This document shows, in pieces, positions 1 through 64,000 of a stretch of 64,000 bases of DNA (the stretch's first letter is position 1; each line of letters begins with the position of its first letter). This stretch comes from Flavobacteriaceae bacterium PS02337 (GTDB taxonomy: Bacteria > Bacteroidota > Bacteroidia > Flavobacteriales > Flavobacteriaceae): NCBI GenBank assembly GCA_029959285.1, contig JASCOE010000001.1:186001-250000 (forward strand). Reading direction: 5' to 3'. The notes under the pieces are model-generated. The model saw only the letters and a list, made by a program, of their open reading frames with translations, was not told where the DNA came from and ran no database searches. Both the position numbers and the translations under genes were made by a program.

Positions 1-505
1 CGCTTTAGATAGTGCTGAAAAAATTATTGCTGATGATATTGCGCCAGCCGATTATCAGACGAAAATTAAAGAAGTGGCAAAATCTGATGATTACAGAAGT
101 TTTGTAACTGAGAAATTACAACCCGCAGAATTGGCTTCTTCTTTAATTGGAAACCTATATACTGGTTCCATTTTCATGGGATTATTATCGACTTTGGCTC
201 ATTTTCATGATACAAACAAAGAAGTTGCAGGAACTAAATTCGGTTTCCTAGCTTACGGAAGCGGATCTAAATCTAAAGTTTTTGAAGGAACAATTCAACC
301 AGAATGGAAATCGGCTTTAGAGAATGTAAAGCTTTTTGAAAATTTAGCTGAAAGCGTAGAAATTAATTTCAACACTTACGAAAGCCTTCATAAAAAAGAA
401 CAAAAACAAAGCGTAAGAACTCCGAAAAACGAATGGGTTTTAGACCGAATTGAAAAAGAAATTCCAGTTTTGATTGGAGCTAGATATTATAAATGGATTG
501 ATTAA
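1..505 (+). CDS. Hydroxymethylglutaryl-CoA synthase family protein, C-terminal part
   Basis: The reading frame is open from base 2 and runs to the TAA at 503-505, so this is the 3' end of a gene that starts outside the window. A GTG at 74 is an internal codon, not a start. The visible 168 or so residues match the C-terminal domain of HMG-CoA synthase: a helical stretch ending in a Gly-rich exposed loop, then a strand and the conserved turn YGSGSKSKVFEG at about 210-275. Family members condense acetyl-CoA with acetoacetyl-CoA to give HMG-CoA for the mevalonate pathway. The catalytic Cys, His and Glu lie upstream and cannot be checked. A polyketide-type HMG synthase is an alternative. Confidence 0.8.
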   Translation, partial: ALDSAEKIIADDIAPADYQTKIKEVAKSDDYRSFVTEKLQPAELASSLIGNLYTGSIFMGLLSTLAHFHDTNKEVAGTKFGFLAYGSGSKSKVFEGTIQPEWKSALENVKLFENLAESVEINFNTYESLHKKEQKQSVRTPKNEWVLDRIEKEIPVLIGARYYKWID

Positions 506-528
506 GAAATTCCAATTTTTTAAATTCC

Positions 529-560
529 AAAACCGAAGCTTCATGTTTAGGTTTTTTTAT
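529..560 (+). terminator. Probable terminator of the HMG-CoA synthase gene
   Basis: The arms AAACC and GGTTT enclose an inner GAAGCTTC palindrome and are followed by a T run. It lies 25 bases after the stop codon. Confidence 0.5.
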
Positions 561-569
561 GCATTTTAA

Positions 570-692
570 TTTAACCGCAAAGTTCGCAAAGGATTACGCA
601 AGGTTCGCAAAACTTTTTATAAACACAAAGCTTTGCGAACTTTGCGTTTATTTGGATATCACAAAAATACCTTTGCGCTCTTTGCGGTTAAA
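570..692. repeat. Dispersed palindromic element, CGCAAAG family, copy 1
   Basis: A 123-base intergenic element bounded by a perfect 13-base inverted repeat: TTTAACCGCAAAG at 570-582 and CTTTGCGGTTAAA at 680-692. Inside, the words TTCGCAAAG and CTTTGCGAAC recur on both strands, so the whole element can fold into a long hairpin. A relative lies at 55391-55538. It has no ORF and no transposase. Confidence 0.75.
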
Positions 693-706
693 TAACAAAT
701 AAATAA

Positions 707-889
707 TTAATCTTTCTTATGCTGTTCCGTATAATTCTGATTTCCTTTAATTCGAGTATCTTCCGTATGCATTCCGTTTGCCATTCCTAACATAAAGGCC
801 GTTATTATAATTATAAATTTTCTTTTTATCCAATGAAGAACTGGTCGCTTAGATTGCTCCAAGCGATATTTTTTATTTTGTTTATACAT
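707..889 (-). CDS. Small membrane protein, unknown function
   Basis: 60 residues with an ATG start. A basic N-terminus (KQNKKYRLEQSKR) precedes one hydrophobic segment of about 15 residues (FIIIITAFMLGMANG), followed by a polar tail. This suggests a single-pass membrane protein with its N-terminus inside. I do not recognise a family. It is the last in a run of leftward genes (707-3821), but the 60-base gap to the next one leaves operon membership uncertain. Its small size means a chance ORF cannot be excluded. Confidence 0.5.
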   Translation of the reverse strand: MYKQNKKYRLEQSKRPVLHWIKRKFIIIITAFMLGMANGMHTEDTRIKGNQNYTEQHKKD

Positions 890-949
890 TTTGAAAATGA
901 TAAATGATTAGACATTCTTGTTATCATCTATGCTTAGAAATAAATTCTC

Positions 950-1321
950 TTAAGCGTTGTATAAACTTTTACGGAAGTAATTTGAAATGATTATTTCATT
1001 TATAAAAACAGATTGATTTATAAATGAAGTTAGTTTTTGATGAAGCAGATTTTGCAGTTTCAACAATTTCTTGATTTGTAAAGTAAAGACGTTTTCGGTT
1101 TTAAGAAAATTTAAAACAATTGAGAATCTTATTTCATTCCAAGAAACAACTTGCCCGAATTTATATAAACGAGAACTTTTAAGATCTATTTCTCTTCTTA
1201 AAACTACAAATGAAGATTCATAATATTCTGCCGATTTAGATTGAGAATATAAAGTACCATCGCCCGCAATCACGACAAATGTCAGAAAGAGTGCGATTAG
1301 GTATTTTAGATGTTTTTTCAA
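950..1321 (-). CDS. Small secreted protein, unknown function
   Basis: 123 residues starting MKKHLKYLIALFLTFVVIAG, a clear N-terminal signal or anchor sequence. The remainder is mixed helix with many Leu, Ile, Lys and Phe and no cysteines. No family is recognised. The same-strand gene upstream (1359-1946) ends 37 bases before this start, which suggests co-transcription. It could be exported to the periplasm or stay anchored by the uncleaved N-terminus. Confidence 0.55.
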   Translation of the reverse strand: MKKHLKYLIALFLTFVVIAGDGTLYSQSKSAEYYESSFVVLRREIDLKSSRLYKFGQVVSWNEIRFSIVLNFLKTENVFTLQIKKLLKLQNLLHQKLTSFINQSVFINEIIISNYFRKSLYNA

Positions 1322-1358
1322 ATCTGATTATTATGATTATAGAACGAAAATACGATTT

Positions 1359-1946
1359 TTATTCTTTCAACAATTTTTCGTTTTCATTTTTATAAAGCAA
1401 AAGCCCTAATCCTAAAACAAAAACGAAACAACTCAAAAACATCCAAACTCCATTTTTCAAAATAAAAAACGAAAATCCAACAGCAACCGAACCCACAATT
1501 ACCATTAAAGACTTTACAGTTTCTGTTTTTATAAAAGTAAATGCGTGCAAAGCCAAACCAAGAAAAAGCAAAGACGGACCAACAATTACAAAAGGATACA
1601 AAATACTTGGTGAATTACTAATGTGTTGACTCAATTCTACTTTTGCAGTTTCATTATCGCCGTAACTTGACATTATAAAATCGATTGTACAAAGTGCGAT
1701 GTGAGCGATAACACCTAAAATTGTCAATCCCGAAGCGACAATATTTATTCTATTTTTAGGAAATAAATCATTAAACGACAATAAAAAACAGGCGCCAATT
1801 AGATTAAACCAATGCGCAAAATCAATCGATTCGCTTAAACTTGGTAAAAGGTTTGAAAAGAATAAATAACTGATTAGAAAAAAGACCAATCCGATGAGGC
1901 AAAAATATTTAGTTTTCATAATTTGTTTTAAAAATTGATGAAGCAA
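1359..1946 (-). CDS. Multi-pass membrane protein, unknown function
   Basis: 195 residues with about six hydrophobic segments (near residues 15-33, 45-60, 68-88, 115-140, 145-163 and 168-185) joined by short polar loops. It contains no catalytic motif that I recognise. The pattern resembles the uncharacterised small integral membrane proteins common in Flavobacterium. A second ATG at residue 10 (MKTKYF) is an equally good start and would sit closer to the first membrane segment. Confidence 0.6.
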   Translation of the reverse strand: MLHQFLKQIMKTKYFCLIGLVFFLISYLFFSNLLPSLSESIDFAHWFNLIGACFLLSFNDLFPKNRINIVASGLTILGVIAHIALCTIDFIMSSYGDNETAKVELSQHISNSPSILYPFVIVGPSLLFLGLALHAFTFIKTETVKSLMVIVGSVAVGFSFFILKNGVWMFLSCFVFVLGLGLLLYKNENEKLLKE

Positions 1947-2021
1947 AACTAGAATGAAAACTAAATAAAAAGTGCTTGTTTATTGACTTAGGTACAAAAT
2001 GCAGTGTTTTAGGTATGAAAT

Positions 2022-2762
2022 TTACAATGCCATTAAAACATCTTTATAATTTTTGGCAACCGGAAGTTCTATTTGAGTCAAAATGATTGTGCTGGAATTT
2101 CTCCAAGATTTAAAATGCGTCGGATTTATTAAATGTGAACGATGAATTTGTATTAAAAAATCGAAATCATCCTGTACTTTTTTGAGAGAACAACGAATGA
2201 GTTTAGAATGAAGTTTATCATTTTCTAGATAAAAAATCTCAACATAATTCTGTGCATTCGAAATGCAAACCAAATCTATTTTGTTGATTTTCAAAATATC
2301 TAGTTTGTTTTCACCTCTAACAATTAAAACATCTTCTTTTATAGGAATTAATTTTACTAAATAAGTTCTCGCTAAAATAATTATTGGAGCTAAAATCAGC
2401 GCCACTTTTATAAATATGATTGAAAAGAATTCTGAAAAAGTATAACCGCCATTTAAAATTGGACTTTTGTAATATCCATAAATTCCAAACAAATAAATTA
2501 AATAAAAGAAAAGAATACTCAGCATTTCTAAACCGACATTCCACTTTGCTATTTTTTCGTAAAAGGTTTTTTGAACAATAGATAAAAAACTATAACACAA
2601 AAAAGCGATTGCGCTAAAACCAAAACTAATTAAAAACCAAGCTCTTAAATTTATAGTTCCGTCGTCAAAAGGTTTAATAATAAAAGCAAAAGTAAAAAGC
2701 CAAACGCTTACTAAAATCGCAATTATTAAATGGTATTTTATTGATGGATTTAGCTTGTTCAT
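2022..2762 (-). CDS. Membrane-anchored LytTR-type transcription regulator
   Basis: Four hydrophobic segments in the first 145 or so residues are followed by a LytTR DNA-binding domain of about 100 residues. Its hallmarks are a strand pair with NAQNYVEI, then the RCSLKKV helix and QIHRSHLINPTHF. LytTR domains bind DNA through beta strands and normally follow a receiver domain; here a membrane domain replaces it, so it probably senses something in or near the membrane. I place the start at the ATG at 2762 (MNKLNPS). An upstream TTG would add ten residues but follows directly on a stop codon. The gene is just downstream of the GNAT gene on the same strand and may be co-transcribed with it. Confidence 0.8.
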   Translation of the reverse strand: MNKLNPSIKYHLIIAILVSVWLFTFAFIIKPFDDGTINLRAWFLISFGFSAIAFLCYSFLSIVQKTFYEKIAKWNVGLEMLSILFFYLIYLFGIYGYYKSPILNGGYTFSEFFSIIFIKVALILAPIIILARTYLVKLIPIKEDVLIVRGENKLDILKINKIDLVCISNAQNYVEIFYLENDKLHSKLIRCSLKKVQDDFDFLIQIHRSHLINPTHFKSWRNSSTIILTQIELPVAKNYKDVLMAL

Positions 2763-2792
2763 TTTAATTTGCTTTTTATTACTTTCAAACAA

Positions 2793-3230
2793 TTACTTAT
2801 AAATCGTAAACTTATTATGACTCAAATTAAAACCAAGATTTTCATAAATCGCTACGTTTTCTATTCGTTTTTTATTTGTCGTTACTTCGATGCTTTTTAA
2901 ATTGTTTTGTTCTGCAAAATTTAAAATCTTATTTATTAATAATCTTCCAACACCTTGACCGCGATATTTTTGATGAATGAAAAATTCCTGAATTTCGCCA
3001 ACCAATCCGCAATGATGCAAAAGGTTTTGTGTGTGAAAACTAATAAATCCTAAACCTTCATTTTCGTTTTCGGCGATTAGATAAAGATTTTTTTTGCTTG
3101 AGATGTTTTCATTGAATATTGTTTCGAAAATTTTAAAATCTAAAATTTCGCTTTCAAGTTCGCAGATCGATTTGTAGACAAAATCTAGGTCTTTAGGTTC
3201 TATTCTTCTAATTTTCTGGTTTGATTTCAT
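2793..3230 (-). CDS. GNAT family N-acetyltransferase
   Basis: 145 residues of typical GNAT length. Motif A is visible as EFFIHQKYRGQGVGRLLI (the R/Q-x-x-G-x-G/A acetyl-CoA phosphate loop), and motif B near the end reads VAIYENLGFN. Such enzymes transfer an acetyl group from acetyl-CoA to an amine. The substrate cannot be told from sequence. The upstream gene ends 15 bases away (3246) and the LytTR regulator follows, so all three may form one leftward unit. Confidence 0.85.
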   Translation of the reverse strand: MKSNQKIRRIEPKDLDFVYKSICELESEILDFKIFETIFNENISSKKNLYLIAENENEGLGFISFHTQNLLHHCGLVGEIQEFFIHQKYRGQGVGRLLINKILNFAEQNNLKSIEVTTNKKRIENVAIYENLGFNLSHNKFTIYK

Positions 3231-3245
3231 GATTTCTATATCAAT

Positions 3246-3821
3246 TTAAACTGATAACCATTCTAAAGTTATGAACTTATCACAATCATCTTTCATCTCA
3301 GGAACCCAGTCAAGAAGTATCGCAGAGCCACCTCTTTTAATTTCATTCCTAACTATATCATAAGTTTCTTTTCCATCAACTGGCCCTTGTCCTGCTAACT
3401 CAAAAACTATATGCTTTGTTTTAGAAAATGTCGCATATAATGCAAGTAATCTTTTAGAACTCCAGTAAAGATCATTTATTTTGGTGTTTTTATTAACCCA
3501 TGGCATTTCATAAATTTTCTCAATAAATTTGCTTTGTAGATTTGCGTTTTTCCTCAAATATTCATCAACTCTAACTGGGAAAAACAAACTTCTAAATCTC
3601 GACTCTTTGAAATAATCCACATAAGTCAAAGGTTTTGCAACAGTTACATTTTCATTTTTTATTTTTCCAGTAAAAATATTGAGTAAATCTATTTTAACAT
3701 TTTGAAAAGGAGCACCACCATACAAATACAGTACAACCAATTCTCCTTCTCTTAATTCAAATGGCGGTATATAATACTCATTTGTTCTTATTCCTTTACT
3801 TTTTATTACCAGTTTTTTCAT
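3246..3821 (-). CDS. Degenerate ABC-ATPase-like protein (predicted pseudo-ATPase)
   Basis: 191 residues that follow an ABC nucleotide-binding domain from end to end but without its catalytic residues. The opening strand and FELREGELVVLYLYGG match the region before Walker A, yet the loop reads GGAPFQNVK with no GKS/T. IDLLNIFTGKI matches the helix after Walker A. INDLYWSSKRLLALYATF sits where LSGGQ and its helix belong. HIVFELAGQGPVDG occupies Walker B and the D-loop, with the Asp replaced and the Glu kept. ILLDW replaces the H-loop. I infer an ABC fold that probably no longer hydrolyses ATP. It is short and has no obvious permease partner; its neighbours are a GNAT enzyme and a LytTR regulator. 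ATG start at 3821. Confidence 0.6.
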   Translation of the reverse strand: MKKLVIKSKGIRTNEYYIPPFELREGELVVLYLYGGAPFQNVKIDLLNIFTGKIKNENVTVAKPLTYVDYFKESRFRSLFFPVRVDEYLRKNANLQSKFIEKIYEMPWVNKNTKINDLYWSSKRLLALYATFSKTKHIVFELAGQGPVDGKETYDIVRNEIKRGGSAILLDWVPEMKDDCDKFITLEWLSV

Positions 3822-4134
3822 GCTATCTCCATAAAATCATTTAAAGAATACTTTAGCTTTCTCAAGATTACACAATTCTAAATTCAAAAGCAATTCGATA
3901 GTCAGAAAATAATTAATCTTCTATCGGTCTTTCTCGAGTCGCTTACGGAGATTTCTCGTTCCTCGAAATGACAAAATTACGGTCTATCAAGCTTAAAAAA
4001 ATCATTTTAATCAGTATAATCTGTGGCTAAAAAATTAGAACCAAAACAAATAAGAAAACTTTAATAAATCAATTATACGCCACTAATTCAAAAATCATTA
4101 ATTTTGAAATTCGAAGTTCAAAAACGAAATAATT
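3822..4134. other. Intergenic region with two dispersed repeat fragments
   Basis: 313 bases between divergent genes. Bases 3924-3984 carry a word (TTCTCGTTCCTCGAAATGAC) of a type I know from Flavobacterium intergenic repeats. Bases 4000-4032 carry one arm of the ATAATCTGTGGC element seen complete at 34671 and 47477. A TAnnTTTG box (TAATTTTG) at 4099-4106 probably serves the aminopeptidase gene. No ORF is convincing. Confidence 0.6.
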
Positions 4135-5427
4135 ATGAAATATCATCAAATAAACAGCGCACTTTTTGTAAAAAATCGCAGAAAGTTCATGGCTGAAATG
4201 AAACCTAATTCTGTTGCCGTATTCAATTCAAACGACATTTACCCAATTAGTGCCGACAGTACTTTGCCGTTTGCACAACATAGAGATATTTTTTATCTGA
4301 GCGGTGTAGATCAGGAAGAAAGCGTTTTGCTTTTGTTTCCAGATGCACCTTATGAGAGCCAAAGAGAAATTCTTTTCTTGAGAGAAACCAACGATCATAT
4401 TGCAGTTTGGGAAGGTGAAAAATTGACTAAAGAACGTGCTTTTCAGGTTTCTGGAATTAGAACGGTTTATTGGCTGCAAGATTTTCATAAAGTTTTGAAC
4501 GAAATGATGACGTATGCTGACACCATGTACATCAATACAAACGAACATTACCGCGCGACTGTTGAAACAGAAACTCGTGAAGCTCGTTTTGTAAAATGGT
4601 GGAAAGAACGTTATCCTGCACATAATGTTGCTAAAAGTAACCCAATTTTACAACGCATTCGTTCTGTAAAAGAAAGCGAAGAAATCGATTTGATTCAACA
4701 CGCTTGTGATATTACAGAAAAAGGTTTCCGCAGATTATTAGGATTCGTAAAACCAAATGTTACAGAATATGAAATCGAAGCCGAATTAGCTCACGAATTC
4801 ATCCGTAACCGTTCTAAAGGTTTTGCTTACACGCCAATTATTGCTTCAGGAAACAATGCAAATGTTTTACATTATATCGAAAACAATCAGCAATGTAAAG
4901 CCGGAGATTTGATTTTATTGGATGTTGCGGCAGAATATGCTAATTATTCTAGCGACATGACAAGAACAATTCCAGTTTCTGGACGTTTTTCAGATCGTCA
5001 AAAAGCGGTTTATAATGCTGTTTTAAGAGTTAAAAATGAAGCTACAAAAATGCTGACTCCAGGAACACTTTGGAAACAATATCATATTGAAGTTGGTAAA
5101 ATCATGACTTCTGAATTGCTTGGTTTAGGTTTATTGGACAAAGCCGATGTTCAGAACGAAAATCCGGAATGGCCTGCTTACAAAAAATATTTCATGCACG
5201 GAACTTCTCACCACATGGGATTGGACACGCATGATTACGGCTTGCTTCACGAACCAATGAAACCAAATATGGTTTTTACGGTTGAACCAGGAATTTATAT
5301 TCCAGCAGAAAAATTCGGAATCCGTTTAGAAGACAATGTTGTCGTTCAAGAAAAAGGAGAACCTTTTAACTTAATGAGAAATATTCCTGTTGAAGTTGAC
5401 GAGATTGAAACTTTGATGAATGAATAG
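4135..5427 (+). CDS. pepP: Aminopeptidase P (Xaa-Pro aminopeptidase), M24B family
   Basis: 430 residues, close to the 440 of the E. coli enzyme, which removes the N-terminal residue from peptides with proline in second position using a dinuclear metal centre. An N-terminal AMP_N domain (about 1-170) leads to a pita-bread catalytic domain. All five metal ligands can be placed: D263 and D274 in DVAAEYANYSSDMTRT, H359 in HGTSHHMG, E384 in VEPGIYIP and E399 in RLEDN. H355 and H366 match the other conserved histidines. It is a cytoplasmic protein in a single-gene unit, closed by the bidirectional terminator at 5436 that it shares with the convergent ferritin gene. Confidence 0.95.
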   Translation: MKYHQINSALFVKNRRKFMAEMKPNSVAVFNSNDIYPISADSTLPFAQHRDIFYLSGVDQEESVLLLFPDAPYESQREILFLRETNDHIAVWEGEKLTKERAFQVSGIRTVYWLQDFHKVLNEMMTYADTMYINTNEHYRATVETETREARFVKWWKERYPAHNVAKSNPILQRIRSVKESEEIDLIQHACDITEKGFRRLLGFVKPNVTEYEIEAELAHEFIRNRSKGFAYTPIIASGNNANVLHYIENNQQCKAGDLILLDVAAEYANYSSDMTRTIPVSGRFSDRQKAVYNAVLRVKNEATKMLTPGTLWKQYHIEVGKIMTSELLGLGLLDKADVQNENPEWPAYKKYFMHGTSHHMGLDTHDYGLLHEPMKPNMVFTVEPGIYIPAEKFGIRLEDNVVVQEKGEPFNLMRNIPVEVDEIETLMNE

Positions 5428-5435
5428 ATAAAAAG

Positions 5436-5466
5436 AAAGCCCTTAATAAACATTAAGGGCTTTTTA
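5436..5466. terminator. Bidirectional terminator between pepP and ferritin
   Basis: A perfect 12-base stem (AAAGCCCTTAAT at 5436-5447, ATTAAGGGCTTT at 5452-5463) with a four-base loop, an A run on the left and a T run on the right. Confidence 0.9.
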
Positions 5467-5483
5467 ATTTTATAAATCAGATA

Positions 5484-6002
5484 TTATCCGATTTTAGCTA
5501 TTTGTACATCCAATTGGAATTTTCCATCAGCTGCATTTTCGTTAATCAACTCAAAAAGCTCTAAAGCTCTTCTTGCGTTTTTCTCTTCTTCTCTTTGTTC
5601 AGCTACATACCACATCATAAAATCTTCTGTAGCGTAGTCATTTTCAGCTCTACATTTTGCAATTACTTTATTGATTGCTTGTGTAACTGCAATTTCGTTT
5701 TGTAAAGCGATTTCGAATACTTCTTTAAGAGAAGCAAATTCTTGCTGCACTTCTGGAACAGATGGCGTAACCGCAATCCCTCCCATGTCCGTAATATATT
5801 TGAAAACTTTTAGAAAATGCTCTCTTTCTTCTTCAGCTTGCTTATACAAATAAGATGCTGTATTTGCATAACCATTTCTATCTAACCATGCAGCCATAGC
5901 TAAATATTTGTTTGAAGCGTCACTTTCTAATTTTGCCTGTAAGTTCAATATATTTTCTACACCTTCAACTAATGAAGTACGTGTTCTTAGTAAATCTTTC
6001 AT
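5484..6002 (-). CDS. ftnA: Ferritin (non-heme iron storage)
   Basis: 172 residues, typical of bacterial ferritin. It oxidises Fe(II) and stores it as mineral in a 24-subunit shell. Ferroxidase-centre residues can be placed: E26 (LESDASNKY), E59 and H62 in EEEREH, E103 (LQNEIAV) and Q136 in VAEQREEE. No heme-ligand methionine of bacterioferritin is seen in the expected helix, so plain ferritin is preferred. A TA-rich region with TTTTTG lies about 20-35 bases upstream of the ATG at 6002 and may be the promoter. It is a monocistronic gene convergent with pepP. Confidence 0.93.
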   Translation of the reverse strand: MKDLLRTRTSLVEGVENILNLQAKLESDASNKYLAMAAWLDRNGYANTASYLYKQAEEEREHFLKVFKYITDMGGIAVTPSVPEVQQEFASLKEVFEIALQNEIAVTQAINKVIAKCRAENDYATEDFMMWYVAEQREEEKNARRALELFELINENAADGKFQLDVQIAKIG

Positions 6003-6091
6003 AACCTTTAATTTTTATATATGTAAAATTACAAAAATTAAAGAAGACGACTGTAACCCCTTGAAAATTTGGATTTAATCTAAGTAAGAAT

Positions 6092-6448
6092 CTAAATAAG
6101 CTCTACGTTTGCAATATTGCAAAGCATAGAATGTAAGTTGAGTGTAAATTTTGTTCCGTTTAATAAATCTCTTAACTGCACTATTTCGCAGATTGTAAGA
6201 TTTCTGGAAAAATTTCTTTTGGTAGTTTCAATCAATTGCGCATCAGACTGATCAGATAAGTCGTAAAGCATATTGAGAATGTCAACGCTATTAACCTTTC
6301 TTTGAAAAATCAAAAAATCCTGAATCTTATAACTTGACACGGTATCAACAAAATTGATGATTATACTATTGGTCAAATCACATTGATAACTGTATCCTTT
6401 TTCGGTTTCAAATAATACTTTGGTGGTCAAATCACTAATTAATGCCAT
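6092..6448 (-). CDS. Conserved-looking hypothetical protein
   Basis: 118 residues with an ATG start and no signal peptide or membrane segment, so probably cytoplasmic. The N-terminal half is strand-rich (KVLFETEKGYSYQCDLTNSIIINF) and the C-terminal half helical (TICEIVQLRDLLNGTKFTLNLHSMLCNI). No family is recognised. A good promoter box (TATTTTTG on the minus strand, 6471-6478) lies about 23 bases upstream, which supports a real, separately transcribed gene. Confidence 0.65.
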   Translation of the reverse strand: MALISDLTTKVLFETEKGYSYQCDLTNSIIINFVDTVSSYKIQDFLIFQRKVNSVDILNMLYDLSDQSDAQLIETTKRNFSRNLTICEIVQLRDLLNGTKFTLNLHSMLCNIANVELI

Positions 6449-6791
6449 TCTAATAAAATATATAACGGTGCAAAAATATATAATTTAAAGCAATTAAACA
6501 CGTAATTAAGACTAATTTAAAATAACAAAATCATTTTATCTGTTTAAAAATAACCGAAGTACGCCAAAAACTGTAGCATTCAAAAAATCTTGAGTCTAAT
6601 TTTAAAAACAAAAAAGCAGGAATTATAAATGCATACGAAATAAATGATTAGATTTTACACAAGAAATAATGTATCATCTAGGTTCATTAAAAACTAAACC
6701 GAATAACTATTATTTTTAACTCAAATGAACTTATATTTCTGATATGATTTCGCAATTATTACTTTTGTACTTTATACTTTAAAACTCTATT
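6449..6791. other. AT-rich intergenic region
   Basis: 343 bases between divergent genes. It holds the minus-strand promoter box at 6471-6478 and a possible plus-strand box TACTTTTG at 6760-6767, placed for the hydrolase gene. No ORF, hairpin or repeat stands out. Confidence 0.5.
6471..6478 (-). promoter_or_regulatory. Promoter -7 box for the gene at 6092-6448
   Basis: TATTTTTG followed by CACC on the minus strand matches the Bacteroidota TAnnTTTG box. It would give a leader of roughly 15-20 bases. Confidence 0.6.
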
Positions 6792-7568
6792 TTGAAAAAT
6801 ATTTTATATAAAAACACCAATATCTCTTTTACAGATTCAGGACAAGGAAATGCGATTGTTTTACTTCATGGTTTTCTAGAAAATAAAAAAATGTGGACAG
6901 AATATGCCGCTCTTTTTTCGGAAAAATATCGCGTAATTACAATCGATTTATTAGGACACGGCGACACAGAATGTTTAGGATATGTTCATGAAATGGAAGA
7001 AAATGCCAATGTTGTCAATGAAGTTTTAGAGCATTTGCAAATTGAAAAAGCTATAATTCTCGGACATTCAATGGGTGGTTATGTTGGTTTGGCTTTCGCC
7101 GAATTATATCCGAAGAAAATTCAGAAATTAGTGTTGCAAAATTCAACTTCAAAAGAAGATAGTGCAGAGAAAAAAACAAACAGAACCCGCGCCATCAAAG
7201 CTGTAAAACAAAATTATGTGAGTTTTGTAAGTTTAGCAATTGCCAATTTATTTAGCGAAAACAACAGAATTAGATTAGCTGAAGAAATTGAAAAGGTAAA
7301 AACTGAAGCTTTAAAAACACCTTTGCAAGGAATTGTAGCTTCTTTAGAAGGAATGAAAATACGAAAAGACAGAGAAGAATTGATTCGTAAAAACCTGTTT
7401 CCTATATTATTGGTTTTAGGAAAAAAAGATCCTGTTTTAAACTACGAAGAAAGTCTTGCCCAAATTGAAGACACAACTGCAGAATTGGTTTCTTTTGAAG
7501 ACGGACATATGAGTCACATCGAAAACAAAGAAGCTCTGAAAAGCATTTTGCTAGATTTTTTCGAATAA
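6792..7568 (+). CDS. Alpha/beta hydrolase
   Basis: 258 residues with the alpha/beta hydrolase layout: the oxyanion region LLHGFLENK at 24-32, the nucleophile elbow GHSMGG with S93, an acid D213 in GKKDP, and H239 in EDGHMSH. It may be an esterase, a lipase or a member of the MenH-like group; the substrate cannot be told. The start is TTG at 6792: an in-frame TAA sits at 6780-6782 and the next ATG (residue 34) would delete the oxyanion strand, so TTG is effectively forced. It is convergent with the Roadblock pair at 7650-8367. Confidence 0.88.
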   Translation: MKNILYKNTNISFTDSGQGNAIVLLHGFLENKKMWTEYAALFSEKYRVITIDLLGHGDTECLGYVHEMEENANVVNEVLEHLQIEKAIILGHSMGGYVGLAFAELYPKKIQKLVLQNSTSKEDSAEKKTNRTRAIKAVKQNYVSFVSLAIANLFSENNRIRLAEEIEKVKTEALKTPLQGIVASLEGMKIRKDREELIRKNLFPILLVLGKKDPVLNYEESLAQIEDTTAELVSFEDGHMSHIENKEALKSILLDFFE

Positions 7569-7581
7569 AAACAACTTTATA

Positions 7582-7626
7582 AAATCGAAAAAGGCCATTT
7601 CTAACCGAAGCTGAAATGACCTTTTT
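7582..7626. terminator. Bidirectional terminator
   Basis: AAAAAGGCCATTTC and GAAATGACCTTTTT form a 14-base stem with one mismatch between two convergent units, with A and T runs on the outer sides. Confidence 0.75.
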
Positions 7627-7649
7627 CTCATTTTTGGGGGCAAATGTTA

Positions 7650-8024
7650 TTATAACTTTGAAGTAATATCTTTTTTGTATTTAGACAAAGTCGCTCTTGT
7701 TAAACCAAGATTTGCTTTTGTAGAATCTACAGCTAAATAGATAAAATATCTTCCATCTTCAGAAACATCAATAATGTGTATTTGATCTGTTAGTGTAATC
7801 AAGATATCGTTGATTTTTTGATCTAATCCTAAAGCTTTAAGCGCATTCAGCTTTGCTTTTACAACTTCTAAATTGTAAGCAGAAGCCAATTCTGGATCAA
7901 AATCAGGTTTTACAGTTAGCGAACAGTAAGACATTCCTGTCTCAACTTCAGTCACTGAAACAGCGATAAAACCATTAACATTCTCTTTTAAATCGTTTTG
8001 GAAATTTTGTAAAAAATCTGACAT
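7650..8024 (-). CDS. Roadblock/LC7-domain protein, second gene of module 1
   Basis: 124 residues, nearly the whole length a Roadblock/LC7 fold: the opening strand FIAVSVTEVETGMSY, the long helix around YNLEVVKAKLNALKAL, the strand pair ILITLTDQIHIIDV, and the closing YLAVDSTKANLGLTRATL with the family's NLG turn. Roadblock proteins such as MglB dimerise and act on small GTPases in polarity or motility. No MglA-like GTPase is nearby. It follows its partner gene (8047-8367) by 22 bases. It is a clear paralogue of the gene at 20246-20626, sharing VNGFIAV, YNLEVVKAKL, DILITL, QIHIID and KANLG. The link to gliding or polarity is only a suggestion. Confidence 0.82.
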   Translation of the reverse strand: MSDFLQNFQNDLKENVNGFIAVSVTEVETGMSYCSLTVKPDFDPELASAYNLEVVKAKLNALKALGLDQKINDILITLTDQIHIIDVSEDGRYFIYLAVDSTKANLGLTRATLSKYKKDITSKL

Positions 8025-8046
8025 GTTTATTAAATTTTGGTTTAAA

Positions 8047-8367
8047 TTAATTGATGAAAATTGTGTCCATTCTGCGAAGCAATAGCCCCATTTTACTTAA
8101 ATCTTTAGAAAGCAGCGCAATGCAGTTATCATCTTGATTTTTACATGCCACGACAATTCCGTCGTTGTTCTTAATCATAACTTGTTTAAGATCTCCGTTG
8201 TTTACGTCTTCCGACATTTCAAGGCACATTTTCAAGATCATTCCGATCATTGCTGCGACGTTTCCGTCATACTCTAAATTAACAGACTCATTTAAGATTC
8301 CATCAATATTAAAACTCAAGCCAGATTCTGCTCCAGTCTCTTCTACTAGTGTTTGTAAATCAATCAT
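8047..8367 (-). CDS. Roadblock/LC7-like protein, first gene of module 1
   Basis: 106 residues with the Roadblock order of elements: strand LSFNIDGILNES, strand VNLEYDG, helix VAAMIGMILKMCLEMSEDV, then LKQVMIKNNDGIVVAC and the closing IALLSKDLSKMGLLLRRM. It is shorter and more diverged than its downstream partner. It matches the gene at 19852-20208 in layout and in words such as the NxDG/NLDYGD turn, AAM, and LKQ followed by a strand ending EGIVV or DGIVV. Tandem Roadblock proteins often form heterodimers, which I infer here. A TATCTTTG box lies just upstream. Confidence 0.75.
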   Translation of the reverse strand: MIDLQTLVEETGAESGLSFNIDGILNESVNLEYDGNVAAMIGMILKMCLEMSEDVNNGDLKQVMIKNNDGIVVACKNQDDNCIALLSKDLSKMGLLLRRMDTIFIN

Positions 8368-8399
8368 ATTCTATTATTTTGTCATGTTTTTGGAAGCGT

Positions 8400-8407
8400 C
8401 AAAGATA
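8400..8407 (-). promoter_or_regulatory. Promoter -7 box of Roadblock module 1
   Basis: TATCTTTG on the minus strand, 33 bases before the ATG at 8367. It fits TAnnTTTG. No clear -33 TTG is seen at the expected spacing. Confidence 0.65.
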
Positions 8408-8610
8408 TTTTTAATCTCAGCAATTGACGGCTAAACACTTGTTAAAAAAAAGCATTCTATAACTTACTGACTCACTTTTATTTATCACATAAATAATCTT
8501 ATTTATTTGCAAAAAATATGCAATAAAAATTAACATAAAAAGCAAATTATACTAAAAACATAACATTTCATTTCATAAAACTCATTTCTAAAATTAAGAT
8601 TTACAGATTG

Positions 8611-8642
8611 TTGCATTTACCAAAAGTTTTTATATAGCTTTG
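8611..8642 (+). promoter_or_regulatory. Promoter of the small gene at 8658-8801
   Basis: TTG at 8611-8613, 21 bases, then TAGCTTTG at 8635-8642. The spacing and both boxes fit the Bacteroidota consensus. The expected start of RNA is about 8647-8650, giving a leader of only about ten bases. Confidence 0.75.
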
Positions 8643-8657
8643 CAAAAAATTGTACAT

Positions 8658-8801
8658 ATGAAAACTGTTGACGAATTACGCTTTGACCTAAATGTAAAAC
8701 TGATGAAGTTTAGAAGATTTCGTATTGAAAACGGACCTATCAACACTACGAATTCTGAAGGAACTGCGAAAAAAGGTTTTTTCAAAAAAATATTCAGCTA
8801 A
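8658..8801 (+). CDS. Small basic protein, divergent partner of Roadblock module 1
   Basis: 47 residues (MKTVDELRFDLNVKLMKFRR and onward), too short for most gene callers. It is supported by a two-box promoter 16 bases upstream and a hairpin terminator directly downstream. It is basic, with a helix-prone first half and a C-terminus reading KKGFFKKIFS that would form an amphipathic helix able to touch a membrane. The small gene next to the second Roadblock pair (19455-19670) shares MK-x-F-x-x-F/L-R-I and KG-x-FK-x-I and is also divergent, so I regard the two as homologues. Function is unknown. Confidence 0.7.
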   Translation: MKTVDELRFDLNVKLMKFRRFRIENGPINTTNSEGTAKKGFFKKIFS

Positions 8802-8807
8802 AAGCAT

Positions 8808-9479
8808 TCAAAAAATGGCCGGACTTTTCAAATATTCTTTTTGAAAAAGTTCGGCTTTTTCATTGATTTCATGCAACTTCCCGTCTTTTAATAACACTAT
8901 TTTTGTTGCAATATCCATTACATTTCTGTAGTTATGATCGGTAATAAAAATTCCTTTTTGCAACGCATTTTCTTTAATTAAACCAATCACATTTTCTATC
9001 ATTTTTGGAGACAAACCACTAAAAGGTTCATCTAGCAGTGCAAATTTTGAAGTATTAAAAAGTATTAATTTGACCTGAAAATAACGTAATTCTCCAAAAG
9101 ATAAGTTTCTAATTTTTCGATTTAAAAGTGGTTTCAAAAAATCATCTTCACAAAAAAGAGCCGCTTTTTGTTTATCGATTGATAATGATATTGTTTTAAA
9201 AACGGAAAAATGATTCGGAATAAATTGATTTTGATGCAGATAACTAATTTCATTTAATACAGATGAATTATTCTTCGAAATTCCATCAATAAAAATACTT
9301 TTATCCGAAGCAGGAATAATCCCAAATATAATTTTTAATAATGTAGATTTTCCCGAACCATTTCGTCCAAGCAAACCAATTATTTCGCCAGTTTGAATTT
9401 TCAAATAAATATCTGAAAGCAACAATTTATCCTTGAAGCTTTTCTGAATGCCACTTATTTCAAGAATATGTTTATTCAA
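8808..9479 (-). CDS. ABC transporter ATP-binding protein
   Basis: 223 residues, a complete nucleotide-binding domain: Walker A GRNGSGKST with K44, a signature variant LSFGE (for LSGGQ), Walker B FALLDEPFSGLSP and the H-loop ITDHNYRNVM. It powers an ABC transporter. The only partner visible is the small membrane protein encoded just upstream (9472-9726), whose end it overlaps by eight bases, so the two are translationally coupled. That partner has about two or three hydrophobic segments, fewer than a normal permease, so the working complex and substrate are unclear. Confidence 0.9.
   Translation of the reverse strand: MNKHILEISGIQKSFKDKLLLSDIYLKIQTGEIIGLLGRNGSGKSTLLKIIFGIIPASDKSIFIDGISKNNSSVLNEISYLHQNQFIPNHFSVFKTISLSIDKQKAALFCEDDFLKPLLNRKIRNLSFGELRYFQVKLILFNTSKFALLDEPFSGLSPKMIENVIGLIKENALQKGIFITDHNYRNVMDIATKIVLLKDGKLHEINEKAELFQKEYLKSPAIF
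8816..8862 (+). terminator. Terminator of the small gene, overlapping the ABC gene's 3' end
   Basis: GGCCGGACTTTTCAAA pairs with TTTGAAAAAGTTCGGC, with minor mismatches, and is followed by TTTTTC. It lies 15 bases after the small gene's stop and inside the last codons of the convergent ABC gene. Confidence 0.7.
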
Positions 9480-9726
9480 AATATTTTGTCTTTAAAATAA
9501 ATAGCAGCATTAGAAGAAAAACAAAAACAGAATTAACTAAAAAGCTCCAAAATAAAAGTTTTCTTTTTGAAATTCCGTTGTTGTTATAAAATAAATATTC
9601 ATTCTGGCGGTACGCTTCTTTAAATAAAATACTAGTCGCAAAACCAATTGTGGCTATCATAAATAAAAAGAAATCTAGTCCTGCAAAAAGAAATGCAATT
9701 GCTGAAATAGCCAAATTTACAAGCAA
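9472..9726 (-). CDS. Small membrane protein coupled to an ABC ATPase
   Basis: 84 residues with hydrophobic stretches near 5-30 (two close segments) and 57-78 (LLFWSFLVNSVFVFLLMLLFIL) around a polar middle (KEAYRQNEYLFYNNNGISKRK). No ATG is available: the frame stays open upstream through a basic stretch back to a TAA near 9795, inside the 3' end of the nuclease gene. The start shown is therefore a TTG, and a non-standard start further up is possible. Overlap with the ATPase gene suggests a joint complex. No family is recognised. Confidence 0.55.
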   Translation of the reverse strand: MLVNLAISAIAFLFAGLDFFLFMIATIGFATSILFKEAYRQNEYLFYNNNGISKRKLLFWSFLVNSVFVFLLMLLFILKTKYFE

Positions 9727-9776
9727 AGTTGTTTTATAGAATTCAAATATGTTTCGAAATTTTCTGATACGTCTTT

Positions 9777-12539
9777 TTAGATTTTTTCCTCGAAAGGAAT
9801 ATTAGTATCAAAAATTTCAAACAGCAAATTAGCGATTTCATCTAAATAGGAATTCAAAATTTCGGGCGTTACAACAGTATTTAGATCTTTTTCTGGTTTA
9901 AAACCAAAAGGTAAAAATCCTGATTTTAAATTTTTAAATGAAATAATCCCAACTTCAATTGGGAGATTTCCCGCTTCTTTTTCAAACATGAAAGCATACG
10001 CCAGCACTTGGATAATTTTGTCGTTTTTAAGCTCTTGCGTTAATCCATTCCATGTTTTCAGTACAACATTCGCTTTTTCTACTTTTCCCGTCTTATAATC
10101 GATAATTCGTATTTTCCCGTCTCTTTGTTCAATACGATCGACGTTTCCTTTAATCAAAACAGGAAAAGGGAGATTTGGATGAACAAATTCTCTTTCAAAA
10201 GTCTGCTCCAAGGCAATAATTTTTATGGCTTCGTCATTTTTTATCGACTCCAATTCCATTCGTAAAAAGTTAGAAACGTTTCTTTTGGCAACTTCAAAAG
10301 CCAAAAGATTTCTACCTTTTTTAATTTCTCCTTCTTTATAAACCAACTTGAACTGTTTTAAAACTTCATCATCCAATAATTTAAAACAATTTAAAATATC
10401 ATTTTCAGAAATAAATTTCCCGATGAATGGCTCATATAAAGCTTTTAGAGTTTCGTGAATAATAGTTCCTAAAGTATTTAAAGCAATGTTTTCTTCCACT
10501 TCTTCGACTTCACGAATTCTCAATATTTTTTGAAAATAAAAGTCAATCGGATTTCGAATATAAGAAGTCAACGCAGAAGGAGAAAAACCATTTTGTGCAA
10601 TTTCTTTTAATCGATCCATAACCGCTTCAGATTTCGGAACAGAAAGGGGTTCATATGCCGTATTTGGCAAAACTGGATTGTAAATATCAAAAGTAATATT
10701 ATGCCTTAATTTCTTTTCAACTTCTAATTGCGTAATGAAACGGCTTCTTTCACCAGCATCTAAACCGTCATTTTCAGTATTATAAATCAGATAAATATTT
10801 TTTGCTCTTTGAAGTAAATGATAAAAATGATAGGTGTAAATCGCATCTTTTTCCTTGAAAGTCGGAAGCCCCAATTCTTTCTTGACATCATACGGAATAA
10901 AAGAATTTTGAGATTTTCCAGCAGGAAATTTCCCTTCATTCATCGAAGTTATAATGACCGTTTCAAAATCCAAAACACGACTCTCTAAAACTCCCATTAT
11001 CTGCAAACCTCTCAAAGGCTCACCTTCAAAAGACACTTCTGCCAAATCTATAATTTGCTTGTAAATAGCGTGAAGCGTATCGATATTATCAATATGATTG
11101 TGCTTTGAATAATAATTTATAAGTTTATTTATTACTTTGAAAACACCATAAACAAATGCTTTTGCGATTTTTTCTTCTTCGTTATCGTTGCTAAAATGTT
11201 GTTTAATTAAAATAAGTAAAGAAGAAATATTTTTTAAAACGGCCACAGATCCGCTCTCCCATTTTTCAAATAATAAATTAAAAAAATCGGAAGAATTTGA
11301 ATGAAGCTCTAAAATTTTATAATGTGTAATAAAAGTATAATTATTCTCTTTTATAATTTTTACTAATTTTTCAGCATGCGCATAAGGTTCAACCAACGGA
11401 TGCGTCAAAACATCGAGTACATCTTTGTAATAAAAAGTATAACTTCCTCCCTTTCGAGAAAGGGCATTGGTGTGCATTTTAAATAACTTGGCAACAAAAA
11501 TCTGTGACGGATTATTCTTTCCAGAATATCCCATCGTAATATTTAGAGCACCAACTGAAGAAGGAAGTCCATATAAAACTGGAACCAATAAATTTTCTTC
11601 ACCCAGAACGACAGCAACTTTATCTAGAGACGCTGCAGGATCTTGATTAATTAAATTTTCAATAATACTTCCTGTGAGTTTTGCCTGTCCGATTGTCTTT
11701 GGAGTTCCAATTATCTGGATATTTTTTGATTGTGAAAAATCATCTACAATCCAATCAAAAACATTTGATTTGTAGTATTTCCAGTTTTCTTTAAAACGTC
11801 TCAAAAAAAGCCCCGCATCATGGTACGGATCGTTTAAAAAAGTTTGATCTGCATCCCAATAAATTTTAGCTTGATCTAGTGCTAATAAATGTTGCACTAT
11901 TTTTTCTTCGGCAGCATTTAAAGCATTAAATCCTGCAAAAACAAAAGTGCGATTGCCAATTGTATTTGAAAAATGATTTAGATTATTAACCGCTTCTCTG
12001 TAAATCAAACCTTGGTATCCAATAGATTTAAATAACAGATGATTATAAAGAGATTCATAATATAGCGGAAGCAGTTTCCAAAAATCAATATAATTTTCCA
12101 GAAGTTTAGTTTTTTGATCTACTTCTAATCCCCATCTTTTTATGTCTTCAATATCTTTTAGATAAGACAAAACGTGAGATGGATCTAAAAGATATCGATC
12201 AATTTCATTGAAATCTTGCAAAAGTGTTTTTGCCCAATTTGCAAACAACTCAAAAGACTGCTGATTCTTTTTTTCTGTAATGGATAAATACACTTCATAA
12301 AACTCAAATAATAGCTCAATTGAATCTATGGATCGAATTGATGCAACGTCTTGTACAAAATCTTCAATACTAGTAATTTCGGGCGCAATTATCGTTTTTG
12401 ATGTTTCTTTTTTTAATGCTTCAATCAAAAAAACTTTTCCTCTTTTATTAGGAAGAATAATAGTTATTTCAGAAAGTTTATCTGCATAATTCTGGATTAC
12501 AACTGAAGCAATTTTTTGAAGAAAAGAAATATTTATCAT
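9777..12539 (-). CDS. addB: AddB-like PD-(D/E)XK nuclease family protein
   Basis: 920 residues from the ATG at 12539; an upstream TTG is less likely. The first 600 or so residues look like an inactivated helicase core, as in AddB/RexB: a fold with KRGKVFLIEAL where Walker A would be. The C-terminus holds a RecB-type nuclease: FSPSALTSYIRNPIDFYFQ, then GNVDRIEQ and RIIDYKTGK, the Asp and Lys of the catalytic site. With AddA it would process double-strand breaks for RecA loading. The probable partner is at 15444-18602, separated by ompA and kbl. The start lies only a dozen bases beyond the ompA terminator, so expression may depend on read-through. I do not see the cysteine cluster of Bacillus AddB. 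Confidence 0.8.
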   Translation of the reverse strand: MINISFLQKIASVVIQNYADKLSEITIILPNKRGKVFLIEALKKETSKTIIAPEITSIEDFVQDVASIRSIDSIELLFEFYEVYLSITEKKNQQSFELFANWAKTLLQDFNEIDRYLLDPSHVLSYLKDIEDIKRWGLEVDQKTKLLENYIDFWKLLPLYYESLYNHLLFKSIGYQGLIYREAVNNLNHFSNTIGNRTFVFAGFNALNAAEEKIVQHLLALDQAKIYWDADQTFLNDPYHDAGLFLRRFKENWKYYKSNVFDWIVDDFSQSKNIQIIGTPKTIGQAKLTGSIIENLINQDPAASLDKVAVVLGEENLLVPVLYGLPSSVGALNITMGYSGKNNPSQIFVAKLFKMHTNALSRKGGSYTFYYKDVLDVLTHPLVEPYAHAEKLVKIIKENNYTFITHYKILELHSNSSDFFNLLFEKWESGSVAVLKNISSLLILIKQHFSNDNEEEKIAKAFVYGVFKVINKLINYYSKHNHIDNIDTLHAIYKQIIDLAEVSFEGEPLRGLQIMGVLESRVLDFETVIITSMNEGKFPAGKSQNSFIPYDVKKELGLPTFKEKDAIYTYHFYHLLQRAKNIYLIYNTENDGLDAGERSRFITQLEVEKKLRHNITFDIYNPVLPNTAYEPLSVPKSEAVMDRLKEIAQNGFSPSALTSYIRNPIDFYFQKILRIREVEEVEENIALNTLGTIIHETLKALYEPFIGKFISENDILNCFKLLDDEVLKQFKLVYKEGEIKKGRNLLAFEVAKRNVSNFLRMELESIKNDEAIKIIALEQTFEREFVHPNLPFPVLIKGNVDRIEQRDGKIRIIDYKTGKVEKANVVLKTWNGLTQELKNDKIIQVLAYAFMFEKEAGNLPIEVGIISFKNLKSGFLPFGFKPEKDLNTVVTPEILNSYLDEIANLLFEIFDTNIPFEEKI

Positions 12540-12550
12540 AGTATAAAAAT

Positions 12551-12581
12551 AAAAAAAGCCATTCAATTAAGAATGGCTTTT
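12551..12581 (-). terminator. Terminator of the OmpA-family gene
   Basis: A stem of AAAAGCCATTC (12554-12564) and GAATGGCTTTT (12571-12581) with a six-base loop. On the minus strand it is followed by a T run. Confidence 0.85.
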
Positions 12582-12602
12582 CATATTTATTTAGAAAGTA
12601 AA

Positions 12603-14054
12603 TTAGATTTTACCTTGGTATTTAGAACCAATGTGTCTAATTTCTGTTCTTCTGTTTTGAGCTTTACCTGCAGCAGTTTTGTTACTTGCAACTGGTTGGC
12701 TAGCACCAAATCCTTTAGACTCTAAGTTCTCTGGGTTAACACCTCTTTGAACTAAAGCATCCAATACAGCTTTTGCTCTATCTTCAGAAAGTTTTTGGTT
12801 GATTTTAGCAGAACCTGTACTATCTGTGTGTCCTTCAATAGAGAATTTCGCGTTTGGATAGTTTTTAAGGATTTCTTTAATAGCGTCTAATCTAGCTGGA
12901 GTTTCTTTGTCACCAGTTTTGAAAGTAGCTTTTCCAGAGTTGAAGTATACCGCTCTAGCTTGAACTTTAAGATCTTCTAACGCCTCAGAAGTAACTTCTG
13001 GACATCCTCTGTTACTAGCAGGACCTGCAACTGTAGGACAGTCGTCATCTTTGTCAGCAACACCATCTTTATCAGCGTCTAAGAATGGGCAACCACCGTT
13101 TTCTCTTGGACCAGCAACTGTAGGACATTTGTCATCTTTATCAGCGATTCCATCTCCGTCAGTATCAGGACAACCTTTTAAAGCAGCTAAACCAGCAACA
13201 TCTGGACAAGCATCATCTTTATCAGCAATTCCGTCTCCGTCTGTATCAGGACATCCGTTTAATGCAGCTAAACCAAATACATCTGGACAAGCGTCAGAAG
13301 CATCAACGATTCCGTCTCCGTCAGTATCAGGACATCCGTTGAATTGTTTTAAACCAGCAACATCTGGACAAGCATCATCTTTGTCATAGATTCCGTCTCC
13401 GTCAGTATCTTTACCTCCGAATTTGAAAACTAAACCTGCAGTGTGTTGGAAAACTGATCTGTCAAGAGGTTTGTCCTCGTTAGCAGCAACAGCCCATTTG
13501 TACTTTGTAGCTAATTCTAAACCGATAGCATCAGTAAACCAGAAAGTAATACCAGCACCTGGGTTAACAGTTCCAAAACTGTTATCTCCGAAGAAAGTAT
13601 AACCACCACCAACAGATAACGAAGGATCAATCACTTTAGATTTGATTAATTCTTGGAAGCTGTATTTAATAGTAGCATCAATTCCGTAGTACATTAAATC
13701 ACCAGGATTAGTTACAATATTCCCTCTAGAATCATGACCTGGAGCTGTTGGAGCGAAAGTAACCAATTTATCAATTTTGTTTACAGAACCTTGTAAACCA
13801 ACAGAGAAACCGCTACCTACATATCTATTTACACCAATGTAAGATAGAGAAGGAAGAATATTCCAGTTGTCTTTTACTGAGAATGGCTGAGAGAAGTGCT
13901 GATCAAAAAATCCACTTCCTGAACCCGAACTAGTTCTTGTATCCACAGCATTAACCCCGAAAGAGATCGCCCATGGATTGTTACTGTCTTGCGCGTGAGC
14001 ATTTAAACCCATCGCCATCAATACAGCAACTAAAAGTTTGTTAAGATGTTTCAT
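12603..14054 (-). CDS. OmpA-family outer-membrane protein with thrombospondin type 3 repeats
   Basis: 483 residues. A signal peptide ([20 protein letters not shown], cut after AHAQ) leads to an N-terminal beta-barrel (about 20-215), then five calcium-binding TSP3-like units of the form DTDGDGIxDxDDACPDVxG, then an OmpA/MotB domain (about 350-475) with the peptidoglycan-binding signature [20 protein letters not shown] and RRTEI. It anchors the outer membrane to peptidoglycan and is typically one of the most abundant flavobacterial envelope proteins. A strong two-box promoter at 14092-14121 and a clean terminator suggest an abundant single-gene transcript. Confidence 0.95.
12999..13409 (-). repeat. 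Tandem 81-base repeat encoding TSP3 units
   Basis: Four units of 27 codons and one of 29 within the OmpA-family gene. Each carries the acidic DxDxDG calcium loop and a Cys-Pro pair. The middle units are close to identical in DNA, so unit number could change by slippage or recombination. Confidence 0.85.
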
Positions 14055-14091
14055 ACTTAATTTTTTTAATTACAATTTAGTTAATTACAAG

Positions 14092-14121
14092 CAAAAGTAA
14101 CACCAAATTTTTTAAATACAA
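14092..14121 (-). promoter_or_regulatory. Promoter of the OmpA-family gene
   Basis: On the minus strand TTG (14119-14121), 19 bases, then TACTTTTG (14092-14099). This is a near-ideal Bacteroidota promoter, leaving a leader of about 30 bases. Confidence 0.85.
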
Positions 14122-14167
14122 AATGAAATGTTAAAAAAAACCTACAAAAATTTGACCAAAGTGGTAA

Positions 14168-15361
14168 TTATATAACTTTTAACATTTTACCGACAACTGT
14201 GAAAGCTTCAATAGCTTTGTCTAAGTGGTCTCTTTCATGCGCTGCAGATAGCTGTACACGTATTCTAGCCTTATCTTTTGGAACTACAGGAAAGAAAAAT
14301 CCAATAACATAAATTCCTTGTTTTAACAGTTCATCTGCCATCGTTTGAGACAATTTTGCATCGTATAACATCACTGGAACAATCGCAGAATCGCCATCTA
14401 TAATATCAAATCCTGCTTTTTTCATGCCTTCTTTAAAGTAATTGGTATTCCATTCTAATTTATCACGAAGTGTTGTATCTTTTTCAAGCAATTCAAAGAC
14501 TTTTATAGAAGCTCCTACAATTGCCGGAGCCAATGAATTTGAAAACAAATATGGCCTAGATCTTTGACGCAATAATTCTATAATTTCTTTCTTTGCAGTC
14601 GTATATCCACCCATTGCTCCACCTAAAGCTTTACCAAGAGTACCTGTAATAATATCAACTCTTCCCATTACTCCTTTTGCTTCAAGAGTACCTTTTCCTG
14701 TTGCACCAATAAAACCTGCTGCGTGGCATTCATCAACCATAACCATTGCGTCATATTTATCAGCTAGATCACAAATTTTATCCAATGGAGCCACTAAACC
14801 ATCCATAGAAAAAACTCCGTCGGTAACAATCAATTTGAAACGAGTTCCAGCTTCATTTGCTTTAATTAACTGTTGCTCCAAATCTTCCATATTGTTATTT
14901 TCATAACGATAACGGGCAGCTTTACAAAGACGAACTCCATCAATAATAGAAGCGTGATTTAAGCTATCTGAAATAATTGCATCGTTTTCACCTAACAAAG
15001 GTTCAAATACTCCACCGTTAGCATCAAATGCAGCCGCGTATAATATAGTATCTTCTGTTCCGTAAAAATCAGCAATTTTTTTCTCTAATGTTTTGTGGAT
15101 ATCTTGTGTTCCGCAGATAAAACGAACAGATGACATTCCGAAGCCATGTGTATCCATTGCATCTTTTGCAGCCTGAACAACTTCTGGATGTGATGAAAGT
15201 CCTAAATAATTATTAGCACAAAAATTTAAAACTGTTTCTCCTGTCGAAATTGTTATCTCTGCACCTTGAGGAGAAGTAATAATTCTCTCCTTTTTGAAAA
15301 TTCCATTTTCTTCGATTGTCTGCAGCTCACTTTGCAGATGTTCTTTTATTTTACCGTACAT
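14168..15361 (-). CDS. kbl: Glycine C-acetyltransferase (2-amino-3-ketobutyrate CoA ligase)
   Basis: 397 residues, the family length. A PLP-dependent enzyme of the alpha-oxoamine synthase group that cleaves 2-amino-3-ketobutyrate with CoA to glycine and acetyl-CoA in threonine breakdown. The Schiff-base lysine is K244 in [11 protein letters not shown]210 and H213 in VDECHAAGF hold the pyridine ring. The opening [14 protein letters not shown] and the [10 protein letters not shown] segment are typical. The related serine palmitoyltransferase and KAPA synthase are less likely given those words and the length. No threonine dehydrogenase gene is adjacent. Confidence 0.93.
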
Positions 15362-15443
15362 TTTTCATTTATTTAAAACGTTAAAAATTAACAACTTAAC
15401 AATAATTAAGCTTCGTTATTTCTTTAACATCTGATTAATTTTT

Positions 15444-18400
15444 TCACAAATTTACCACTTCAATTTCTGCTCCGATGTACACCAAAGCCTTTTTTAACAC
15501 TTTGTAACCTAAATCTTCAATAGCATCTTGATATTCTTGAATTTGCTGCTGATATTTAGCATTTACAGCACCAGTTTTATAATCCAACAAAAGTGCTTCA
15601 TTGTTTTCTAAAAAAACCACTCGATCTGGTTTCAAAATCCTACCTTCTTTTTGAACAATTGTCTGCTCATTCAAAACAGTGTCATTTCCATTAAAACAAA
15701 TAGCAATTTCTGGATGATTTACAATTTCTCTTAAAGTCTGCAATACCTGATCAACTTGATCATAAGTTATTAAACCATTTTCTAAAGACTTTGCAACTGC
15801 CAAATCGATATCTGATTTATCTTTAACGAAAGCCAAAATCTCGTGCACAATATTTCCATAAGAAATCGCTTCTTGCTGATGTGTCCCCCACATTAAAGCC
15901 TCTCGCTGCGCAATTTTTATATTTTTTGGATTCAAAACTTCTCTAACAATCGGAATTGTTTTTACTAAATCGACTGTTTTTGAAACTTTCGAAAGTCTGG
16001 CTTTGTTTCCAAACTCATAATTCAGCTTTTCTTCATCATAAATTCCTTCATTAATTAAAAACTTAATAAAAAAAGAAGCCATATTATTTGGATATTCTCC
16101 ATCATTTTTTGCTTTTAAAGACTGAGAAATAACATACAATTGCTCTTCTGCACGTGTCAGCGCCACATACAAAACGTTTATATTATCTAAAAGCTCTTCT
16201 TGTTTTTTCAAATTAAAAACTGCCGAAGCGCTTTCGCCAAAACTTTCAACTGCACTGCTATTATCAACCAATGCTTTTGGAACTCCCAAATCAATCTCTT
16301 CGGTATCGAGCCATAGTTTATCTTTTGGTTTTCGATTATAATCTTCGTCTGCAAAAGGCATAATTACAACTGGAAATTCTAATCCTTTTGATTTATGAAT
16401 GGTCATAATTCTAACCGCATTATTTCCTTCTGGAGACGGAATGCTAAATTTCTCTGCATTTTTATCCCAAAAAACCAAGAAATCTGAAACTCCAGCCTGG
16501 TTTCGAATATCTCTTTCTAAAACAATATCCAGAAAGAATTGAACGTATGCGTTTCCTTCTGAAGGAAGAATAAATTTAGAAATGATAATTTCTACAGCTT
16601 CATAAAGTGATTTTTTACGAACATCTTCAAACGAAAAAGAAACATCGAAAGTTAACAGACAATTTTCAAATTCTTTTTCCAATTTATAACTCATTCCCAA
16701 AGCTATAAAATCGTGAATTGGCATTGATAAATCTCTATTTGAAGCCAGAAAATGTAAAAAATGAGCTTTCGATTCTAAATTCGCACTATTATTTAAATAG
16801 CGAAGCAAATGAACAATCAAACGAACTTCTGCCGCATTTTGAATCATCAAAGTTTCCGAAGACAAAAGCGGAATTCCTTGTTCTGTTAGATAATTTGCAA
16901 TTGCAATTCCTTGATCTCTTTTTCGGGTTAAAACGACAATATCTTTATACTCAAAACCTTGTTTTATAACTTCTTGAATTGTATTTAAAGTCGCTAAAAC
17001 ATATAAATCAGATTTCTCTACCACTTCTTCTTCATCAGCAAAGTCATTTTTATCGACGATTGGAAGAAATGAAATATCTACATAACCTCCTTTTTTCGAA
17101 TTGGTATTTTGAAAACTATGATTTTCATATAAATCTTTATAATCTTCATTTGAAAATTCGGCCGAAATCAGCTTAAAAAAAGCGTTATTAAATTCAATTA
17201 CTTCACTATAACTTCTATAATTGGTATTTAAATGTTTAAGCTGTTTATCTGGATTATTAAACGGATTTACATCTTTACTTAATTCAATAAATTGCTCAGC
17301 TTTTCCTCCGCGCCAGCGATAAATAGATTGTTTAGGATCGCCAACAATCATCAAAGTGCCTTTATTTCCTAAATCATCTAAACCCGAAAGCGAATTGTCA
17401 ATTAGCGGAATCAAATTCTGCCACTGCATTTCTGAAGTATCTTGAAATTCATCAATAAAAAAATTTCGATAACGTTCTCCCAAACGCTCATAAATAAACG
17501 GCGCCGGCTGATTTTGAATTTCACGGTGAATAATAGCGTTGAATTCTGAAATTGACAAGATATTTTGTTCAGATTGAATTTTTGCCAATTCATTACTAAC
17601 CGTATTCAACAAAGAAAGTGGCGTTATATTTTTCAGAAAGGCTTTATAAAAATCTCTTTTTTCAAAGTTTTGATAAACCTCTTTTAAAATTTGAAGTAAT
17701 TCTGGAATTATATTTTCGATTAACGCTCGGTCTTTTGCGGTTTTATTAATCGCAATATCATCAAACTCATGAAAATTTTTATTTTTTGGATTGAATTTTC
17801 CGCCGCGAATACTTTCTAAATGATTCGGAAAAGTTCCTCTTGAAAATGATTTTAAATCAATTCCATTTTTATCAATTAACTCAATTGCTTTTACAGCAAG
17901 CTCTTCGTTTGTTTTTTCTAATTCTTTACAAAGCGTCTGCATTTTAGCTTTAATCTCAACAAACTCTTCAATTGTTTTATCTTGAAAATGAAGAATTTCA
18001 TTTCGATTATTTTCATTCAAAACCAATCTTCCCGTGTCCAGAATTTCTCGAGAAACATCCCAACTTTTATCGTCATCGGTTTTTTCCATCGTAAAATCGA
18101 TAAGCAATTTGGTCAGCGTTTCATCTTCTCCAGCTTGAGCAATAATCGCATCTACAGCTTCTACCAATAAATTCTCGGTATCCAAAGTAACTTCAAAAGT
18201 CATTGGAAGATTTAGGTCATGCGCAAAAGCACGAATAACTTTATGCGTAAATTTATCAATGGTAGAAATATCAAAAGCAGCATAATTATGAATTAAGTGC
18301 TTTATAATTTGTTGCGATTTTGTTTTGATTTTAATAATTGAAAGTCCCGTATCGCGAGAAAGATCTTCCATTAAATCAGCCGCTTTGGGCGACGGATCGT

Positions 18401-18602
18401 CTTTTGCAAATTCAGATAAACTTCCAACAATACGGCTTTTCATTTCATGAACCGCTTTGTTGGTAAAAGTTATCGCTAAAATATTTCGGTATGCATCATT
18501 TTTTGGAGAAGAAAGAATAATCTTTAAATATTCTTTAACCAATGTATATGTCTTTCCTGATCCCGCAGAAGCATCATAAATAGAGAAAGACGGACTTTGC
18601 AT
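15444..18602 (-). CDS. addA: AddA-like UvrD/RecB-type helicase-nuclease
   Basis: 1053 residues from the ATG at 18602 (MQSPSFSIYDASAGSGKT); an upstream ATG at 18683 would add 27 residues with no family support. Superfamily 1A helicase motifs in order: Walker A ASAGSGKT with K17, Ia ITFTNKAVHEMK, II FFIDEFQDTS, III VGDPKQSIYRWRGG, IV LNTNYRS, V RIMTIHKSKGLEFPVV and VI LYVALTRAEEQLYV. The C-terminus carries a nuclease core with KPDRVVFLEN and LLLDYKTG. This is the layout of AddA, the 3'-5' helicase-nuclease that works with AddB on double-strand breaks. Its partner lies two genes downstream. Confidence 0.88.
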   Translation of the reverse strand: MQSPSFSIYDASAGSGKTYTLVKEYLKIILSSPKNDAYRNILAITFTNKAVHEMKSRIVGSLSEFAKDDPSPKAADLMEDLSRDTGLSIIKIKTKSQQIIKHLIHNYAAFDISTIDKFTHKVIRAFAHDLNLPMTFEVTLDTENLLVEAVDAIIAQAGEDETLTKLLIDFTMEKTDDDKSWDVSREILDTGRLVLNENNRNEILHFQDKTIEEFVEIKAKMQTLCKELEKTNEELAVKAIELIDKNGIDLKSFSRGTFPNHLESIRGGKFNPKNKNFHEFDDIAINKTAKDRALIENIIPELLQILKEVYQNFEKRDFYKAFLKNITPLSLLNTVSNELAKIQSEQNILSISEFNAIIHREIQNQPAPFIYERLGERYRNFFIDEFQDTSEMQWQNLIPLIDNSLSGLDDLGNKGTLMIVGDPKQSIYRWRGGKAEQFIELSKDVNPFNNPDKQLKHLNTNYRSYSEVIEFNNAFFKLISAEFSNEDYKDLYENHSFQNTNSKKGGYVDISFLPIVDKNDFADEEEVVEKSDLYVLATLNTIQEVIKQGFEYKDIVVLTRKRDQGIAIANYLTEQGIPLLSSETLMIQNAAEVRLIVHLLRYLNNSANLESKAHFLHFLASNRDLSMPIHDFIALGMSYKLEKEFENCLLTFDVSFSFEDVRKKSLYEAVEIIISKFILPSEGNAYVQFFLDIVLERDIRNQAGVSDFLVFWDKNAEKFSIPSPEGNNAVRIMTIHKSKGLEFPVVIMPFADEDYNRKPKDKLWLDTEEIDLGVPKALVDNSSAVESFGESASAVFNLKKQEELLDNINVLYVALTRAEEQLYVISQSLKAKNDGEYPNNMASFFIKFLINEGIYDEEKLNYEFGNKARLSKVSKTVDLVKTIPIVREVLNPKNIKIAQREALMWGTHQQEAISYGNIVHEILAFVKDKSDIDLAVAKSLENGLITYDQVDQVLQTLREIVNHPEIAICFNGNDTVLNEQTIVQKEGRILKPDRVVFLENNEALLLDYKTGAVNAKYQQQIQEYQDAIEDLGYKVLKKALVYIGAEIEVVNL

Positions 18603-18656
18603 AGTTTGATTTTTTGTATCGTAAAAATAACACAATAATATTGAATGCCAATAATG

Positions 18657-18720
18657 AAAAATTCCAAATTCTAATATCTGCAAACAGTGAATGTCTCAAA
18701 TATTAGAATTTGGAATTTTA
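18657..18720 (-). terminator. Large hairpin, probable lspA terminator
   Basis: A perfect 20-base inverted repeat (AAAATTCCAAATTCTAATAT at 18658-18677 and its complement at 18700-18719) with a 22-base loop and a T run on the minus strand. It belongs to a group of AATTCCAAATT hairpins also seen at 30476 and 45560. Confidence 0.75.
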
Positions 18721-18734
18721 TTATTTTGAATTAA

Positions 18735-19334
18735 TTATCCGTGTTTTGGAAATGCTCTTTTATTAAAAACCAAAAGTATACCTACTCCTGTAGAAATTGC
18801 CACATCGGCAACATTGAAGATTGCATTGAAAAAAGCAAAATGGTTTCCTCCAAAAATCGGAAGCCACGTTGGTAGATTTCCTTCCCAAATAGGAAAATAG
18901 AACATATCGACAACCAAACCATGAAACCAAGTTCCGTAAGGTTCAGGAGAAAAAATAGTTGCCAAATTATGAGTACTGTCATCAAAAATAACTCCGTAGA
19001 AAACAGAATCGATAATATTTCCAGCTGCACCAGCAAAAATTAAAGCTATTGCCACTATTAAATAATTCGAATAACGCTTTTTAACAGAATCTGCAAGCCA
19101 CCATCCGATTCCGAATACAGCAAAAATTCTAAAAACAGTCAAAATCAATTTTCCGTATTCTCCAGGAATCTTTGTTCCCCAAGCCATTCCTTCATTTTCA
19201 ATAAAATGAATTTTAAACCAATCAAAAACAACATACTCATCTCCAAGAATGAAATTTGTTTTGACATAAATTTTAGAAAGCTGATCAACAATTAAAACTA
19301 AGAATATAAGGAAATACGCTTTTCGTAATGACAT
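18735..19334 (-). CDS. lspA: Lipoprotein signal peptidase (signal peptidase II)
   Basis: 199 residues with four hydrophobic segments. It is the inner-membrane aspartyl protease that cleaves prolipoproteins at the lipobox Cys. The two catalytic aspartates are D109 in GNIIDS and D177 in FNVADVAIS. The N-terminal VDQLSKIYV and ENEGMAWG are also family words. It is about 30 residues longer than the E. coli enzyme, mainly through a loop near 113-165, as in other Bacteroidota. A TATTTTTG box at 19354-19361 (minus strand) lies 20 bases upstream, just beyond the terminator of the preceding gene. Confidence 0.94.
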   Translation of the reverse strand: MSLRKAYFLIFLVLIVDQLSKIYVKTNFILGDEYVVFDWFKIHFIENEGMAWGTKIPGEYGKLILTVFRIFAVFGIGWWLADSVKKRYSNYLIVAIALIFAGAAGNIIDSVFYGVIFDDSTHNLATIFSPEPYGTWFHGLVVDMFYFPIWEGNLPTWLPIFGGNHFAFFNAIFNVADVAISTGVGILLVFNKRAFPKHG

Positions 19335-19353
19335 TTTATAAATTTTTGATGGG

Positions 19354-19361
19354 CAAAAATA
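19354..19361 (-). promoter_or_regulatory. Promoter -7 box of lspA
   Basis: TATTTTTG followed by CCC on the minus strand, 20 bases before the start codon. Confidence 0.5.
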
Positions 19362-19372
19362 GCAATTTAATC

Positions 19373-19398
19373 AAAAAAAACGCTCCTAATGGAGCGTT
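19373..19398 (-). terminator. Terminator of the small gene at 19455-19670
   Basis: A perfect eight-base stem, AACGCTCC and GGAGCGTT, with a four-base loop, followed on the minus strand by eight T. Confidence 0.9.
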
Positions 19399-19454
19399 AA
19401 TTGTTTTCTAATAAACTAAACTAAGTTTAAGCGCTAATCTAAACCCGATAAAGT

Positions 19455-19670
19455 TTATTTTTTTACTGGGACACTTGCTGGTTTTTTTGGACTGTCGGAG
19501 AAAAAATCAGAAATCGATTTAAAAATTCCTTTACTTTCTTTTCCGGCAGCCAATTTCTTCGCTTCACCCTTTTTAACGTCGGCTTTAAACTTAATGCGCA
19601 GTTTTTCAAAATCTTTCATTCTACGTTCTACGTCAGAGTTTACTTCTTTGAATTTCAGTACTTTAGCCAT
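19455..19670 (-). CDS. Small basic protein, divergent partner of Roadblock module 2
   Basis: 71 residues, very rich in Lys, with no membrane segment. A charged helical first half (SDVERRMKDFEKLRIKFK) leads to KESKGIFKSISDFFSDS, which can form an amphipathic helix, then a Pro/Lys tail. It has its own terminator. It resembles the 47-residue protein at 8658-8801 in MK-x-F-x-x-x-RI and KG-x-FK-x-I and sits in the same divergent position beside a Roadblock pair. I infer homology and a shared role with the Roadblock proteins; the biochemical function is unknown. Confidence 0.7.
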   Translation of the reverse strand: MAKVLKFKEVNSDVERRMKDFEKLRIKFKADVKKGEAKKLAAGKESKGIFKSISDFFSDSPKKPASVPVKK

Positions 19671-19741
19671 AATGTAAGTTTTTTACAGTAAATAATTTAA
19701 ATTATTAATGATTTGGTATTACAATGATACATAATTTAATT

Positions 19742-19749
19742 TATATTTG
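19742..19749 (+). promoter_or_regulatory. Possible promoter box of Roadblock module 2
   Basis: TATATTTG matches TAnnTTTG. It would leave a leader of nearly 100 bases before the ATG at 19852, longer than for module 1. Confidence 0.45.
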
Positions 19750-19851
19750 TTAATGAAAATTAACACTTGTTTAGACATATTCAAAATTAATTTTCAAAAA
19801 TAAATCCAAAACAAACTGAAATTAACAATTCCCCCGAAATCCTACAAAATC

Positions 19852-20208
19852 ATGAATGAAATTACTACTACACTAAATGACTTTCTAGTCAGCACAAAAT
19901 CTACTGCTGCTTTAATTTTAAATGGTAAAGGAAAACTAATCACTTCCTTAAACTTAGATTACGGAGACAGCATTGCAGCCATGAGTGCAGCAATTTTATC
20001 AATGAGCGAAAAATTCTTGATCGATTTAGAAAAAGGCTCTTTGAAGCAACTTTACCTAAAAAGTGCAGAAGGCGTTATTGTTGGAAACAAAATTAGCGGT
20101 TCCAATTTTATTGTTGCTTTTTCTCGAGAAGGAAGCAATCTAGCCTTGTTGATGCGTTCTACAGAAGAAGTATCTGCAGAATTGAGCAAAAATTCCTTAC
20201 TGAAATAA
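19852..20208 (+). CDS. Roadblock/LC7-domain protein, first gene of module 2
   Basis: 118 residues with a Roadblock pattern: strand TAALILNGKGKLITSLNLDY, helix SIAAMSAAILSMSEKFLIDL, strands LKQLYLKSAEGVIVGNK and NFIVAFSREGSNLALLMRST. It is the paralogue of 8047-8367, longer at the C-terminus and closer to the family consensus. The partner gene follows after 37 bases. Roadblock proteins regulate small GTPases or serve as dimerisation platforms; no GTPase gene is near. The module lies between the DksA-like gene and lspA. Confidence 0.8.
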   Translation: MNEITTTLNDFLVSTKSTAALILNGKGKLITSLNLDYGDSIAAMSAAILSMSEKFLIDLEKGSLKQLYLKSAEGVIVGNKISGSNFIVAFSREGSNLALLMRSTEEVSAELSKNSLLK

Positions 20209-20245
20209 AAAATAAATTCTATTAACAAACAAACCCAAATGACCT

Positions 20246-20626
20246 ATGAGCAATGATTTTTTAAACGTGTTTTTAAATGAAATGAAAACAAACGTAAACG
20301 GCTTTATCGCTGTCGCTGTAACAGAAATTGAATCTGGATTAAGTTTTGGAAACTTAACTATTGACCCTTCTTTTGACCCAGAATTAGCTGCTGCTTATAA
20401 CTTAGAAGTTGTAAAAGCAAAATTAAGCGCCGTAAAAGCCTTAAACTTAAACCAGGATATTGAAGATATTTTGATTACACTTTCGAATCAAATTCACATT
20501 ATCGACATTTCTCCAAACAAAAAATTCATGATCTACCTAGCTGCAGATGCTTCAAAAGCAAACTTAGGTATGACTAGAGCTATTTTAAGAAAGCACAAAG
20601 CTGACGTCGAAAAAAATCTAGCGTAA
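20246..20626 (+). CDS. Roadblock/LC7-domain protein, second gene of module 2
   Basis: 126 residues, paralogue of 7650-8024 by simple inspection: both read VNGFIAV, then FDPELA, YNLEVVKAKL, DILITL, QIHIID, and K-ANLG-TRA. The Roadblock fold covers residues 15-118. Conservation between copies is much higher for this second gene than for the first, which suggests that it carries the shared surface while the first partner has specialised. It ends just before a strong terminator, so the pair forms one short transcript. Confidence 0.85.
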   Translation: MSNDFLNVFLNEMKTNVNGFIAVAVTEIESGLSFGNLTIDPSFDPELAAAYNLEVVKAKLSAVKALNLNQDIEDILITLSNQIHIIDISPNKKFMIYLAADASKANLGMTRAILRKHKADVEKNLA

Positions 20627-20650
20627 TCATTCGCAAATTTCACCAAATAG

Positions 20651-20678
20651 AAACCGCTTTAATAAGGCGGTTTTTTTT
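20651..20678 (+). terminator. Terminator of Roadblock module 2
   Basis: AAACCGC pairs with GCGGTTT across a short loop and is followed by a run of eight T. Confidence 0.85.
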
Positions 20679-20831
20679 ATTCAAAATCTTTCAAAAACCT
20701 CAGTTAATCAATTGTTTCGGTTCTTACAAAAAAATCAATTTCTACTTAAAGCTTATTTTAACTAATTATAAATAATTTCTTTCAAAGAAGAAAACTAACA
20801 ATACCAACTAAAACGGTTAAACATTAAACAA

Positions 20832-20862
20832 AAAAAATGCACTCTTTTTAGAGTGCATTTTT
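20832..20862 (-). terminator. Terminator of the ileS-dksA-like unit
   Basis: AAATGCACTCT and AGAGTGCATTT form an 11-base stem with a TTTT loop. A run of A on the left gives a T run on the minus strand. Confidence 0.88.
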
Positions 20863-20884
20863 CATTTAGATATCTTTTGTGAAT

Positions 20885-21265
20885 TTATCTTTGCAAGTTT
20901 TTAGCTTCGATACTCATTGTTGCATGAGGAACGATTTTAAGCCTTTCTTTGCTAATTAATTTACCTGTTACTTTGCAAATACCATATGTTTTATTTTCAA
21001 CACGGAATAAAGCGTTTTTCAAGTCACGAATAAACTTCTCTTGTCTAATAGCCAATTGAGAGTTTGCTTCTTTAGACATTGTTTCACTTCCTTCTTCAAA
21101 AGCTTTGAAAGTTGGAGATGTATCGTCTGTTCCGTTATTTAAATCGTTCATATAAGCACTTTTGATCAAATCAAGATCTGCTTGCGCTTTTTGTATTTTT
21201 GCTTGAATTATCTCTTTGAACTCTGCTAAGTCAGCATCAGAGTACCTTGTAATTTCATCTATCAT
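20885..21265 (-). CDS. TraR/DksA-family protein without zinc cysteines
   Basis: 126 residues with a long coiled-coil-like N-terminal half (about 10-85, Glu/Lys/Ala rich) and the DksA C-terminal motif YGICKVTGKLISKERLKIVP. DksA enters the secondary channel of RNA polymerase and with ppGpp resets transcription. The usual four-Cys zinc site is reduced to one Cys here, and the other positions are T, H and A (PHAT). From memory this loss is usual for the Bacteroidota branch, so it is probably functional. It starts seven bases after the ileS stop and must be co-transcribed with it. Confidence 0.85.
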   Translation of the reverse strand: MIDEITRYSDADLAEFKEIIQAKIQKAQADLDLIKSAYMNDLNNGTDDTSPTFKAFEEGSETMSKEANSQLAIRQEKFIRDLKNALFRVENKTYGICKVTGKLISKERLKIVPHATMSIEAKNLQR

Positions 21266-21272
21266 TTTCTAA

Positions 21273-24200
21273 CTATTTTGAAATTAATATAATGGTTTTA
21301 ATGTCATCAAACTCAATTTCTGTGCCGTTTTCTAAAACGTCAACAAAAACCAGTTCATCTGTTAATGTTTCAGACTTAATATAGTCCTCATTTTTCGAAA
21401 CAGCATCTTCTAAAATACCGTCTCTTTTTATTTGTACCTTAATCTTATCAGTAACTTCAAATCCTGAATCTTTACGGATATTCTGAATTCTGTTTACTAA
21501 TTCTCTCGCGATACCTTCATTTTTTAATTCTTCAGATATTGTAATGTCAAGCGCAACTGTAATTCCGTTTGAATTTGCAACTAGCCAACCTTCGATATCT
21601 TGCGATGTTATTTCGACGTCTTCTAAGGATAAAGTTACATTATTTCCAGAAATAACAATATCTAGCGTTCCTTGCTTATCTAACTGATTAATTTGCTCCG
21701 CAGAAAAACCTTGTATCTCCTTAGAAATCAATCCCATATCTTTTCCAAAACGTGGTCCAAGAGCTTTAAAATTAGGCTTTATCTGTTTCACTAAAATACC
21801 AGAAGCATCGTCTAAAAGTTCGATTTCTTTCACGTTTACTTCGGCTTTTACAAGATCAGAAATCGCTTCAATTTCAGCTCTCTGATTCTCGTCAAGTACT
21901 GGAATCATTACCTTTTGCAGTGGCTGACGAACTTTAATCATCTCCTTTTTACGTAGTGATAAAACTAGAGAAGATATGGTTTGCGCTTTCTGCATTTTGC
22001 TTTCCAACGTTTTATTAACAAAGTTTTCGACAAATTTCGGGAATTCAGCCAAGTGAACACTAGCAAAATCCTCGGTTCCCGTAGAAACTGTCAAATCTCT
22101 GTACAATTTATCCATAAAAAATGGAGCTACCGGAGCGCTCAATTTACTGATTGTAAACAAACAAGTATAAAGCGTTTGGTAAGCTGCAATTTTATCATGA
22201 GCGTATTCACCTTTCCAGAAACGACGACGGCATAAACGAACGTACCAGTTACTTAAGTTTTCCTGAACGAATTCAGAAATAGCTCTTGTCGCTTTTGTTG
22301 GCTCGTAATCTTCGTAACATTCGTCAACAAACTTCACTAAAGTATTCAACTCAGAAATAATCCATTGATCGATTTCTGGTCTTTCGTTTAACGGAATTTC
22401 GGCTTCAGTATATTTAAATCCGTCGATGTTTGCATATAACGAGAAGAACGAATATGTATTGTAAAGTGTTCCGAAGAATTTACGGCGAACTTCAGCAATT
22501 CCTTCAAGGTCAAACTTCAAGTTATCCCACGGATTTGCATTCATAATCATGTACCAACGTGTGGCATCAGGACCGAATTCTTCAATGGTTTTAAACGGGT
22601 CTATAGTATTTCCTTTACTCTTAGACATTTTAATTCCATTTTTATCTAAAACCAAACCGTTAGAAACTACGTTTTTATATGCTACTTTATCAAAAACTAA
22701 AGTTCCGATTGCGTGCAATGTATAAAACCATCCACGAGTTTGATCTACTCCTTCTGCAATGAAATTTGCAGGGAAATCTTTATTCTCATCAATTTTATCT
22801 TGATTTTCAAAAGGATAATGCCATTGCGCATAAGGCATTGCTCCAGAATCGAACCAAACGTCAATTAAATCACTTTCGCGTTTCATTGGCTGGCCTGAAG
22901 CCGAAACCAAAGTAATTTGATCGACTACATTCTTGTGCAAATCAATTAAATCATAATTTGATTCAGACATGTTTCCGATTTCGAAACCTTTAAATGGGTT
23001 TTCTTTTTGAAAACCAGCTTCGATAGATCTCTCGATCGCATTGTACAATTCTTCAACAGAACCAATAAGAACTTCTTCTTTTTTATCTTCAGTTCTCCAA
23101 ATTGGCAACGGAATTCCCCAATATCTAGAACGAGATAAGTTCCAGTCGTTGGCATTTTTAAGCCAGTTTCCAAAACGTCCTTCACCAGTAGATTTAGGTT
23201 TCCAATTGATAGTTTCGTTCAGGTCGAACATTCTATCTTTTACATCGGTTACTTTGATGAACCATGAATCTAGGGGATAATATAACAACGGCTCGTCGGT
23301 TCTCCAGCTGTGTGGATAACTGTGCACGTATTTTTCAACTTTAAAAGCTTTATTTTCTTCTTTAAGACGAATAGCGATTTCAACATCTACAGATTTCTCT
23401 GGAGCTTGTCCTGCATCGTAATATTCGTTTTTAACGTATTTCCCAGCTAAATCTCCTAAATGAGAAGTAAATTTTCCTTGTAAATCTACTAATGGAACTG
23501 CATTTCCTTCTTCATCCAAAACCAACATTGGTGGAACTTCCGGTTTTGCTTCTTTTGCAACTTTAGCATCATCTGCTCCAAAAGTCGGCGCTGTATGCAC
23601 AACTCCTGTTCCATCTTCTGTTGTAACGAAATCTCCGGCGATTACTCTAAATGCATTTTCAGCATTTTGATATGGCAATACATAAGGCAATAATTGCTCG
23701 TAACGGATTTCTACCAAATCTGCTCCTTTTGCTTCTGCTAAAATTTTGTACGGAAGTTTTTTATCTCCGTTTTTCACATTGTCAAAATCAGCATCATCTT
23801 CACTTAAGAAAAATCCTTTTCCGAATTGTTTCCCAACTAAGTTTTTAGCCAAAACAACATTGATTGGCTCAAAAGTATATTGATTGAAAGTTTTAACTAA
23901 AACATAATCGATTTTTGGACCAACTGTTAAAGCTGTATTTGACGGAAGCGTCCAAGGCGTTGTCGTCCAAGCTAAAATGTGAATATTTCCAAAACCTTGT
24001 AAAAAGCTTGGAAGCGTTTCTGGCAAAGTTTTGAATTGTGCTACAATTGTAGTATCTGTAACATCACGATAAGCTCCAGGCTGATTTACTTCGTGAGAAG
24101 ACAATCCTGTTCCTGCTTTTGGAGAATACGGCTGAATCGTATAACCTTTGTACAACAAACCTTTATCGTAGATTTGTTTCAAAAGCCACCAAACCGATTC

Positions 24201-24674
24201 CATATATTTTGGTTTATAAGTTACATATGGATCTTCCATATCAACCCAATATCCCATTTTTTCGGTCAAATCATTCCATACGTCAGTATAACGCATAACG
24301 GTTTTTTTACACGCTTCGTTATATTCTTCGATAGAAATCGTTTTGCCAATATCTTCTTTTGTAATTCCTAATTCTTTTTCAGTACCCAATTCTACAGGCA
24401 AACCGTGAGTATCCCAACCGGCTTTTCTCTTAACCTGAAAACCTTTTTGAGTTTTATATCTGCAAAAAATATCTTTAATCGCACGCGCCATCACGTGGTG
24501 AATTCCTGGTAATCCGTTTGCTGAAGGCGGACCTTCAAAAAATACGAAAGGCTCAGCACCTTCGCGAGTTGTAACACTCTTTTCAAATATATTTTCTTTC
24601 TTCCAAAAATCAAGAACTTCAGTAGCTATAGTTGGCAAGTCAAGTCCTTTGTATTCAGTAAATTTTGTACTCAT
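21273..24674 (-). CDS. ileS: Isoleucine--tRNA ligase, eukaryote-like type
   Basis: 1133 residues, longer than the E. coli enzyme (938). It charges tRNA-Ile in the cytoplasm. The class I signatures are GLPGIHH at 54-60 (HIGH) and KMSKS starting at K682. WTTTPWTLPSNTAL in the editing domain and WFDSGAMPYAQ are typical. The size, the PPSANGLPG opening and the C-terminal extension fit the eukaryote-like IleRS group (IleS2 type), which includes enzymes tolerant of mupirocin; tolerance here is inference. The DksA-like gene follows by seven bases. Confidence 0.96.
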   Translation of the reverse strand: MSTKFTEYKGLDLPTIATEVLDFWKKENIFEKSVTTREGAEPFVFFEGPPSANGLPGIHHVMARAIKDIFCRYKTQKGFQVKRKAGWDTHGLPVELGTEKELGITKEDIGKTISIEEYNEACKKTVMRYTDVWNDLTEKMGYWVDMEDPYVTYKPKYMESVWWLLKQIYDKGLLYKGYTIQPYSPKAGTGLSSHEVNQPGAYRDVTDTTIVAQFKTLPETLPSFLQGFGNIHILAWTTTPWTLPSNTALTVGPKIDYVLVKTFNQYTFEPINVVLAKNLVGKQFGKGFFLSEDDADFDNVKNGDKKLPYKILAEAKGADLVEIRYEQLLPYVLPYQNAENAFRVIAGDFVTTEDGTGVVHTAPTFGADDAKVAKEAKPEVPPMLVLDEEGNAVPLVDLQGKFTSHLGDLAGKYVKNEYYDAGQAPEKSVDVEIAIRLKEENKAFKVEKYVHSYPHSWRTDEPLLYYPLDSWFIKVTDVKDRMFDLNETINWKPKSTGEGRFGNWLKNANDWNLSRSRYWGIPLPIWRTEDKKEEVLIGSVEELYNAIERSIEAGFQKENPFKGFEIGNMSESNYDLIDLHKNVVDQITLVSASGQPMKRESDLIDVWFDSGAMPYAQWHYPFENQDKIDENKDFPANFIAEGVDQTRGWFYTLHAIGTLVFDKVAYKNVVSNGLVLDKNGIKMSKSKGNTIDPFKTIEEFGPDATRWYMIMNANPWDNLKFDLEGIAEVRRKFFGTLYNTYSFFSLYANIDGFKYTEAEIPLNERPEIDQWIISELNTLVKFVDECYEDYEPTKATRAISEFVQENLSNWYVRLCRRRFWKGEYAHDKIAAYQTLYTCLFTISKLSAPVAPFFMDKLYRDLTVSTGTEDFASVHLAEFPKFVENFVNKTLESKMQKAQTISSLVLSLRKKEMIKVRQPLQKVMIPVLDENQRAEIEAISDLVKAEVNVKEIELLDDASGILVKQIKPNFKALGPRFGKDMGLISKEIQGFSAEQINQLDKQGTLDIVISGNNVTLSLEDVEITSQDIEGWLVANSNGITVALDITISEELKNEGIARELVNRIQNIRKDSGFEVTDKIKVQIKRDGILEDAVSKNEDYIKSETLTDELVFVDVLENGTEIEFDDIKTIILISK

Positions 24675-24804
24675 TTTATCCTTTTCTTAAACGAGGTGCG
24701 AAAGTAAGGAATTTTGAGGAAAATAGATAAAAGATGAAGGAAAAAAGACCGATTTCAGGAAATTTCGAGTAGATTCCGCAATAATTATTGGGCTTTAGAT
24801 TGAT

Positions 24805-25518
24805 TTAAGAGAAAACTTCTTTTAAAATCTCCAAAGATTTAGGTTTTTTGAATCCGTCCAAATGCAAACTGTAGTAATCTATTAAAATTTTTAGAAGGAT
24901 TTGTCTTTCTACAACGTGAAAGATTTTTTGATCGTTATCGAATTTTAAATCTATTAATTTTTTAAACAGATTGGTTTCGTGTTCCGAAAGTATACTTGCG
25001 CCTTGAAAAAGCGTAAAGACACCTTCATTCATTTCAAAATGAGGCAAATCAATTTCTGAAAGATCTGGATAAAAACCTAGATATTTTGTAATTTCCAAAA
25101 GTAGAATTAAATGAAAATTAGAAATTTCATCATGATGATCCAGCCAAGTCAATGCTGTTTCTAAAAAAACAAAAAGCGGTTCGTTTTTTTCTTCTTCTTG
25201 AATCGAATAATGAAGCATTTCTGAAAGAAACATGACCATTGTACTTTTTACAATATCAGTATGAATGCTCTGAAACGGAACTGCACTTTTTATTTCTTTG
25301 AAATTTTCTAAAGTTCCTTTATTCTTATGAACGGCTTCAATTTCTAAAATCGAAAACGGCTGAAAATAAGCAATCTTCTGACTTGCTTTTCGACTCGAAA
25401 AAGCATCGCGTACAAAATAAGATTTCAGTCCGCTAGAAAGTGTAAAGCATTTTACAATCAAGCTTTTTTCCTGAAATTTTAAAGAAGAGATTACTATGGC
25501 TTTGGTTTTAACGAGCAA
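24805..25518 (-). CDS. recO: DNA repair protein RecO
   Basis: 237 residues, the family length. An N-terminal OB fold (MLVKTKAIVISSLKFQEKSL) is followed by a helical domain with few conserved polar residues. RecO with RecR loads RecA onto SSB-coated DNA in gap repair. The zinc-finger cysteines of some RecO proteins are missing, as is common in this phylum. porZ is encoded upstream on the same strand, 71 bases away; the spacer contains iterated TTTCAGG and GAAAACTGAG words. Confidence 0.85.
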   Translation of the reverse strand: MLVKTKAIVISSLKFQEKSLIVKCFTLSSGLKSYFVRDAFSSRKASQKIAYFQPFSILEIEAVHKNKGTLENFKEIKSAVPFQSIHTDIVKSTMVMFLSEMLHYSIQEEEKNEPLFVFLETALTWLDHHDEISNFHLILLLEITKYLGFYPDLSEIDLPHFEMNEGVFTLFQGASILSEHETNLFKKLIDLKFDNDQKIFHVVERQILLKILIDYYSLHLDGFKKPKSLEILKEVFS

Positions 25519-25589
25519 AATTTTTGTTTTTTTGTTTCAGGTTTCAGGTTTCAAGTTTGAGACTGAAAACTGAGACCGAGACTGATTAC

Positions 25590-27875
25590 TTAACGAATAA
25601 TCATCACTTTTTTAACTTTAGTTTCACCACCGTCTTGCGCGGAAATAAAAACCATATAAACTCCAGAAGCGACTTTATATCTTCCAAAAGCGGTTGTGTC
25701 CCATTCGATTGTTCCTCCTTCTGAAGTAATTTCGTAAACTAAATTCCCTTCAATATCGGTAATTTTGATATTGGCTTTATCAATTAATCCTGCCACTTTT
25801 ACTGTTCCAGAATAATTAGGACGAACGGGATTTGGATACACATAAACATTACTCAAATCATCATTTGCTGCAGTTGCCACTCCGTTAAACGAAATCATTC
25901 CTTTATTAGTAGCAATAAAAACTTCGCCAGTTTTGCTATTGATTTTAATATCGTTTATAACATTACTTGGAAGCGGAGAATTATTTATTGTAAAATGATA
26001 TTTTGTTTCCTGACCATTTGGCGAAACCATAAAAATTCCAGAATCTGCTGTTCCAATCCATTTATTATTTGATCCATCAACCGCAATTGACGTAATAAAT
26101 TGTTCGTACATTAATTCTTGAGCCAAATTATCTTCCATAATAATAATCGGATTTGCTTTCAACTGCCCTTCCGTTTGGAAATTTCCAACATTTGACAAAA
26201 CTCTCAATCCTTTTATTGTTCCAATCCAAAGTTGATTTTTAGTATCCAAAGCTATACTTCTAACATCTGCAACTGGAAGATTTCCCGCATCGGTGCCAAA
26301 AGTTATTTTTTTGAATGTATTCGTGGTTTCATTAAAACCTACAACTCCATCTCTGTAAGTTCCCATCCATTTTACATTATTACGATCGACAACCAAACTA
26401 GAAAAACTTCCTGCTTCGGCATTATCTAAAATTGAAGTCATGGCATAACTTCCCCATTGTCCGTTTGTTTTTAGAACCTTCAAACCATTTTTTACACGGC
26501 TGTTTGTTACCCAAAGATTTCCTGTTTTATCAAAAGCAGTTGCGTTTATACGAACATCAATATAACTTGGACCTTCTGTTGTAATCGATTCTAAACCGCT
26601 ATTTTTTTCGTTGTATAAAAGATTCGGAACGTCATTTTCAATTTTTAATAAACCCGAAAAGAAAGAACTCGCAAAAACCTGCTTTTCATTATTTGGATTC
26701 ACCAGAATTCGAGTAATCGATTTAGCATCAAAAACTTCCGAATACGGAATATTCAACCAACCCGAAGTACTGAATTTACTTATTCCATAACTATCTAAAG
26801 CATACGGATTATAAGAAGTATCATAATCTCCATAAACTGCCCACAAAACATTTGAAGTTGCATCTAAAGAAAAAATATTATTTCGCAGCGGACCGGCCGG
26901 CGTTGTGTTTTCAAAAGTGGATGCATTACCAAGCGACGAAGCAAATAATCCTTTTTCTTTTGTTCCGATGAAAAGCTTATCGCCAACTGCAGTCGCACAA
27001 CTAAAATTTAAAGTATTATCTAAAACCTGAGTATTTGCAATTTGTCGATTCAAAACCATTTGATTGTTATACACATACACGGTATTGGCAGTTGTAACAA
27101 ACAAATTATGATTTTTTGCACGCATATCTACCGAAACTTGCGGCAATTGAAGAAAACCAATAAACGTATTTGAATTGTATCGATGAATATATCCTGAATC
27201 GTTTATCGCGATAAGTTCTGTGTCTAAAGTTTCTACGCTCGACCAACTTCCAGAATTTACAACTGTCCATTGACTGAAATCTATCAAATTAGGATTTGTG
27301 CTGTCAGCTCTTCTTATTCCGCTTGAAGTTGCGGCAAAAATAAATCCATTAAACCAAGTGGTTTGTTTTACACTAATTTCAGCACCGTTATCTCCTATAA
27401 AATAAGTATCACCAAATTTAGAAGTATTCAAATTAAACTGAACAATTCCGAAATCGCACGAAACATAAACCAATCCGTTATTTTCCATGAAATGATTGAT
27501 TTTCTTCAGATTTGTCGGAAGTTGTTTGTTTATGATGTCAACCACTTTCAAAATACTTCCGTCAGTTTCATTCACCAAAATCATTAATCCGTTTTCGTAT
27601 CCAATTATTGTTTTTTTGAATGCTTCACTATAATAAACAGCAGAAATTGTCTGCCCCGATAATCCATCAACAGTTGTTGTGGCTTTAAGAAGATTTGTCG
27701 TTGCGTTTTTTGAAAACAAAGCATTTTCTGAAGCTGCAAAAACCGTTGTCGGAGATTCAGAAATATCTCTTATTTCATTAAATGAAAAATATCCCTGCCA
27801 CGCCAATTTACTTTGCGCTTGACTAAACTGAAATAGTAGTAAAAAGAAAACGTAGAAAAATGTTTTTTTCATCAT
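25590..27875 (-). CDS. porZ: PorZ-like two-propeller protein with type IX sorting domain
   Basis: 761 residues. A signal peptide (MMKKTFFYVFFLLLFQFSQA) leads to two beta-propellers made of many WxGT and xLWVT-like blades (for example LWIGTIKGLRVLS and NKWIGTADSGIFMV), then a C-terminal domain that begins NVYVYPNPVRP and ends VKKVMIIR, the form of a type A T9SS sorting signal. PorZ sits on the cell surface and belongs to the T9SS attachment complex that helps join A-LPS to cargo. A generic two-component-regulator propeller protein is the alternative, but length, CTD and the adjoining recO support PorZ. The second Met is an equally good start. Confidence 0.85.
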   Translation of the reverse strand: MMKKTFFYVFFLLLFQFSQAQSKLAWQGYFSFNEIRDISESPTTVFAASENALFSKNATTNLLKATTTVDGLSGQTISAVYYSEAFKKTIIGYENGLMILVNETDGSILKVVDIINKQLPTNLKKINHFMENNGLVYVSCDFGIVQFNLNTSKFGDTYFIGDNGAEISVKQTTWFNGFIFAATSSGIRRADSTNPNLIDFSQWTVVNSGSWSSVETLDTELIAINDSGYIHRYNSNTFIGFLQLPQVSVDMRAKNHNLFVTTANTVYVYNNQMVLNRQIANTQVLDNTLNFSCATAVGDKLFIGTKEKGLFASSLGNASTFENTTPAGPLRNNIFSLDATSNVLWAVYGDYDTSYNPYALDSYGISKFSTSGWLNIPYSEVFDAKSITRILVNPNNEKQVFASSFFSGLLKIENDVPNLLYNEKNSGLESITTEGPSYIDVRINATAFDKTGNLWVTNSRVKNGLKVLKTNGQWGSYAMTSILDNAEAGSFSSLVVDRNNVKWMGTYRDGVVGFNETTNTFKKITFGTDAGNLPVADVRSIALDTKNQLWIGTIKGLRVLSNVGNFQTEGQLKANPIIIMEDNLAQELMYEQFITSIAVDGSNNKWIGTADSGIFMVSPNGQETKYHFTINNSPLPSNVINDIKINSKTGEVFIATNKGMISFNGVATAANDDLSNVYVYPNPVRPNYSGTVKVAGLIDKANIKITDIEGNLVYEITSEGGTIEWDTTAFGRYKVASGVYMVFISAQDGGETKVKKVMIIR

Positions 27876-27936
27876 TTAATGTATTCGAATAGACAAATAT
27901 ACTACAATCGAGATTATCTATTTTTTTTGATGCGAA

Positions 27937-27976
27937 TAAAAAAACCTCCAAATTATCTTCTAAAGACAATTGGAGG
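27937..27976 (-). terminator. Terminator of gdhA
   Basis: CCTCCAAATT and AATTGGAGG pair with one bulge. A run of A on the left gives the T run on the minus strand. Confidence 0.8.
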
Positions 27977-28000
27977 CAATTTATTATTTTGAATTATTTT

Positions 28001-29344
28001 TTAAACTACACCTTGCGCTAGCATTGCATCAGCCACTTTTACGAATCCTGCAATGTTTGCTCCTTTTACATAGTTTACATATCCGTCTTCTTCTGCACCG
28101 TATTTTTTACATTGGTTATGAATTCCGACCATGATATCTTTTAAACGTAAATCTACTTCTTCACTAGTCCAGTTTAAACGAATTGAGTTTTGTGTCATTT
28201 CTAAACCAGATGCAGCAACTCCACCAGCGTTTGCTGCTTTTCCAGGAGCAAATAATACTTTATTATCTAAAAAAAGTTTTATAGCATCTAAAGTAGATGG
28301 CATATTTGCAGCTTCTGTTACACACAGAACACCGTTATCAATTAGTTTTTGAGCGTCTTCTCCATTTAGCTCATTTTGAGTTGCACATGGAATTGCAATA
28401 TCTACTTTTACTTCCCAAGGGCTTTTTCCTTTGTGGAAAACTGCGTTTGGATATTTCTCTAAATATCTTTCTGCTCTATTATCTCCAGTTGCTCTCATTT
28501 CAAGCAAATGGTCGATTTTTTCTCCAGAGATTCCTTCTTCATCATAAATATAACCATCAGGACCAGAAATTGTAACTACTTTTCCTCCAAGTTCATTTAC
28601 TTTTAGCGCAACTCCCCAAGCTACATTTCCAAATCCAGAAATAGCAACTCTTTTACCTTTTACTTCATGACCAATTGTACGAAGCATTTGATCTGTGAAG
28701 TAAACTACTCCATATCCTGTAGCTTCAGGTCTGATTAATGAACCTCCGTAAGCCAAACCTTTTCCAGTTAAAACTCCAGTAAATTCATTTCTAATTCTTT
28801 TGTATTGTCCGAATAAATATCCGATTTCTCTTGCTCCAACTCCGATATCTCCAGCAGGAACGTCAAGATCTGGACCAATATGACGGCATAATTCTGTCAT
28901 AAAAGATTGGCAGAAACGCATAATTTCACCATCTGATTTTCCTTCTGGATCAAAATCAGAACCACCTTTTCCTCCACCCATTGGAAGCGTTGTCAAACTG
29001 TTTTTGAATACTTGTTCGAAAGCCAAGAATTTTAAAACAGATAAGTTTACGGTATGGTGAAATCTAATTCCTCCTTTATAAGGACCAATTGCAGAATTCA
29101 TCTGGATTCTAAATCCTCTGTTTACAATAATTTCTCCTTTATCGTCTACCCAAGGAACTCTAAAAATTATAGATCTTTCCGGTTCAGCGATTCTTAAAAG
29201 GATATTCTTTCCATCATACTTTTTACGCTCAGATATAAACGGAATTACTGTTTCAGCAAATTCTCTAACCGCTTGAAGAAATTCTGGCTCATTTGGATTT
29301 TTTGACTCAATCAGAGCCATAAATTCATTTATTTTTTGTTCCAT
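28001..29344 (-). CDS. gdhA: NADP-type glutamate dehydrogenase
   Basis: 447 residues, the length of the hexameric GdhA group. It interconverts 2-oxoglutarate plus ammonia and glutamate. Visible are the substrate-site run PMGGGKGGSDFDP with the catalytic Lys, GPDLDVPAGDIGVG with the catalytic Asp, and the dinucleotide loop SGFGNVAWG. Assignment to NADP rests on length and the small-hexamer sequence type. A TATCTTTG box lies at 29433-29440, with the palindrome GAAAACGTTTTC close behind it at 29410-29421. The gene stands alone and is divergent from 29666. Confidence 0.94.
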   Translation of the reverse strand: MEQKINEFMALIESKNPNEPEFLQAVREFAETVIPFISERKKYDGKNILLRIAEPERSIIFRVPWVDDKGEIIVNRGFRIQMNSAIGPYKGGIRFHHTVNLSVLKFLAFEQVFKNSLTTLPMGGGKGGSDFDPEGKSDGEIMRFCQSFMTELCRHIGPDLDVPAGDIGVGAREIGYLFGQYKRIRNEFTGVLTGKGLAYGGSLIRPEATGYGVVYFTDQMLRTIGHEVKGKRVAISGFGNVAWGVALKVNELGGKVVTISGPDGYIYDEEGISGEKIDHLLEMRATGDNRAERYLEKYPNAVFHKGKSPWEVKVDIAIPCATQNELNGEDAQKLIDNGVLCVTEAANMPSTLDAIKLFLDNKVLFAPGKAANAGGVAASGLEMTQNSIRLNWTSEEVDLRLKDIMVGIHNQCKKYGAEEDGYVNYVKGANIAGFVKVADAMLAQGVV

Positions 29345-29409
29345 ATTTGAAATAAATTATTCAGATAATGATTTGATTTTTAATTTTATAAATAAAAAAT
29401 TGCGTTTAA

Positions 29410-29423
29410 GAAAACGTTTTCGT
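29410..29423. promoter_or_regulatory. Palindrome in the gdhA leader, possible operator
   Basis: GAAAACGTTTTC is a perfect 12-base palindrome with a central CG, the form of a LacI/CcpA-type operator. It lies just downstream of the predicted gdhA transcription start. The 13-mer AAAACGTTTTCGT occurs again upstream of pgi at 61798-61810. Confidence 0.45.
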
Positions 29424-29432
29424 TTGAATAGA

Positions 29433-29440
29433 CAAAGATA
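29433..29440 (-). promoter_or_regulatory. Promoter -7 box of gdhA
   Basis: TATCTTTG on the minus strand, about 90 bases before the start codon, leaving a leader of roughly 80 bases. Confidence 0.6.
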
Positions 29441-29634
29441 TATCAAATTCTGATTCATTGTTATATTTTTCGGTTTTTTGAATCGATTTGTACATTTTTC
29501 AAACATTCCAAAAAATTGCATTTTACATGTAGGTCTTTACCCGCAAATAACACAGTAAATGTTAGTAAATTAAGTATTTTTCTACTTATTTTTTAATAGA
29601 GTAATTTAATATTTCAATTCGAATATGTTTTTTA

Positions 29635-29642
29635 TATATTTG
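29635..29642 (+). promoter_or_regulatory. Promoter -7 box of the barrel gene
   Basis: TATATTTG followed by CC, 23 bases before the ATG at 29666. Confidence 0.6.
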
Positions 29643-29665
29643 CCAAGATTTGTAAGCCCAAAGAC

Positions 29666-30457
29666 ATGCCTAAACACCTCTTTATCACATTATTTGCCTT
29701 ATTCGGTATACCTACTATTGCATCTGCCCAATCAGACCTAGCTCAAGAGATAGGAATCTATGCAGGACCTGTTACTTTACAGTCAGATTTTGGTCAAAGA
29801 AACAACTTTGATACAAATGCAGGAAACACAGGTTTTGGTATCGGAGTAATGCATTTCATCAACTTTTCTTCTGCTAAAAATGGAGAAAGTTTTTTTTCAG
29901 AGCATTTTAAAGTTAGATCTGATTTAACTTTTAGTAGAACAACTTTAAAACATTTTGGAGAATGGGTTGAAAGAAAGCCTGATGGTGTATTTGCTCAGCA
30001 ATTAAAAAACATGCATGGAAGTTCTACATTGGTTGGTATAGGTTCGCAATTATTATTTCATCCTATTAAAATTCATGATTTCGAAAATACAATACATAGT
30101 TTCAGCCCGTACGGAAGTTTAGGTTTTCAGGTAAGTTATTATTCTGCAAAAGTTGGATCACGTTTAGGAGACTTAACACTTCCAACTGTAACTCCAGGAA
30201 AATATTTATCTCCATCCGACGGACGTGCACACGGATTTTCTACTGAAAGTGGTGTTGTTTTATCTGCAACTGCTGCTATCGGTGTTCAATACAAACTAAC
30301 AAAAATGAGTGATTTAATGTTTGAAACTCGTTTTCAAATGTATAACTCAGACTGGATCGACGGTTTAAACCCAAACAAAAATCTTTATACAGAAAACAAA
30401 TATAATGACTGGCAAGTTTGGTTTAACTTTGGTTATATCTACTACTTAGAATTCTAA
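29666..30457 (+). CDS. Outer-membrane beta-barrel protein, THC0290_0291-like
   Basis: 263 residues with a signal peptide (MPKHLFITLFALFGIPTIAS, cut after ASAQ). The mature part alternates hydrophobic and polar residues in strands, has many Gly/Ser/Tyr, and ends in aromatic-rich strands (WQVWFNFGYIYYLEF) with a terminal Phe, the usual Omp C-terminus. I associate it with the flavobacterial THC0290_0291 family, which has no known function, by recollection only. It is divergent from gdhA with its own promoter and terminator. Confidence 0.75.
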   Translation: MPKHLFITLFALFGIPTIASAQSDLAQEIGIYAGPVTLQSDFGQRNNFDTNAGNTGFGIGVMHFINFSSAKNGESFFSEHFKVRSDLTFSRTTLKHFGEWVERKPDGVFAQQLKNMHGSSTLVGIGSQLLFHPIKIHDFENTIHSFSPYGSLGFQVSYYSAKVGSRLGDLTLPTVTPGKYLSPSDGRAHGFSTESGVVLSATAAIGVQYKLTKMSDLMFETRFQMYNSDWIDGLNPNKNLYTENKYNDWQVWFNFGYIYYLEF

Positions 30458-30475
30458 AAAGAATTTTCAAAATAA

Positions 30476-30525
30476 AAAAAATCCCAAATTCCAAAATAAT
30501 TTAAATTGGAGTTTGGGATTTTTTA
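30476..30525. terminator. Bidirectional terminator
   Basis: AAAAATCCCAAA pairs with TTTGGGATTTTT around a loop of about 23 bases between two convergent genes. It shares the AAATCCCAAATTCCAA core with the hairpin at 45560. Confidence 0.85.
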
Positions 30526-30544
30526 TTTCTATTACTTTTAGTTT

Positions 30545-31687
30545 TTATGCTAAAGCTTGTTCTAAATCGGCAATTAAATCTTCTGCATCTTCAATACCAA
30601 CACTTAAACGAACTAAATCATCAGTAATTCCGACTTCCGCTCTTTTGTCTGCAGGAATAGATGCGTGAGTCATTAACGCTGGATGATTGGCTAAAGATTC
30701 TACTCCACCTAGAGATTCTGCCAAAGTAAATACTTTCAATTTTTCTAAGAATGTGATAGAATCTTCTTTTTTTCCTGATTTAAAATCAAAAGAAACCATT
30801 CCGCCAAAAGCCTTCATTTGCTTTTTGGCAATTTCATGAAACGGATGACTTTCTAAACCTGGATAATAAACCGTTTTAATTTTAGGATGCTTGCTTAAAT
30901 ATTCAACCACTTTTTCTCCGTTTTCACAATGTCTTTGTACTCTTAACGCCAAAGTTTTAATTCCTCTTAAAACTAAGAAACTATCCATTGGTCCAAGTGT
31001 TCCGCCAGTTGCAAATTGCTGAAAATGCAATTGTTCTCCAAGCGCTTTGTCTTTTACGATTAACGCTCCAGCAATAACGTCTGAATGTCCTCCTAAATAT
31101 TTTGTTGCAGAATGCATTACGATATCTGCTCCTAAATCTAAAGGTTTTTGCAAATAAGGCGTTGCAAAAGTATTATCTACAGCCAAAAGAATATTTTTCT
31201 CTTTCGTAATTTTTGCAATTTCTTGAATATCGGCCAGTTTCATCAATGGATTTGTTGGCGTTTCAACCCAGATTAGCTTTGTGTTTTCATTGATTAAACT
31301 GTTCAATTTTTCGATATTCGTCATATCAACAAAATGAAATATAATTCCTGAATCTTTATAAACTCGAGCAAACATTCTATATGTTCCTCCGTATAAATCG
31401 TCCATTGCGATGATTTCATCTCCGGCTTTAAAAGATCTTAAAACGCAATCTGTAGCAGCAAGACCAGAAGAAAAAGCTAATCCGCGGGTTCCGTTTTCAA
31501 TACTTGCTAAAGCTTCTTCTAAAGCGGTACGAGTTGGATTCGAAGCTCTACTATATTCGTAATCTGCCAACGGTTTTCCCGGGCTTGTTTGAATAAAAGT
31601 TGAAGTTTGATACACCGGCGGCATAACAGCGCCCGTACTTGGATCATGATGTTGTCCACCGTGAATAACTTTTGTATTGAATTTCAT
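30545..31687 (-). CDS. metB: Cystathionine gamma-synthase (trans-sulfuration PLP enzyme)
   Basis: 380 residues from the ATG at 31687 (MKFNTKVIHGG). An in-frame codon at 31723 would add 12 residues unlike the family. The PLP lysine is K196 in MHSATKYLGGHSD; YSRASNPTR (about 45-53), SSGLAAT and DNTFATPYLQ are family motifs. The reaction would be O-acyl-homoserine plus cysteine to cystathionine. Cystathionine gamma-lyase has nearly the same motifs and cannot be excluded. A TAAATTTG box lies at 31721-31728 on the minus strand. Confidence 0.85.
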   Translation of the reverse strand: MKFNTKVIHGGQHHDPSTGAVMPPVYQTSTFIQTSPGKPLADYEYSRASNPTRTALEEALASIENGTRGLAFSSGLAATDCVLRSFKAGDEIIAMDDLYGGTYRMFARVYKDSGIIFHFVDMTNIEKLNSLINENTKLIWVETPTNPLMKLADIQEIAKITKEKNILLAVDNTFATPYLQKPLDLGADIVMHSATKYLGGHSDVIAGALIVKDKALGEQLHFQQFATGGTLGPMDSFLVLRGIKTLALRVQRHCENGEKVVEYLSKHPKIKTVYYPGLESHPFHEIAKKQMKAFGGMVSFDFKSGKKEDSITFLEKLKVFTLAESLGGVESLANHPALMTHASIPADKRAEVGITDDLVRLSVGIEDAEDLIADLEQALA

Positions 31688-31720
31688 ATAGTTATAAATT
31701 TTAAGTCCATAATTGTAGTA

Positions 31721-31728
31721 CAAATTTA
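31721..31728 (-). promoter_or_regulatory. Promoter -7 box of the cystathionine synthase gene
   Basis: TAAATTTG on the minus strand, 34 bases before the chosen start, which supports starting at 31687 and not 31723. Confidence 0.55.
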
Positions 31729-31761
31729 CCGCTTAATTTATTTTATCGAGGTACAACTACT

Positions 31762-31769
31762 TATCTTTG
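31762..31769 (+). promoter_or_regulatory. Promoter -7 box of the lipoprotein gene
   Basis: TATCTTTG, 22 bases before the ATG at 31792. Confidence 0.6.
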
Positions 31770-31791
31770 TAGATAATTAACACTTTTTGAT

Positions 31792-32535
31792 ATGAAAAAT
31801 TACATATTTATAATCTTATTGTGTTTGATTTTTACAAGTTGCAAAAAAGAGCTTTCATTTGTAAATGAAACGTTTGAAGAAAAATCTACCATTCCGTGCA
31901 AAAATGATTGCCCGAAAATCACAATAGATGTTCCAATTGCCAAAAATGGCCGAGTAATATCAGACAGCATCAATAAACGAGTTTTTGCCGTTATAAAAGA
32001 AATTGTCTTTTTTGAAGAAGATTCAGTAAAAGTTGATGATTATAAGTCATTGGCAAAATCTTTTATTTTTTCTTATGAAGAAATGCGTCAAAAATTTCCA
32101 GAAGACACTTTTGGCTGGGAAGCAAAAATAATTGGCGACGTTGAGTTTCAATCTGAAAATATTTTAAATCTAAAAATTGACCATTATACCTTTACTGGAG
32201 GCGCTCATGGTTATCAAGGTTATCGCTCCTTATTATTTAATGCAAAAACTGGAAAAGCTATAAATAACAATCAATTATTTAAAAACGAAAAAGAGTTTAA
32301 GGCTTTCGCCGAAAAAACATTTCGAAACACATATAAAATTCCAGAAAAAGCAAATATCAATGCAACGGGTTTAATGTTTGAAAACGATAAATTTCAACTG
32401 CCACAAAACATTTTTTACACTTCTCAAGGTTTGCTTTTATATTACAATTCATACGAAGCTGCTTCTTATGCAGATGGTCCAAAAGAAATTTTATTTCCTT
32501 ATGAAGAAGTACAGCAATATTTGAATTTTCAATAA
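31792..32535 (+). CDS. Lipoprotein with DUF4163/DUF3298-type domains
   Basis: 247 residues. A lipoprotein signal ends at C17 (LIFTSC). The mature region shows a DUF4163-like strand-rich part (KITIDVPIAKNG) and the DUF3298 signature YTFTGGAHGYQGY, then LFNAKTGKAINNNQLF and FFYTSQGLLLYYNSYEAASYADG. These two domains occur together in envelope proteins such as RsiV of Bacillus, whose extracytoplasmic region binds lysozyme; a similar role here is not shown. It has its own promoter and is convergent with the AlbA_2 gene. Confidence 0.8.
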   Translation: MKNYIFIILLCLIFTSCKKELSFVNETFEEKSTIPCKNDCPKITIDVPIAKNGRVISDSINKRVFAVIKEIVFFEEDSVKVDDYKSLAKSFIFSYEEMRQKFPEDTFGWEAKIIGDVEFQSENILNLKIDHYTFTGGAHGYQGYRSLLFNAKTGKAINNNQLFKNEKEFKAFAEKTFRNTYKIPEKANINATGLMFENDKFQLPQNIFYTSQGLLLYYNSYEAASYADGPKEILFPYEEVQQYLNFQ

Positions 32536-32569
32536 TTTTAAACTGAATCTTTACCGAAATTCTGGATGT

Positions 32570-32589
32570 AGACGCACTGCGGTGCGTCT
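32570..32589. repeat. Short palindrome, AGACGCAC family, copy 1
   Basis: AGACGCAC and GTGCGTCT around TGCG, between convergent genes. A second copy lies at 47401-47420. It may also act as a terminator hairpin. Confidence 0.7.
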
Positions 32590-32641
32590 CTACAGAAAAA
32601 AACCTCAGAACCTTAGCTTCTCAGCACCTTAAGACCTTTTT

Positions 32642-33787
32642 CTACTGAACATCATATTTCATTTTACGCAAAATCCGCAACGATTCTTTAAATGAAGAAT
32701 AAATATGTTTATAAGGTTTTAGAAGCAATTTGGCATCGATTAATTTTTGTCTGGCATCTTCAAAACCATTCAAATGGCAAATCATAAAAGTCGAAGGCAA
32801 ATTTTCTAAATCTTTCATTTCGCGTTCCGATAATGCGATTTCTTTTTGAAGTTTGCTCAACAACGCCATATTTGAATTATAAATATGATACAGCATTTTT
32901 CGGTTGAATTCTGGAGGTTGAAAAAGCATTTGGCGGTCTATTTTATAATAACCGTTATCAAAAAAATGAATGGTTTGTTCTTCTAACGGATAATAACTCG
33001 TCTTGTCATTCAGACCTAAAGGAACATATTCGGTAATGGTAAAACTGTCATCATTATATTCAATAGTCACAACATCTTGCGCAGAATAAAAAAGCTTAAT
33101 TTGTTCGTTGATTAATTCAATATCCACACGAGAAAGAAACGTTTTATCTCGCATTGCTTTAGGAACTCCAGCCCAGCAGATCACAAACAATTCTTTGAAA
33201 ACAAAATATTTCGGCGACATATCTTTATGCCTGAAATTCATAAAATCGATTACGCCGTCTAAAGTATACTGAATGCTGTTTCGCGAACTATTTTCAATTC
33301 CGATTACCGTTTCTGTATTTTGATTGCTATTTTCGACTATTTCATGTTCTTCGAGAGGAATCGAATTACTGCCGCGCCTCACAAAAACACTATTCGCTAA
33401 AATAGTATGAATTCCTTTTTTAAAATAAGAGATTTTACTTTTAGGTTTAATGGTAACCAAGCCGATTACTCTATCTTTTGGAAGGTTGGGAAAGGGAATA
33501 TTTTCGTATTGAATTCGAGGAGGATTTTCTAAAAAAGCATTGACTAAATTCTGAATTCGGCTGTCATCGAAGAAATCATCGCCGACAATTTCGTTATCTT
33601 GATCTTCTACTCCAACTACGATATATGAATTATTATTAGGATTGGAATTGGATAACGCACAAATATGTTTGAGAAATTTGCCTTTTCCTTCGCGGGAATG
33701 AAGATTCAACTGCCTTTTTTTATCATAAAAACTGCTTTCGTCATTATGAGCGAGAAGATTTTTAATTAAAAGGCGCTTATTAATCAT
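32642..33787 (-). CDS. AlbA_2/Schlafen-type putative ATP-binding protein
   Basis: 381 residues with an ATG start. The N-terminal 150 or so residues carry the AlbA_2 (Schlafen-like) pattern: DESSFYDKKRQLNL, KGKFLKHICALSN, NNSYIVVGVEDQ, and VFVRRGSNSIPL. The family is often annotated as a divergent ATP-binding or transcriptional regulator domain, and some members are nucleases. The C-terminal 230 residues are not recognised. The next same-strand gene downstream is more than 800 bases away and none lies close, so it seems to stand alone. A role in nucleic acid handling is inference. Confidence 0.72.
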   Translation of the reverse strand: MINKRLLIKNLLAHNDESSFYDKKRQLNLHSREGKGKFLKHICALSNSNPNNNSYIVVGVEDQDNEIVGDDFFDDSRIQNLVNAFLENPPRIQYENIPFPNLPKDRVIGLVTIKPKSKISYFKKGIHTILANSVFVRRGSNSIPLEEHEIVENSNQNTETVIGIENSSRNSIQYTLDGVIDFMNFRHKDMSPKYFVFKELFVICWAGVPKAMRDKTFLSRVDIELINEQIKLFYSAQDVVTIEYNDDSFTITEYVPLGLNDKTSYYPLEEQTIHFFDNGYYKIDRQMLFQPPEFNRKMLYHIYNSNMALLSKLQKEIALSEREMKDLENLPSTFMICHLNGFEDARQKLIDAKLLLKPYKHIYSSFKESLRILRKMKYDVQ

Positions 33788-33899
33788 TTATTCTAGATTA
33801 TTAGACTGACTTAGATTTTTAGACTTCTTAGACTTATGATTTTCAGATTCCTAAGATAATCTAAAGATCTAACTTTCTAAGAAGTCTAATCATCTATTT
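33788..33899. repeat. Spacer built of iterated TTAGAC/GTCTAA words
   Basis: 112 bases in which TTAGAC, TTAGATT, AATCTAA and GTCTAA recur on both strands (for example 33798, 33816, 33826 and 33881). No ORF. Similar self-iterating spacers lie at 36883, 37826, 40972 and 42891. Confidence 0.6.
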
Positions 33900-34655
33900 T
33901 TAAATATTTTTCTTGACAATTGTCGAAGACGCCTGCGCCGTACTCATAACAACCAAATCTGCAATATTAACATGATATGGTCTTGAAACTACGAAATGAA
34001 TAATATCTGCAATATCTTCAGCCTGAAGCGGGTCAAATCCTTTGTAAACATTTGCGGCTCTTTCTGCATCGCCTTTAAAACGAACTTCGCTAAATTCCGT
34101 TGCCACCATTCCTGGATGAATTCCTCCAACTCTAATTCCGAGCGGATTCAAGTCAATTCGCATTCCGGCTGTAATCGCATCAACGGCGTGTTTTGAACCG
34201 CAATATACATTTCCGTTTGGATACACTTCTTTCGCTGCTGTTGAGCCAATATTAATAATATGCCCAGATTGCCTTTCGACCATTTGCTGAATTATTGCTT
34301 TTGAAACATATAAAAGTCCTTTTACATTTATATCGATCATAGCATCCCAATCGTCCAAATCTCCATTTTGAATCGGATCTAAACCGTGAGCATTTCCTGC
34401 GTTATTAATTAAAACGTCAATTGTAGCAAAATCATTTGGCAAAGAACCAATTTTCTGCAAAACATCTTCTTTATCTCGAACATCAAAAGCTAGAGAATGT
34501 ACTTCTGTAAAAGCTGAAAGTTCTTTTTGAAGTTCTTCTAAACGATCTTTACGTCTTCCGCAGAGAATAACTTTATAATTGTTTTTTGCCAATATTTGAG
34601 CGGTTGCTTTTCCAATTCCGCTCGTAGCGCCAGTAATTAAAACTGTTTTTTTCAT
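33900..34655 (-). CDS. Short-chain dehydrogenase/reductase, YdfG-like
   Basis: 251 residues from the ATG at 34655 (MKKTVLITGATSGIG). The upstream ATG at 34706 lies inside the palindromic element and is rejected. A classical SDR: the nucleotide loop TGATSGIG at 8-15, NNAG near 88, the Ser in INIGSTAA, and Tyr/Lys in YCGSKHA. The length and IHPGMVATEFSEVRF resemble YdfG-type NADP-dependent 3-hydroxy acid (serine) dehydrogenases. Substrate not certain. Confidence 0.88.
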   Translation of the reverse strand: MKKTVLITGATSGIGKATAQILAKNNYKVILCGRRKDRLEELQKELSAFTEVHSLAFDVRDKEDVLQKIGSLPNDFATIDVLINNAGNAHGLDPIQNGDLDDWDAMIDINVKGLLYVSKAIIQQMVERQSGHIINIGSTAAKEVYPNGNVYCGSKHAVDAITAGMRIDLNPLGIRVGGIHPGMVATEFSEVRFKGDAERAANVYKGFDPLQAEDIADIIHFVVSRPYHVNIADLVVMSTAQASSTIVKKNI

Positions 34656-34670
34656 TTTGTTGATTTCATT

Positions 34671-34735
34671 TTGCCACAGATTAAAAGGATTTAAATGATT
34701 TTTCAATCTTTGAAAATTCTTTTAATCTGTGGCAA
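34671..34735. repeat. Palindromic element, TGCCACAGATTAAAAG family, copy 1
   Basis: A perfect 17-base inverted repeat, TTGCCACAGATTAAAAG (34671-34687) and its complement (34719-34735), with a 31-base centre. Another complete copy is at 47477-47544 and a half copy at 4000-4032. It lies between two leftward genes. Confidence 0.85.
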
Positions 34736-34789
34736 CTATTTTTTTTACTCGTTTAACTGAAAACTGTCACTGCGACTGAAAACTAATAA

Positions 34790-35665
34790 TTAAGGCACAT
34801 CGTCGCCCATACTTTCTGTCCAGATTGCGAACCAGTCTTCAGTATCCATTTCTAATTCAATTGCTTTTGACAAAGATTGAATTCTCGCAATATTTACAGT
34901 TCCTGCGATCGGAATTACTTTTGCTGGATGTTTTAAAATCCATGACAATAAAAGAGTATCTGCACCTAAATGGTATTTCTCTAATAAAGTAGAAAACAGT
35001 TTTTTCAGGCGGCGAGTTTGTTTTGTATCTTCTCTAAAAACAGTTCCAAGCGGATTCCAAGACAACGGACGAATTCCGTTAGTTTGCATATAATCTAAAC
35101 TTCCGTCAGTCATAGCTTCATAATGCGTTGCCGAAAATTGAACTTGATTATAACTTACTTCTGTTTTCTGACGAATTAATTCGGTTTGAGAACTTGTAAA
35201 ATTTGAAAGTCCGAAATCAATAATTTTACCTTCAGCTTTTAATTTCTCAACCGCTTCAGCAATTTCATCTGCTTGCATTAACGGACTAGGTCTGTGAAGC
35301 AGAAAAACGTCAACATAATCAGTCTTTAAATTTTTTAAAGATCCTTCAACCGACTTAATAATATAGTCTTTAGAATAATCGTAATGTTTGATTTTGTTTT
35401 CAGGGCGTTTATCAGCAATCATCTGAATTCCGCACTTTGTAATTAATTGTAGTTTTTCACGTGCAATTTTACTTGCGTGAAAGGCTTTTCCAAAATCGGC
35501 TTCGGTCGTATACGATCCGTAAATATCCGCGTGATCAAAAGTCGTAATTTTGTTTTCGATACTCACTTGTATCATGTTTTCCATTTCTTTGGCTGTAAGG
35601 TTTTTATCCCAAACTCCCCAATTCATAGTGCCCGAAATTATAGGCGATAAGACTGTTTTGCTCAT
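34790..35665 (-). CDS. Aldo/keto reductase
   Basis: 291 residues of TIM-barrel AKR type. The catalytic tetrad can be placed: D44 and Y49 in DHADIYG, K77 in LITKCG, and the His in DVFLLHRPSP. The C-terminal LSWILKHPAKVIPIAGT is the cofactor-binding region. It reduces carbonyls with NADPH. The layout resembles the YdhF-like oxidoreductases; the substrate is unknown. It stands alone on the minus strand and is divergent from the Bat operon. Confidence 0.9.
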   Translation of the reverse strand: MSKTVLSPIISGTMNWGVWDKNLTAKEMENMIQVSIENKITTFDHADIYGSYTTEADFGKAFHASKIAREKLQLITKCGIQMIADKRPENKIKHYDYSKDYIIKSVEGSLKNLKTDYVDVFLLHRPSPLMQADEIAEAVEKLKAEGKIIDFGLSNFTSSQTELIRQKTEVSYNQVQFSATHYEAMTDGSLDYMQTNGIRPLSWNPLGTVFREDTKQTRRLKKLFSTLLEKYHLGADTLLLSWILKHPAKVIPIAGTVNIARIQSLSKAIELEMDTEDWFAIWTESMGDDVP

Positions 35666-35877
35666 AATTGTTATGCGTTATTTTTGGTAATAATTATGCT
35701 TTAATAAAACATAATCATCAAAGTTCTTAAAAATATAAAAATAGATTCACAATTAGTCCTTAAAATTAGGTCTTTGGTCGAAGTTTTAACCATTCTTTAA
35801 CATCTTACTTCTTAAAAAATATTCAATTTGCACTCTCAAAAATTAGGCGTAAAAATCAAGGTTTTAAAAATATTTAT

Positions 35878-36882
35878 ATGGAAGAAAATACAACGACTTT
35901 AGACATTAGAGCGATAAATGAAAAAATTGAAAGAGAAAGTGCTTTTATAGACCTTCTTACAATGGAAATGAACAAAGTTATTGTGGGCCAGAAACATATG
36001 GTCGAGCGTTTATTAATCGGATTGCTTGGACAAGGACATATTTTACTGGAAGGAGTTCCAGGTCTTGCAAAAACTTTGGCAATTAATACGCTTTCTCAAG
36101 CGGTTCAAGGTTCGTTCAGCCGTATTCAGTTTACGCCCGATTTATTACCTGCCGATGTTATCGGAACCATGATTTACAACATTAAAGCAAACGAATTCTC
36201 TATTAAAAAGGGACCAATTTTCGCCAATTTCGTACTTGCCGATGAGATTAACCGTGCTCCAGCAAAAGTTCAGTCAGCACTTTTGGAGGCAATGCAGGAA
36301 AAACAAGTTACAATTGGTGACACAACTTTCAAATTAGATCGTCCGTTTTTAGTATTGGCAACACAAAACCCAGTTGAGCAAGAAGGAACATACCAACTTC
36401 CTGAAGCGCAAGTGGATCGTTTTATGTTGAAAACCGTAATTGACTACCCAAAAATTGATGAAGAACGTTTTGTAATTCGCCAGAACTTGAAAGGATCTTA
36501 CGAAAAAGTAAATCCAGTTGTTTCTGTTGAACAGATTTTACGTGCGCAAGAAGCGGTACGTGAAGTTTACATGGACGAAAAAATTGAAAAATACATCTTA
36601 GATATTATTTTCGCTACGCGTTACCCAGAAAAATACAAATTAGCCGATTTAAAACCGCTTATCAGTTTTGGAGCTTCTCCTCGTGGAAGTATCAACTTGG
36701 CTAATGCTGCTAAATGTTATGCTTTCATCAAACGTCGTGGTTATGTAATTCCAGAAGACGTTCGTGCCGTTGTTCACGATGTTCTACGTCACAGAGTTGG
36801 AATCACTTACGAAGCAGAAGCAGAAAACATTACTTCTGTAGACATTATCAACAAAATCGTTAACGAGATTGAAGTACCTTAA
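35878..36882 (+). CDS. MoxR-type AAA+ ATPase, first gene of the Bat operon
   Basis: 334 residues. Walker A is GVPGLAKT (about 60-67), Walker B VLADEINRAP, and the sensor region LATQNPVEQEGTYQLPEAQVDRF is diagnostic for MoxR. MoxR ATPases act as chaperones that help assemble complexes with the VWA proteins encoded beside them, here DUF58, BatA and BatB. It opens a rightward run of nine genes to 45536. The spacer to the next gene (79 bases) consists of iterated GTTGATGG and CCATCAAC-like words. Confidence 0.94.
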   Translation: MEENTTTLDIRAINEKIERESAFIDLLTMEMNKVIVGQKHMVERLLIGLLGQGHILLEGVPGLAKTLAINTLSQAVQGSFSRIQFTPDLLPADVIGTMIYNIKANEFSIKKGPIFANFVLADEINRAPAKVQSALLEAMQEKQVTIGDTTFKLDRPFLVLATQNPVEQEGTYQLPEAQVDRFMLKTVIDYPKIDEERFVIRQNLKGSYEKVNPVVSVEQILRAQEAVREVYMDEKIEKYILDIIFATRYPEKYKLADLKPLISFGASPRGSINLANAAKCYAFIKRRGYVIPEDVRAVVHDVLRHRVGITYEAEAENITSVDIINKIVNEIEVP

Positions 36883-36961
36883 AAAGTTGATGGTTGATAG
36901 TTTTTTGTTGATGGTTCATACGCCATCAACCAACAACCATAAACCATAAACCAAACAAAAA
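36883..36961. repeat. Self-complementary word-iterating spacer
   Basis: GTTGATGGTT is repeated, then its complement CCATCAACC and the words CAACCATAAACCATAAACC follow, so the spacer can fold on itself. It separates moxR and the DUF58 gene. Confidence 0.6.
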
Positions 36962-37825
36962 ATGGATACAAAAGAGCTTTTAAAAAAAGTACGGAAAATA
37001 GAAATCAAGACCAAAAGATTGAGTAATCATATCTTTTCGGGAGAATACCACTCTTCATTTAAAGGACGAGGAATGACGTTTAGCGAGGTGCGTCAATACC
37101 AATACGGAGATGATATTCGTAACATCGATTGGAATGTAACCGCACGCTACAACGAAGCTCACGTTAAAGTATTTGAAGAAGAACGCGAATTAACCATGGT
37201 TTTAATGGTCGATATTTCGGGTTCGGAATCTTTTGGTTCTAAAAATCAATTCAAGAAAGACATCGTAACCGAAATTGCGGCAACGATGGCTTTTTCGGCT
37301 ACACAAAACAATGATAAAATTGGTTTAATCTTATTTTCTGATACTGTAGAATTATATATTCCGCCAAAAAAAGGACGTTCACACGTGCTTCGCATCATTC
37401 GTGAACTAATCGAATTTGAACCAAAAAGTCATAAAACAGACATTGCGCAAGCTTTGAAATTTTTGTCTGGAACTCAAAAAAAGAAAGCCATCATTTTTAT
37501 GATTTCAGATTTCATGTCTGATTCTTATGAGCAAACTTTAAAAATTGCTTCTAAAAAACATGATATTACTGGAGTTCGCGTTTATGATATGCGCGAAGAA
37601 AAAATTCCAAATTTAGGAATGGTTTCTATGCTGGATTCTGAAACAGGAAAAATACAATTGGTCGACACCAGTTCTAAAACAGTTCGTCTGAATTACGAGA
37701 AACATTATCAAGAAAAATTGAATTATTTTAAAGATACATTCCGTAAATCTGGAGCAGGGATTGTGAACACTAGAGTTGACGAAAATTACGTTACTAAACT
37801 ATTAGGCTATTTCAAATCGAGATAA
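36962..37825 (+). CDS. DUF58 protein with VWA-like domain
   Basis: 287 residues. The N-terminal 70 residues hold the DUF58 core (GMTFSEVRQYQYGDDIRNIDWNVTAR), followed by a VWA-like domain with the MIDAS string MVDISGSE and later a Thr/Asp pair. No membrane segment is seen, so it is probably a cytoplasmic partner of MoxR. In Bat operons it follows moxR directly, as here. Confidence 0.92.
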   Translation: MDTKELLKKVRKIEIKTKRLSNHIFSGEYHSSFKGRGMTFSEVRQYQYGDDIRNIDWNVTARYNEAHVKVFEEERELTMVLMVDISGSESFGSKNQFKKDIVTEIAATMAFSATQNNDKIGLILFSDTVELYIPPKKGRSHVLRIIRELIEFEPKSHKTDIAQALKFLSGTQKKKAIIFMISDFMSDSYEQTLKIASKKHDITGVRVYDMREEKIPNLGMVSMLDSETGKIQLVDTSSKTVRLNYEKHYQEKLNYFKDTFRKSGAGIVNTRVDENYVTKLLGYFKSR

Positions 37826-37840
37826 AGATTTTTGATTTTT

Positions 37841-37864
37841 GATTAACGATTTTTGATTTATGAT
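37841..37864. repeat. Left flanking repeat of the four-helix-bundle gene
   Basis: GATTAACGATTTTTGAT (37841-37857) matches the complement of 38303-38319 at 16 of 17 positions. GATTTATGAT (37855-37864) also has its complement at 38324-38333. The surrounding spacer iterates GATTTTTGATT. Confidence 0.6.
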
Positions 37865-37899
37865 GTGTGTGATTTATGTTTAAAGGAAGTATTTAAGAA

Positions 37900-38256
37900 A
37901 TGACGAAACAAGAATTAGAAAACAGATTGATTGATTTTGCAGCTACAATTATAAGGATTGCAAGTAAATTTGAAAAAAATTATGCAGGAAATCATTTGTC
38001 AGGACAAATAATTCGATCAGGAACATCGCCAGCTTTAAATTATGGCGAAGCACAAAGCGCAGAGAGTAAAAAAGATTTTATTCATAAAATGGGAATTTGC
38101 CTGAAAGAATTAAGAGAAACTTTTGTTTGTCTAAAAATAATAGAGAAAGCAAACTTATCAACAGACCAGGAAAGTTTAATGCAAGTAAAAATAGAGGCAA
38201 ATCAATTAATTTCAATTTTTGTATCTAGTATTAAAACATCAAAAAATAATTCATAA
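37900..38256 (+). CDS. Four-helix-bundle (S23/IVP-like) protein
   Basis: 118 residues, almost all helical. The motifs NHLSGQIIRSGTSPALNYGEA and DFIHKMGICLKELRET are those of the four-helix-bundle family first described in 23S rRNA intervening sequences. Function is unknown. Members occur scattered in Bacteroidota genomes. It sits inside the Bat operon on the same strand, between the DUF58 gene and the BatD-like gene, a place where no Bat component is expected, and is flanked by near-complementary repeats, which points to insertion. Confidence 0.85.
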   Translation: MTKQELENRLIDFAATIIRIASKFEKNYAGNHLSGQIIRSGTSPALNYGEAQSAESKKDFIHKMGICLKELRETFVCLKIIEKANLSTDQESLMQVKIEANQLISIFVSSIKTSKNNS

Positions 38257-38302
38257 AAAATTAAAGATTAACATTCAAAAATAATTGACAATCCTTGGAA
38301 CA

Positions 38303-38333
38303 ATCAAAATTCGTTAATCTTCAATCATAAATC
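38303..38333. repeat. Right flanking repeat of the four-helix-bundle gene
   Basis: ATCAAAATTCGTTAATC and ATCATAAATC are complements of the words at 37841-37864. They end a few bases before the next start codon. Confidence 0.6.
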
Positions 38334-38335
38334 AA

Positions 38336-39970
38336 ATGAAATTTAAACTTTATATATTTTTATTGCTTTTTTCTACTATGATTTTTGCACAGCAGAAACA
38401 AGTAGAAACAAGTATTGATACCACCAAAAATAAGATTGGTGCCGAGTTCAAGCTGTCGCTTAAAACGGTTGTAACTTCAACATCAAAAGTTGAATTTCCA
38501 AAACTTAAAAACATTGGTCCGTTAGAGGTTATTCAATCTTATCCGATCGATACGGTAAAAAAAGACGGAACTTACGAACTTATAAAAAAATATGGTTTAA
38601 CACAGTTTGATTCTGGTCGTTATACTATTCCGAGTGTCAAAATTTTAATCGACAAAAAACCTTTCTTTTCTGATTCTATTAAAGTTGAAGTTGCCAACGT
38701 AAAAGTGGATACTTTACAACAGAAAATGTATGACATCAAAGACATTTCTTCTGTTGATGAAGGAATTGGAAATTGGTGGATTTACGTTTTAATTGTTTTA
38801 GCAATTATTGGAATTGGCGCTTTTGTTTATTGGTACGTTAAAAAACGTCAGCTGAAAAAAATCGAAGAAGAGGTTTATAAAACACCTATTGAAAAAGCGA
38901 CAAGTTTATTGAACAATTTAGAGCAAAAAGAATTGGTTCAAAAAGGTGAAATCAAAGAATATTATAGTGAATTAACAGATATTGCGAGAAATTATATTGA
39001 AGAAGCAATTCACATTCCAGCAATGGAAAGCACCACTTCAGAGTTAATTACAGCTATTAGAGAAGCATCAACCAAAAAGAAAATGACGCTGACTCCAGAA
39101 ACCGTTGAAAATTTAGAACGCGTTTTACGTCAGGCCGATTTGGTAAAATTTGCGAAATCTAAACCGCTTGAATTTGAAATTACTGAAGATAGAAACAAAA
39201 TTCAAAAAGTCATTTTAACGCTTGATAACGCAATTCCGACGGAAGTTCCTGAAGATATCGAAGATCAGTTATTGAATGAAGCGCAAAGACAAAAGCAAAT
39301 CAAAGAACAGCTTCGCAAAAAACGCAATGCCAGAATTGGTTATTCTATTGCAGCTGTAATCTTATTGTTGTTTGTAACTACAACTTATTTTGTGGTTACC
39401 AAAGGTTTCACTTACGTGAAAGACAATTTAATCGGTCATCCATCTAAAGAATTATTAGAAGGCGAATGGGTAAAAAGTGCGTACGGAAGTCCTGCTATTT
39501 TAATCGAAACTCCAAAAGTTTTAAAAAGAATGGACACAGAAAAAGTCCTTCCGAAAGAAACAATGGCTTTGATCAAAGAAATGCAGCTTTTCACATACGG
39601 AAGCATGATTGATAATTTCTACATCACCGTTTCTACAGCCAAATTTAAACAGCCAACTGACATAGATTTAGCAAAAGCTCTAGAAGGATCTTTAAAAGTA
39701 ATGGAAGCTCAAGGCGCCCAAAATATTATTGTAAAACAAGAAGATTTTCAAACAAACGAAGGTATTCAGGGAGTTAAAGGTTACGGAACGATGTCTATTC
39801 TGAATCCTACAACTAAAACGAGTACAAAAGCATATTACGAATTGCTACTTTTCAAACAAGATCAAGGTTTACAGCAAATTTTGATTTTACATGAAGAAGG
39901 CGATACGTATGCAAATGACATTACAACCCGAGTATTAAATTCTGTTGAACTTCAAAGAGCAAGCAACTAA
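38336..39970 (+). CDS. Bat-operon membrane protein, BatD-like N-terminus
   Basis: 544 residues. A signal peptide (MKFKLYIFLLLFSTMIFAQ) precedes a beta-rich extracytoplasmic domain of about 110 residues resembling the BatD repeat (QVETSIDTTKNKIGAEFKLSL), a membrane segment near 146-168 (WWIYVLIVLAIIGIGAF), a cytoplasmic helical part (about 170-330) and a second membrane segment near 335-356, then about 185 residues outside. It follows the layout expected of the BatD-like/DUF4381 component next to DUF58. The stop overlaps the batA start (TAATG), so translation is coupled. Confidence 0.75.
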   Translation: MKFKLYIFLLLFSTMIFAQQKQVETSIDTTKNKIGAEFKLSLKTVVTSTSKVEFPKLKNIGPLEVIQSYPIDTVKKDGTYELIKKYGLTQFDSGRYTIPSVKILIDKKPFFSDSIKVEVANVKVDTLQQKMYDIKDISSVDEGIGNWWIYVLIVLAIIGIGAFVYWYVKKRQLKKIEEEVYKTPIEKATSLLNNLEQKELVQKGEIKEYYSELTDIARNYIEEAIHIPAMESTTSELITAIREASTKKKMTLTPETVENLERVLRQADLVKFAKSKPLEFEITEDRNKIQKVILTLDNAIPTEVPEDIEDQLLNEAQRQKQIKEQLRKKRNARIGYSIAAVILLLFVTTTYFVVTKGFTYVKDNLIGHPSKELLEGEWVKSAYGSPAILIETPKVLKRMDTEKVLPKETMALIKEMQLFTYGSMIDNFYITVSTAKFKQPTDIDLAKALEGSLKVMEAQGAQNIIVKQEDFQTNEGIQGVKGYGTMSILNPTTKTSTKAYYELLLFKQDQGLQQILILHEEGDTYANDITTRVLNSVELQRASN

Positions 39971-40971
39971 TGAGTAAGATGAGTTTTTTAAATCCAGAAT
40001 TTCTTTGGTTGTTTCTATTGATTCCGATTGCCATAGTTTGGTATTTGTGGAAACGCAATCAGCAGTCGGCTACTTTAAAAATGAGTTCTACAGCAGGTTT
40101 CAAGAACAGCGAATCACTACTAACGAAATTAAAACCTGCTTTATACGTTTTTAGAATACTTGCATTATGTTCTTTGATTATTGCATTGGCTCGACCAAGA
40201 ACCGTAGACATTAGCAACCAGACTAAAACAACAAAAGGAATTGATATTGTAATGGCAATTGACGTTTCTGGATCTATGTTGGCAAAAGATTTAAAACCAA
40301 ATCGTATGGAAGCTTTGAAAAGAGTTGCCGCAGATTTCGTTGAAGAAAGACCAAACGATAGAATTGGTTTGGTTTTATATGCATCTGAAGCCTACACAAA
40401 AACTCCAGTAACTAGCGATAAAGCGATTATTCTTGAAGCTATAAAAGGAATTAAATACGACACCGCATTACAAGACGGAACCGGAATCGGTATGGGATTG
40501 GCAACTGCTGTGAATCGTTTAAAAGATAGTAAAGCAAAAAGCCGTGTGATTATTTTGCTTACAGATGGTGTGAATAACGCTGGTTTTATTGAGCCAGAAA
40601 CGGCATCAGATATTGCAAAACAATACGGAATAAAAGTCTACACCATTGGTCTTGGATCTAATGGAATGGCTGAATCTCCATACGCATATGCTCCAAACGG
40701 CGGTTTCTTATTCAAAATGCAAAAAGTTGAAATCGATGAGAAATTGATGAGAAACATAGCTCAAAAAACAGACGGAACTTATTTTAGAGCAACAAGTAAC
40801 GACAAGTTAGCACAGATTTACAATTCAATCAATAAACTGGAAACGACAGAAATTCAAGAATTGAAATTCTATGATTATGATGAAAAGTACAGAGGATTTG
40901 TTTTATTTGCAGCCTTTTTATTATTGCTTGAAGTTGGTTTAAGAAATACAGTTTACAGAAGCTTTATTTAA
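39970..40971 (+). CDS. batA: BatA, VWA-domain membrane protein
   Basis: 333 residues. Membrane segments near the N-terminus (FLWLFLLIPIAIVWYLW), around 60-78, and at the C-terminus (GFVLFAAFLLLLEVGL) enclose a VWA domain with MIDAS residues AIDVSGSM, T in KTPVTSD and LLTDGVNN. Bat proteins were linked to aerotolerance in Bacteroides fragilis; the metal site suggests a protein-binding scaffold worked on by MoxR. It overlaps the preceding stop and is followed 75 bases later by batB, across a spacer of repeated GAAAACTG words. Confidence 0.94.
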   Translation: MSKMSFLNPEFLWLFLLIPIAIVWYLWKRNQQSATLKMSSTAGFKNSESLLTKLKPALYVFRILALCSLIIALARPRTVDISNQTKTTKGIDIVMAIDVSGSMLAKDLKPNRMEALKRVAADFVEERPNDRIGLVLYASEAYTKTPVTSDKAIILEAIKGIKYDTALQDGTGIGMGLATAVNRLKDSKAKSRVIILLTDGVNNAGFIEPETASDIAKQYGIKVYTIGLGSNGMAESPYAYAPNGGFLFKMQKVEIDEKLMRNIAQKTDGTYFRATSNDKLAQIYNSINKLETTEIQELKFYDYDEKYRGFVLFAAFLLLLEVGLRNTVYRSFI

Positions 40972-41046
40972 ATATTTTAGTCGCAGTCTTAGTTCTCAGT
41001 TTACAGCTGAAAACTGTGACAGAAAACTGAAAACTAGAATTAAAAA
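40972..41046. repeat. Spacer with iterated CTGAAAACTG words
   Basis: CTGAAAACTG, CAGAAAACTGAAAACTA and CTCAGTTTACAG recur in 75 bases between batA and batB. Related words stand at 25560-25585 and 34753-34788. Confidence 0.6.
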
Positions 41047-42081
41047 ATGGAATTAGACGAAAAAAAATATTTATATCTCTTAATACTAATCCCAATTGTG
41101 GTGTGTATTTTTCTTTTCAATATGTATTGGAAAAGAAGAACACAACGCGAGTTTGGTGATTTAGAAATGGTAAAAAGATTGAGCCCTGAGAAATCAGTTT
41201 TTAAACCTGTTTTAAAAATTGTGGTAATTCTTTTGGCACTTACTTGCTTGATTATCGGTTTGGTAAATCCAAAAATTGGAACTAAAATGGAAACCGTAAA
41301 AAGAGAAGGTATAGATATTGTTTTTGCTGTCGACGTTTCTAAAAGTATGCTTGCCGAAGATATTGTACCGAGCCGTTTAGAAAAAAGCAAACAATTGGTT
41401 TCTCAGATCATTAACAACTTAGGAAGCGACCGAATCGGGATTGTAGCTTATGCAGGAAGCGCATTCCCAGTTTTACCAATTACATCAGATTACAGCGTTG
41501 CTAAAATGTTTTTGCAAAGTATGAGTCCAGATATGGTTTCTTCACAAGGAACATCTTTAGACGAAGCAATTAGATTGTCTGCAACTTATTTTGACGAAAA
41601 AAGCAAAACCAGCAAATTATTAATTCTAATTTCTGATGGGGAAGATCATTCTGAAGGCGCATCTGCGGCAGCGGAAGAAGCTAATAAATTAGGAATGAAA
41701 ATCATCACCATTGGTGTTGGAACAGAAAAAGGAGGCACAATTCCGTTAAAAGAAAACGGCGTTGTCAAAGCATATCAAAAAGATCAAAACGGAGAAACGG
41801 TAATCACTAAATTAAATCAAGAAGGTTTAAAAACGATTGCAAAAGCAACTAAAGGCGGTTACGTTTACGGCGGAAGCACGAAAGAAGTTTTAGATTATGT
41901 AAAAAATGCTTTAAACAATATTCAAAAAACAGAATTTGAAGCAACACAAATGGCAGAGTTTCAATCGCAATTTCAATGGTTTATCGGATTTGCTTTTTTA
42001 CTGTTGTTTATTGATATTTTCTTATTAGAAAGAAAAACAAACTGGATCAAAGAGTTGGATTTATTTAACGAAAAGAAATAA
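41047..42081 (+). CDS. batB: BatB, VWA-domain membrane protein
   Basis: 344 residues. A paralogue of batA with the same plan: two N-terminal membrane segments, a VWA domain with VDVSKSM, T in LPITSD and LISDGEDH, and a C-terminal membrane segment (FIGFAFLLLFIDIFLL). Both VWA proteins keep the full MIDAS. batC begins 38 bases after it. Confidence 0.94.
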   Translation: MELDEKKYLYLLILIPIVVCIFLFNMYWKRRTQREFGDLEMVKRLSPEKSVFKPVLKIVVILLALTCLIIGLVNPKIGTKMETVKREGIDIVFAVDVSKSMLAEDIVPSRLEKSKQLVSQIINNLGSDRIGIVAYAGSAFPVLPITSDYSVAKMFLQSMSPDMVSSQGTSLDEAIRLSATYFDEKSKTSKLLILISDGEDHSEGASAAAEEANKLGMKIITIGVGTEKGGTIPLKENGVVKAYQKDQNGETVITKLNQEGLKTIAKATKGGYVYGGSTKEVLDYVKNALNNIQKTEFEATQMAEFQSQFQWFIGFAFLLLFIDIFLLERKTNWIKELDLFNEKK

Positions 42082-42119
42082 ATGCTCAGATGAAATTCAG
42101 AACAGAAAACAAAATTAGA

Positions 42120-42890
42120 ATGAAAAATTTACTTCTTTATATCTTACTAACGGTTTCTTTTGCAGTTTCTGCACAAGAGAAAGACAAATCATTGCCTGCT
42201 GCGAATGAAGAATATAAACAGAATAAATTTGTTGATGCTGAGGCAAACTATAGAATTTCGGAATCTAAATTTCCTAAACGATCTACAGCTCCATACAATT
42301 TAGGAAACACGATTTATAGACAAAATCAAATTTCGGAAGCTAAATTTGCTTACGCGAAAGCGATAAAAAATGCTAAGACTAGACCTGAAAAACATAAAGC
42401 TTTTCACAATCTTGGAAACGTTTTCATGAAGGAGAAAGATTATACTCAGGCAGTTGAAGCTTACAAACAAGCTTTACGCAACGATCCAACTGATGAGGAA
42501 ACGCGCTACAATTACGCTTATGCGAAACAAAAACTAAAAGAAAATCCGCCGAAAAACGATAAAAATAAAGACAAGAATAAGGATAAGGACAAAGACAAGG
42601 ATAAAAATAAAGATAAGAACAAGGACAACAATAAAGATAAAGATAAGGACAAGGATAAGAAAGACGACAAAGGCGATAAGGACAAGGATAAAAAAGATGG
42701 TAAAAACGATCCGAAGAAAGATGACAAGTCTGATAATAAAGGAGAGCCAAAACCACAACCTGGAGGAATCTCTAAAGAGCGCGTTCAGAACTTGTTAGAT
42801 GCTGTTAATAACGAAGAGAAGAAAATTCAGGATAAAGTTAACGCACAGAAAGTAAAAGGTAGTCCTAAAAAATCTGAAAAAGACTGGTAA
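42120..42890 (+). CDS. batC: BatC, TPR protein with highly charged Lys/Asp/Asn tract
   Basis: 256 residues from the ATG at 42120, where a signal peptide begins (MKNLLLYILLTVSFAVSAQ); an earlier ATG at 42090 would put ten charged residues in front. TPR units cover about 25-135 (PYNLGNTIYRQ, AFHNLGNVFMKEKDYTQAVEAYKQAL). From about residue 143 to 208 it becomes a low-complexity KDKNKD tract, then a short helix. TPR parts bind partners, probably the BatA/BatB complex; the charged tract is presumably disordered in the periplasm. Confidence 0.88.
   Translation: MKNLLLYILLTVSFAVSAQEKDKSLPAANEEYKQNKFVDAEANYRISESKFPKRSTAPYNLGNTIYRQNQISEAKFAYAKAIKNAKTRPEKHKAFHNLGNVFMKEKDYTQAVEAYKQALRNDPTDEETRYNYAYAKQKLKENPPKNDKNKDKNKDKDKDKDKNKDKNKDNNKDKDKDKDKKDDKGDKDKDKKDGKNDPKKDDKSDNKGEPKPQPGGISKERVQNLLDAVNNEEKKIQDKVNAQKVKGSPKKSEKDW
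42548..42740 (+). repeat. Microsatellite-like coding tract (AAAGAYAARGAY)
   Basis: About 190 bases made of AAxGAx hexamers coding for Lys-Asp and Lys-Asn pairs inside batC. Frame and charge would be kept if units were gained or lost in sixes. Confidence 0.85.
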
Positions 42891-42984
42891 AATTTGGTTA
42901 ATCGTTTAACCGTTAATTTGTTTATTTGATTCAAACAAAACGACGGTTAAACGATTAAACATTAAAAAACGATTAAACACTTAA
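42891..42984. repeat. Spacer with iterated GTTTAACC/TTAAACGATTAAAC words
   Basis: AATCGTTTAACCG on the left and CGGTTAAACGATTAAAC on the right are complementary, and ACGATTAAAC recurs three times before the batD start. The words ACGATTAA and CGATTAAAC recur at 55568-55600. Confidence 0.65.
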
Positions 42985-44730
42985 ATGAAAAGATATTTAA
43001 TTCTATTTCTAATCACATTTCAAGGACTTATGGCTCAAGTACAATTTGAAGCCAGAGTCAGCAAAAACACGCTTGGAGTAAACGAAAGACTTCGTATAGA
43101 TTTCATGATGAATGTTGACGGAGATAACTTCGAACAGCCTTCTTTTGACGGATTTAGAATGGTTGCTGGACCAAGTCAGCAGATCAGTCAATCTTGGGTA
43201 AATGGGCGAAGCTCTTTTCAAAAAATATATTCTTATATCTTACAACCTGAAAGAAAAGGAGTTGTAATGATTAAACAGGCCGCGATAGAATATAACGGTC
43301 AGGTTTATAAAACCAATCCGATAAAAGTTACGGTTACCAATGCTGTTGCTCAAGAAAGAGATCCTAACGACAGACCTCCAGGATCTCCTAATGAATTACT
43401 GACTTTAGTTGCAGAAATTTCAAAAACAAATCCGTATTTAAATGAACCAATTACAGCTGTTTACAAACTGTATTTTAACAATATTGGTGTAAACGGTTTT
43501 AAAGAACTGGCAAAACCTAAATACAATGATTTCTGGAATCAGAATATTGATATTAAACAATTACAGATTGAAGAAGGAAGTTTTCAAGGGCAAAGATGTT
43601 ATTATGTAATCTTGAAAAAAACCGTTTTATATCCTCAAAAATCTGGAAGATTAACAATCGAGCCTCTTTCGTTAGATATTGAAGTAGAAATGGCTTCTAA
43701 TCGTCGCGATATGTTTGGTCAAATGATTACAACACAAGGTAATAAAGTAGTTTCGGCTGGAGCAAAAACGATCAATGTAAAACCACTTCCTGAAAGCAGT
43801 AAACCAGAAGGATTTACAGGCGCGGTTGGAAGATTGAATTTTACTGTTACTCCGTCAAAAACTACGCTTAAAAATGGCGAAGGACTTGACTTAATTGTAA
43901 GCGCACAAGGAACTGGAAATATGAAGTTATTTACGCTTCCAAAACCAGTGGTTCCAAATGCGTTGGAAATGTACGATCCTGTTCATGATGAAAGTGTAAC
44001 AACTTCGTTGACCGGAATGTCTGGAAGAATTACCGATAAATATACTATTGTGCCGCAATACAGAGGAAAATATGCCATCAAACCGATGCAGTTTTCTTAT
44101 TTCGATTTGAGTACAGGTTCGTACAAAACCATTACATCAAAAGAAATTATGATTGACGTTTTAGATGGACCAACGCCTGCAGAAGCAAATACAGGATCGC
44201 CGTCTAAAAATGCAGTTGCACAAACTGATCATTTCAAAAACATTAAATCTAAAACAGCTTTAATTCCGATTGCTAAAAAAGAGTTTTACGGTTCTAATTT
44301 GTATTTAGGATTATTATTTGCTCCTTTTATCATTATCCCGCTAATAATTTTAGCTAAGAAAAGAAAAGAAGCTATTGACGGTGATGTTACTGGAAATAGA
44401 ATTAGAATGAACAATAAACTGGCAAAGAAATATTTATCGCAAGCGAAGAAACATCTTAATAACAAAGAGCCTTTCTATATCGCATTAGAAAAAGCGATGC
44501 ATAATTTCTTGAAAGCCAAACTACATATTGAAACTTCAGAAATGAGTAAAGACAATATTAGAGAATTATTATTGTCTAGAAATGCAAATCCAGAAACGGT
44601 TCAGAACTTTATCGATTTGACAGAGAACTGTGAATTTGCTCGTTATGCACCAGCGTCAAGCGCATCGATTCAGCAAGATTATGATAAAGCCGTTTTGATT
44701 ATTTCTGAATTGGAAAAACAGATTGTTTAA
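42985..44730 (+). CDS. batD: BatD (oxygen tolerance protein)
   Basis: 581 residues. A signal peptide (MKRYLILFLITFQGLMAQ) leads to several immunoglobulin-like BatD domains (about 20-400; for example VQFEARVSKNTLGVNERLRIDF and LNFTVTPSKTTLKNGEGLDLIV), a membrane segment near 440-458 (LYLGLLFAPFIIIPLIIL) and a cytoplasmic helical tail. It belongs to the Bat complex in the inner membrane. It is separated from batE by a hairpin spacer. Confidence 0.92.
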   Translation: MKRYLILFLITFQGLMAQVQFEARVSKNTLGVNERLRIDFMMNVDGDNFEQPSFDGFRMVAGPSQQISQSWVNGRSSFQKIYSYILQPERKGVVMIKQAAIEYNGQVYKTNPIKVTVTNAVAQERDPNDRPPGSPNELLTLVAEISKTNPYLNEPITAVYKLYFNNIGVNGFKELAKPKYNDFWNQNIDIKQLQIEEGSFQGQRCYYVILKKTVLYPQKSGRLTIEPLSLDIEVEMASNRRDMFGQMITTQGNKVVSAGAKTINVKPLPESSKPEGFTGAVGRLNFTVTPSKTTLKNGEGLDLIVSAQGTGNMKLFTLPKPVVPNALEMYDPVHDESVTTSLTGMSGRITDKYTIVPQYRGKYAIKPMQFSYFDLSTGSYKTITSKEIMIDVLDGPTPAEANTGSPSKNAVAQTDHFKNIKSKTALIPIAKKEFYGSNLYLGLLFAPFIIIPLIILAKKRKEAIDGDVTGNRIRMNNKLAKKYLSQAKKHLNNKEPFYIALEKAMHNFLKAKLHIETSEMSKDNIRELLLSRNANPETVQNFIDLTENCEFARYAPASSASIQQDYDKAVLIISELEKQIV

Positions 44731-44745
44731 ATTTAACTTTAAAAC

Positions 44746-44778
44746 AAACCTAACAGTTTTTAAAAACCTGTTAGGTTT
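44746..44778. repeat. Hairpin AAACCTAACAG between batD and batE
   Basis: AAACCTAACAG (44746-44756) and CTGTTAGGTTT (44768-44778) with an inner TTTTTAAAAAC. It may be a processing site or attenuator inside the operon. I recall this word being a frequent intergenic palindrome in Flavobacterium. Confidence 0.75.
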
Positions 44779-44789
44779 AAAGAAATAAA

Positions 44790-45536
44790 ATGAAAAATAT
44801 ACTCTATCTCTTTTTATTAATCTCGCAGGTTTTCTTTGCGCAAGGGCGCTTTGAATCGGCAAATGCACTTTACCAAAAAGGGCAATATAAAGAAGCGATT
44901 CAGGTTTACGAAAACATAGTGAAAGAAGATAAATTACATTCTGCAGAATTGTATTTTAATCTTGGAAATTGCTATTATAAATTAAATCAAGTTGCGCCTT
45001 CGATTTATAATTATGAAAAAGCTTTAGTTCTTAAACCAAACGATCCTGAGACTTTAAACAATTTAAAATTTGCCAAAAAACTAACGATTGATGAAATTAA
45101 AGAAGTTCCAAAAGTTGGTTTTGCAAAACTGATTCAGAACTTTACTTCTATTTTTGACTATAACGAATGGGCAAAAATTGCCGTCGCGATAGGATTTATC
45201 TTTTTATTAAGTTTTATTGGTTATTACTTTTCAAAAGCTACACTTGCAAAAAGAATCTATTTTGTTGGGATGTTTATTTTTTTAGTTGCATTTGCTTTAA
45301 GCATATCTGCTGCTGTATCTGAAAAACGTCATTTTGATAACGATCGTGTTGCCATCGTTTTTTCTGAAATGAGTCAAGTTCGTGCAAAACCAGAAAAATC
45401 TGCAAATGGTATTATTTTATTACATGAAGGAGCAAAAGTATATGTTTTAGAAAGTGTTGCCGGCTGGAGAAAAGTAGAATTAACAGACGGAACCCAAGGC
45501 TGGATTGATTCTTTGACAATTAAAGAAGTTAAGTAA
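44790..45536 (+). CDS. batE: BatE, TPR and SH3-domain protein
   Basis: 248 residues. Signal peptide (MKNILYLFLLISQVFFAQ), two or three TPR units (about 20-95, ANALYQKGQYKEAIQVYENI and AELYFNLGNCYYKLNQ), two membrane segments (about 130-150 and 157-175) and a C-terminal bacterial SH3 domain (about 185-245, VRAKPEKSANGIILLHEGAKV, WIDSLTIKEV). It is the last gene of the Bat operon and ends before a strong bidirectional terminator. Confidence 0.9.
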   Translation: MKNILYLFLLISQVFFAQGRFESANALYQKGQYKEAIQVYENIVKEDKLHSAELYFNLGNCYYKLNQVAPSIYNYEKALVLKPNDPETLNNLKFAKKLTIDEIKEVPKVGFAKLIQNFTSIFDYNEWAKIAVAIGFIFLLSFIGYYFSKATLAKRIYFVGMFIFLVAFALSISAAVSEKRHFDNDRVAIVFSEMSQVRAKPEKSANGIILLHEGAKVYVLESVAGWRKVELTDGTQGWIDSLTIKEVK

Positions 45537-45559
45537 AAGTTCAAAATATTTAAATAAAG

Positions 45560-45599
45560 AAATCCCAAATTCCAATTTAAGTTTTGGAATTTGGGATTT
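45560..45599. terminator. Bidirectional terminator after the Bat operon
   Basis: A perfect 16-base stem, AAATCCCAAATTCCAA and its complement, with a short loop, between convergent genes. Confidence 0.9.
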
Positions 45600-45619
45600 T
45601 CATTTTTTGGAATTTAAGA

Positions 45620-47170
45620 TTAATTCACTGCATCAACCAATCTTATAAATTCAGATCGATAACCTTCTTCATCATTCGATAATCCAGATTTTGCTAAATT
45701 TTTAATATCAGAACTTGAACTGCTTGCAATATATTTCGATTCACGTAATTTAAGTCCGAACCAAGAAACGGCAGTTGTAAATTTGAAATCTGGCGAGCTA
45801 TATTTCAGCTCTGTTTTCTTATCTGCAATAACATTTATTATTTCATTACTTTTATTGCCATCAGGTTTTTTATATCTAAATTTCACTGTTGCCAGTTCAT
45901 CGCTGTAATTTCCGTCGTTTTTCTGTGTTTTGGTGTATTTCAAATCTGACGGTGTATAATCGCTTTCAACACCTGTCGGAATAACTTCATACAAAGCCGT
46001 AACCGAATGTCCGCTTCCTAATTCTCCTGCGTCAATTTTATCATTTTTAAAATCTTCTGCATTTAGTTTTCGGTTTTCATAACCAATTAAACGATACGCT
46101 TGAACATGTTTTGGATTAAATTCAATTTGAATTTTTACATCTTTCGCGATAGCAAACATAGAACCTTTAAATTCTTTTCCAAGAAAGCGGTTTGCTTCTT
46201 GAATGTTATCAATATAGGCGTAATTTCCATTTCCTTTATCGGCCAAAATCTCCATTTTTGAATCTTTATAATTGCCCATTCCGAATCCTAAAACGGTTAA
46301 GAAAACGCCAGATTCTCTTTTTTGTTCAATCAATTTCAACATATCATCATCTGATGAAGCGCCAACATTAAAATCACCATCGGTAGCTATCACCACTCTA
46401 TTGTTTCCTTCTTTGATGAAGTTTTGCTGTGCCAATTTGTATGCCAATTCGATTCCTTCTCCTCCTGCTGTACTTCCGCCTGCATGTAAATCATCGAACG
46501 CATCCATAATTTCATCTTTGTCATCTCCAGAAGTCGGTTCTAAAACTACTCCTGCTGAACCTGCATAAACCACAATTGAAACTTTATCGATGTTACGAAG
46601 TTCTTTCACTAAAATTTTCATTGATTCTTTTAGTAATGGCAATTTATTCTGTTCATCCATCGAACCCGAAACATCAACCAAAAAAACCAAATTAGTAGCC
46701 GGCAAATTTTCCATTGGAACATCCTTTCCCTGCAAACCAATTTTTAGCAATCGACTGTTTTTGTTCCACGGACAATCGCTGTATTCTGTATTAATAGAAA
46801 AAGGATGCTGACCGTCTGGCTGTGGATATTTGTATTTAAAGAAATTTATCATCTCCTCAACACGAACGGCATCTTTAGGAACTTTTTGCCCTTCGTTTAT
46901 AAATCGGCGAATATTGGTATACGATGCATTATCAACATCGATAGAAAAAGTAGAAAGTGGCGCTTTGAGCGGAGATTCAAATGGATTTTCTTCTATTCCT
47001 GCATAACTTTCTGTGTTTGGTTCGGGAATATATTCTTCATCTGAAACTGAATCAGTTGTAGTTACAGCCATTTCGGTAGAATCTGCAGCTTCGTCTGGTG
47101 CATACGCTTTCTTACAGCTGAAAATAGTAAGTACGAGGAATGCCATCATAAAGAAATTAAGATTTCTCAT
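45620..47170 (-). CDS. YfbK-like VWA lipoprotein
   Basis: 516 residues. A lipoprotein signal ends at C19 (LTIFSC). A YfbK-type N-terminal domain (FSIDVDNASYTNIRRFI) leads to a VWA domain with an intact MIDAS (FLVDVSGSM, then the Thr of GGSTAGGEG and IATDGDFNVG) and a C-terminal DUF3520-type region (about 340-510). E. coli YfbK has the same order; its job is not settled. Location next to the Bat operon, convergent with it, is suggestive because both carry VWA domains, but no link is shown. Confidence 0.88.
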   Translation of the reverse strand: MRNLNFFMMAFLVLTIFSCKKAYAPDEAADSTEMAVTTTDSVSDEEYIPEPNTESYAGIEENPFESPLKAPLSTFSIDVDNASYTNIRRFINEGQKVPKDAVRVEEMINFFKYKYPQPDGQHPFSINTEYSDCPWNKNSRLLKIGLQGKDVPMENLPATNLVFLVDVSGSMDEQNKLPLLKESMKILVKELRNIDKVSIVVYAGSAGVVLEPTSGDDKDEIMDAFDDLHAGGSTAGGEGIELAYKLAQQNFIKEGNNRVVIATDGDFNVGASSDDDMLKLIEQKRESGVFLTVLGFGMGNYKDSKMEILADKGNGNYAYIDNIQEANRFLGKEFKGSMFAIAKDVKIQIEFNPKHVQAYRLIGYENRKLNAEDFKNDKIDAGELGSGHSVTALYEVIPTGVESDYTPSDLKYTKTQKNDGNYSDELATVKFRYKKPDGNKSNEIINVIADKKTELKYSSPDFKFTTAVSWFGLKLRESKYIASSSSSDIKNLAKSGLSNDEEGYRSEFIRLVDAVN

Positions 47171-47400
47171 AAAGTAAATTTTTAAAAATTAATAAAAGGT
47201 TATTGGCTTCAAATAAGGACTAGCATTCCGGATGTACTAGAAGTGATTATTTGCAATTTTCGAGTAAGCAAAATCGTGTCAAAAAAATTAGAAATATTTT
47301 CCTTAATGGAAAACAAAATCAAAAACCCCGATTTTTAAAGGGATTTGGTGTGATTTTTTTTTTGAGAATGAGAAGATTTTTTTATGCATTTGAATTTTAG

Positions 47401-47420
47401 AGACGCACTGCAGTGCGTCT
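47401..47420. repeat. Perfect 20-base palindrome, AGACGCAC family, copy 2
   Basis: AGACGCACTGCAGTGCGTCT is its own complement. It differs from copy 1 at 32570 only in the centre, and both are followed by CTACG- or CTACA-like bases. Confidence 0.8.
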
Positions 47421-47476
47421 ACGTCCAGCATATCGACAAAGATTGTGTTAGATGAATTAGGATGAATATTTATTTT

Positions 47477-47544
47477 TGCCACAGATTAAAAGAATTGAAT
47501 GGATTTTTTTTTTGAAATCATTTTAATCTTTTTAATCTGTGGCA
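47477..47544. repeat. Palindromic element, TGCCACAGATTAAAAG family, copy 2
   Basis: TGCCACAGATTAAAA (47477-47491) and its complement (47530-47544), 15 perfect bases, with a T-rich centre. Same family as 34671-34735. Confidence 0.8.
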
Positions 47545-47550
47545 TTAATT

Positions 47551-48123
47551 TTATTCAAACTGATATATTTTCTCAGGCGTAACGCAAAAATCTAATTTGA
47601 TATCCGATTCAAAAACATCATCGATTTGGTTAACAGCTTCAAAAAACGAAAGCCCGATTTTGATGGTTTCAGGTTTGCATTCGGCAAGGAATTTATCGTA
47701 AAAACCTTTTCCGTAACCAATTCGGTTTCCGAAAACATCAAATGCTAGAAGCGGTACCAAAACCACTTCAACTTTAGAAGAAGGAACTTCAATTCCGTCA
47801 ACAGGTTCTGGAATATTATATTCGTTTTTTTTGATTTTGGTATTATCTGTTAGAAGAAAATGAGTCATTTTTCTAGTCTCAAAATCACTTTTAGAAATTA
47901 GGATTTCTTTGTCTTTTCCAGAAAGTAAATGCAAAACAAATTCGGTATTGACTTCTTTTTGCTCTTCAATCGGAAGAAAAACATGATAATAAATTTTATC
48001 CCAAATTGGCATTTGAATTAATTGATTTGCAATTGCCAAACTTTTTTCTTCAACTTCATCAAAAGAAAGCGCTTTACGGAAATTTTTATATTCAATTCGA
48101 AGTTCTTTTTTACTCGTCGGCAT
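47551..48123 (-). CDS. 5-formyltetrahydrofolate cyclo-ligase
   Basis: 190 residues from the ATG at 48123 (MPTSKKELRIEYKNFRKAL), the usual family length. An upstream codon at 48189 would extend it within the preceding gene. It converts 5-formyl-THF with ATP to 5,10-methenyl-THF. The signature PLLAFDVFGNRIGYGKGFYDKFL near 130-155 is diagnostic, and the N-terminal KKELR-R lies where ATP binds. It overlaps the end of the aspartoacylase-like gene by 14 bases, so the two are coupled. Confidence 0.92.
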   Translation of the reverse strand: MPTSKKELRIEYKNFRKALSFDEVEEKSLAIANQLIQMPIWDKIYYHVFLPIEEQKEVNTEFVLHLLSGKDKEILISKSDFETRKMTHFLLTDNTKIKKNEYNIPEPVDGIEVPSSKVEVVLVPLLAFDVFGNRIGYGKGFYDKFLAECKPETIKIGLSFFEAVNQIDDVFESDIKLDFCVTPEKIYQFE

Positions 48124-49087
48124 TGTCGGGCGTTTTTGATAAATGATAAATGGCATCGCCTTCGTAAACAATTGGCGAATGATTGGCATTAATTACAAAT
48201 CCATCGTGCGGCGCTTTCACTTTTTGTTCAAACTTTCCGAACGGATCTGTAATGATGGCTAAGATAGTGCCTTTGGTAACAAATCTTCCGACCAAATTAA
48301 AATCATGAAGTAGTCCAGAACATTTTGCACGAAGCCAAACCGATTGTTTAATGTAAATTGAAGGTTGCGCAGCTGGCTCAACTAACTGTTTCGGATCCAG
48401 CATATTCAAATAATGCAATAAACGTTTTGTTCCCAAAACGCCTTCATTTGCAATTTCGTTATTGATATCTAAAGATTTTCCGCCTTCAAAAAGAAGCATT
48501 TTTACATTGGCTTTTTCAGAAGTATTTCTAAAAGAACCATTTATATTTTTAGAATATAAAGTAAAAGGCGCATTAAAAATATCGGCCAAAACTTTTAATT
48601 CGGGATTGTTTTCGGTAATTCTAATTTGCGGTGCATTAAATCGGCTTGCTCCGCCCGCATGAAAATCGACAGCGTAGTCTAAAATTGGCAAAATTTCTTC
48701 AACAATATGATAAGCAAATCGGCTGGCAAGCGAACCTTTTTTGCTTCCTGGAAAAACGCGATTTAAATCACGACCGTCAGGAAATTCGCGAGATTTATTG
48801 ACAAAACCATACATATTGATGACTGGAATGCAAATTATAGTTCCGCGTGTTGGTCGGTTTATTTTTTTGCTGATAAGTTGACGAACCACTTCAACACCGT
48901 TTATTTCGTCGCCATGAATTCCGGCAGAAAATAAAATGGTCGGGCCGTCATGCTTGGATCGGCGCACAATTACAGGAATATTCAACTTGGTTGTAGTATG
49001 CAATCGAGCAATTTCAACGTTTATGGTTCTGTGTTCTCCCGGCAAAATCGATTCGCCAAAAATAACCAATGGAGTACTATTTTTCAT
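48110..49087 (-). CDS. Succinylglutamate desuccinylase/aspartoacylase family protein
   Basis: 325 residues. A zinc carboxypeptidase-like fold: metal-ligand pair in GIHGDEINGVEV (H-x-x-E), a second His in VDFHAGG, and the Glu in LLFEGG. The C-terminal 90 residues form a beta-barrel half (VRAKCSGLLHDFNLVGRFV, KAPHDGFVI) like the AstE/AspA group. Members remove acyl or amino acid groups by hydrolysing an amide. The substrate is unknown, and no RimK-like ligase lies nearby. It overlaps the cyclo-ligase gene downstream. Confidence 0.85.
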   Translation of the reverse strand: MKNSTPLVIFGESILPGEHRTINVEIARLHTTTKLNIPVIVRRSKHDGPTILFSAGIHGDEINGVEVVRQLISKKINRPTRGTIICIPVINMYGFVNKSREFPDGRDLNRVFPGSKKGSLASRFAYHIVEEILPILDYAVDFHAGGASRFNAPQIRITENNPELKVLADIFNAPFTLYSKNINGSFRNTSEKANVKMLLFEGGKSLDINNEIANEGVLGTKRLLHYLNMLDPKQLVEPAAQPSIYIKQSVWLRAKCSGLLHDFNLVGRFVTKGTILAIITDPFGKFEQKVKAPHDGFVINANHSPIVYEGDAIYHLSKTPDNADE

Positions 49088-49132
49088 GTAGAATTATAAA
49101 ATCTAAATATAGAAATTATTCTTTTGATTTCG

Positions 49133-49140
49133 TAAATTTG
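49133..49140 (+). promoter_or_regulatory. Promoter -7 box of uvrC
   Basis: TAAATTTG, 38 bases before the ATG at 49178. No matching -33 TTG is seen. Confidence 0.45.
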
Positions 49141-49177
49141 AAACTAATTCAATGTTAAGCTTCATTTGGAAATCGGA

Positions 49178-51022
49178 ATGGTTTTTGAAAAGCTTTACAA
49201 ACATCTTCAGAAACAAAAAAGAATGCAAAAACCGGCCTTAGATCTTCAAATTTTAACTTTGCCAGACAATCCAGGTGTTTATCAATATTACGATAAAGAC
49301 GGAAAAATCTTGTACGTCGGAAAAGCTAAAAATCTAAAAAAAAGGGTTTCATCTTATTTTAATAAAATTCACGATACAGCCAAAACAAACGTTTTGGTCA
49401 AAAAAATCGTGACTATAAAACACATCGTCGTTCCAACCGAAACCGATGCGCTTTTATTAGAAAATAATTTAATTAAAACGCTTCAGCCAAGATATAATGT
49501 GCTGTTGCGCGATGACAAAAGTTATCCGTGGATTTGTATTAAAAAAGAACCATTTTCTAGAATATTTTTGACGCGAAGAATGGTCAAAGACGGTTCTGAA
49601 TATTTTGGACCTTATACCAATTTCAAAATGGTGCACACTATTTTGGATTTGATTAAAGAATTATATCCGCTTCGAACTTGTAATTATGATTTGAGCGAAT
49701 CGAATATTAATTCTGGGAAATTTAAAGTTTGCCTAGAATATCATATTGGAAATTGTAAAGGACCTTGCGAAGGTTTGGAACCTTTAGAAGAATATCAAAG
49801 ACAAGTAAATGCGATTCGCGAAATCTTGAAAGGAAATTTTAAAGAAAGTTTAAAAGATTTCAAGAAATTGATGAATACTTATGCGCAGAATTTACAATTT
49901 GAAGAAGCGCAGAAAATCAAAGAAAAGATTGAGGTTTTAGAGAATTATCAATCCAGATCGACGATCATCAATCCGAAAATTACCAATATTGACGTTTTCT
50001 CGATTGTTTCTGATGAAAGTGCCGCTTATGTCAACTTTTTGCAGATTTCTCACGGTTCGATTATTCGTTCGCATACTTTAGATATTAAGAAAAAATTGGA
50101 CGAAAGCGACGAAGAATTATTAGAATTGGCGATTGTAGAATTGCGTGAGCGTTTTCAATTATTATCAAAAGAAATTATTGTTCCTTTTGAATTGGATTTG
50201 GGTGAAAACATTAAAGTAACCGTTCCGCAGCTTGGCGATAAAAAACAGATTCTAGATTTATCGATTCGAAATGCCAAATTCTATCGAATCGAACAATTGA
50301 AACAATTGCAAATTGTAGATCCAGATCGTCACGTAAATCGAATTATGGCGCAAATGCAGAAAGATTTACGTCTTCCTATTGAGCCTCGACATATTGAATG
50401 TTTTGATAACTCGAATATTCAAGGAACAAATCCCGTTGCGGCTTGTGTCGTTTTTAAAGACGGAAAACCAAGCAAAAAAGATTATCGCCATTTTAATGTA
50501 AAAACAGTTGAAGGCCCTGACGATTTTGCTTCGATGACTGAAATTGTAGGCCGACGCTATAAAAGATTGTTGGAAGAAAACGAACCTTTGCCACAATTAA
50601 TTATTATTGACGGTGGAAAAGGACAACTTTCTGCGGCATTAAAAAGTATTGATGAATTAGGTTTACGCGGAAAAGTTGCCATTATCGGAATTGCAAAACG
50701 TCTGGAAGAACTTTTTTATCCTGGCGATTCTATTCCGTTATATTTAGATAAAAAGTCAGAAACTTTAAAAGTGATTCAGCAATTACGAAATGAAGCGCAC
50801 AGATTCGGAATCACTTTTCATAGAGATAAAAGAAGCAAAGCTGCTCTTAATTCTTCTGTAGAAAGTATTCCAGGAATTGGAGAAAAAACAATGCTGGCTT
50901 TAATTCAGCATTTTAAAAGTGTTAAAAGATTAAAATTGGCTACAGAAAAAGAAATTTCAGATGTTGTAGGTGTTTCTAGGGCAAAAAAAATTGTCGAATT
51001 TTATCATCCAAAAGAAAGTTAA
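49178..51022 (+). CDS. uvrC: Excinuclease ABC subunit C
   Basis: About 614 residues. UvrC makes both cuts in nucleotide excision repair with UvrA and UvrB. In order: a GIY-YIG nuclease (NPGVYQYYDKDGKILYVGKAKNLKKRV), a Cys-rich part (KVCLEYHIGNCKGPCEG), a UvrB-binding UVR motif (FKKLMNTYAQNLQFEEAQKIKEK), an RNase H-like nuclease (ECFDNSNIQGTNPVAACVVF, LIIIDGGKGQL) and C-terminal helix-hairpin-helix units (SVESIPGIGEKT). Possible starts are a TTG at 49166, ATG 49178 and ATG 49223 (MQKPALDLQI); the last fits UvrC N-termini well and may be the true one. Confidence 0.95.
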   Translation: MVFEKLYKHLQKQKRMQKPALDLQILTLPDNPGVYQYYDKDGKILYVGKAKNLKKRVSSYFNKIHDTAKTNVLVKKIVTIKHIVVPTETDALLLENNLIKTLQPRYNVLLRDDKSYPWICIKKEPFSRIFLTRRMVKDGSEYFGPYTNFKMVHTILDLIKELYPLRTCNYDLSESNINSGKFKVCLEYHIGNCKGPCEGLEPLEEYQRQVNAIREILKGNFKESLKDFKKLMNTYAQNLQFEEAQKIKEKIEVLENYQSRSTIINPKITNIDVFSIVSDESAAYVNFLQISHGSIIRSHTLDIKKKLDESDEELLELAIVELRERFQLLSKEIIVPFELDLGENIKVTVPQLGDKKQILDLSIRNAKFYRIEQLKQLQIVDPDRHVNRIMAQMQKDLRLPIEPRHIECFDNSNIQGTNPVAACVVFKDGKPSKKDYRHFNVKTVEGPDDFASMTEIVGRRYKRLLEENEPLPQLIIIDGGKGQLSAALKSIDELGLRGKVAIIGIAKRLEELFYPGDSIPLYLDKKSETLKVIQQLRNEAHRFGITFHRDKRSKAALNSSVESIPGIGEKTMLALIQHFKSVKRLKLATEKEISDVVGVSRAKKIVEFYHPKES

Positions 51023-51028
51023 TTCATT

Positions 51029-51565
51029 TTGAAAAAAATTCTTTCACATATTATTCTCTGTTCGTTTTTTTCTATTTCGTATAGTCAAAATGATATTTCT
51101 TTTGTACAAAAAGATAAAAGTAAAATCGAGATAAGTTTTAAAAATAAAATTGGAACTAGCGATGAAGAATACGAACAAGCGGTCGAAATAAAAAATGTCC
51201 AAACTGGAAAAACTCAATTTATAAATAACATTGAGGTTTCAATTACAGGAAAACCTTCACGTTTAGAAATAAACGATTATAATTTTGACGGCTATACCGA
51301 TTTTGCCAGTTTTCGCACCGATGACGGAATGGGAGTTTATACGATTTATCAGATTTTTATCTTTAATCCGAAAACAAAAAATTTTGAAAGTTTAAAATTT
51401 CCATCCAATTATAATCCGAAATGTGATATGTTTTGCGATGTAAAAGTTGACAAAATAAAAAAGACGCTTACATCGAGTTGCAGAGGCGGAGCAAAAACCC
51501 ACAGCGATGTCTGGAAGTATGATCAAAACAAAAAGTTAATACTTTCAAAAACAACATCATATTAA
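51029..51565 (+). CDS. Secreted protein, XAC2610-like
   Basis: 178 residues with a signal peptide (MKKILSHIILCSFFSISYSQ). The core LEINDYNFDGYTDFASF followed by GVYTIYQIFIFNP looks like the calcium-style DxNxDG turn of XAC2610-related proteins. Late Cys residues (CDMFCDVKV, SSCRGG) may form disulfides outside the cytoplasm. The start is TTG at 51029, six bases after the uvrC stop; no ATG lies near the signal peptide. The function is unknown. Confidence 0.72.
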   Translation: MKKILSHIILCSFFSISYSQNDISFVQKDKSKIEISFKNKIGTSDEEYEQAVEIKNVQTGKTQFINNIEVSITGKPSRLEINDYNFDGYTDFASFRTDDGMGVYTIYQIFIFNPKTKNFESLKFPSNYNPKCDMFCDVKVDKIKKTLTSSCRGGAKTHSDVWKYDQNKKLILSKTTSY

Positions 51566-51617
51566 GAGTAAACCCAAAAAAATTGCCGACTTTTACAAAA
51601 CTAACTTGCAAATTTTT

Positions 51618-53900
51618 ATGCGCCTAAATCAGTTGTCCATTTTAAATATCAAATCAAAAAAACTCCTTTCAGATACGATTTGGAAAGCAGTTTCTATGAT
51701 TTTTGCATTGTTGGTGCTTTTTACACAAAAATCATTCTCGCAAGAAGTAAAAAAAGACAGCATAAAAAGACCAAAAATCGGTTTGGTTTTAAGCGGCGGC
51801 GGCGCGAAAGGTTTTGCACATATTGGCGTTTTGAAAGTTTTGGAAGAAGCCGGAATCAAAATCGATTACATTGGCGGAACCAGTATGGGATCTGTAATTG
51901 GCGGACTTTATGCTTCTGGTTATAATGCTTCTCAAATTGATTCAATTTTCAAGAAAACCAATTTCGACGAATTAATAAACGATTATATTCCGAGATCTTC
52001 TAAGAATTTTTATGGTAAAAAGAATGACGAATTGTACGCAATCGTTTTGCCGTTTAGCAATTTTAGAGTCGGGATTCCAGAAGCGCTTTCAAAAGGAATG
52101 TACAATTATAATTTGTTAAGCAGTTTAACTCGAAATGTTCGCCACATTCGTGATTTCAATAAACTCCCAACTCCCTTTTTATGTATCGGAACTAATATTG
52201 AAACTGGCGAAGAAGTTTTATTAAACAAAGGAAATCTGGTTCAAGCTATGATGGCGAGTGCCGCTTTTCCTTCCCTTTTTACTCCAGTAGAAATTGATGG
52301 AAATTTATTGGTCGACGGCGGTGTTGTAAACAATTACCCTATTGAAGAAGTACGAAAACTGGGCGCCGATATTATTATTGGTGTTGACGTTCAGGACGAT
52401 TTGATGAAGAGAAAAAACCTGAAAAATGCTACCCGAATTTTGGTTCAGATTACCAATCTTCAGTCTATTGATAAAATGAAAAATAAAATAAAAAACACCG
52501 ATGTCTACATTAAGCCAGATATTCGTGACTTTGGTGTAATTTCATTTGATCGAGGTGAAGAAATTATTCGAAAAGGTGAAGAAGCGGCTTTTGCAGTTTA
52601 TGAAAAAATCAAAGCTTTATCGGATGAAACCACTTTTTACAAAAAACCAAAATTAAAAGTTGCGACAGACACGATTCAAATTCAGAAAATAAATACCGAT
52701 CAATTAGATAATTATACGAAAGAATATATTCGTGGTAAACTTCGTTTTAAGCCTGGAAGCACCATTACGTATGATAATCTTAAAACCGGAATTAATAATC
52801 TGAACGCAACGCAGAACTTTAGTACAATTTCCTATTGTCTGCAGCCTGACGGCGAAAAAGACGATTTAGATTTGGTTTTAAAGGAAAATCCAACACAAAC
52901 TTTTTTGAAACTTGGACTTCATTACGACGGACTTTATAAAAGTGGTATTTTATTGAATCTGACTCATAAAAAGACATTTCTAAAAAATGATGTTACTTCT
53001 GTAGACATTATTTTGGGAGATAATTTTAGATACGATTTGAATTATTATGTCGAAAATGGATTTAATATCAGTTTTGGTTTTCGTTCAAGACTAAATCAAT
53101 TTAATCGAAATGTTACAAACACTTTGAGTAATCTTGTTCCTCAAAATTCAAATGTCAATTTAATTAATGTTGATTTTTTGGATTTGTCCAATCAGGCTTA
53201 TTTTCAAACAATTTTCGTTCAGAAGTTTTTAATGGGCGGAGGTTTAGAATATAAATATCTGAAAATAAATTCGCCAACACTTGCCAACGAAGACAATGTT
53301 ATCGATAAAAGCAATTATTTTAGCGCTTTTGCCTATTTAAAATACGATTCTTTTGATGACAAATATTATCCAAGTTCTGGATTGTATTTCTCAACAGATC
53401 TGCAAACTTATTTAGCATCTTCAGATTATACGAATACTTTTAAACCCTTTTCTATGGCAAAGGCAGAAGTCTCTTTTGTAGAAACATTATTTAGAAGAGC
53501 AACTGTAAAAATCGATGCCGATGCCGGATTTACTTTTGGAAATAGCAGTGTTCCGTTCTTCAACTATATATTGGGAGGTTACGGTTACAGCAAAATAAAC
53601 AACTTCAATTATTTCTACGGATATGATTTCTTAAGTATTGCTGGAGACAGTTTTATAAAAACAGGAATTACCTTAGACTACGAAATCATTAGAAAAAATC
53701 ACATTAATCTTTCGGCGAATTTTGCCAATTTAGGTGATAATATTTTTAGTGGCGTCGATTGGATTTCTATGCCAAAATATACAGGTTACGCTGTAGGTTA
53801 CGGATTAGAAACCATTATTGGTCCAATTGAAATTAAGCAATCTTGGTCTCCAGAAATGTCTAAAAGTTTTACTTGGTTTAGCATTGGCTTCTTGTTTTAG
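51618..53900 (+). CDS. Patatin-like phospholipase with C-terminal outer-membrane barrel
   Basis: 760 residues from the ATG at 51618; another possible start is MIFALLVLF at 51696, where the signal sequence begins. The patatin domain (about 55-240) has the oxyanion loop SGGGAKG, nucleophile GGTSMGS and catalytic Asp in VDGGVVNN. Then comes a POTRA-like part (about 340-420) and a C-terminal 16-strand-type barrel ending in Phe (SFTWFSIGFLF). This is the plan of patatin-type autotransporters of the PlpD group, which carry a lipase to the surface. Confidence 0.92.
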   Translation: MRLNQLSILNIKSKKLLSDTIWKAVSMIFALLVLFTQKSFSQEVKKDSIKRPKIGLVLSGGGAKGFAHIGVLKVLEEAGIKIDYIGGTSMGSVIGGLYASGYNASQIDSIFKKTNFDELINDYIPRSSKNFYGKKNDELYAIVLPFSNFRVGIPEALSKGMYNYNLLSSLTRNVRHIRDFNKLPTPFLCIGTNIETGEEVLLNKGNLVQAMMASAAFPSLFTPVEIDGNLLVDGGVVNNYPIEEVRKLGADIIIGVDVQDDLMKRKNLKNATRILVQITNLQSIDKMKNKIKNTDVYIKPDIRDFGVISFDRGEEIIRKGEEAAFAVYEKIKALSDETTFYKKPKLKVATDTIQIQKINTDQLDNYTKEYIRGKLRFKPGSTITYDNLKTGINNLNATQNFSTISYCLQPDGEKDDLDLVLKENPTQTFLKLGLHYDGLYKSGILLNLTHKKTFLKNDVTSVDIILGDNFRYDLNYYVENGFNISFGFRSRLNQFNRNVTNTLSNLVPQNSNVNLINVDFLDLSNQAYFQTIFVQKFLMGGGLEYKYLKINSPTLANEDNVIDKSNYFSAFAYLKYDSFDDKYYPSSGLYFSTDLQTYLASSDYTNTFKPFSMAKAEVSFVETLFRRATVKIDADAGFTFGNSSVPFFNYILGGYGYSKINNFNYFYGYDFLSIAGDSFIKTGITLDYEIIRKNHINLSANFANLGDNIFSGVDWISMPKYTGYAVGYGLETIIGPIEIKQSWSPEMSKSFTWFSIGFLF

Positions 53901-54214
53901 TATTATCTTAGTGAATACTTCAATAAAATCGTATTATTTTTTTGCTTCATAAAAATTATATCAAAAAATATTAAATTATTTTAGTTATAATTAATATAAT
54001 TTTTATTTTTACTTCGAAAAAATTACGACATTTGTTATAATGAAAACAAAATGGACAGGTTTATTAGAGTATCTTCAATTCCTCATCAAGAGAAATCCTG
54101 AGTAAGCTTTCGAATTGAGATAATTAGGTCATTCAAATAGAATGATTGAATTATCTGTTCACACAATTCAAATTTTCGAATTATCTAATTTACAAATTAT
54201 CTAATTGAAAAGCC
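53901..54214. other. Intergenic region with a tiny ORF
   Basis: 314 bases before hmgA. It contains an AT-rich stretch, a 21-codon ORF at 54040-54105 and then iterated words ATTCAAAT, TCGAATT and AATTATCTAATT. A clear promoter was not found. Confidence 0.5.
54040..54105 (+). CDS. Possible 21-residue peptide upstream of hmgA
   Basis: ATG to TAA with the sequence MKTKWTGLLEYLQF followed by LIKRNPE. It begins shortly after an AT-rich promoter-like stretch and has Trp, Tyr and Phe codons, so a leader peptide for the aromatic catabolic genes is conceivable. It may as well be chance. Confidence 0.25.
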   Translation: MKTKWTGLLEYLQFLIKRNPE

Positions 54215-55372
54215 ATGCCATTATATCACAAACTCGGAGATTTTCCGCAAAAGCGACACACCCAATTTGAAAAACCAAACGGAGGTTTTTATTACGAACA
54301 ATTGTTTGGAACCGAAGGTTTTCATGGACATTCGTCATTATCTTATCACGTACACAGACCAACGCAGGTTAAAGAAATTTTAAATTCGTATTCGGTTGAA
54401 CCAAAAATTGCAATCGGAAAAAATATAAAATCATTACTTTTTAAAGGTTTTGAATTGAAACCAGAAAACGACTTTTTAGACAGCCGAAAAGCAATGTTAG
54501 TCAATAAAGACTGTATTATTGGCTTGGCTGCGCCGAAAGAATCGCTTCGAAATTATTTCTACAAAAATGCCGATGCCGATGAAATGCTTTTCATCCATAA
54601 AGGAAAAGGAAAGTTAAGAACCATGCTTGGAAATATTCCGTTTGAATATGGCGATTATTTAATTATTCCGCGTGGTATTATTTATCAAATTGATTTTGAA
54701 ACAGAAGATAATCGACTATTTTATGTAGAATCTTTTTCTCCATTTTATACGCCAAAACGATATAAAAACCAATCTGGTCAGCATTTAGAACATTCTCCAT
54801 TTTGCGAGCGTGATTTTATTTTGCCAAATGAATTGGAAACGCACGATGAAAAAGGTGATTTTTTAATTAAAATCAAAAAAGAAGGCATGCTTCACGAAGT
54901 GGTTTATGCAACGCATCCTTTTGACGTTGTGGGTTGGGACGGTTACAATTTCCCATACGGATTTTCAATTCACAATTTCGAACCTATAACGGGGCGTGTT
55001 CATCAACCGCCACCAGTTCATCAAACTTTTGAAACGGCTACTTTTGTCGTTTGCTCTTTCTGCCCAAGACTTTACGATTATCATCCGAAAGCAATTCCGG
55101 CGCCTTACAATCACAGCAATATAGATTCTGACGAAGTACTATATTATGTAGATGGCGATTTTATGAGTCGTAATAATATTGAGCAAGGTCACATCACTTT
55201 ACATCCAAAAGGAATTCCGCACGGACCAGCGCCTGGCGCGATGGAACGCAGTATTGGTCATAAAGAAACTCAGGAATTAGCCGTTATGGTTGATACTTTC
55301 AGACCGTTAATGGTTACGGAAGAAGCTATGGGTCTTGATGATGGGAAATATTATAAATCTTGGACGGAGTAA
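54215..55372 (+). CDS. hmgA: Homogentisate 1,2-dioxygenase
   Basis: 385 residues, the short form. It opens the homogentisate ring with oxygen in tyrosine breakdown to maleylacetoacetate. The cupin ligands lie in the region HQPPPVHQTFETATFVVCSF and in NSDEVLYY-like HSNIDSDEVLYYVDGDF, plus the last His in TLHPKGIPHGPAPG. The opening MPLYHKLGDFPQKRHTQF is typical of the bacterial short HGD group. hppD, the preceding step of the pathway, is the next gene, after the CGCAAAG element. Confidence 0.92.
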   Translation: MPLYHKLGDFPQKRHTQFEKPNGGFYYEQLFGTEGFHGHSSLSYHVHRPTQVKEILNSYSVEPKIAIGKNIKSLLFKGFELKPENDFLDSRKAMLVNKDCIIGLAAPKESLRNYFYKNADADEMLFIHKGKGKLRTMLGNIPFEYGDYLIIPRGIIYQIDFETEDNRLFYVESFSPFYTPKRYKNQSGQHLEHSPFCERDFILPNELETHDEKGDFLIKIKKEGMLHEVVYATHPFDVVGWDGYNFPYGFSIHNFEPITGRVHQPPPVHQTFETATFVVCSFCPRLYDYHPKAIPAPYNHSNIDSDEVLYYVDGDFMSRNNIEQGHITLHPKGIPHGPAPGAMERSIGHKETQELAVMVDTFRPLMVTEEAMGLDDGKYYKSWTE

Positions 55373-55390
55373 TTTCAATTTTCTAACGCA

Positions 55391-55538
55391 TTTTTAACGC
55401 AAAGTTCGCAGAGGATTTTTCGCAAAGTTTGCAAAGATTTTTGATGGCGTTTTACTCAAATGAGTTCACAAAGCTTTGCGTTCTTCGCGATTTATAAAAT
55501 CTTACTAATAAAAATCTTTGCGCCCTTTGCGTTAAAAA
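55391..55538. repeat. Dispersed palindromic element, CGCAAAG family, copy 2
   Basis: A perfect 14-base terminal inverted repeat, TTTTTAACGCAAAG (55391-55404) and CTTTGCGTTAAAAA (55525-55538), around repeated GCAAAG/CTTTGC words. Same design as 570-692 but with its own sequence details. It separates hmgA and hppD. Confidence 0.8.
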
Positions 55539-55603
55539 AAAAATCTAAACACAACATTTCGGAAAATCAATTAAACGATTAACCGATTAAACAAATAAAC
55601 ATC

Positions 55604-56764
55604 ATGTCAAAAGAAGTAAAATCAGTAGAATACGGATTAGAAAAAATATTTGAAGGAGCACAAGATTTCCTTCCTTTATTAGGAACAGATTATGTGGAAT
55701 TTTATGTGGGGAACGCCAAACAATCTGCACATTATTATAAAACTGCTTTTGGTTATCAGTCCTTGGCTTACGCTGGATTGGAAACTGGAGTAAAAGACAA
55801 AGCATCTTATGTTTTGAAACAAGACAAAATCAGAATTGTTTTGACAACGCCTTTAACACAAGATTCTCCAATTCATGCGCATCTTCAAAAACATGGTGAC
55901 GGAGTAAAAGTGGCGGCACTTTGGGTTGAAGACGCTACAAAATCTTATGAAGAAACCATGAAACGCGGCGCGCGTTCTTTCATGGAACCAACTGTTGAAG
56001 AAGATGAATTTGGTCAAGTAATCCGTTCTGGAATTTATACTTACGGAGAAACCGTTCATATTTTCGTAGAAAGAAAAAACTATAATGGAGTTTTCCTTCC
56101 AGGTTACAAAGAATGGAAATCAGATTACAATCCAGAACCAACTGGATTAAAATATATCGACCACATGGTTGGAAATGTGGGTTGGCACGAAATGAATACT
56201 TGGGTAAAATTCTACGAAGACGTAATGGGATTTGTGAATTTCTTATCTTTTGATGACAAACAAATTACTACAGAATATTCTGCATTAATGAGTAAAGTAA
56301 TGTCTAATGGAAACGGAAGAATTAAATTCCCTATCAACGAACCAGCTGAAGGAAAGAAAAAATCACAAATTGAAGAATATTTAGATTTCTACGGCGGACC
56401 TGGAATTCAGCACATCGCAATTGCTACAGATGATATTATTAAAACCGTATCACAATTAAGAGCTCGTGGTGTTGAATTTTTATCTGCTCCTCCTCATACT
56501 TATTACCAAGCAATTCCTGAAAGATTGGGAGTTCATATGGACATGATGAAAGAAGATTTAAACGAAATAGAAAAATTAGCGATCATGGTTGATGCCGATG
56601 AAGATGGTTATCTTTTACAAATTTTCACAAAGCCAGTTCAAGACAGACCGACACTTTTCTTCGAAATTATTCAAAGAATGGGTGCAAAAGGGTTTGGCGC
56701 AGGTAACTTTAAAGCTCTTTTTGAGTCAATTGAAAGAGAGCAAGAATTGAGAGGAACACTATAA
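55604..56764 (+). CDS. hppD: 4-Hydroxyphenylpyruvate dioxygenase
   Basis: 386 residues. It turns 4-hydroxyphenylpyruvate into homogentisate, the substrate of HmgA. Two vicinal-oxygen-chelate domains are seen; the second holds the iron ligands: His in YIDHMVGNV, His in GGPGIQHIAIAT and Glu in PTLFFEIIQR. The C-terminal GAGNFKALFESIEREQ is the lid helix of the family. ATG start at 55604. Confidence 0.95.
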   Translation: MSKEVKSVEYGLEKIFEGAQDFLPLLGTDYVEFYVGNAKQSAHYYKTAFGYQSLAYAGLETGVKDKASYVLKQDKIRIVLTTPLTQDSPIHAHLQKHGDGVKVAALWVEDATKSYEETMKRGARSFMEPTVEEDEFGQVIRSGIYTYGETVHIFVERKNYNGVFLPGYKEWKSDYNPEPTGLKYIDHMVGNVGWHEMNTWVKFYEDVMGFVNFLSFDDKQITTEYSALMSKVMSNGNGRIKFPINEPAEGKKKSQIEEYLDFYGGPGIQHIAIATDDIIKTVSQLRARGVEFLSAPPHTYYQAIPERLGVHMDMMKEDLNEIEKLAIMVDADEDGYLLQIFTKPVQDRPTLFFEIIQRMGAKGFGAGNFKALFESIEREQELRGTL

Positions 56765-56873
56765 AATGTTAATTTTGATACACAAAACAGCATAATTCTC
56801 TAAAAAACGATGCTTTTTTTGCAAATGTTATGTTAAACTTGACTTTGGCTATTTATTTTTTGAACTTTCTATC

Positions 56874-56881
56874 TATCTTTG
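56874..56881 (+). promoter_or_regulatory. Promoter box of the candidate RNA
   Basis: TATCTTTG followed by C, a perfect TAnnTTTG. TTG words lie at 56839, 56845 and 56860, none at ideal spacing. Confidence 0.6.
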
Positions 56882-56887
56882 CACTCG

Positions 56888-56996
56888 CAAATCAGGAAGG
56901 GGTGGTTTCCTTCCGAATTGATATAAATTTCATAATTTATAGTTTTTTGGTTAGTTAATAGCATAAAAACTCAGTCATTCTTGACTGAGTTTTTTT
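56888..56996 (+). ncRNA. Candidate small RNA or attenuated leader
   Basis: About 110 bases from the expected start after TATCTTTG to a terminator. The 5' part has a hairpin GGAAGG-GGTGGTTT-CCTTCC at 56896-56915. The 3' end is the stem AAAAACTCAGTCA/TGACTGAGTTTTT with a run of T. No ATG ORF is present, only an 18-codon GTG ORF. Either a free small RNA or a leader that controls read-through into DUF3108 and kynA fits. Confidence 0.45.
56965..56996 (+). terminator. Terminator before the DUF3108 gene
   Basis: A 13-base stem (56965-56977) with a four-base loop, followed by seven T. Confidence 0.9.
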
Positions 56997-57062
56997 GTTT
57001 TGGTACATTTGGAATAGAATTTGCATTTATTTATCTTTATAATGAAATGTAAAAATTGTACT

Positions 57063-57833
57063 ATGAAAAAGTTCATCCTCATCATATTAGCACTAACAAC
57101 TCTCGGCTTCGACACTCAAAAAGAAGACGCTTTCGATACTGGAGAATATTTTAAATTTAGAATTCACTACGGAATTGTAAATGCAGGTTATGCAACTCTC
57201 GAAGTAAAAGACGCTACAATCAATAATAAAAAGGTATACCATTCTATTGGAAAAGGTTACACTACCGGAATGTCTAAATTTTTCTTCAAAGTAGAAGATT
57301 TGTACGAAAGTTATTTTGACAAAGAAACTGGAAAACCTTACCGATACGTTCGAAAAATTGACGAAGGTGGTTACACCAAAAATCAAGAAGGTTTTTTCAA
57401 TCAAGGCGAAAACAGAGTTTTGGTAAAAGATTACAAAAGAAAATCTGAAAAAACGATTATTGTTACCGAAGAAGTGCAAGATATTGTTTCGGCTTTTTAC
57501 TATTTAAGAAACCATCCAAATATTGATAAATTAAAATCTGGTGACGCAATTTCTATTGACATGTTTTTTGATGAAGAAATCACAAAATTTAAGTTAAAAT
57601 ATATAGGTCGTCAAGATATTACAACTAAATTTGGGACGATTTCTACGATGGTTTTTAAACCTTCAGTTCAGACCGGAAGAGTGTTTAAAGAAAAAGAAAG
57701 CTTAACGCTCTGGATAACAGACGACGTAAATAAAGTTCCAATTAGAATAAAAGCAGATTTGGCCGTAGGATCTCTTAAAGCCGATCTCGATGAATATAAA
57801 GGATTAAAAAGTCCACTTAAAGCAAAAAAATAA
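57063..57833 (+). CDS. DUF3108 protein, predicted periplasmic
   Basis: 256 residues from the ATG at 57063, where a signal peptide begins (MKKFILIILALTTLGFDT). A TTG at 57021 would add a Cys-containing 14-residue stretch and is rejected. The body is a beta-rich domain: GEYFKFRIHYGIVNAGYATLEV, then LRNHPNIDKLKSGDAISIDMF, GTISTMVFKPSVQTGRVF, and ESLTLWITDDVNKVPIRIK, typical of DUF3108. Function unknown, probably lipid or envelope related. The stop overlaps the kynA start (TAATG). Confidence 0.85.
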   Translation: MKKFILIILALTTLGFDTQKEDAFDTGEYFKFRIHYGIVNAGYATLEVKDATINNKKVYHSIGKGYTTGMSKFFFKVEDLYESYFDKETGKPYRYVRKIDEGGYTKNQEGFFNQGENRVLVKDYKRKSEKTIIVTEEVQDIVSAFYYLRNHPNIDKLKSGDAISIDMFFDEEITKFKLKYIGRQDITTKFGTISTMVFKPSVQTGRVFKEKESLTLWITDDVNKVPIRIKADLAVGSLKADLDEYKGLKSPLKAKK

Positions 57834-58774
57834 TGAACCCTACAGATAATTCTGAAGCAATCTTAAAAGAAATTGATCAAAAATTTCAAGCCATAAATCA
57901 AAAAACTGATGTACAATTAGAAGGATTACTTTGGGCTAAACCAATTACTTATTGGGATTATATTCAGACTGATGCACTTTTAAATTTACAAATTCAACGC
58001 ACTACACTTCCTGACGAAATGGTTTTTATCATGTATCATCAGGTAAACGAATTAATCTTCAAAATGATTTTGTGGGAAATTGATCAAATTGCTGAAAAAG
58101 AAAACATTCAGGTTGATTTTTTCAGTGAAAGATTATCAAGAATTACTCGATATTTTGATATGCTTACTAACTCTTTTAGTATTATGGAAAACGGTATGGA
58201 AGTAGATCAATATATGAAATTCAGAAATACACTTACTCCAGCAAGTGGTTTTCAGAGTGCACAATATAGAATGATAGAATTTGCTTCTACAGATGTTATC
58301 AATTTAACAGACAGAAGATACAAAGCAAACTTCGACGAAAATACCGATTTAGAAACCAGCTTTGAACATTTATATTGGCAAGCTGCTGGAAAAGATTATC
58401 ATACTGGCGAAAAATCTTATTTGCTTCAGGAATTCGAAAACAAATATAAAGGTCAATTTTTAAGACAAATGTCTTCATTTAAAACTAAAAATATTTGGCA
58501 AAAATTCACACAATTACCAGTTGAAGACCAACAAAATGCAGAATTAATTACTGCGATGCGCCATTACGACCAAACGGTAAATATTACTTGGGTAATGCAA
58601 CACCTTAATACAGCAAGAAAATATATTTTAGAAAGCGGAAAAGGAAACGGTGAGGCAACTGGCGGAAGTGACTGGCAAAAATATATGCATCCAAAATACC
58701 AAAGACGCATCTTTTTTCCTAAATTGTGGACCGAAGAAGAATTGTCCAATTGGGGAAATGAAACCGCAGAATAA
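57833..58774 (+). CDS. kynA: Tryptophan 2,3-dioxygenase
   Basis: 313 residues. A heme enzyme that opens the indole ring of tryptophan to N-formylkynurenine. The distal-pocket His lies in MYHQVNELIFKMILWE, with the family words LTPASGFQSAQYRMIEF and the C-terminal GNGEATGGSDWQKYM that closes over the substrate. The proximal His is in NITWVMQHLNTA or nearby. It is coupled by one-base overlap to the DUF3108 gene. No other kynurenine pathway gene is adjacent. Confidence 0.94.
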   Translation: MNPTDNSEAILKEIDQKFQAINQKTDVQLEGLLWAKPITYWDYIQTDALLNLQIQRTTLPDEMVFIMYHQVNELIFKMILWEIDQIAEKENIQVDFFSERLSRITRYFDMLTNSFSIMENGMEVDQYMKFRNTLTPASGFQSAQYRMIEFASTDVINLTDRRYKANFDENTDLETSFEHLYWQAAGKDYHTGEKSYLLQEFENKYKGQFLRQMSSFKTKNIWQKFTQLPVEDQQNAELITAMRHYDQTVNITWVMQHLNTARKYILESGKGNGEATGGSDWQKYMHPKYQRRIFFPKLWTEEELSNWGNETAE

Positions 58775-58798
58775 TTTCACCACAAAAAAACAAAAAGT

Positions 58799-60019
58799 TT
58801 GAAAAAAGCAGTCGTAATTTTAATTGTCTTGTTTTCTATTTTTTCATGTAAAAAAGCAGAAGAAAAAGTAGAAACCAAAATTACTAAACCAGCAACCAAA
58901 AAAATAGAATTCGGTTTTAATTACGCAGATTTCAATGTTGTTAATGATACCATTTCAAAAGGAGATTCTTTTGGCTCAATCATTCAAAGTCAAAATATTG
59001 GAGACAAAAAAGTTTTTGACATTGTAGAACAAGTTAAAGATTCTTTTAATGTAAGAAGTATTCGTTACGGCAAACCTTTTACTTTACTTCGTTCAAAAAA
59101 CAAAACCAACAATTTACAGGTTTTCATTTATCAGCCAGATGCATTAAGTTATTATGTTATTGACTTAAGAGACAGTATTGCAAAAGCTTACAAAAAAGTA
59201 AAACCGGTTACCTTAAAAAGAAAAATTATTGGAGGCGTTTTAAAGACTTCATTATCCGAAACTTTAGGAGGTGAAGATGTTGAAACCGCTTTGGCAAGCA
59301 GAATTACAAAAGTATTTTCTTGGTCAATTGACTTCTTTAAACTTAAAAAAGGAGATCGTTACGGATTAATTTTTACAGAACGATTTATAAATGGCAAAAC
59401 GTATGACGGTGTTGAAGATCTTGAAGCTGCATTTTTTGAATATAAAGGTAAAATCGTTTATGCTTTTCCTTTTGAGAGAGATACAACTTCGGGAAAAATT
59501 GAATATTATGATGATGAAGGAAAAACACTTAAAAATTTCTTTCTGAAAACACCAATTAAATTCAGCCGAATCACTTCGAGATTTACAATGAATAGATTTC
59601 ATCCAGTTCAACATACTTGGAAAGCACATAAAGGAACTGATTATGCCGCACCAACTGGAACTCCGATTTCTACAACTGCATCGGGAGTTGTTGAAGCGAC
59701 TGGATATACAGCAGGAAACGGAAACTTTGTAAAAGTAAAACACAACGGAACCTACTCTACTCAATATCTACACATGTCTAAAATCTTGGTTCGTCGCGGA
59801 CAACGCGTAACACAAGGACAGACAATTGGTTTGGTTGGAAGTACAGGTTTAGCTTCTGGCCCTCACGTTTGTTACCGTTTCTGGAAAAATGGCGTACAAG
59901 TCGATGCACTTCGATTGAATCTTCCGACTGGAGAATCTTTGACAGGAAATGACAGAACTCGTTTCATGAAACAGATTGAACCTTTGAAGAGAGAATTGGA
60001 TAGTATTGGGAATTTGTAA
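58799..60019 (+). CDS. M23 (LytM-type) metallopeptidase, lipoprotein
   Basis: 406 residues starting with TTG (TTGAAAAAAGC), 24 bases after the kynA stop. A lipoprotein signal ends at C17 (FSIFSC). The middle part (about 60-250) looks like the LysM/OapA-like N-region of peptidoglycan hydrolases; the M23 domain (about 265-385) has ligands in HKGTDYAAPTG, YLHMSKI and GPHVCYRFW. It would cut peptide crosslinks of peptidoglycan. No ATG in a suitable place; TTG is well supported by the signal sequence. Confidence 0.92.
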   Translation: MKKAVVILIVLFSIFSCKKAEEKVETKITKPATKKIEFGFNYADFNVVNDTISKGDSFGSIIQSQNIGDKKVFDIVEQVKDSFNVRSIRYGKPFTLLRSKNKTNNLQVFIYQPDALSYYVIDLRDSIAKAYKKVKPVTLKRKIIGGVLKTSLSETLGGEDVETALASRITKVFSWSIDFFKLKKGDRYGLIFTERFINGKTYDGVEDLEAAFFEYKGKIVYAFPFERDTTSGKIEYYDDEGKTLKNFFLKTPIKFSRITSRFTMNRFHPVQHTWKAHKGTDYAAPTGTPISTTASGVVEATGYTAGNGNFVKVKHNGTYSTQYLHMSKILVRRGQRVTQGQTIGLVGSTGLASGPHVCYRFWKNGVQVDALRLNLPTGESLTGNDRTRFMKQIEPLKRELDSIGNL

Positions 60020-60062
60020 GAATAATTTTTTATTTTAGCAAAAGACAAATCACCAATCTTAT

Positions 60063-60671
60063 ATGAAACTTAAAAATCTATTACTGCTTCTTACTTTTGC
60101 GGCAAATTTTTCTTTTGCACAAAACAGCATCAAATTAACTAATAGTTACGGAAGCGAAAATAGTGACGTTCAAAGTTTAATTGATTTTGAACACATTTAC
60201 ATTGAGCGATTAAACTTTGAAGAAAAAGCTTTAGAAGGGAAACATTATATAATAAATCTCCAAGAATTTAAAGCTGGAAAATTAACCTCCAAATCTGTGC
60301 TTTTTGACGGAACAGATGATGATCATTTTAAAATAAAATCTAATAAAGAATCTTTAAAATTTCTATTCAAATTAGCAGATGGAAAATTAAAAACACAAAT
60401 CTCATCCAACCGTTACAGAAGCAAGAAATTATATTTCAAGTTAAAAGGCGATCCAGAAAATTATGCATTAAAAGATTTTTTTGGAAACAAAACTGAATTA
60501 AGCATAAACATAAATGAAGAAACACCAATTCTTGCCATAATAACTCCAACAAAACATGCGGATGGTTTTAGTTCTTATTGCGAAGTAGTTCAATCGGACA
60601 TTAAACCAGAAAATCTTGGAACGCATTTTAAAATTCCTCATTATTTTTTAGTTACAATACAATTTAAGTAA
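60063..60671 (+). CDS. Secreted protein, unknown
   Basis: 202 residues. Signal peptide (MKLKNLLLLLTFAANFSFAQ). The rest is beta-rich with alternating charged residues (EGKHYIINLQEFKAGKLTSK) and no domain I recognise. Four short genes of this style (60063-61788) follow the M23 gene on the same strand with small gaps, so they may be one unit. Function not inferable. Confidence 0.65.
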   Translation: MKLKNLLLLLTFAANFSFAQNSIKLTNSYGSENSDVQSLIDFEHIYIERLNFEEKALEGKHYIINLQEFKAGKLTSKSVLFDGTDDDHFKIKSNKESLKFLFKLADGKLKTQISSNRYRSKKLYFKLKGDPENYALKDFFGNKTELSININEETPILAIITPTKHADGFSSYCEVVQSDIKPENLGTHFKIPHYFLVTIQFK

Positions 60672-60681
60672 AGAATAGATT

Positions 60682-60954
60682 ATGAAAAATTCGCGTCTTA
60701 AAACCATGTATCATGAAACTTTTTCGGGTTTAAAATTGTTTTACAGAGACACCAATCTTTCAGAAAATTTAATTTCAAATTATAAAGTTGGTCAAATAAT
60801 TCAGGAAAAAGGTTTTACAGATATGAGTTCGCTTGGAGGCGGACTTTCTGGAAATTTCAGATATTTAATAGCAAGTGCTCACGCCAAAGATTTATCAAAA
60901 TTTAATCCTGATTCAGCAAAGATGGGTCATTTTCTTTTAGATTCAATTGCTTAA
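60682..60954 (+). CDS. Hypothetical protein, possibly the 5' part of a split gene
   Basis: 90 residues without signal peptide. It stops at TAA (60952-60954), after which the same frame continues FKV and then LDIQKISDKTQVFLLNV into the next ORF without any other stop. Changing this TAA to TAT or TAC would give a single protein of about 206 residues. Either two short genes or one gene with a nonsense codon (or sequencing error). No family is recognised. Confidence 0.55.
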   Translation: MKNSRLKTMYHETFSGLKLFYRDTNLSENLISNYKVGQIIQEKGFTDMSSLGGGLSGNFRYLIASAHAKDLSKFNPDSAKMGHFLLDSIA

Positions 60955-60963
60955 TTTAAAGTA

Positions 60964-61302
60964 TTGGATATTCAGAAAATTAGTGATAAAACACAAGTTT
61001 TTCTTTTAAATGTTCCAGACAACTCTTTAACTCTTTTTAAAAATTCATCTTCAAACTTAGAAGAAGAAATTATAGAAAAAGCACAGAAACGCTTTCGCGA
61101 AAAAATCGATTTACCTTTAATTCCAGAATTACAAACTGAAAATTGGAAAGAGAGAACAAAATCTCCTCTTGGAATGACGGATGACGGAATATTATTTTTT
61201 GATGATTCTAAAATAAAAACAGAATCACCGAAAAGAATTGAAATCAACACAGCCAAGAAAACGATAGAAATCAATAAAAAACCTTGGTGGAAAATTTGGT
61301 AA
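60964..61302 (+). pseudogene. Possible 3' part of a split gene (or TTG-started small CDS)
   Basis: 112 codons in the same frame as 60682-60954, with the only early start a TTG nine bases after the upstream stop. The content is well-formed protein (IEEKAQKRFREKIDLPLIPEL-like region, LGMTDDGILFFDD, ending KPWWKIW). The next ATG is at codon 69, which would leave only a fragment. I lean to a continuation of the preceding ORF interrupted by TAA, but a coupled TTG gene is possible given other TTG starts in this window. Confidence 0.5.
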
Positions 61303-61335
61303 CAACTTTATAAACTTCAAGAAGACAATTTCGAA

Positions 61336-61788
61336 ATGAGCAAACTAATATATTTATATGTTTTCCTTTTAATCTCGAAAATATCTTTCTCTCAAAAGAT
61401 AAATTTAATTATTAAAATAAATGAAAAATTATTAAACGAGGAGGTTACTAATATCGGCATAGAATTAGAATCTGGAAAAAAGTTTGTTGTAAATTATTAT
61501 CCTGGAGATCTCATTTTAGGCGATGAAGTTTGGAAAATAATTCAAAATGAAAACATAGATAAATTTTCATTGTATTTTGAATACAACACTTATAAGAAGG
61601 GAAAGCAAGAAACTGCAAATTTCAATATTAATTTAAACAAATTCTTGCTTAAGCAACCTTATATCATAGTAGACATATTTGATTTTCGAGATAAAAAGTA
61701 CAAACATTGGTATCAATGGATTACAAAAGAAAATTATCTTGTACAATTGACATATCCGGGTTCTGGATTATATATTAGAAGAAGATAA
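61336..61788 (+). CDS. Secreted protein, unknown
   Basis: 150 residues. Signal peptide (MSKLIYLYVFLLISKISFSQ). A beta-strand-rich domain (INLIIKINEKLLNEEVTNIGI, FSLYFEYNTYKKG) ends with many basic and aromatic residues (KHWYQWITKENYLVQLTYPG). No family is recognised. It is close to the previous ORF (33 bases) and probably transcribed with it. Confidence 0.6.
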   Translation: MSKLIYLYVFLLISKISFSQKINLIIKINEKLLNEEVTNIGIELESGKKFVVNYYPGDLILGDEVWKIIQNENIDKFSLYFEYNTYKKGKQETANFNINLNKFLLKQPYIIVDIFDFRDKKYKHWYQWITKENYLVQLTYPGSGLYIRRR

Positions 61789-61797
61789 AACAAACAT

Positions 61798-61810
61798 AAA
61801 ACGTTTTCGT
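61798..61810 (+). promoter_or_regulatory. 13-mer shared with the gdhA leader, possible operator
   Basis: AAAACGTTTTCGT is identical to 29411-29423. It stands about 52 bases upstream of the predicted pgi -7 box. Confidence 0.4.
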
Positions 61811-61861
61811 AACTAATTGTTATATAATCGTGAACCGTTCTCCTTTTAAAAGTTATTTCAG

Positions 61862-61869
61862 TATTTTTG
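61862..61869 (+). promoter_or_regulatory. Promoter -7 box of pgi
   Basis: TATTTTTG, 33 bases before the pgi ATG. Confidence 0.6.
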
Positions 61870-61902
61870 TGTTTCAAAGAACAAACTCAATTATAGATAA
61901 AA

Positions 61903-63546
61903 ATGGCTTTAAACACAACAAACCCAACTGGGACTGAAGCGTGGAAAAATCTCCAAAACCACTATAACGCAATTCACGAAACCACAATACAAGAATTGTT
62001 TCAACAAGATAGTGTCCGCGCTGAAAAATTCAATTTGCAATGGAACGATTTCCTTGTAGATTATTCTAAAAATAATATTAGTCAAGAAACTATTTCACTT
62101 CTATTAGAATTGGCAAATTCAATCGGATTAAAAAATGCGATTGCTGATTATTTTGGAGGTGAATTAATTAATAAAACAGAAAATCGTGCAGTTCTTCATA
62201 CGGCTTTACGTGCTCCAGAATCGGCAATAATTAAAGTTGATGGGGAAAACGTAATTCCAGAAGTTTACGAAGTAAAAAATAAAATCAAAAAATTTACAGA
62301 AGAAGTAATTTCTGGAGAAAGAAAAGGTTACACAGGAAAAGCTTTTACTGATGTTGTAAATATCGGAATTGGTGGTTCTGATCTTGGTCCAGTTATGGCG
62401 GTTGAAGCTTTGCAGTTTTACAAAAACCACTTAAATCTTCATTTCGTTTCAAATGTTGATGGCGATCACGTAAACGAAATCATTAAAAAATTAAATCCTG
62501 AAACTACTTTATTTGTAATTGTTTCTAAAACTTTTACAACTCAGGAAACGCTTTCAAATTCTGAAACTATTAAAGAGTGGTTTTTAAAATCGGCTTCTCA
62601 AGAAGATATTGCAAAACATTTTGCGGCGGTTTCTACAAACATTAAAAATGTAACAGAATTTGGAATTAACCCTGACAATGTTTTCCCAATGTGGGATTGG
62701 GTTGGAGGAAGATTTTCTCTTTGGAGTGCCGTTGGATTAAGTATCGCTTTGGCAATTGGTTTTGAAAATTACAATCAATTATTAGTTGGCGCAAACGAAA
62801 TGGACGAGCATTTCAAATCAACAGAATTAGACCAAAACATTCCAGTAATTTTAGCTTTATTAAGCGTTTGGTACAATAATTTTTATGGTGCCGAAAGTGA
62901 AGCTTTAATTCCTTACACTCAATATTTATCAAAACTAGCTCCTTATTTGCAGCAAGCAACTATGGAAAGTAACGGAAAAAGTGTTGGCCGTGACGGAAAA
63001 CCTGTTAATTACCAAACTGGAACCATTATTTGGGGAGAACCAGGAACAAACTCTCAACACGCTTTCTTTCAATTAATTCACCAAGGAACAAAAAGAATTC
63101 CAACAGATTTTATCGGATTCGTAAAACCACTTTACGGAAATGAAGATCATCATGATAAATTGATGTCGAATTTCTTTGCCCAAACTGAAGCTTTAATGAA
63201 CGGAAAAACTCCAGCACAAGTTCAAGCAGAATTTGATAAACAAGGACTTTCTTCAGAAAAAGCATCTTATTTATTGCCTTTTAAAGTTTTTACAGGAAAC
63301 AAACCAACGAATACAATCTTGATTCAAAAACTGACTCCAAAAAGTTTAGGTTCTTTGATTGCATTGTATGAACATAAAATTTTTACTCAAGGAATTATTT
63401 GGAATATTTTTAGTTTTGATCAATGGGGAGTTGAATTAGGAAAACAATTAGCTAATTCTATTTTGGATGAAATTAATTCTAAAACTGTTAAAAGTCATGA
63501 TAGCTCAACTTCGTTTTTGTTGAATCATTTCTTGAAAAATAAATAA
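61903..63546 (+). CDS. pgi: Glucose-6-phosphate isomerase
   Basis: 547 residues, the standard size. It interconverts glucose 6-phosphate and fructose 6-phosphate. Signatures: [17 protein letters not shown] (phosphate loop), [25 protein letters not shown] with the catalytic region, MESNGKSV with the catalytic Glu, [15 protein letters not shown] with the ring-opening His, and [14 protein letters not shown] with the late Gln/Lys. It is preceded by its own promoter and closed by the terminator at 63580. Confidence 0.97.
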
Positions 63547-63579
63547 AAAACAGAAATTTAAGATTTCCGTAACATCTTG

Positions 63580-63618
63580 AAACGTCTTAATTTAATAAAA
63601 ATTAAGACGTTTTTTTAC
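63580..63618 (+). terminator. Terminator of pgi
   Basis: A perfect 14-base stem, AAACGTCTTAATTT and its complement, with a five-base loop and a run of T. Confidence 0.93.
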
Positions 63619-63836
63619 ATAAAATACCGACAAAAAGTAAAGAAAAGGCGTCAATTTGCGTGTTTTCACCTACACAACAACTAAAATAATTACGTTTTTA
63701 ACAAAAAATACTTGCTTAAATTTAAAAAAACAGTGTTTTTATTAATGAAAATCAAACAATTCATTTTAATGCGCAACACAAAAGACAAAACTCGTTTTTC
63801 TTAACATTTCGATAACATTATCTAAGTTAATTGTTA
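63619..63836. other. Intergenic region after pgi
   Basis: The rest of a 324-base gap. AT-rich, with no ORF and no repeat that I could recognise; it ends in the promoter box at 63837. Confidence 0.4.
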
Positions 63837-63844
63837 TAATTTTG
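63837..63844 (+). promoter_or_regulatory. Promoter -7 box of the receptor gene
   Basis: TAATTTTG followed by CC, 26 bases before the ATG at 63871. Confidence 0.55.
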
Positions 63845-63870
63845 CCAAAAACAATTAACTCAATAACAAA

Positions 63871-64000
63871 ATGAAGAAAATGAAAAGAATTATTTTTATT
63901 TTAATTATTTTTCTATCAGCCTTAGGTCATGCCCAAGTTACAGGCTCGGCAATGTCAGGAACTGTTAGATCAAACAAGGGAGAAGCGCTTCCAGGTGCAA
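63871..64000 (+). CDS. Probable TonB-dependent receptor, N-terminal fragment
   Basis: 43 codons visible, cut by the window end. A signal peptide (MKKMKRIIFILIIFLSALGH, cut after GHAQ) is followed by VTGSAMSGTVRSNKGEALPGA, the start of a carboxypeptidase-like regulatory (CarboxypepD_reg) domain that usually precedes the plug of TonB-dependent receptors in Bacteroidota. The receptor body is outside the window, so an Oar-like or other CarboxypepD_reg protein remains possible. Confidence 0.6.
   Translation, partial: MKKMKRIIFILIIFLSALGHAQVTGSAMSGTVRSNKGEALPGA

Follow-up and report, generated by a model that had tools for sequence, protein, structure and literature searches.

Gene content of the locus

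Three open reading frames, designated S2, A2 and B2, are located between lspA and a DksA/TraR-like gene at positions 19455-20626 of the window (the entire stretch of 64,000 nucleotides of Flavobacteriaceae bacterium PS02337 DNA that was analysed). S2 (19455..19670, minus strand) encodes a basic protein of 71 aa, with 21 K/R against 10 D/E residues, and is separated by a divergent intergenic region (19671..19851) from A2 (19852..20208, plus strand), which encodes a Roadblock/LC7 protein of 118 aa with a match to PF03259. After a gap of 37 bp follows B2 (20246..20626, plus strand), whose product is a 126-aa Roadblock-fold protein of an MglC-like family. The neighbouring genes, all named by eye, lie on the minus strand: lspA (18735-19334), the DksA/TraR-like gene (20885-21265) and ileS (21273-24674). 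A sequence-only reading of the window had described this order (a small basic gene, a divergent region and two Roadblock genes), and its observation of the module is confirmed by the ORFs at these positions.

Module 1 (S1-A1-B1; 7650-8801) has the same plan as this module 2 and the opposite orientation. It consists of S1 (8658..8801, plus strand; 47 aa, 11 K/R against 5 D/E, with the C-terminal end KKGFFKKIFS), A1 (8047..8367, minus strand; a Roadblock/LC7 protein of 106 aa) and B1 (7650..8024, minus strand), a paralogue of B2. A third copy of B, accompanied by neither A nor S, is present elsewhere in the genome (G000:C54). Here and below, G000 is this genome (5.7 Mb), other G numbers denote the genomes compared with it, and L numbers denote loci.

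Two Roadblock families, A and B

The match of A2 to PF03259 has an E value of 1.9e-7 and 31.1 bits (cut-off 23), and A1 scores 20.9 bits, which is under the cut-off. The AlphaFold model of A2 (mean pLDDT 82) has the element order H-E-E-H-H-E-E-E-H and agrees with the alpha-beta-beta-alpha-beta-beta-beta-alpha order that defines the Roadblock/LC7 fold. With this model Foldseek returned 106 PDB matches at E<=0.001, and the 50 listed were Roadblock or Rag/GATOR/Ragulator chains; matches to Asgard Roadblocks and MglB were obtained with Foldseek and VIA. The family profile of A found Asgard Roadblocks (E 3.9e-10) and CvnB5 (9.6e-4).

Neither B1 nor B2 matched any Pfam or NCBIfam family, and PF03259 (Robl_LC7) recognized none of 19 B-family members at E<=0.1. 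The AlphaFold model of B2 is a clean Roadblock fold with the arrangement typical of the Roadblock/LC7 superfamily, and it matches, as does the A2 model, MglB, MglC, LAMTOR proteins and Asgard Roadblocks over almost its full length. The earlier claim of two Roadblock proteins per module is upheld by Pfam for A2 and by predicted structure, not curated profiles, for B2; the second Roadblock can be taken as real on the strength of a confident model. A PDB sequence search with B2 as the sole query gave nothing useful, and a family profile was needed. This profile matched Myxococcus MglC over the full domain (E 1.8e-4; profile positions 7-121 to MglC 5-117), the sole other match up to E 1 being a phosphatase (0.14), and LAMTOR5 was matched by one of the 19 B-family members (E 1.9e-5). 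In a profile-profile comparison the A and B families aligned over 14 columns only; the two are thus related by fold and not detectably by sequence.

Relatives of B2 occur on 27 plasmid records (Streptomyces, Hymenobacter, Deinococcus, Comamonas and others), where they are, among the matches listed, either unannotated or labelled “hypothetical protein”. B2 had no match in 50,697 phage records. A phage origin was rejected, since the PHROGs matches were weak only (E 0.042-0.35) and none was obtained for B2 in the phage records, and a role in antiphage defence was set aside on similar grounds (weak PADLOC matches only, E 0.011 and 0.014).

The S proteins and their C-terminal tail

No Pfam or NCBIfam family was matched by S. 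The S proteins are 42-115 aa long and have a MinD-like or basic tail. In S2 a variable linker joins the conserved N-terminal block to the conserved KGIFKSISDFF block, which is followed by a short C-terminal extension, and orthologues of S1 and S2 alike show two conserved blocks on either side of a variable linker. The long variants end in YFG, GFFG or GYFG plus basic residues. The S1 tail, KKGFFKKIFS, resembles the end of E. coli MinD, KKGFLKRLFGG (read from NC_000913).

Hydrophobic moments were compared with those of permuted sequences. The S2 tail gave p 0.006-0.015, the S1 tail p 0.17-0.51 depending on the stretch, the S tails of L043, L125, L044, L146 and L149 p 0.56-0.91, and the tail of a PAS protein of L042 p 0.38; the test misses MinD itself (p 0.37-0.67), and therefore does not discriminate, neither for nor against anchoring. 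By the same test the N-terminal block was amphipathic in one of seven S proteins (L043, p 0.012).

When ORFs of at least 110 aa from the loci compared were scanned for the tail pattern, five matches were obtained: MinD, three PAS proteins near solitary B genes and one transporter-like ORF. A somewhat larger set of loci contains 1,245 distinct ORFs of this length. An unrelated PAS family, searched in 12 genomes, carries a MinD-like tail in 15 of the 15 short PAS ORFs read; two of these tails are a KGLFS variant with an extension recalling that of S2, and one tail-bearing ORF comes from G021, a genome without the module. The tail is thus shared with proteins other than Roadblock partners, as would suit a general role in membrane targeting.

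The members of this PAS sensor family (G000:C22:35224-35808, which is L240, together with L235-L239, L241-L244 and L246-L250) are about 205 aa long, with a variable, often acidic linker and the tail [KR]GFFxR[FL]F or variants of it; a subgroup (L249, L250) ends in KGLFS-x-LFDKK followed by an extension.

Insertion, distribution and selection

According to the sequence-only reading, ileS, dksA and lspA are neighbours in many Bacteroidota, and the module was taken for a possible insertion there. A synteny survey of other genomes confirmed the neighbourhood without the module, and the insertion between dksA and lspA is real. The two genes adjoin directly in most of the genomes searched for dksA (15 of 20, at a distance of 85-212 bp); a sixteenth has a 725-bp gap, one (G583) carries the module between them, and three (one from the genus and two from the family) had no lspA inside the 1.5 kb compared beside dksA. 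G021 is devoid of both modules and retains the remainder of the block in order.

In a scan of the genome collection 229 candidates encoded a relative, and 80 loci were kept. In 79 of these, named Flavobacterium, [Flexibacter] or Flavobacteriaceae bacterium, the identity to B2 was 85-100%, and in Aestuariibaculum it was 64%; by these identities G000 belongs to Flavobacterium or stands very near it. Single-sequence searches found S, A and B together at all but three of the loci (77 of 80). The sequence of L098 begins within the module, at the edge of a contig, and the divergent S of L125 was first spotted by eye, its sequence later forming part of the S profile. At L119, from Flavobacterium hydrophilum, the reading frames of S2 and A2 are broken, each matching in two frames, and B2 is intact; this single genome gives a hint, of natural origin, that S and A decay together.

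The plan of a divergent S followed by A and B was read in seven Flavobacteriaceae neighbourhoods, namely that of module 1, dksA-lspA, those near dusB-like (L043, L125/L145, L223) and obg-like (L044, L220) genes, L146, L149 and L224; genes were named by eye, and the S genes of L146, L223 and L224 were likewise identified by eye. G088 has an A-B pair without divergent S; an 82-aa ORF downstream of its B was considered as a displaced S and rejected, since 157 decoys stood above it in the profile ranking. A search of 12 genomes with the S profile gave strong matches (E<=6e-11) at module loci only. The remaining matches had E>=0.1 and included the true S of L149 (G383) at 0.136; the S of G280 (L146) was missed.

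Among 180 Flavobacterium genomes B is present in 39 and A in 32, and all 32 genomes with A also have B; under a random draw that ignores phylogeny, such nesting has a probability of 5e-29. In the family sample B was found at E<=1e-6 in 6 of 299 genomes, our own included. G025 keeps S1 and A1 intact beside a B1 cut to a 23-residue remnant, so that in this genome S and A have survived the loss of the B belonging to them, and G539 has a stop in A1 and no B1 ORF that could be seen. B2 and a solitary B remain in both genomes, so that the B copies may substitute for each other.

All three genes are under purifying selection in both modules. The median dN/dS values were 0.119 for S2 (n=77), 0.047 for A2 and 0.040 for B2 in module 2, and 0.149 for S1 (n=25), 0.039 for A1 and 0.056 for B1 in module 1.

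Relationship between the two modules

Module 2 had been presented as an inverted duplicate of module 1, and the pair as the apparent outcome of an ancient duplication with one conserved and two specialising subunits. The gradient of conservation was found as described: B is conserved (63% identity between B1 and B2 over 123 aa, with the words YNLEVVKAKL, QIHIID and KANLG in both), A is faster (33% identity between A1 and A2, E 2e-15) and S is the fastest, with no BLAST signal between S1 and S2 (E 0.058). The helix word KG-x-FK-x-I occurs in both S proteins, as KGFFKKI in S1 and KGIFKSI in S2. The proposed N-terminal motif MK-x-F-x-x-F/L-R-I fits S2 (MKDFEKLRI), but S1 is one residue shorter (MKFRRFRI).

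A profile made from S1 orthologues only placed none of 5,567 decoy ORFs ahead of the S proteins of L043, L125, L149 and L044, but 10 ahead of L146 and 1,846 ahead of S2. With the S2-only profile, the number of decoys ranked higher was 4 for L149, 8 for L125, 22 for L043, 26 for L044, 30 for S1 and 102 for L146. S1 and S2 are therefore joined only through intermediates, position and motif, and not by a direct significant match, so the expected profile similarity was obtained in this indirect form.

In the B tree B1 (100/95) and B2 (100/99) each form a clade, B2 groups with the Aestuariibaculum module (94/84) and all three group together (86/88), neither of the last two nodes being starred. AU tests on B gave no choice between topologies (p 0.36-0.42), and A1 and A2 as a single clade were weakly rejected (p 0.0435, with long branches). 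The trees thus do not place the A and B pairs in unrelated clades, nor do they prove a duplication; the sister relations of the modules are beyond what they can settle. Of the inverted duplicate, the opposite orientation, the common families and the element TTAACAnnTGTTTA upstream of A in both modules stand, but the sister relation is unproven; of the ancient duplication, the homology of the modules and their common upstream element stand, but confident sisters are not given by the trees. Related modules are also found at other loci and in other genera. We read modules 1 and 2 as two representatives of an old module family, now separated by 12 kb, whose proximity goes back either to duplication or to repeated insertion, the duplication being plausible but unproven.

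The divergent region of module 2, a block of which including TATATTTG is conserved (alignment of n=77 sequences), contains an operator-like inverted repeat, TGTTAAT-GAAA-ATTAACA (19748..19765), and the element common to both modules, TTAACACTTGTTTAG (19760..19774, plus strand), a motif that was picked after comparing both regions. Upstream of A1 it has the form TTAACAAGTGTTTAG (8431..8445, minus strand). TTAACAnnTGTTTA precedes A at 68 of 79 module-2 loci (at 88-93 bp in 66 of these 68) and at all 25 module-1 loci (69-78 bp in 25/25); with a final G it is found at 59/79 and 7/25 loci, respectively. The exact 15-mer (TTAACAnnTGTTTA plus the final G) has six sites in the 5.7-Mb genome, two of them upstream of A1 and A2, and at one mismatch or fewer there are two in the window, a number reached in 2 of 100 shuffles for this motif chosen post hoc. 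Of the four other exact sites, three lie near genes that were named by eye (a LuxR-type regulator, a ferritin-like gene and one resembling D-Tyr-tRNA deacylase) and the fourth is near none that is clear; the idea of a regulon was rejected, no common theme being apparent among them. The promoter consensus of Flavobacterium is TTG-N17-23-TAnnTTTG, and the module-2 intergenic region holds a partial match only. Shared regulation and common descent both fit the presence of the shared element.

Search for an MglA-type GTPase and the proposed role of the module

In other systems, proteins of the Roadblock fold regulate small GTPase switches. Searches of G000 with PF00025, PF08477 or a GTPase of G005 as the query did not reveal any stand-alone MglA-type GTPase; the frames detected there were of 416-964 aa (PF00025) and 297-964 aa (PF08477) only. 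As a positive control, the same PF08477 search recovered two GTPase frames in G005 (183 and 187 aa) with scores below the cut-off, and PF00025 scores these two proteins above its cut-off. Of the 12 B-bearing genomes, the G005 query was positive in G005 itself and in neither G000 nor the ten others. GTPases too diverged for the models used may have escaped this search. An MglA-type GTPase nearby or in the genome, by which an MglA/MglB polarity system is recognized, was thus not found.

The reading that we favour, at a little under an even chance, is that S, A and B form a membrane-tethered Roadblock scaffold which works without MglA. What we infer for such a scaffold is that A binds B, that S binds A, that S is helical and anchored in the membrane, and that there is a client. 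A (MglB-like) and B (MglC-like) would assemble with each other, in the manner of MglB and MglC or of LAMTOR2 and LAMTOR3. The conserved N-terminal block of S, helical by eye, would bind this assembly, and the MinD-like C-terminal tail would hold it on the inner membrane; as S tracks A rather than B, it probably binds A or the A-B interface. In a genome that yielded no MglA-type GTPase to the searches above, it would serve as a GTPase-independent docking platform for a kinase, a response regulator or another NTPase, and not a GAP. Judging from distant neighbourhoods, our best guess for the docked client is sensor or two-component proteins.

In the MglB-MglC(-RomR) system of Myxococcus xanthus the same two unlike Roadblocks are found (A is MglB-like by fold, B MglC-like by profile and fold), the positioning partner being RomR there and, as we propose, S here. 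The differences are that here no mglA-like GTPase was found, and that the A and B genes lie side by side with S encoded divergently. The MglC dimer of Myxococcus is described as binding two MglB dimers, and the same source describes MglC itself as not binding liposomes (PMC7949163), which counts against the membrane model. The scaffold reading is also weakened by the A-B pair of G088 without divergent S, by the persistence of S1 and A1 beside the B1 remnant in G025, by the S of G280 and of G383 that the S profile missed or scored poorly, and by the different ends of the long S variants. RomR is reported to bind MglC through residues 371-420 with a KD of 2.6 nM (PMC12719032). In Ragulator (LAMTOR1-5), unlike Roadblock pairs are combined with the helical, membrane-anchored p18, which is described as wrapping these dimers and anchoring them at the lysosome (PMC5680233). 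S would take the part of p18, a likeness that lies in the gene set and the tail alone; p18 is lipidated at its N-terminus, whereas S would use its C-terminal tail, and no Rag GTPase is known here. The conservons of Streptomyces (CvnA-D) are likewise multi-copy modules with a Roadblock protein, and CvnB5 is matched by the A profile. However, kinase-like CvnA, CvnC and the GTPase CvnD are lacking beside modules 1 and 2, where the order cvnA-cvnB-cvnC-cvnD was not encountered (neighbours read by eye).

It is possible, though we consider it unlikely, that A and B are still a GAP or GEF for a conserved GTPase (Era-, Der- or HflX-like), with only the MglA gene missing. Roadblocks are described as predicted NTPase regulators (PMC4316618), and genes for small GTPases are associated with distant homologues of B. 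At L037 of G005 a B-like gene comes first; next is an ORF that starts like a response regulator and matches the B profile (E 1.1e-17), and then follow genes for a Robl_LC7 protein (E 1.5e-14) and a GTPase of 178 aa. At a second locus of this genome, L152, a Robl_LC7 protein is paired with another GTPase. Plasmid pSU2 of Agarilytica rhodophyticola (L259:5010-7081) encodes B-like, BLUF, 178-aa GTPase-like (PF03029, E 6.4e-8; Ras 5.6e-4, under the cut-off) and Robl_LC7 proteins in one run, which looks like a light-controlled Roadblock-GTPase system as judged from these matches. Against the idea, the only GTPase genes in the flanks read (by eye) of the seven S-A-B neighbourhoods were lepA-like (L223) and obg-like (L044/L220), both of them housekeeping genes. 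Roadblock-GTPase-sensor operons of the Agarilytica or G005 type could be the ancestors of the module: in a tentative extension of the scaffold reading, one that we hold with clearly less confidence than the scaffold itself, a GTPase-free bacterial counterpart of Ragulator, with two Roadblocks on a small tail-anchored protein, would have arisen from them by loss of the GTPase and gain of the anchor, and would then have spread and multiplied in Flavobacteriaceae.

Somewhat less probable than a GAP or GEF role is that B itself does the work, as a dimeric adaptor in sensor or two-component signalling, and that A and S are dispensable and localise or inhibit it. B occurs without A in 7 of the 39 Flavobacterium genomes that carry it, one of these (G578) being a contig-end fragment, and B2 is the slowest protein of module 2 (0.040 against 0.047 and 0.119), but in module 1 the value of B1 (0.056) exceeds that of A1 (0.039). 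Solitary B genes recur beside a Ppx/GppA-like gene, response regulators and tail-bearing PAS proteins, and in other bacteria the neighbours of B-like genes are a response regulator and an ATP-binding protein (Comamonas), BLUF (pSU2) or PAS genes (Hymenobacter). The lack of any genome with A but no B in the genus sample indicates that A needs B; it does not follow that B works without A in the modules. Moreover, most solitary B genes fall in a clade (98/92) together with the B of the full module L044, and therefore do not constitute a separate family. That S is a transcription or nucleic-acid factor acting on TTAACAnnTGTTTA and not a membrane anchor would agree with its basic, divergently encoded nature and with the element common to both modules, but is very improbable, as S has no Pfam or NCBIfam match, its tail is like those of MinD and the PAS proteins, and no TTAACAnnTGTTTA turned up when the intergenic regions of a further seven S-bearing modules were searched.

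In bacteria, Roadblock proteins have mostly been described together with the small GTPases that they partner (MglA, CvnD). If the scaffold reading is true, their complexes can also serve as platforms at the membrane with no small GTPase involved. The module is a compact, repeatedly conserved orphan Roadblock system of Flavobacterium, present also in a strain of F. johnsoniae (L092), and B constitutes an MglC-like family which Pfam and NCBIfam did not recognize in the members tested and which has relatives on plasmids of several genera. A published survey gives 328 of 749 Roadblock genes as uncoupled from mglA, as are the S-A-B modules; what sets these modules apart is that they form a defined three-gene unit, in which a small partner and a Roadblock protein of a second family are included. 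According to the text of PMC4316618, no orphan MglB homologue had been characterised as of 2014, and an abstract-level search of the literature on bacterial Roadblock, MglB and MglC proteins gave no account of the S-A-B system.

Some further gene associations of the B family were recorded. A ParA-like gene (by eye) lies between two B-like genes in G219 (L040:7743-10668), and two or three clustered B-like genes are located near a protein with a CarboxypepD_reg-like domain at L035, L036 and L260 (Hymenobacter canadensis). The Ppx/GppA-like gene close to solitary B genes of Flavobacterium has a signal-peptide-like start (L225, L226, L227, L229, L230, L233, L234 and L042); PF02541 was above its cut-off in all eight Ppx/GppA-like proteins tested, that of L232 being assigned by eye, and MFS-, GNAT- or response-regulator-like genes are often also present in these surroundings.
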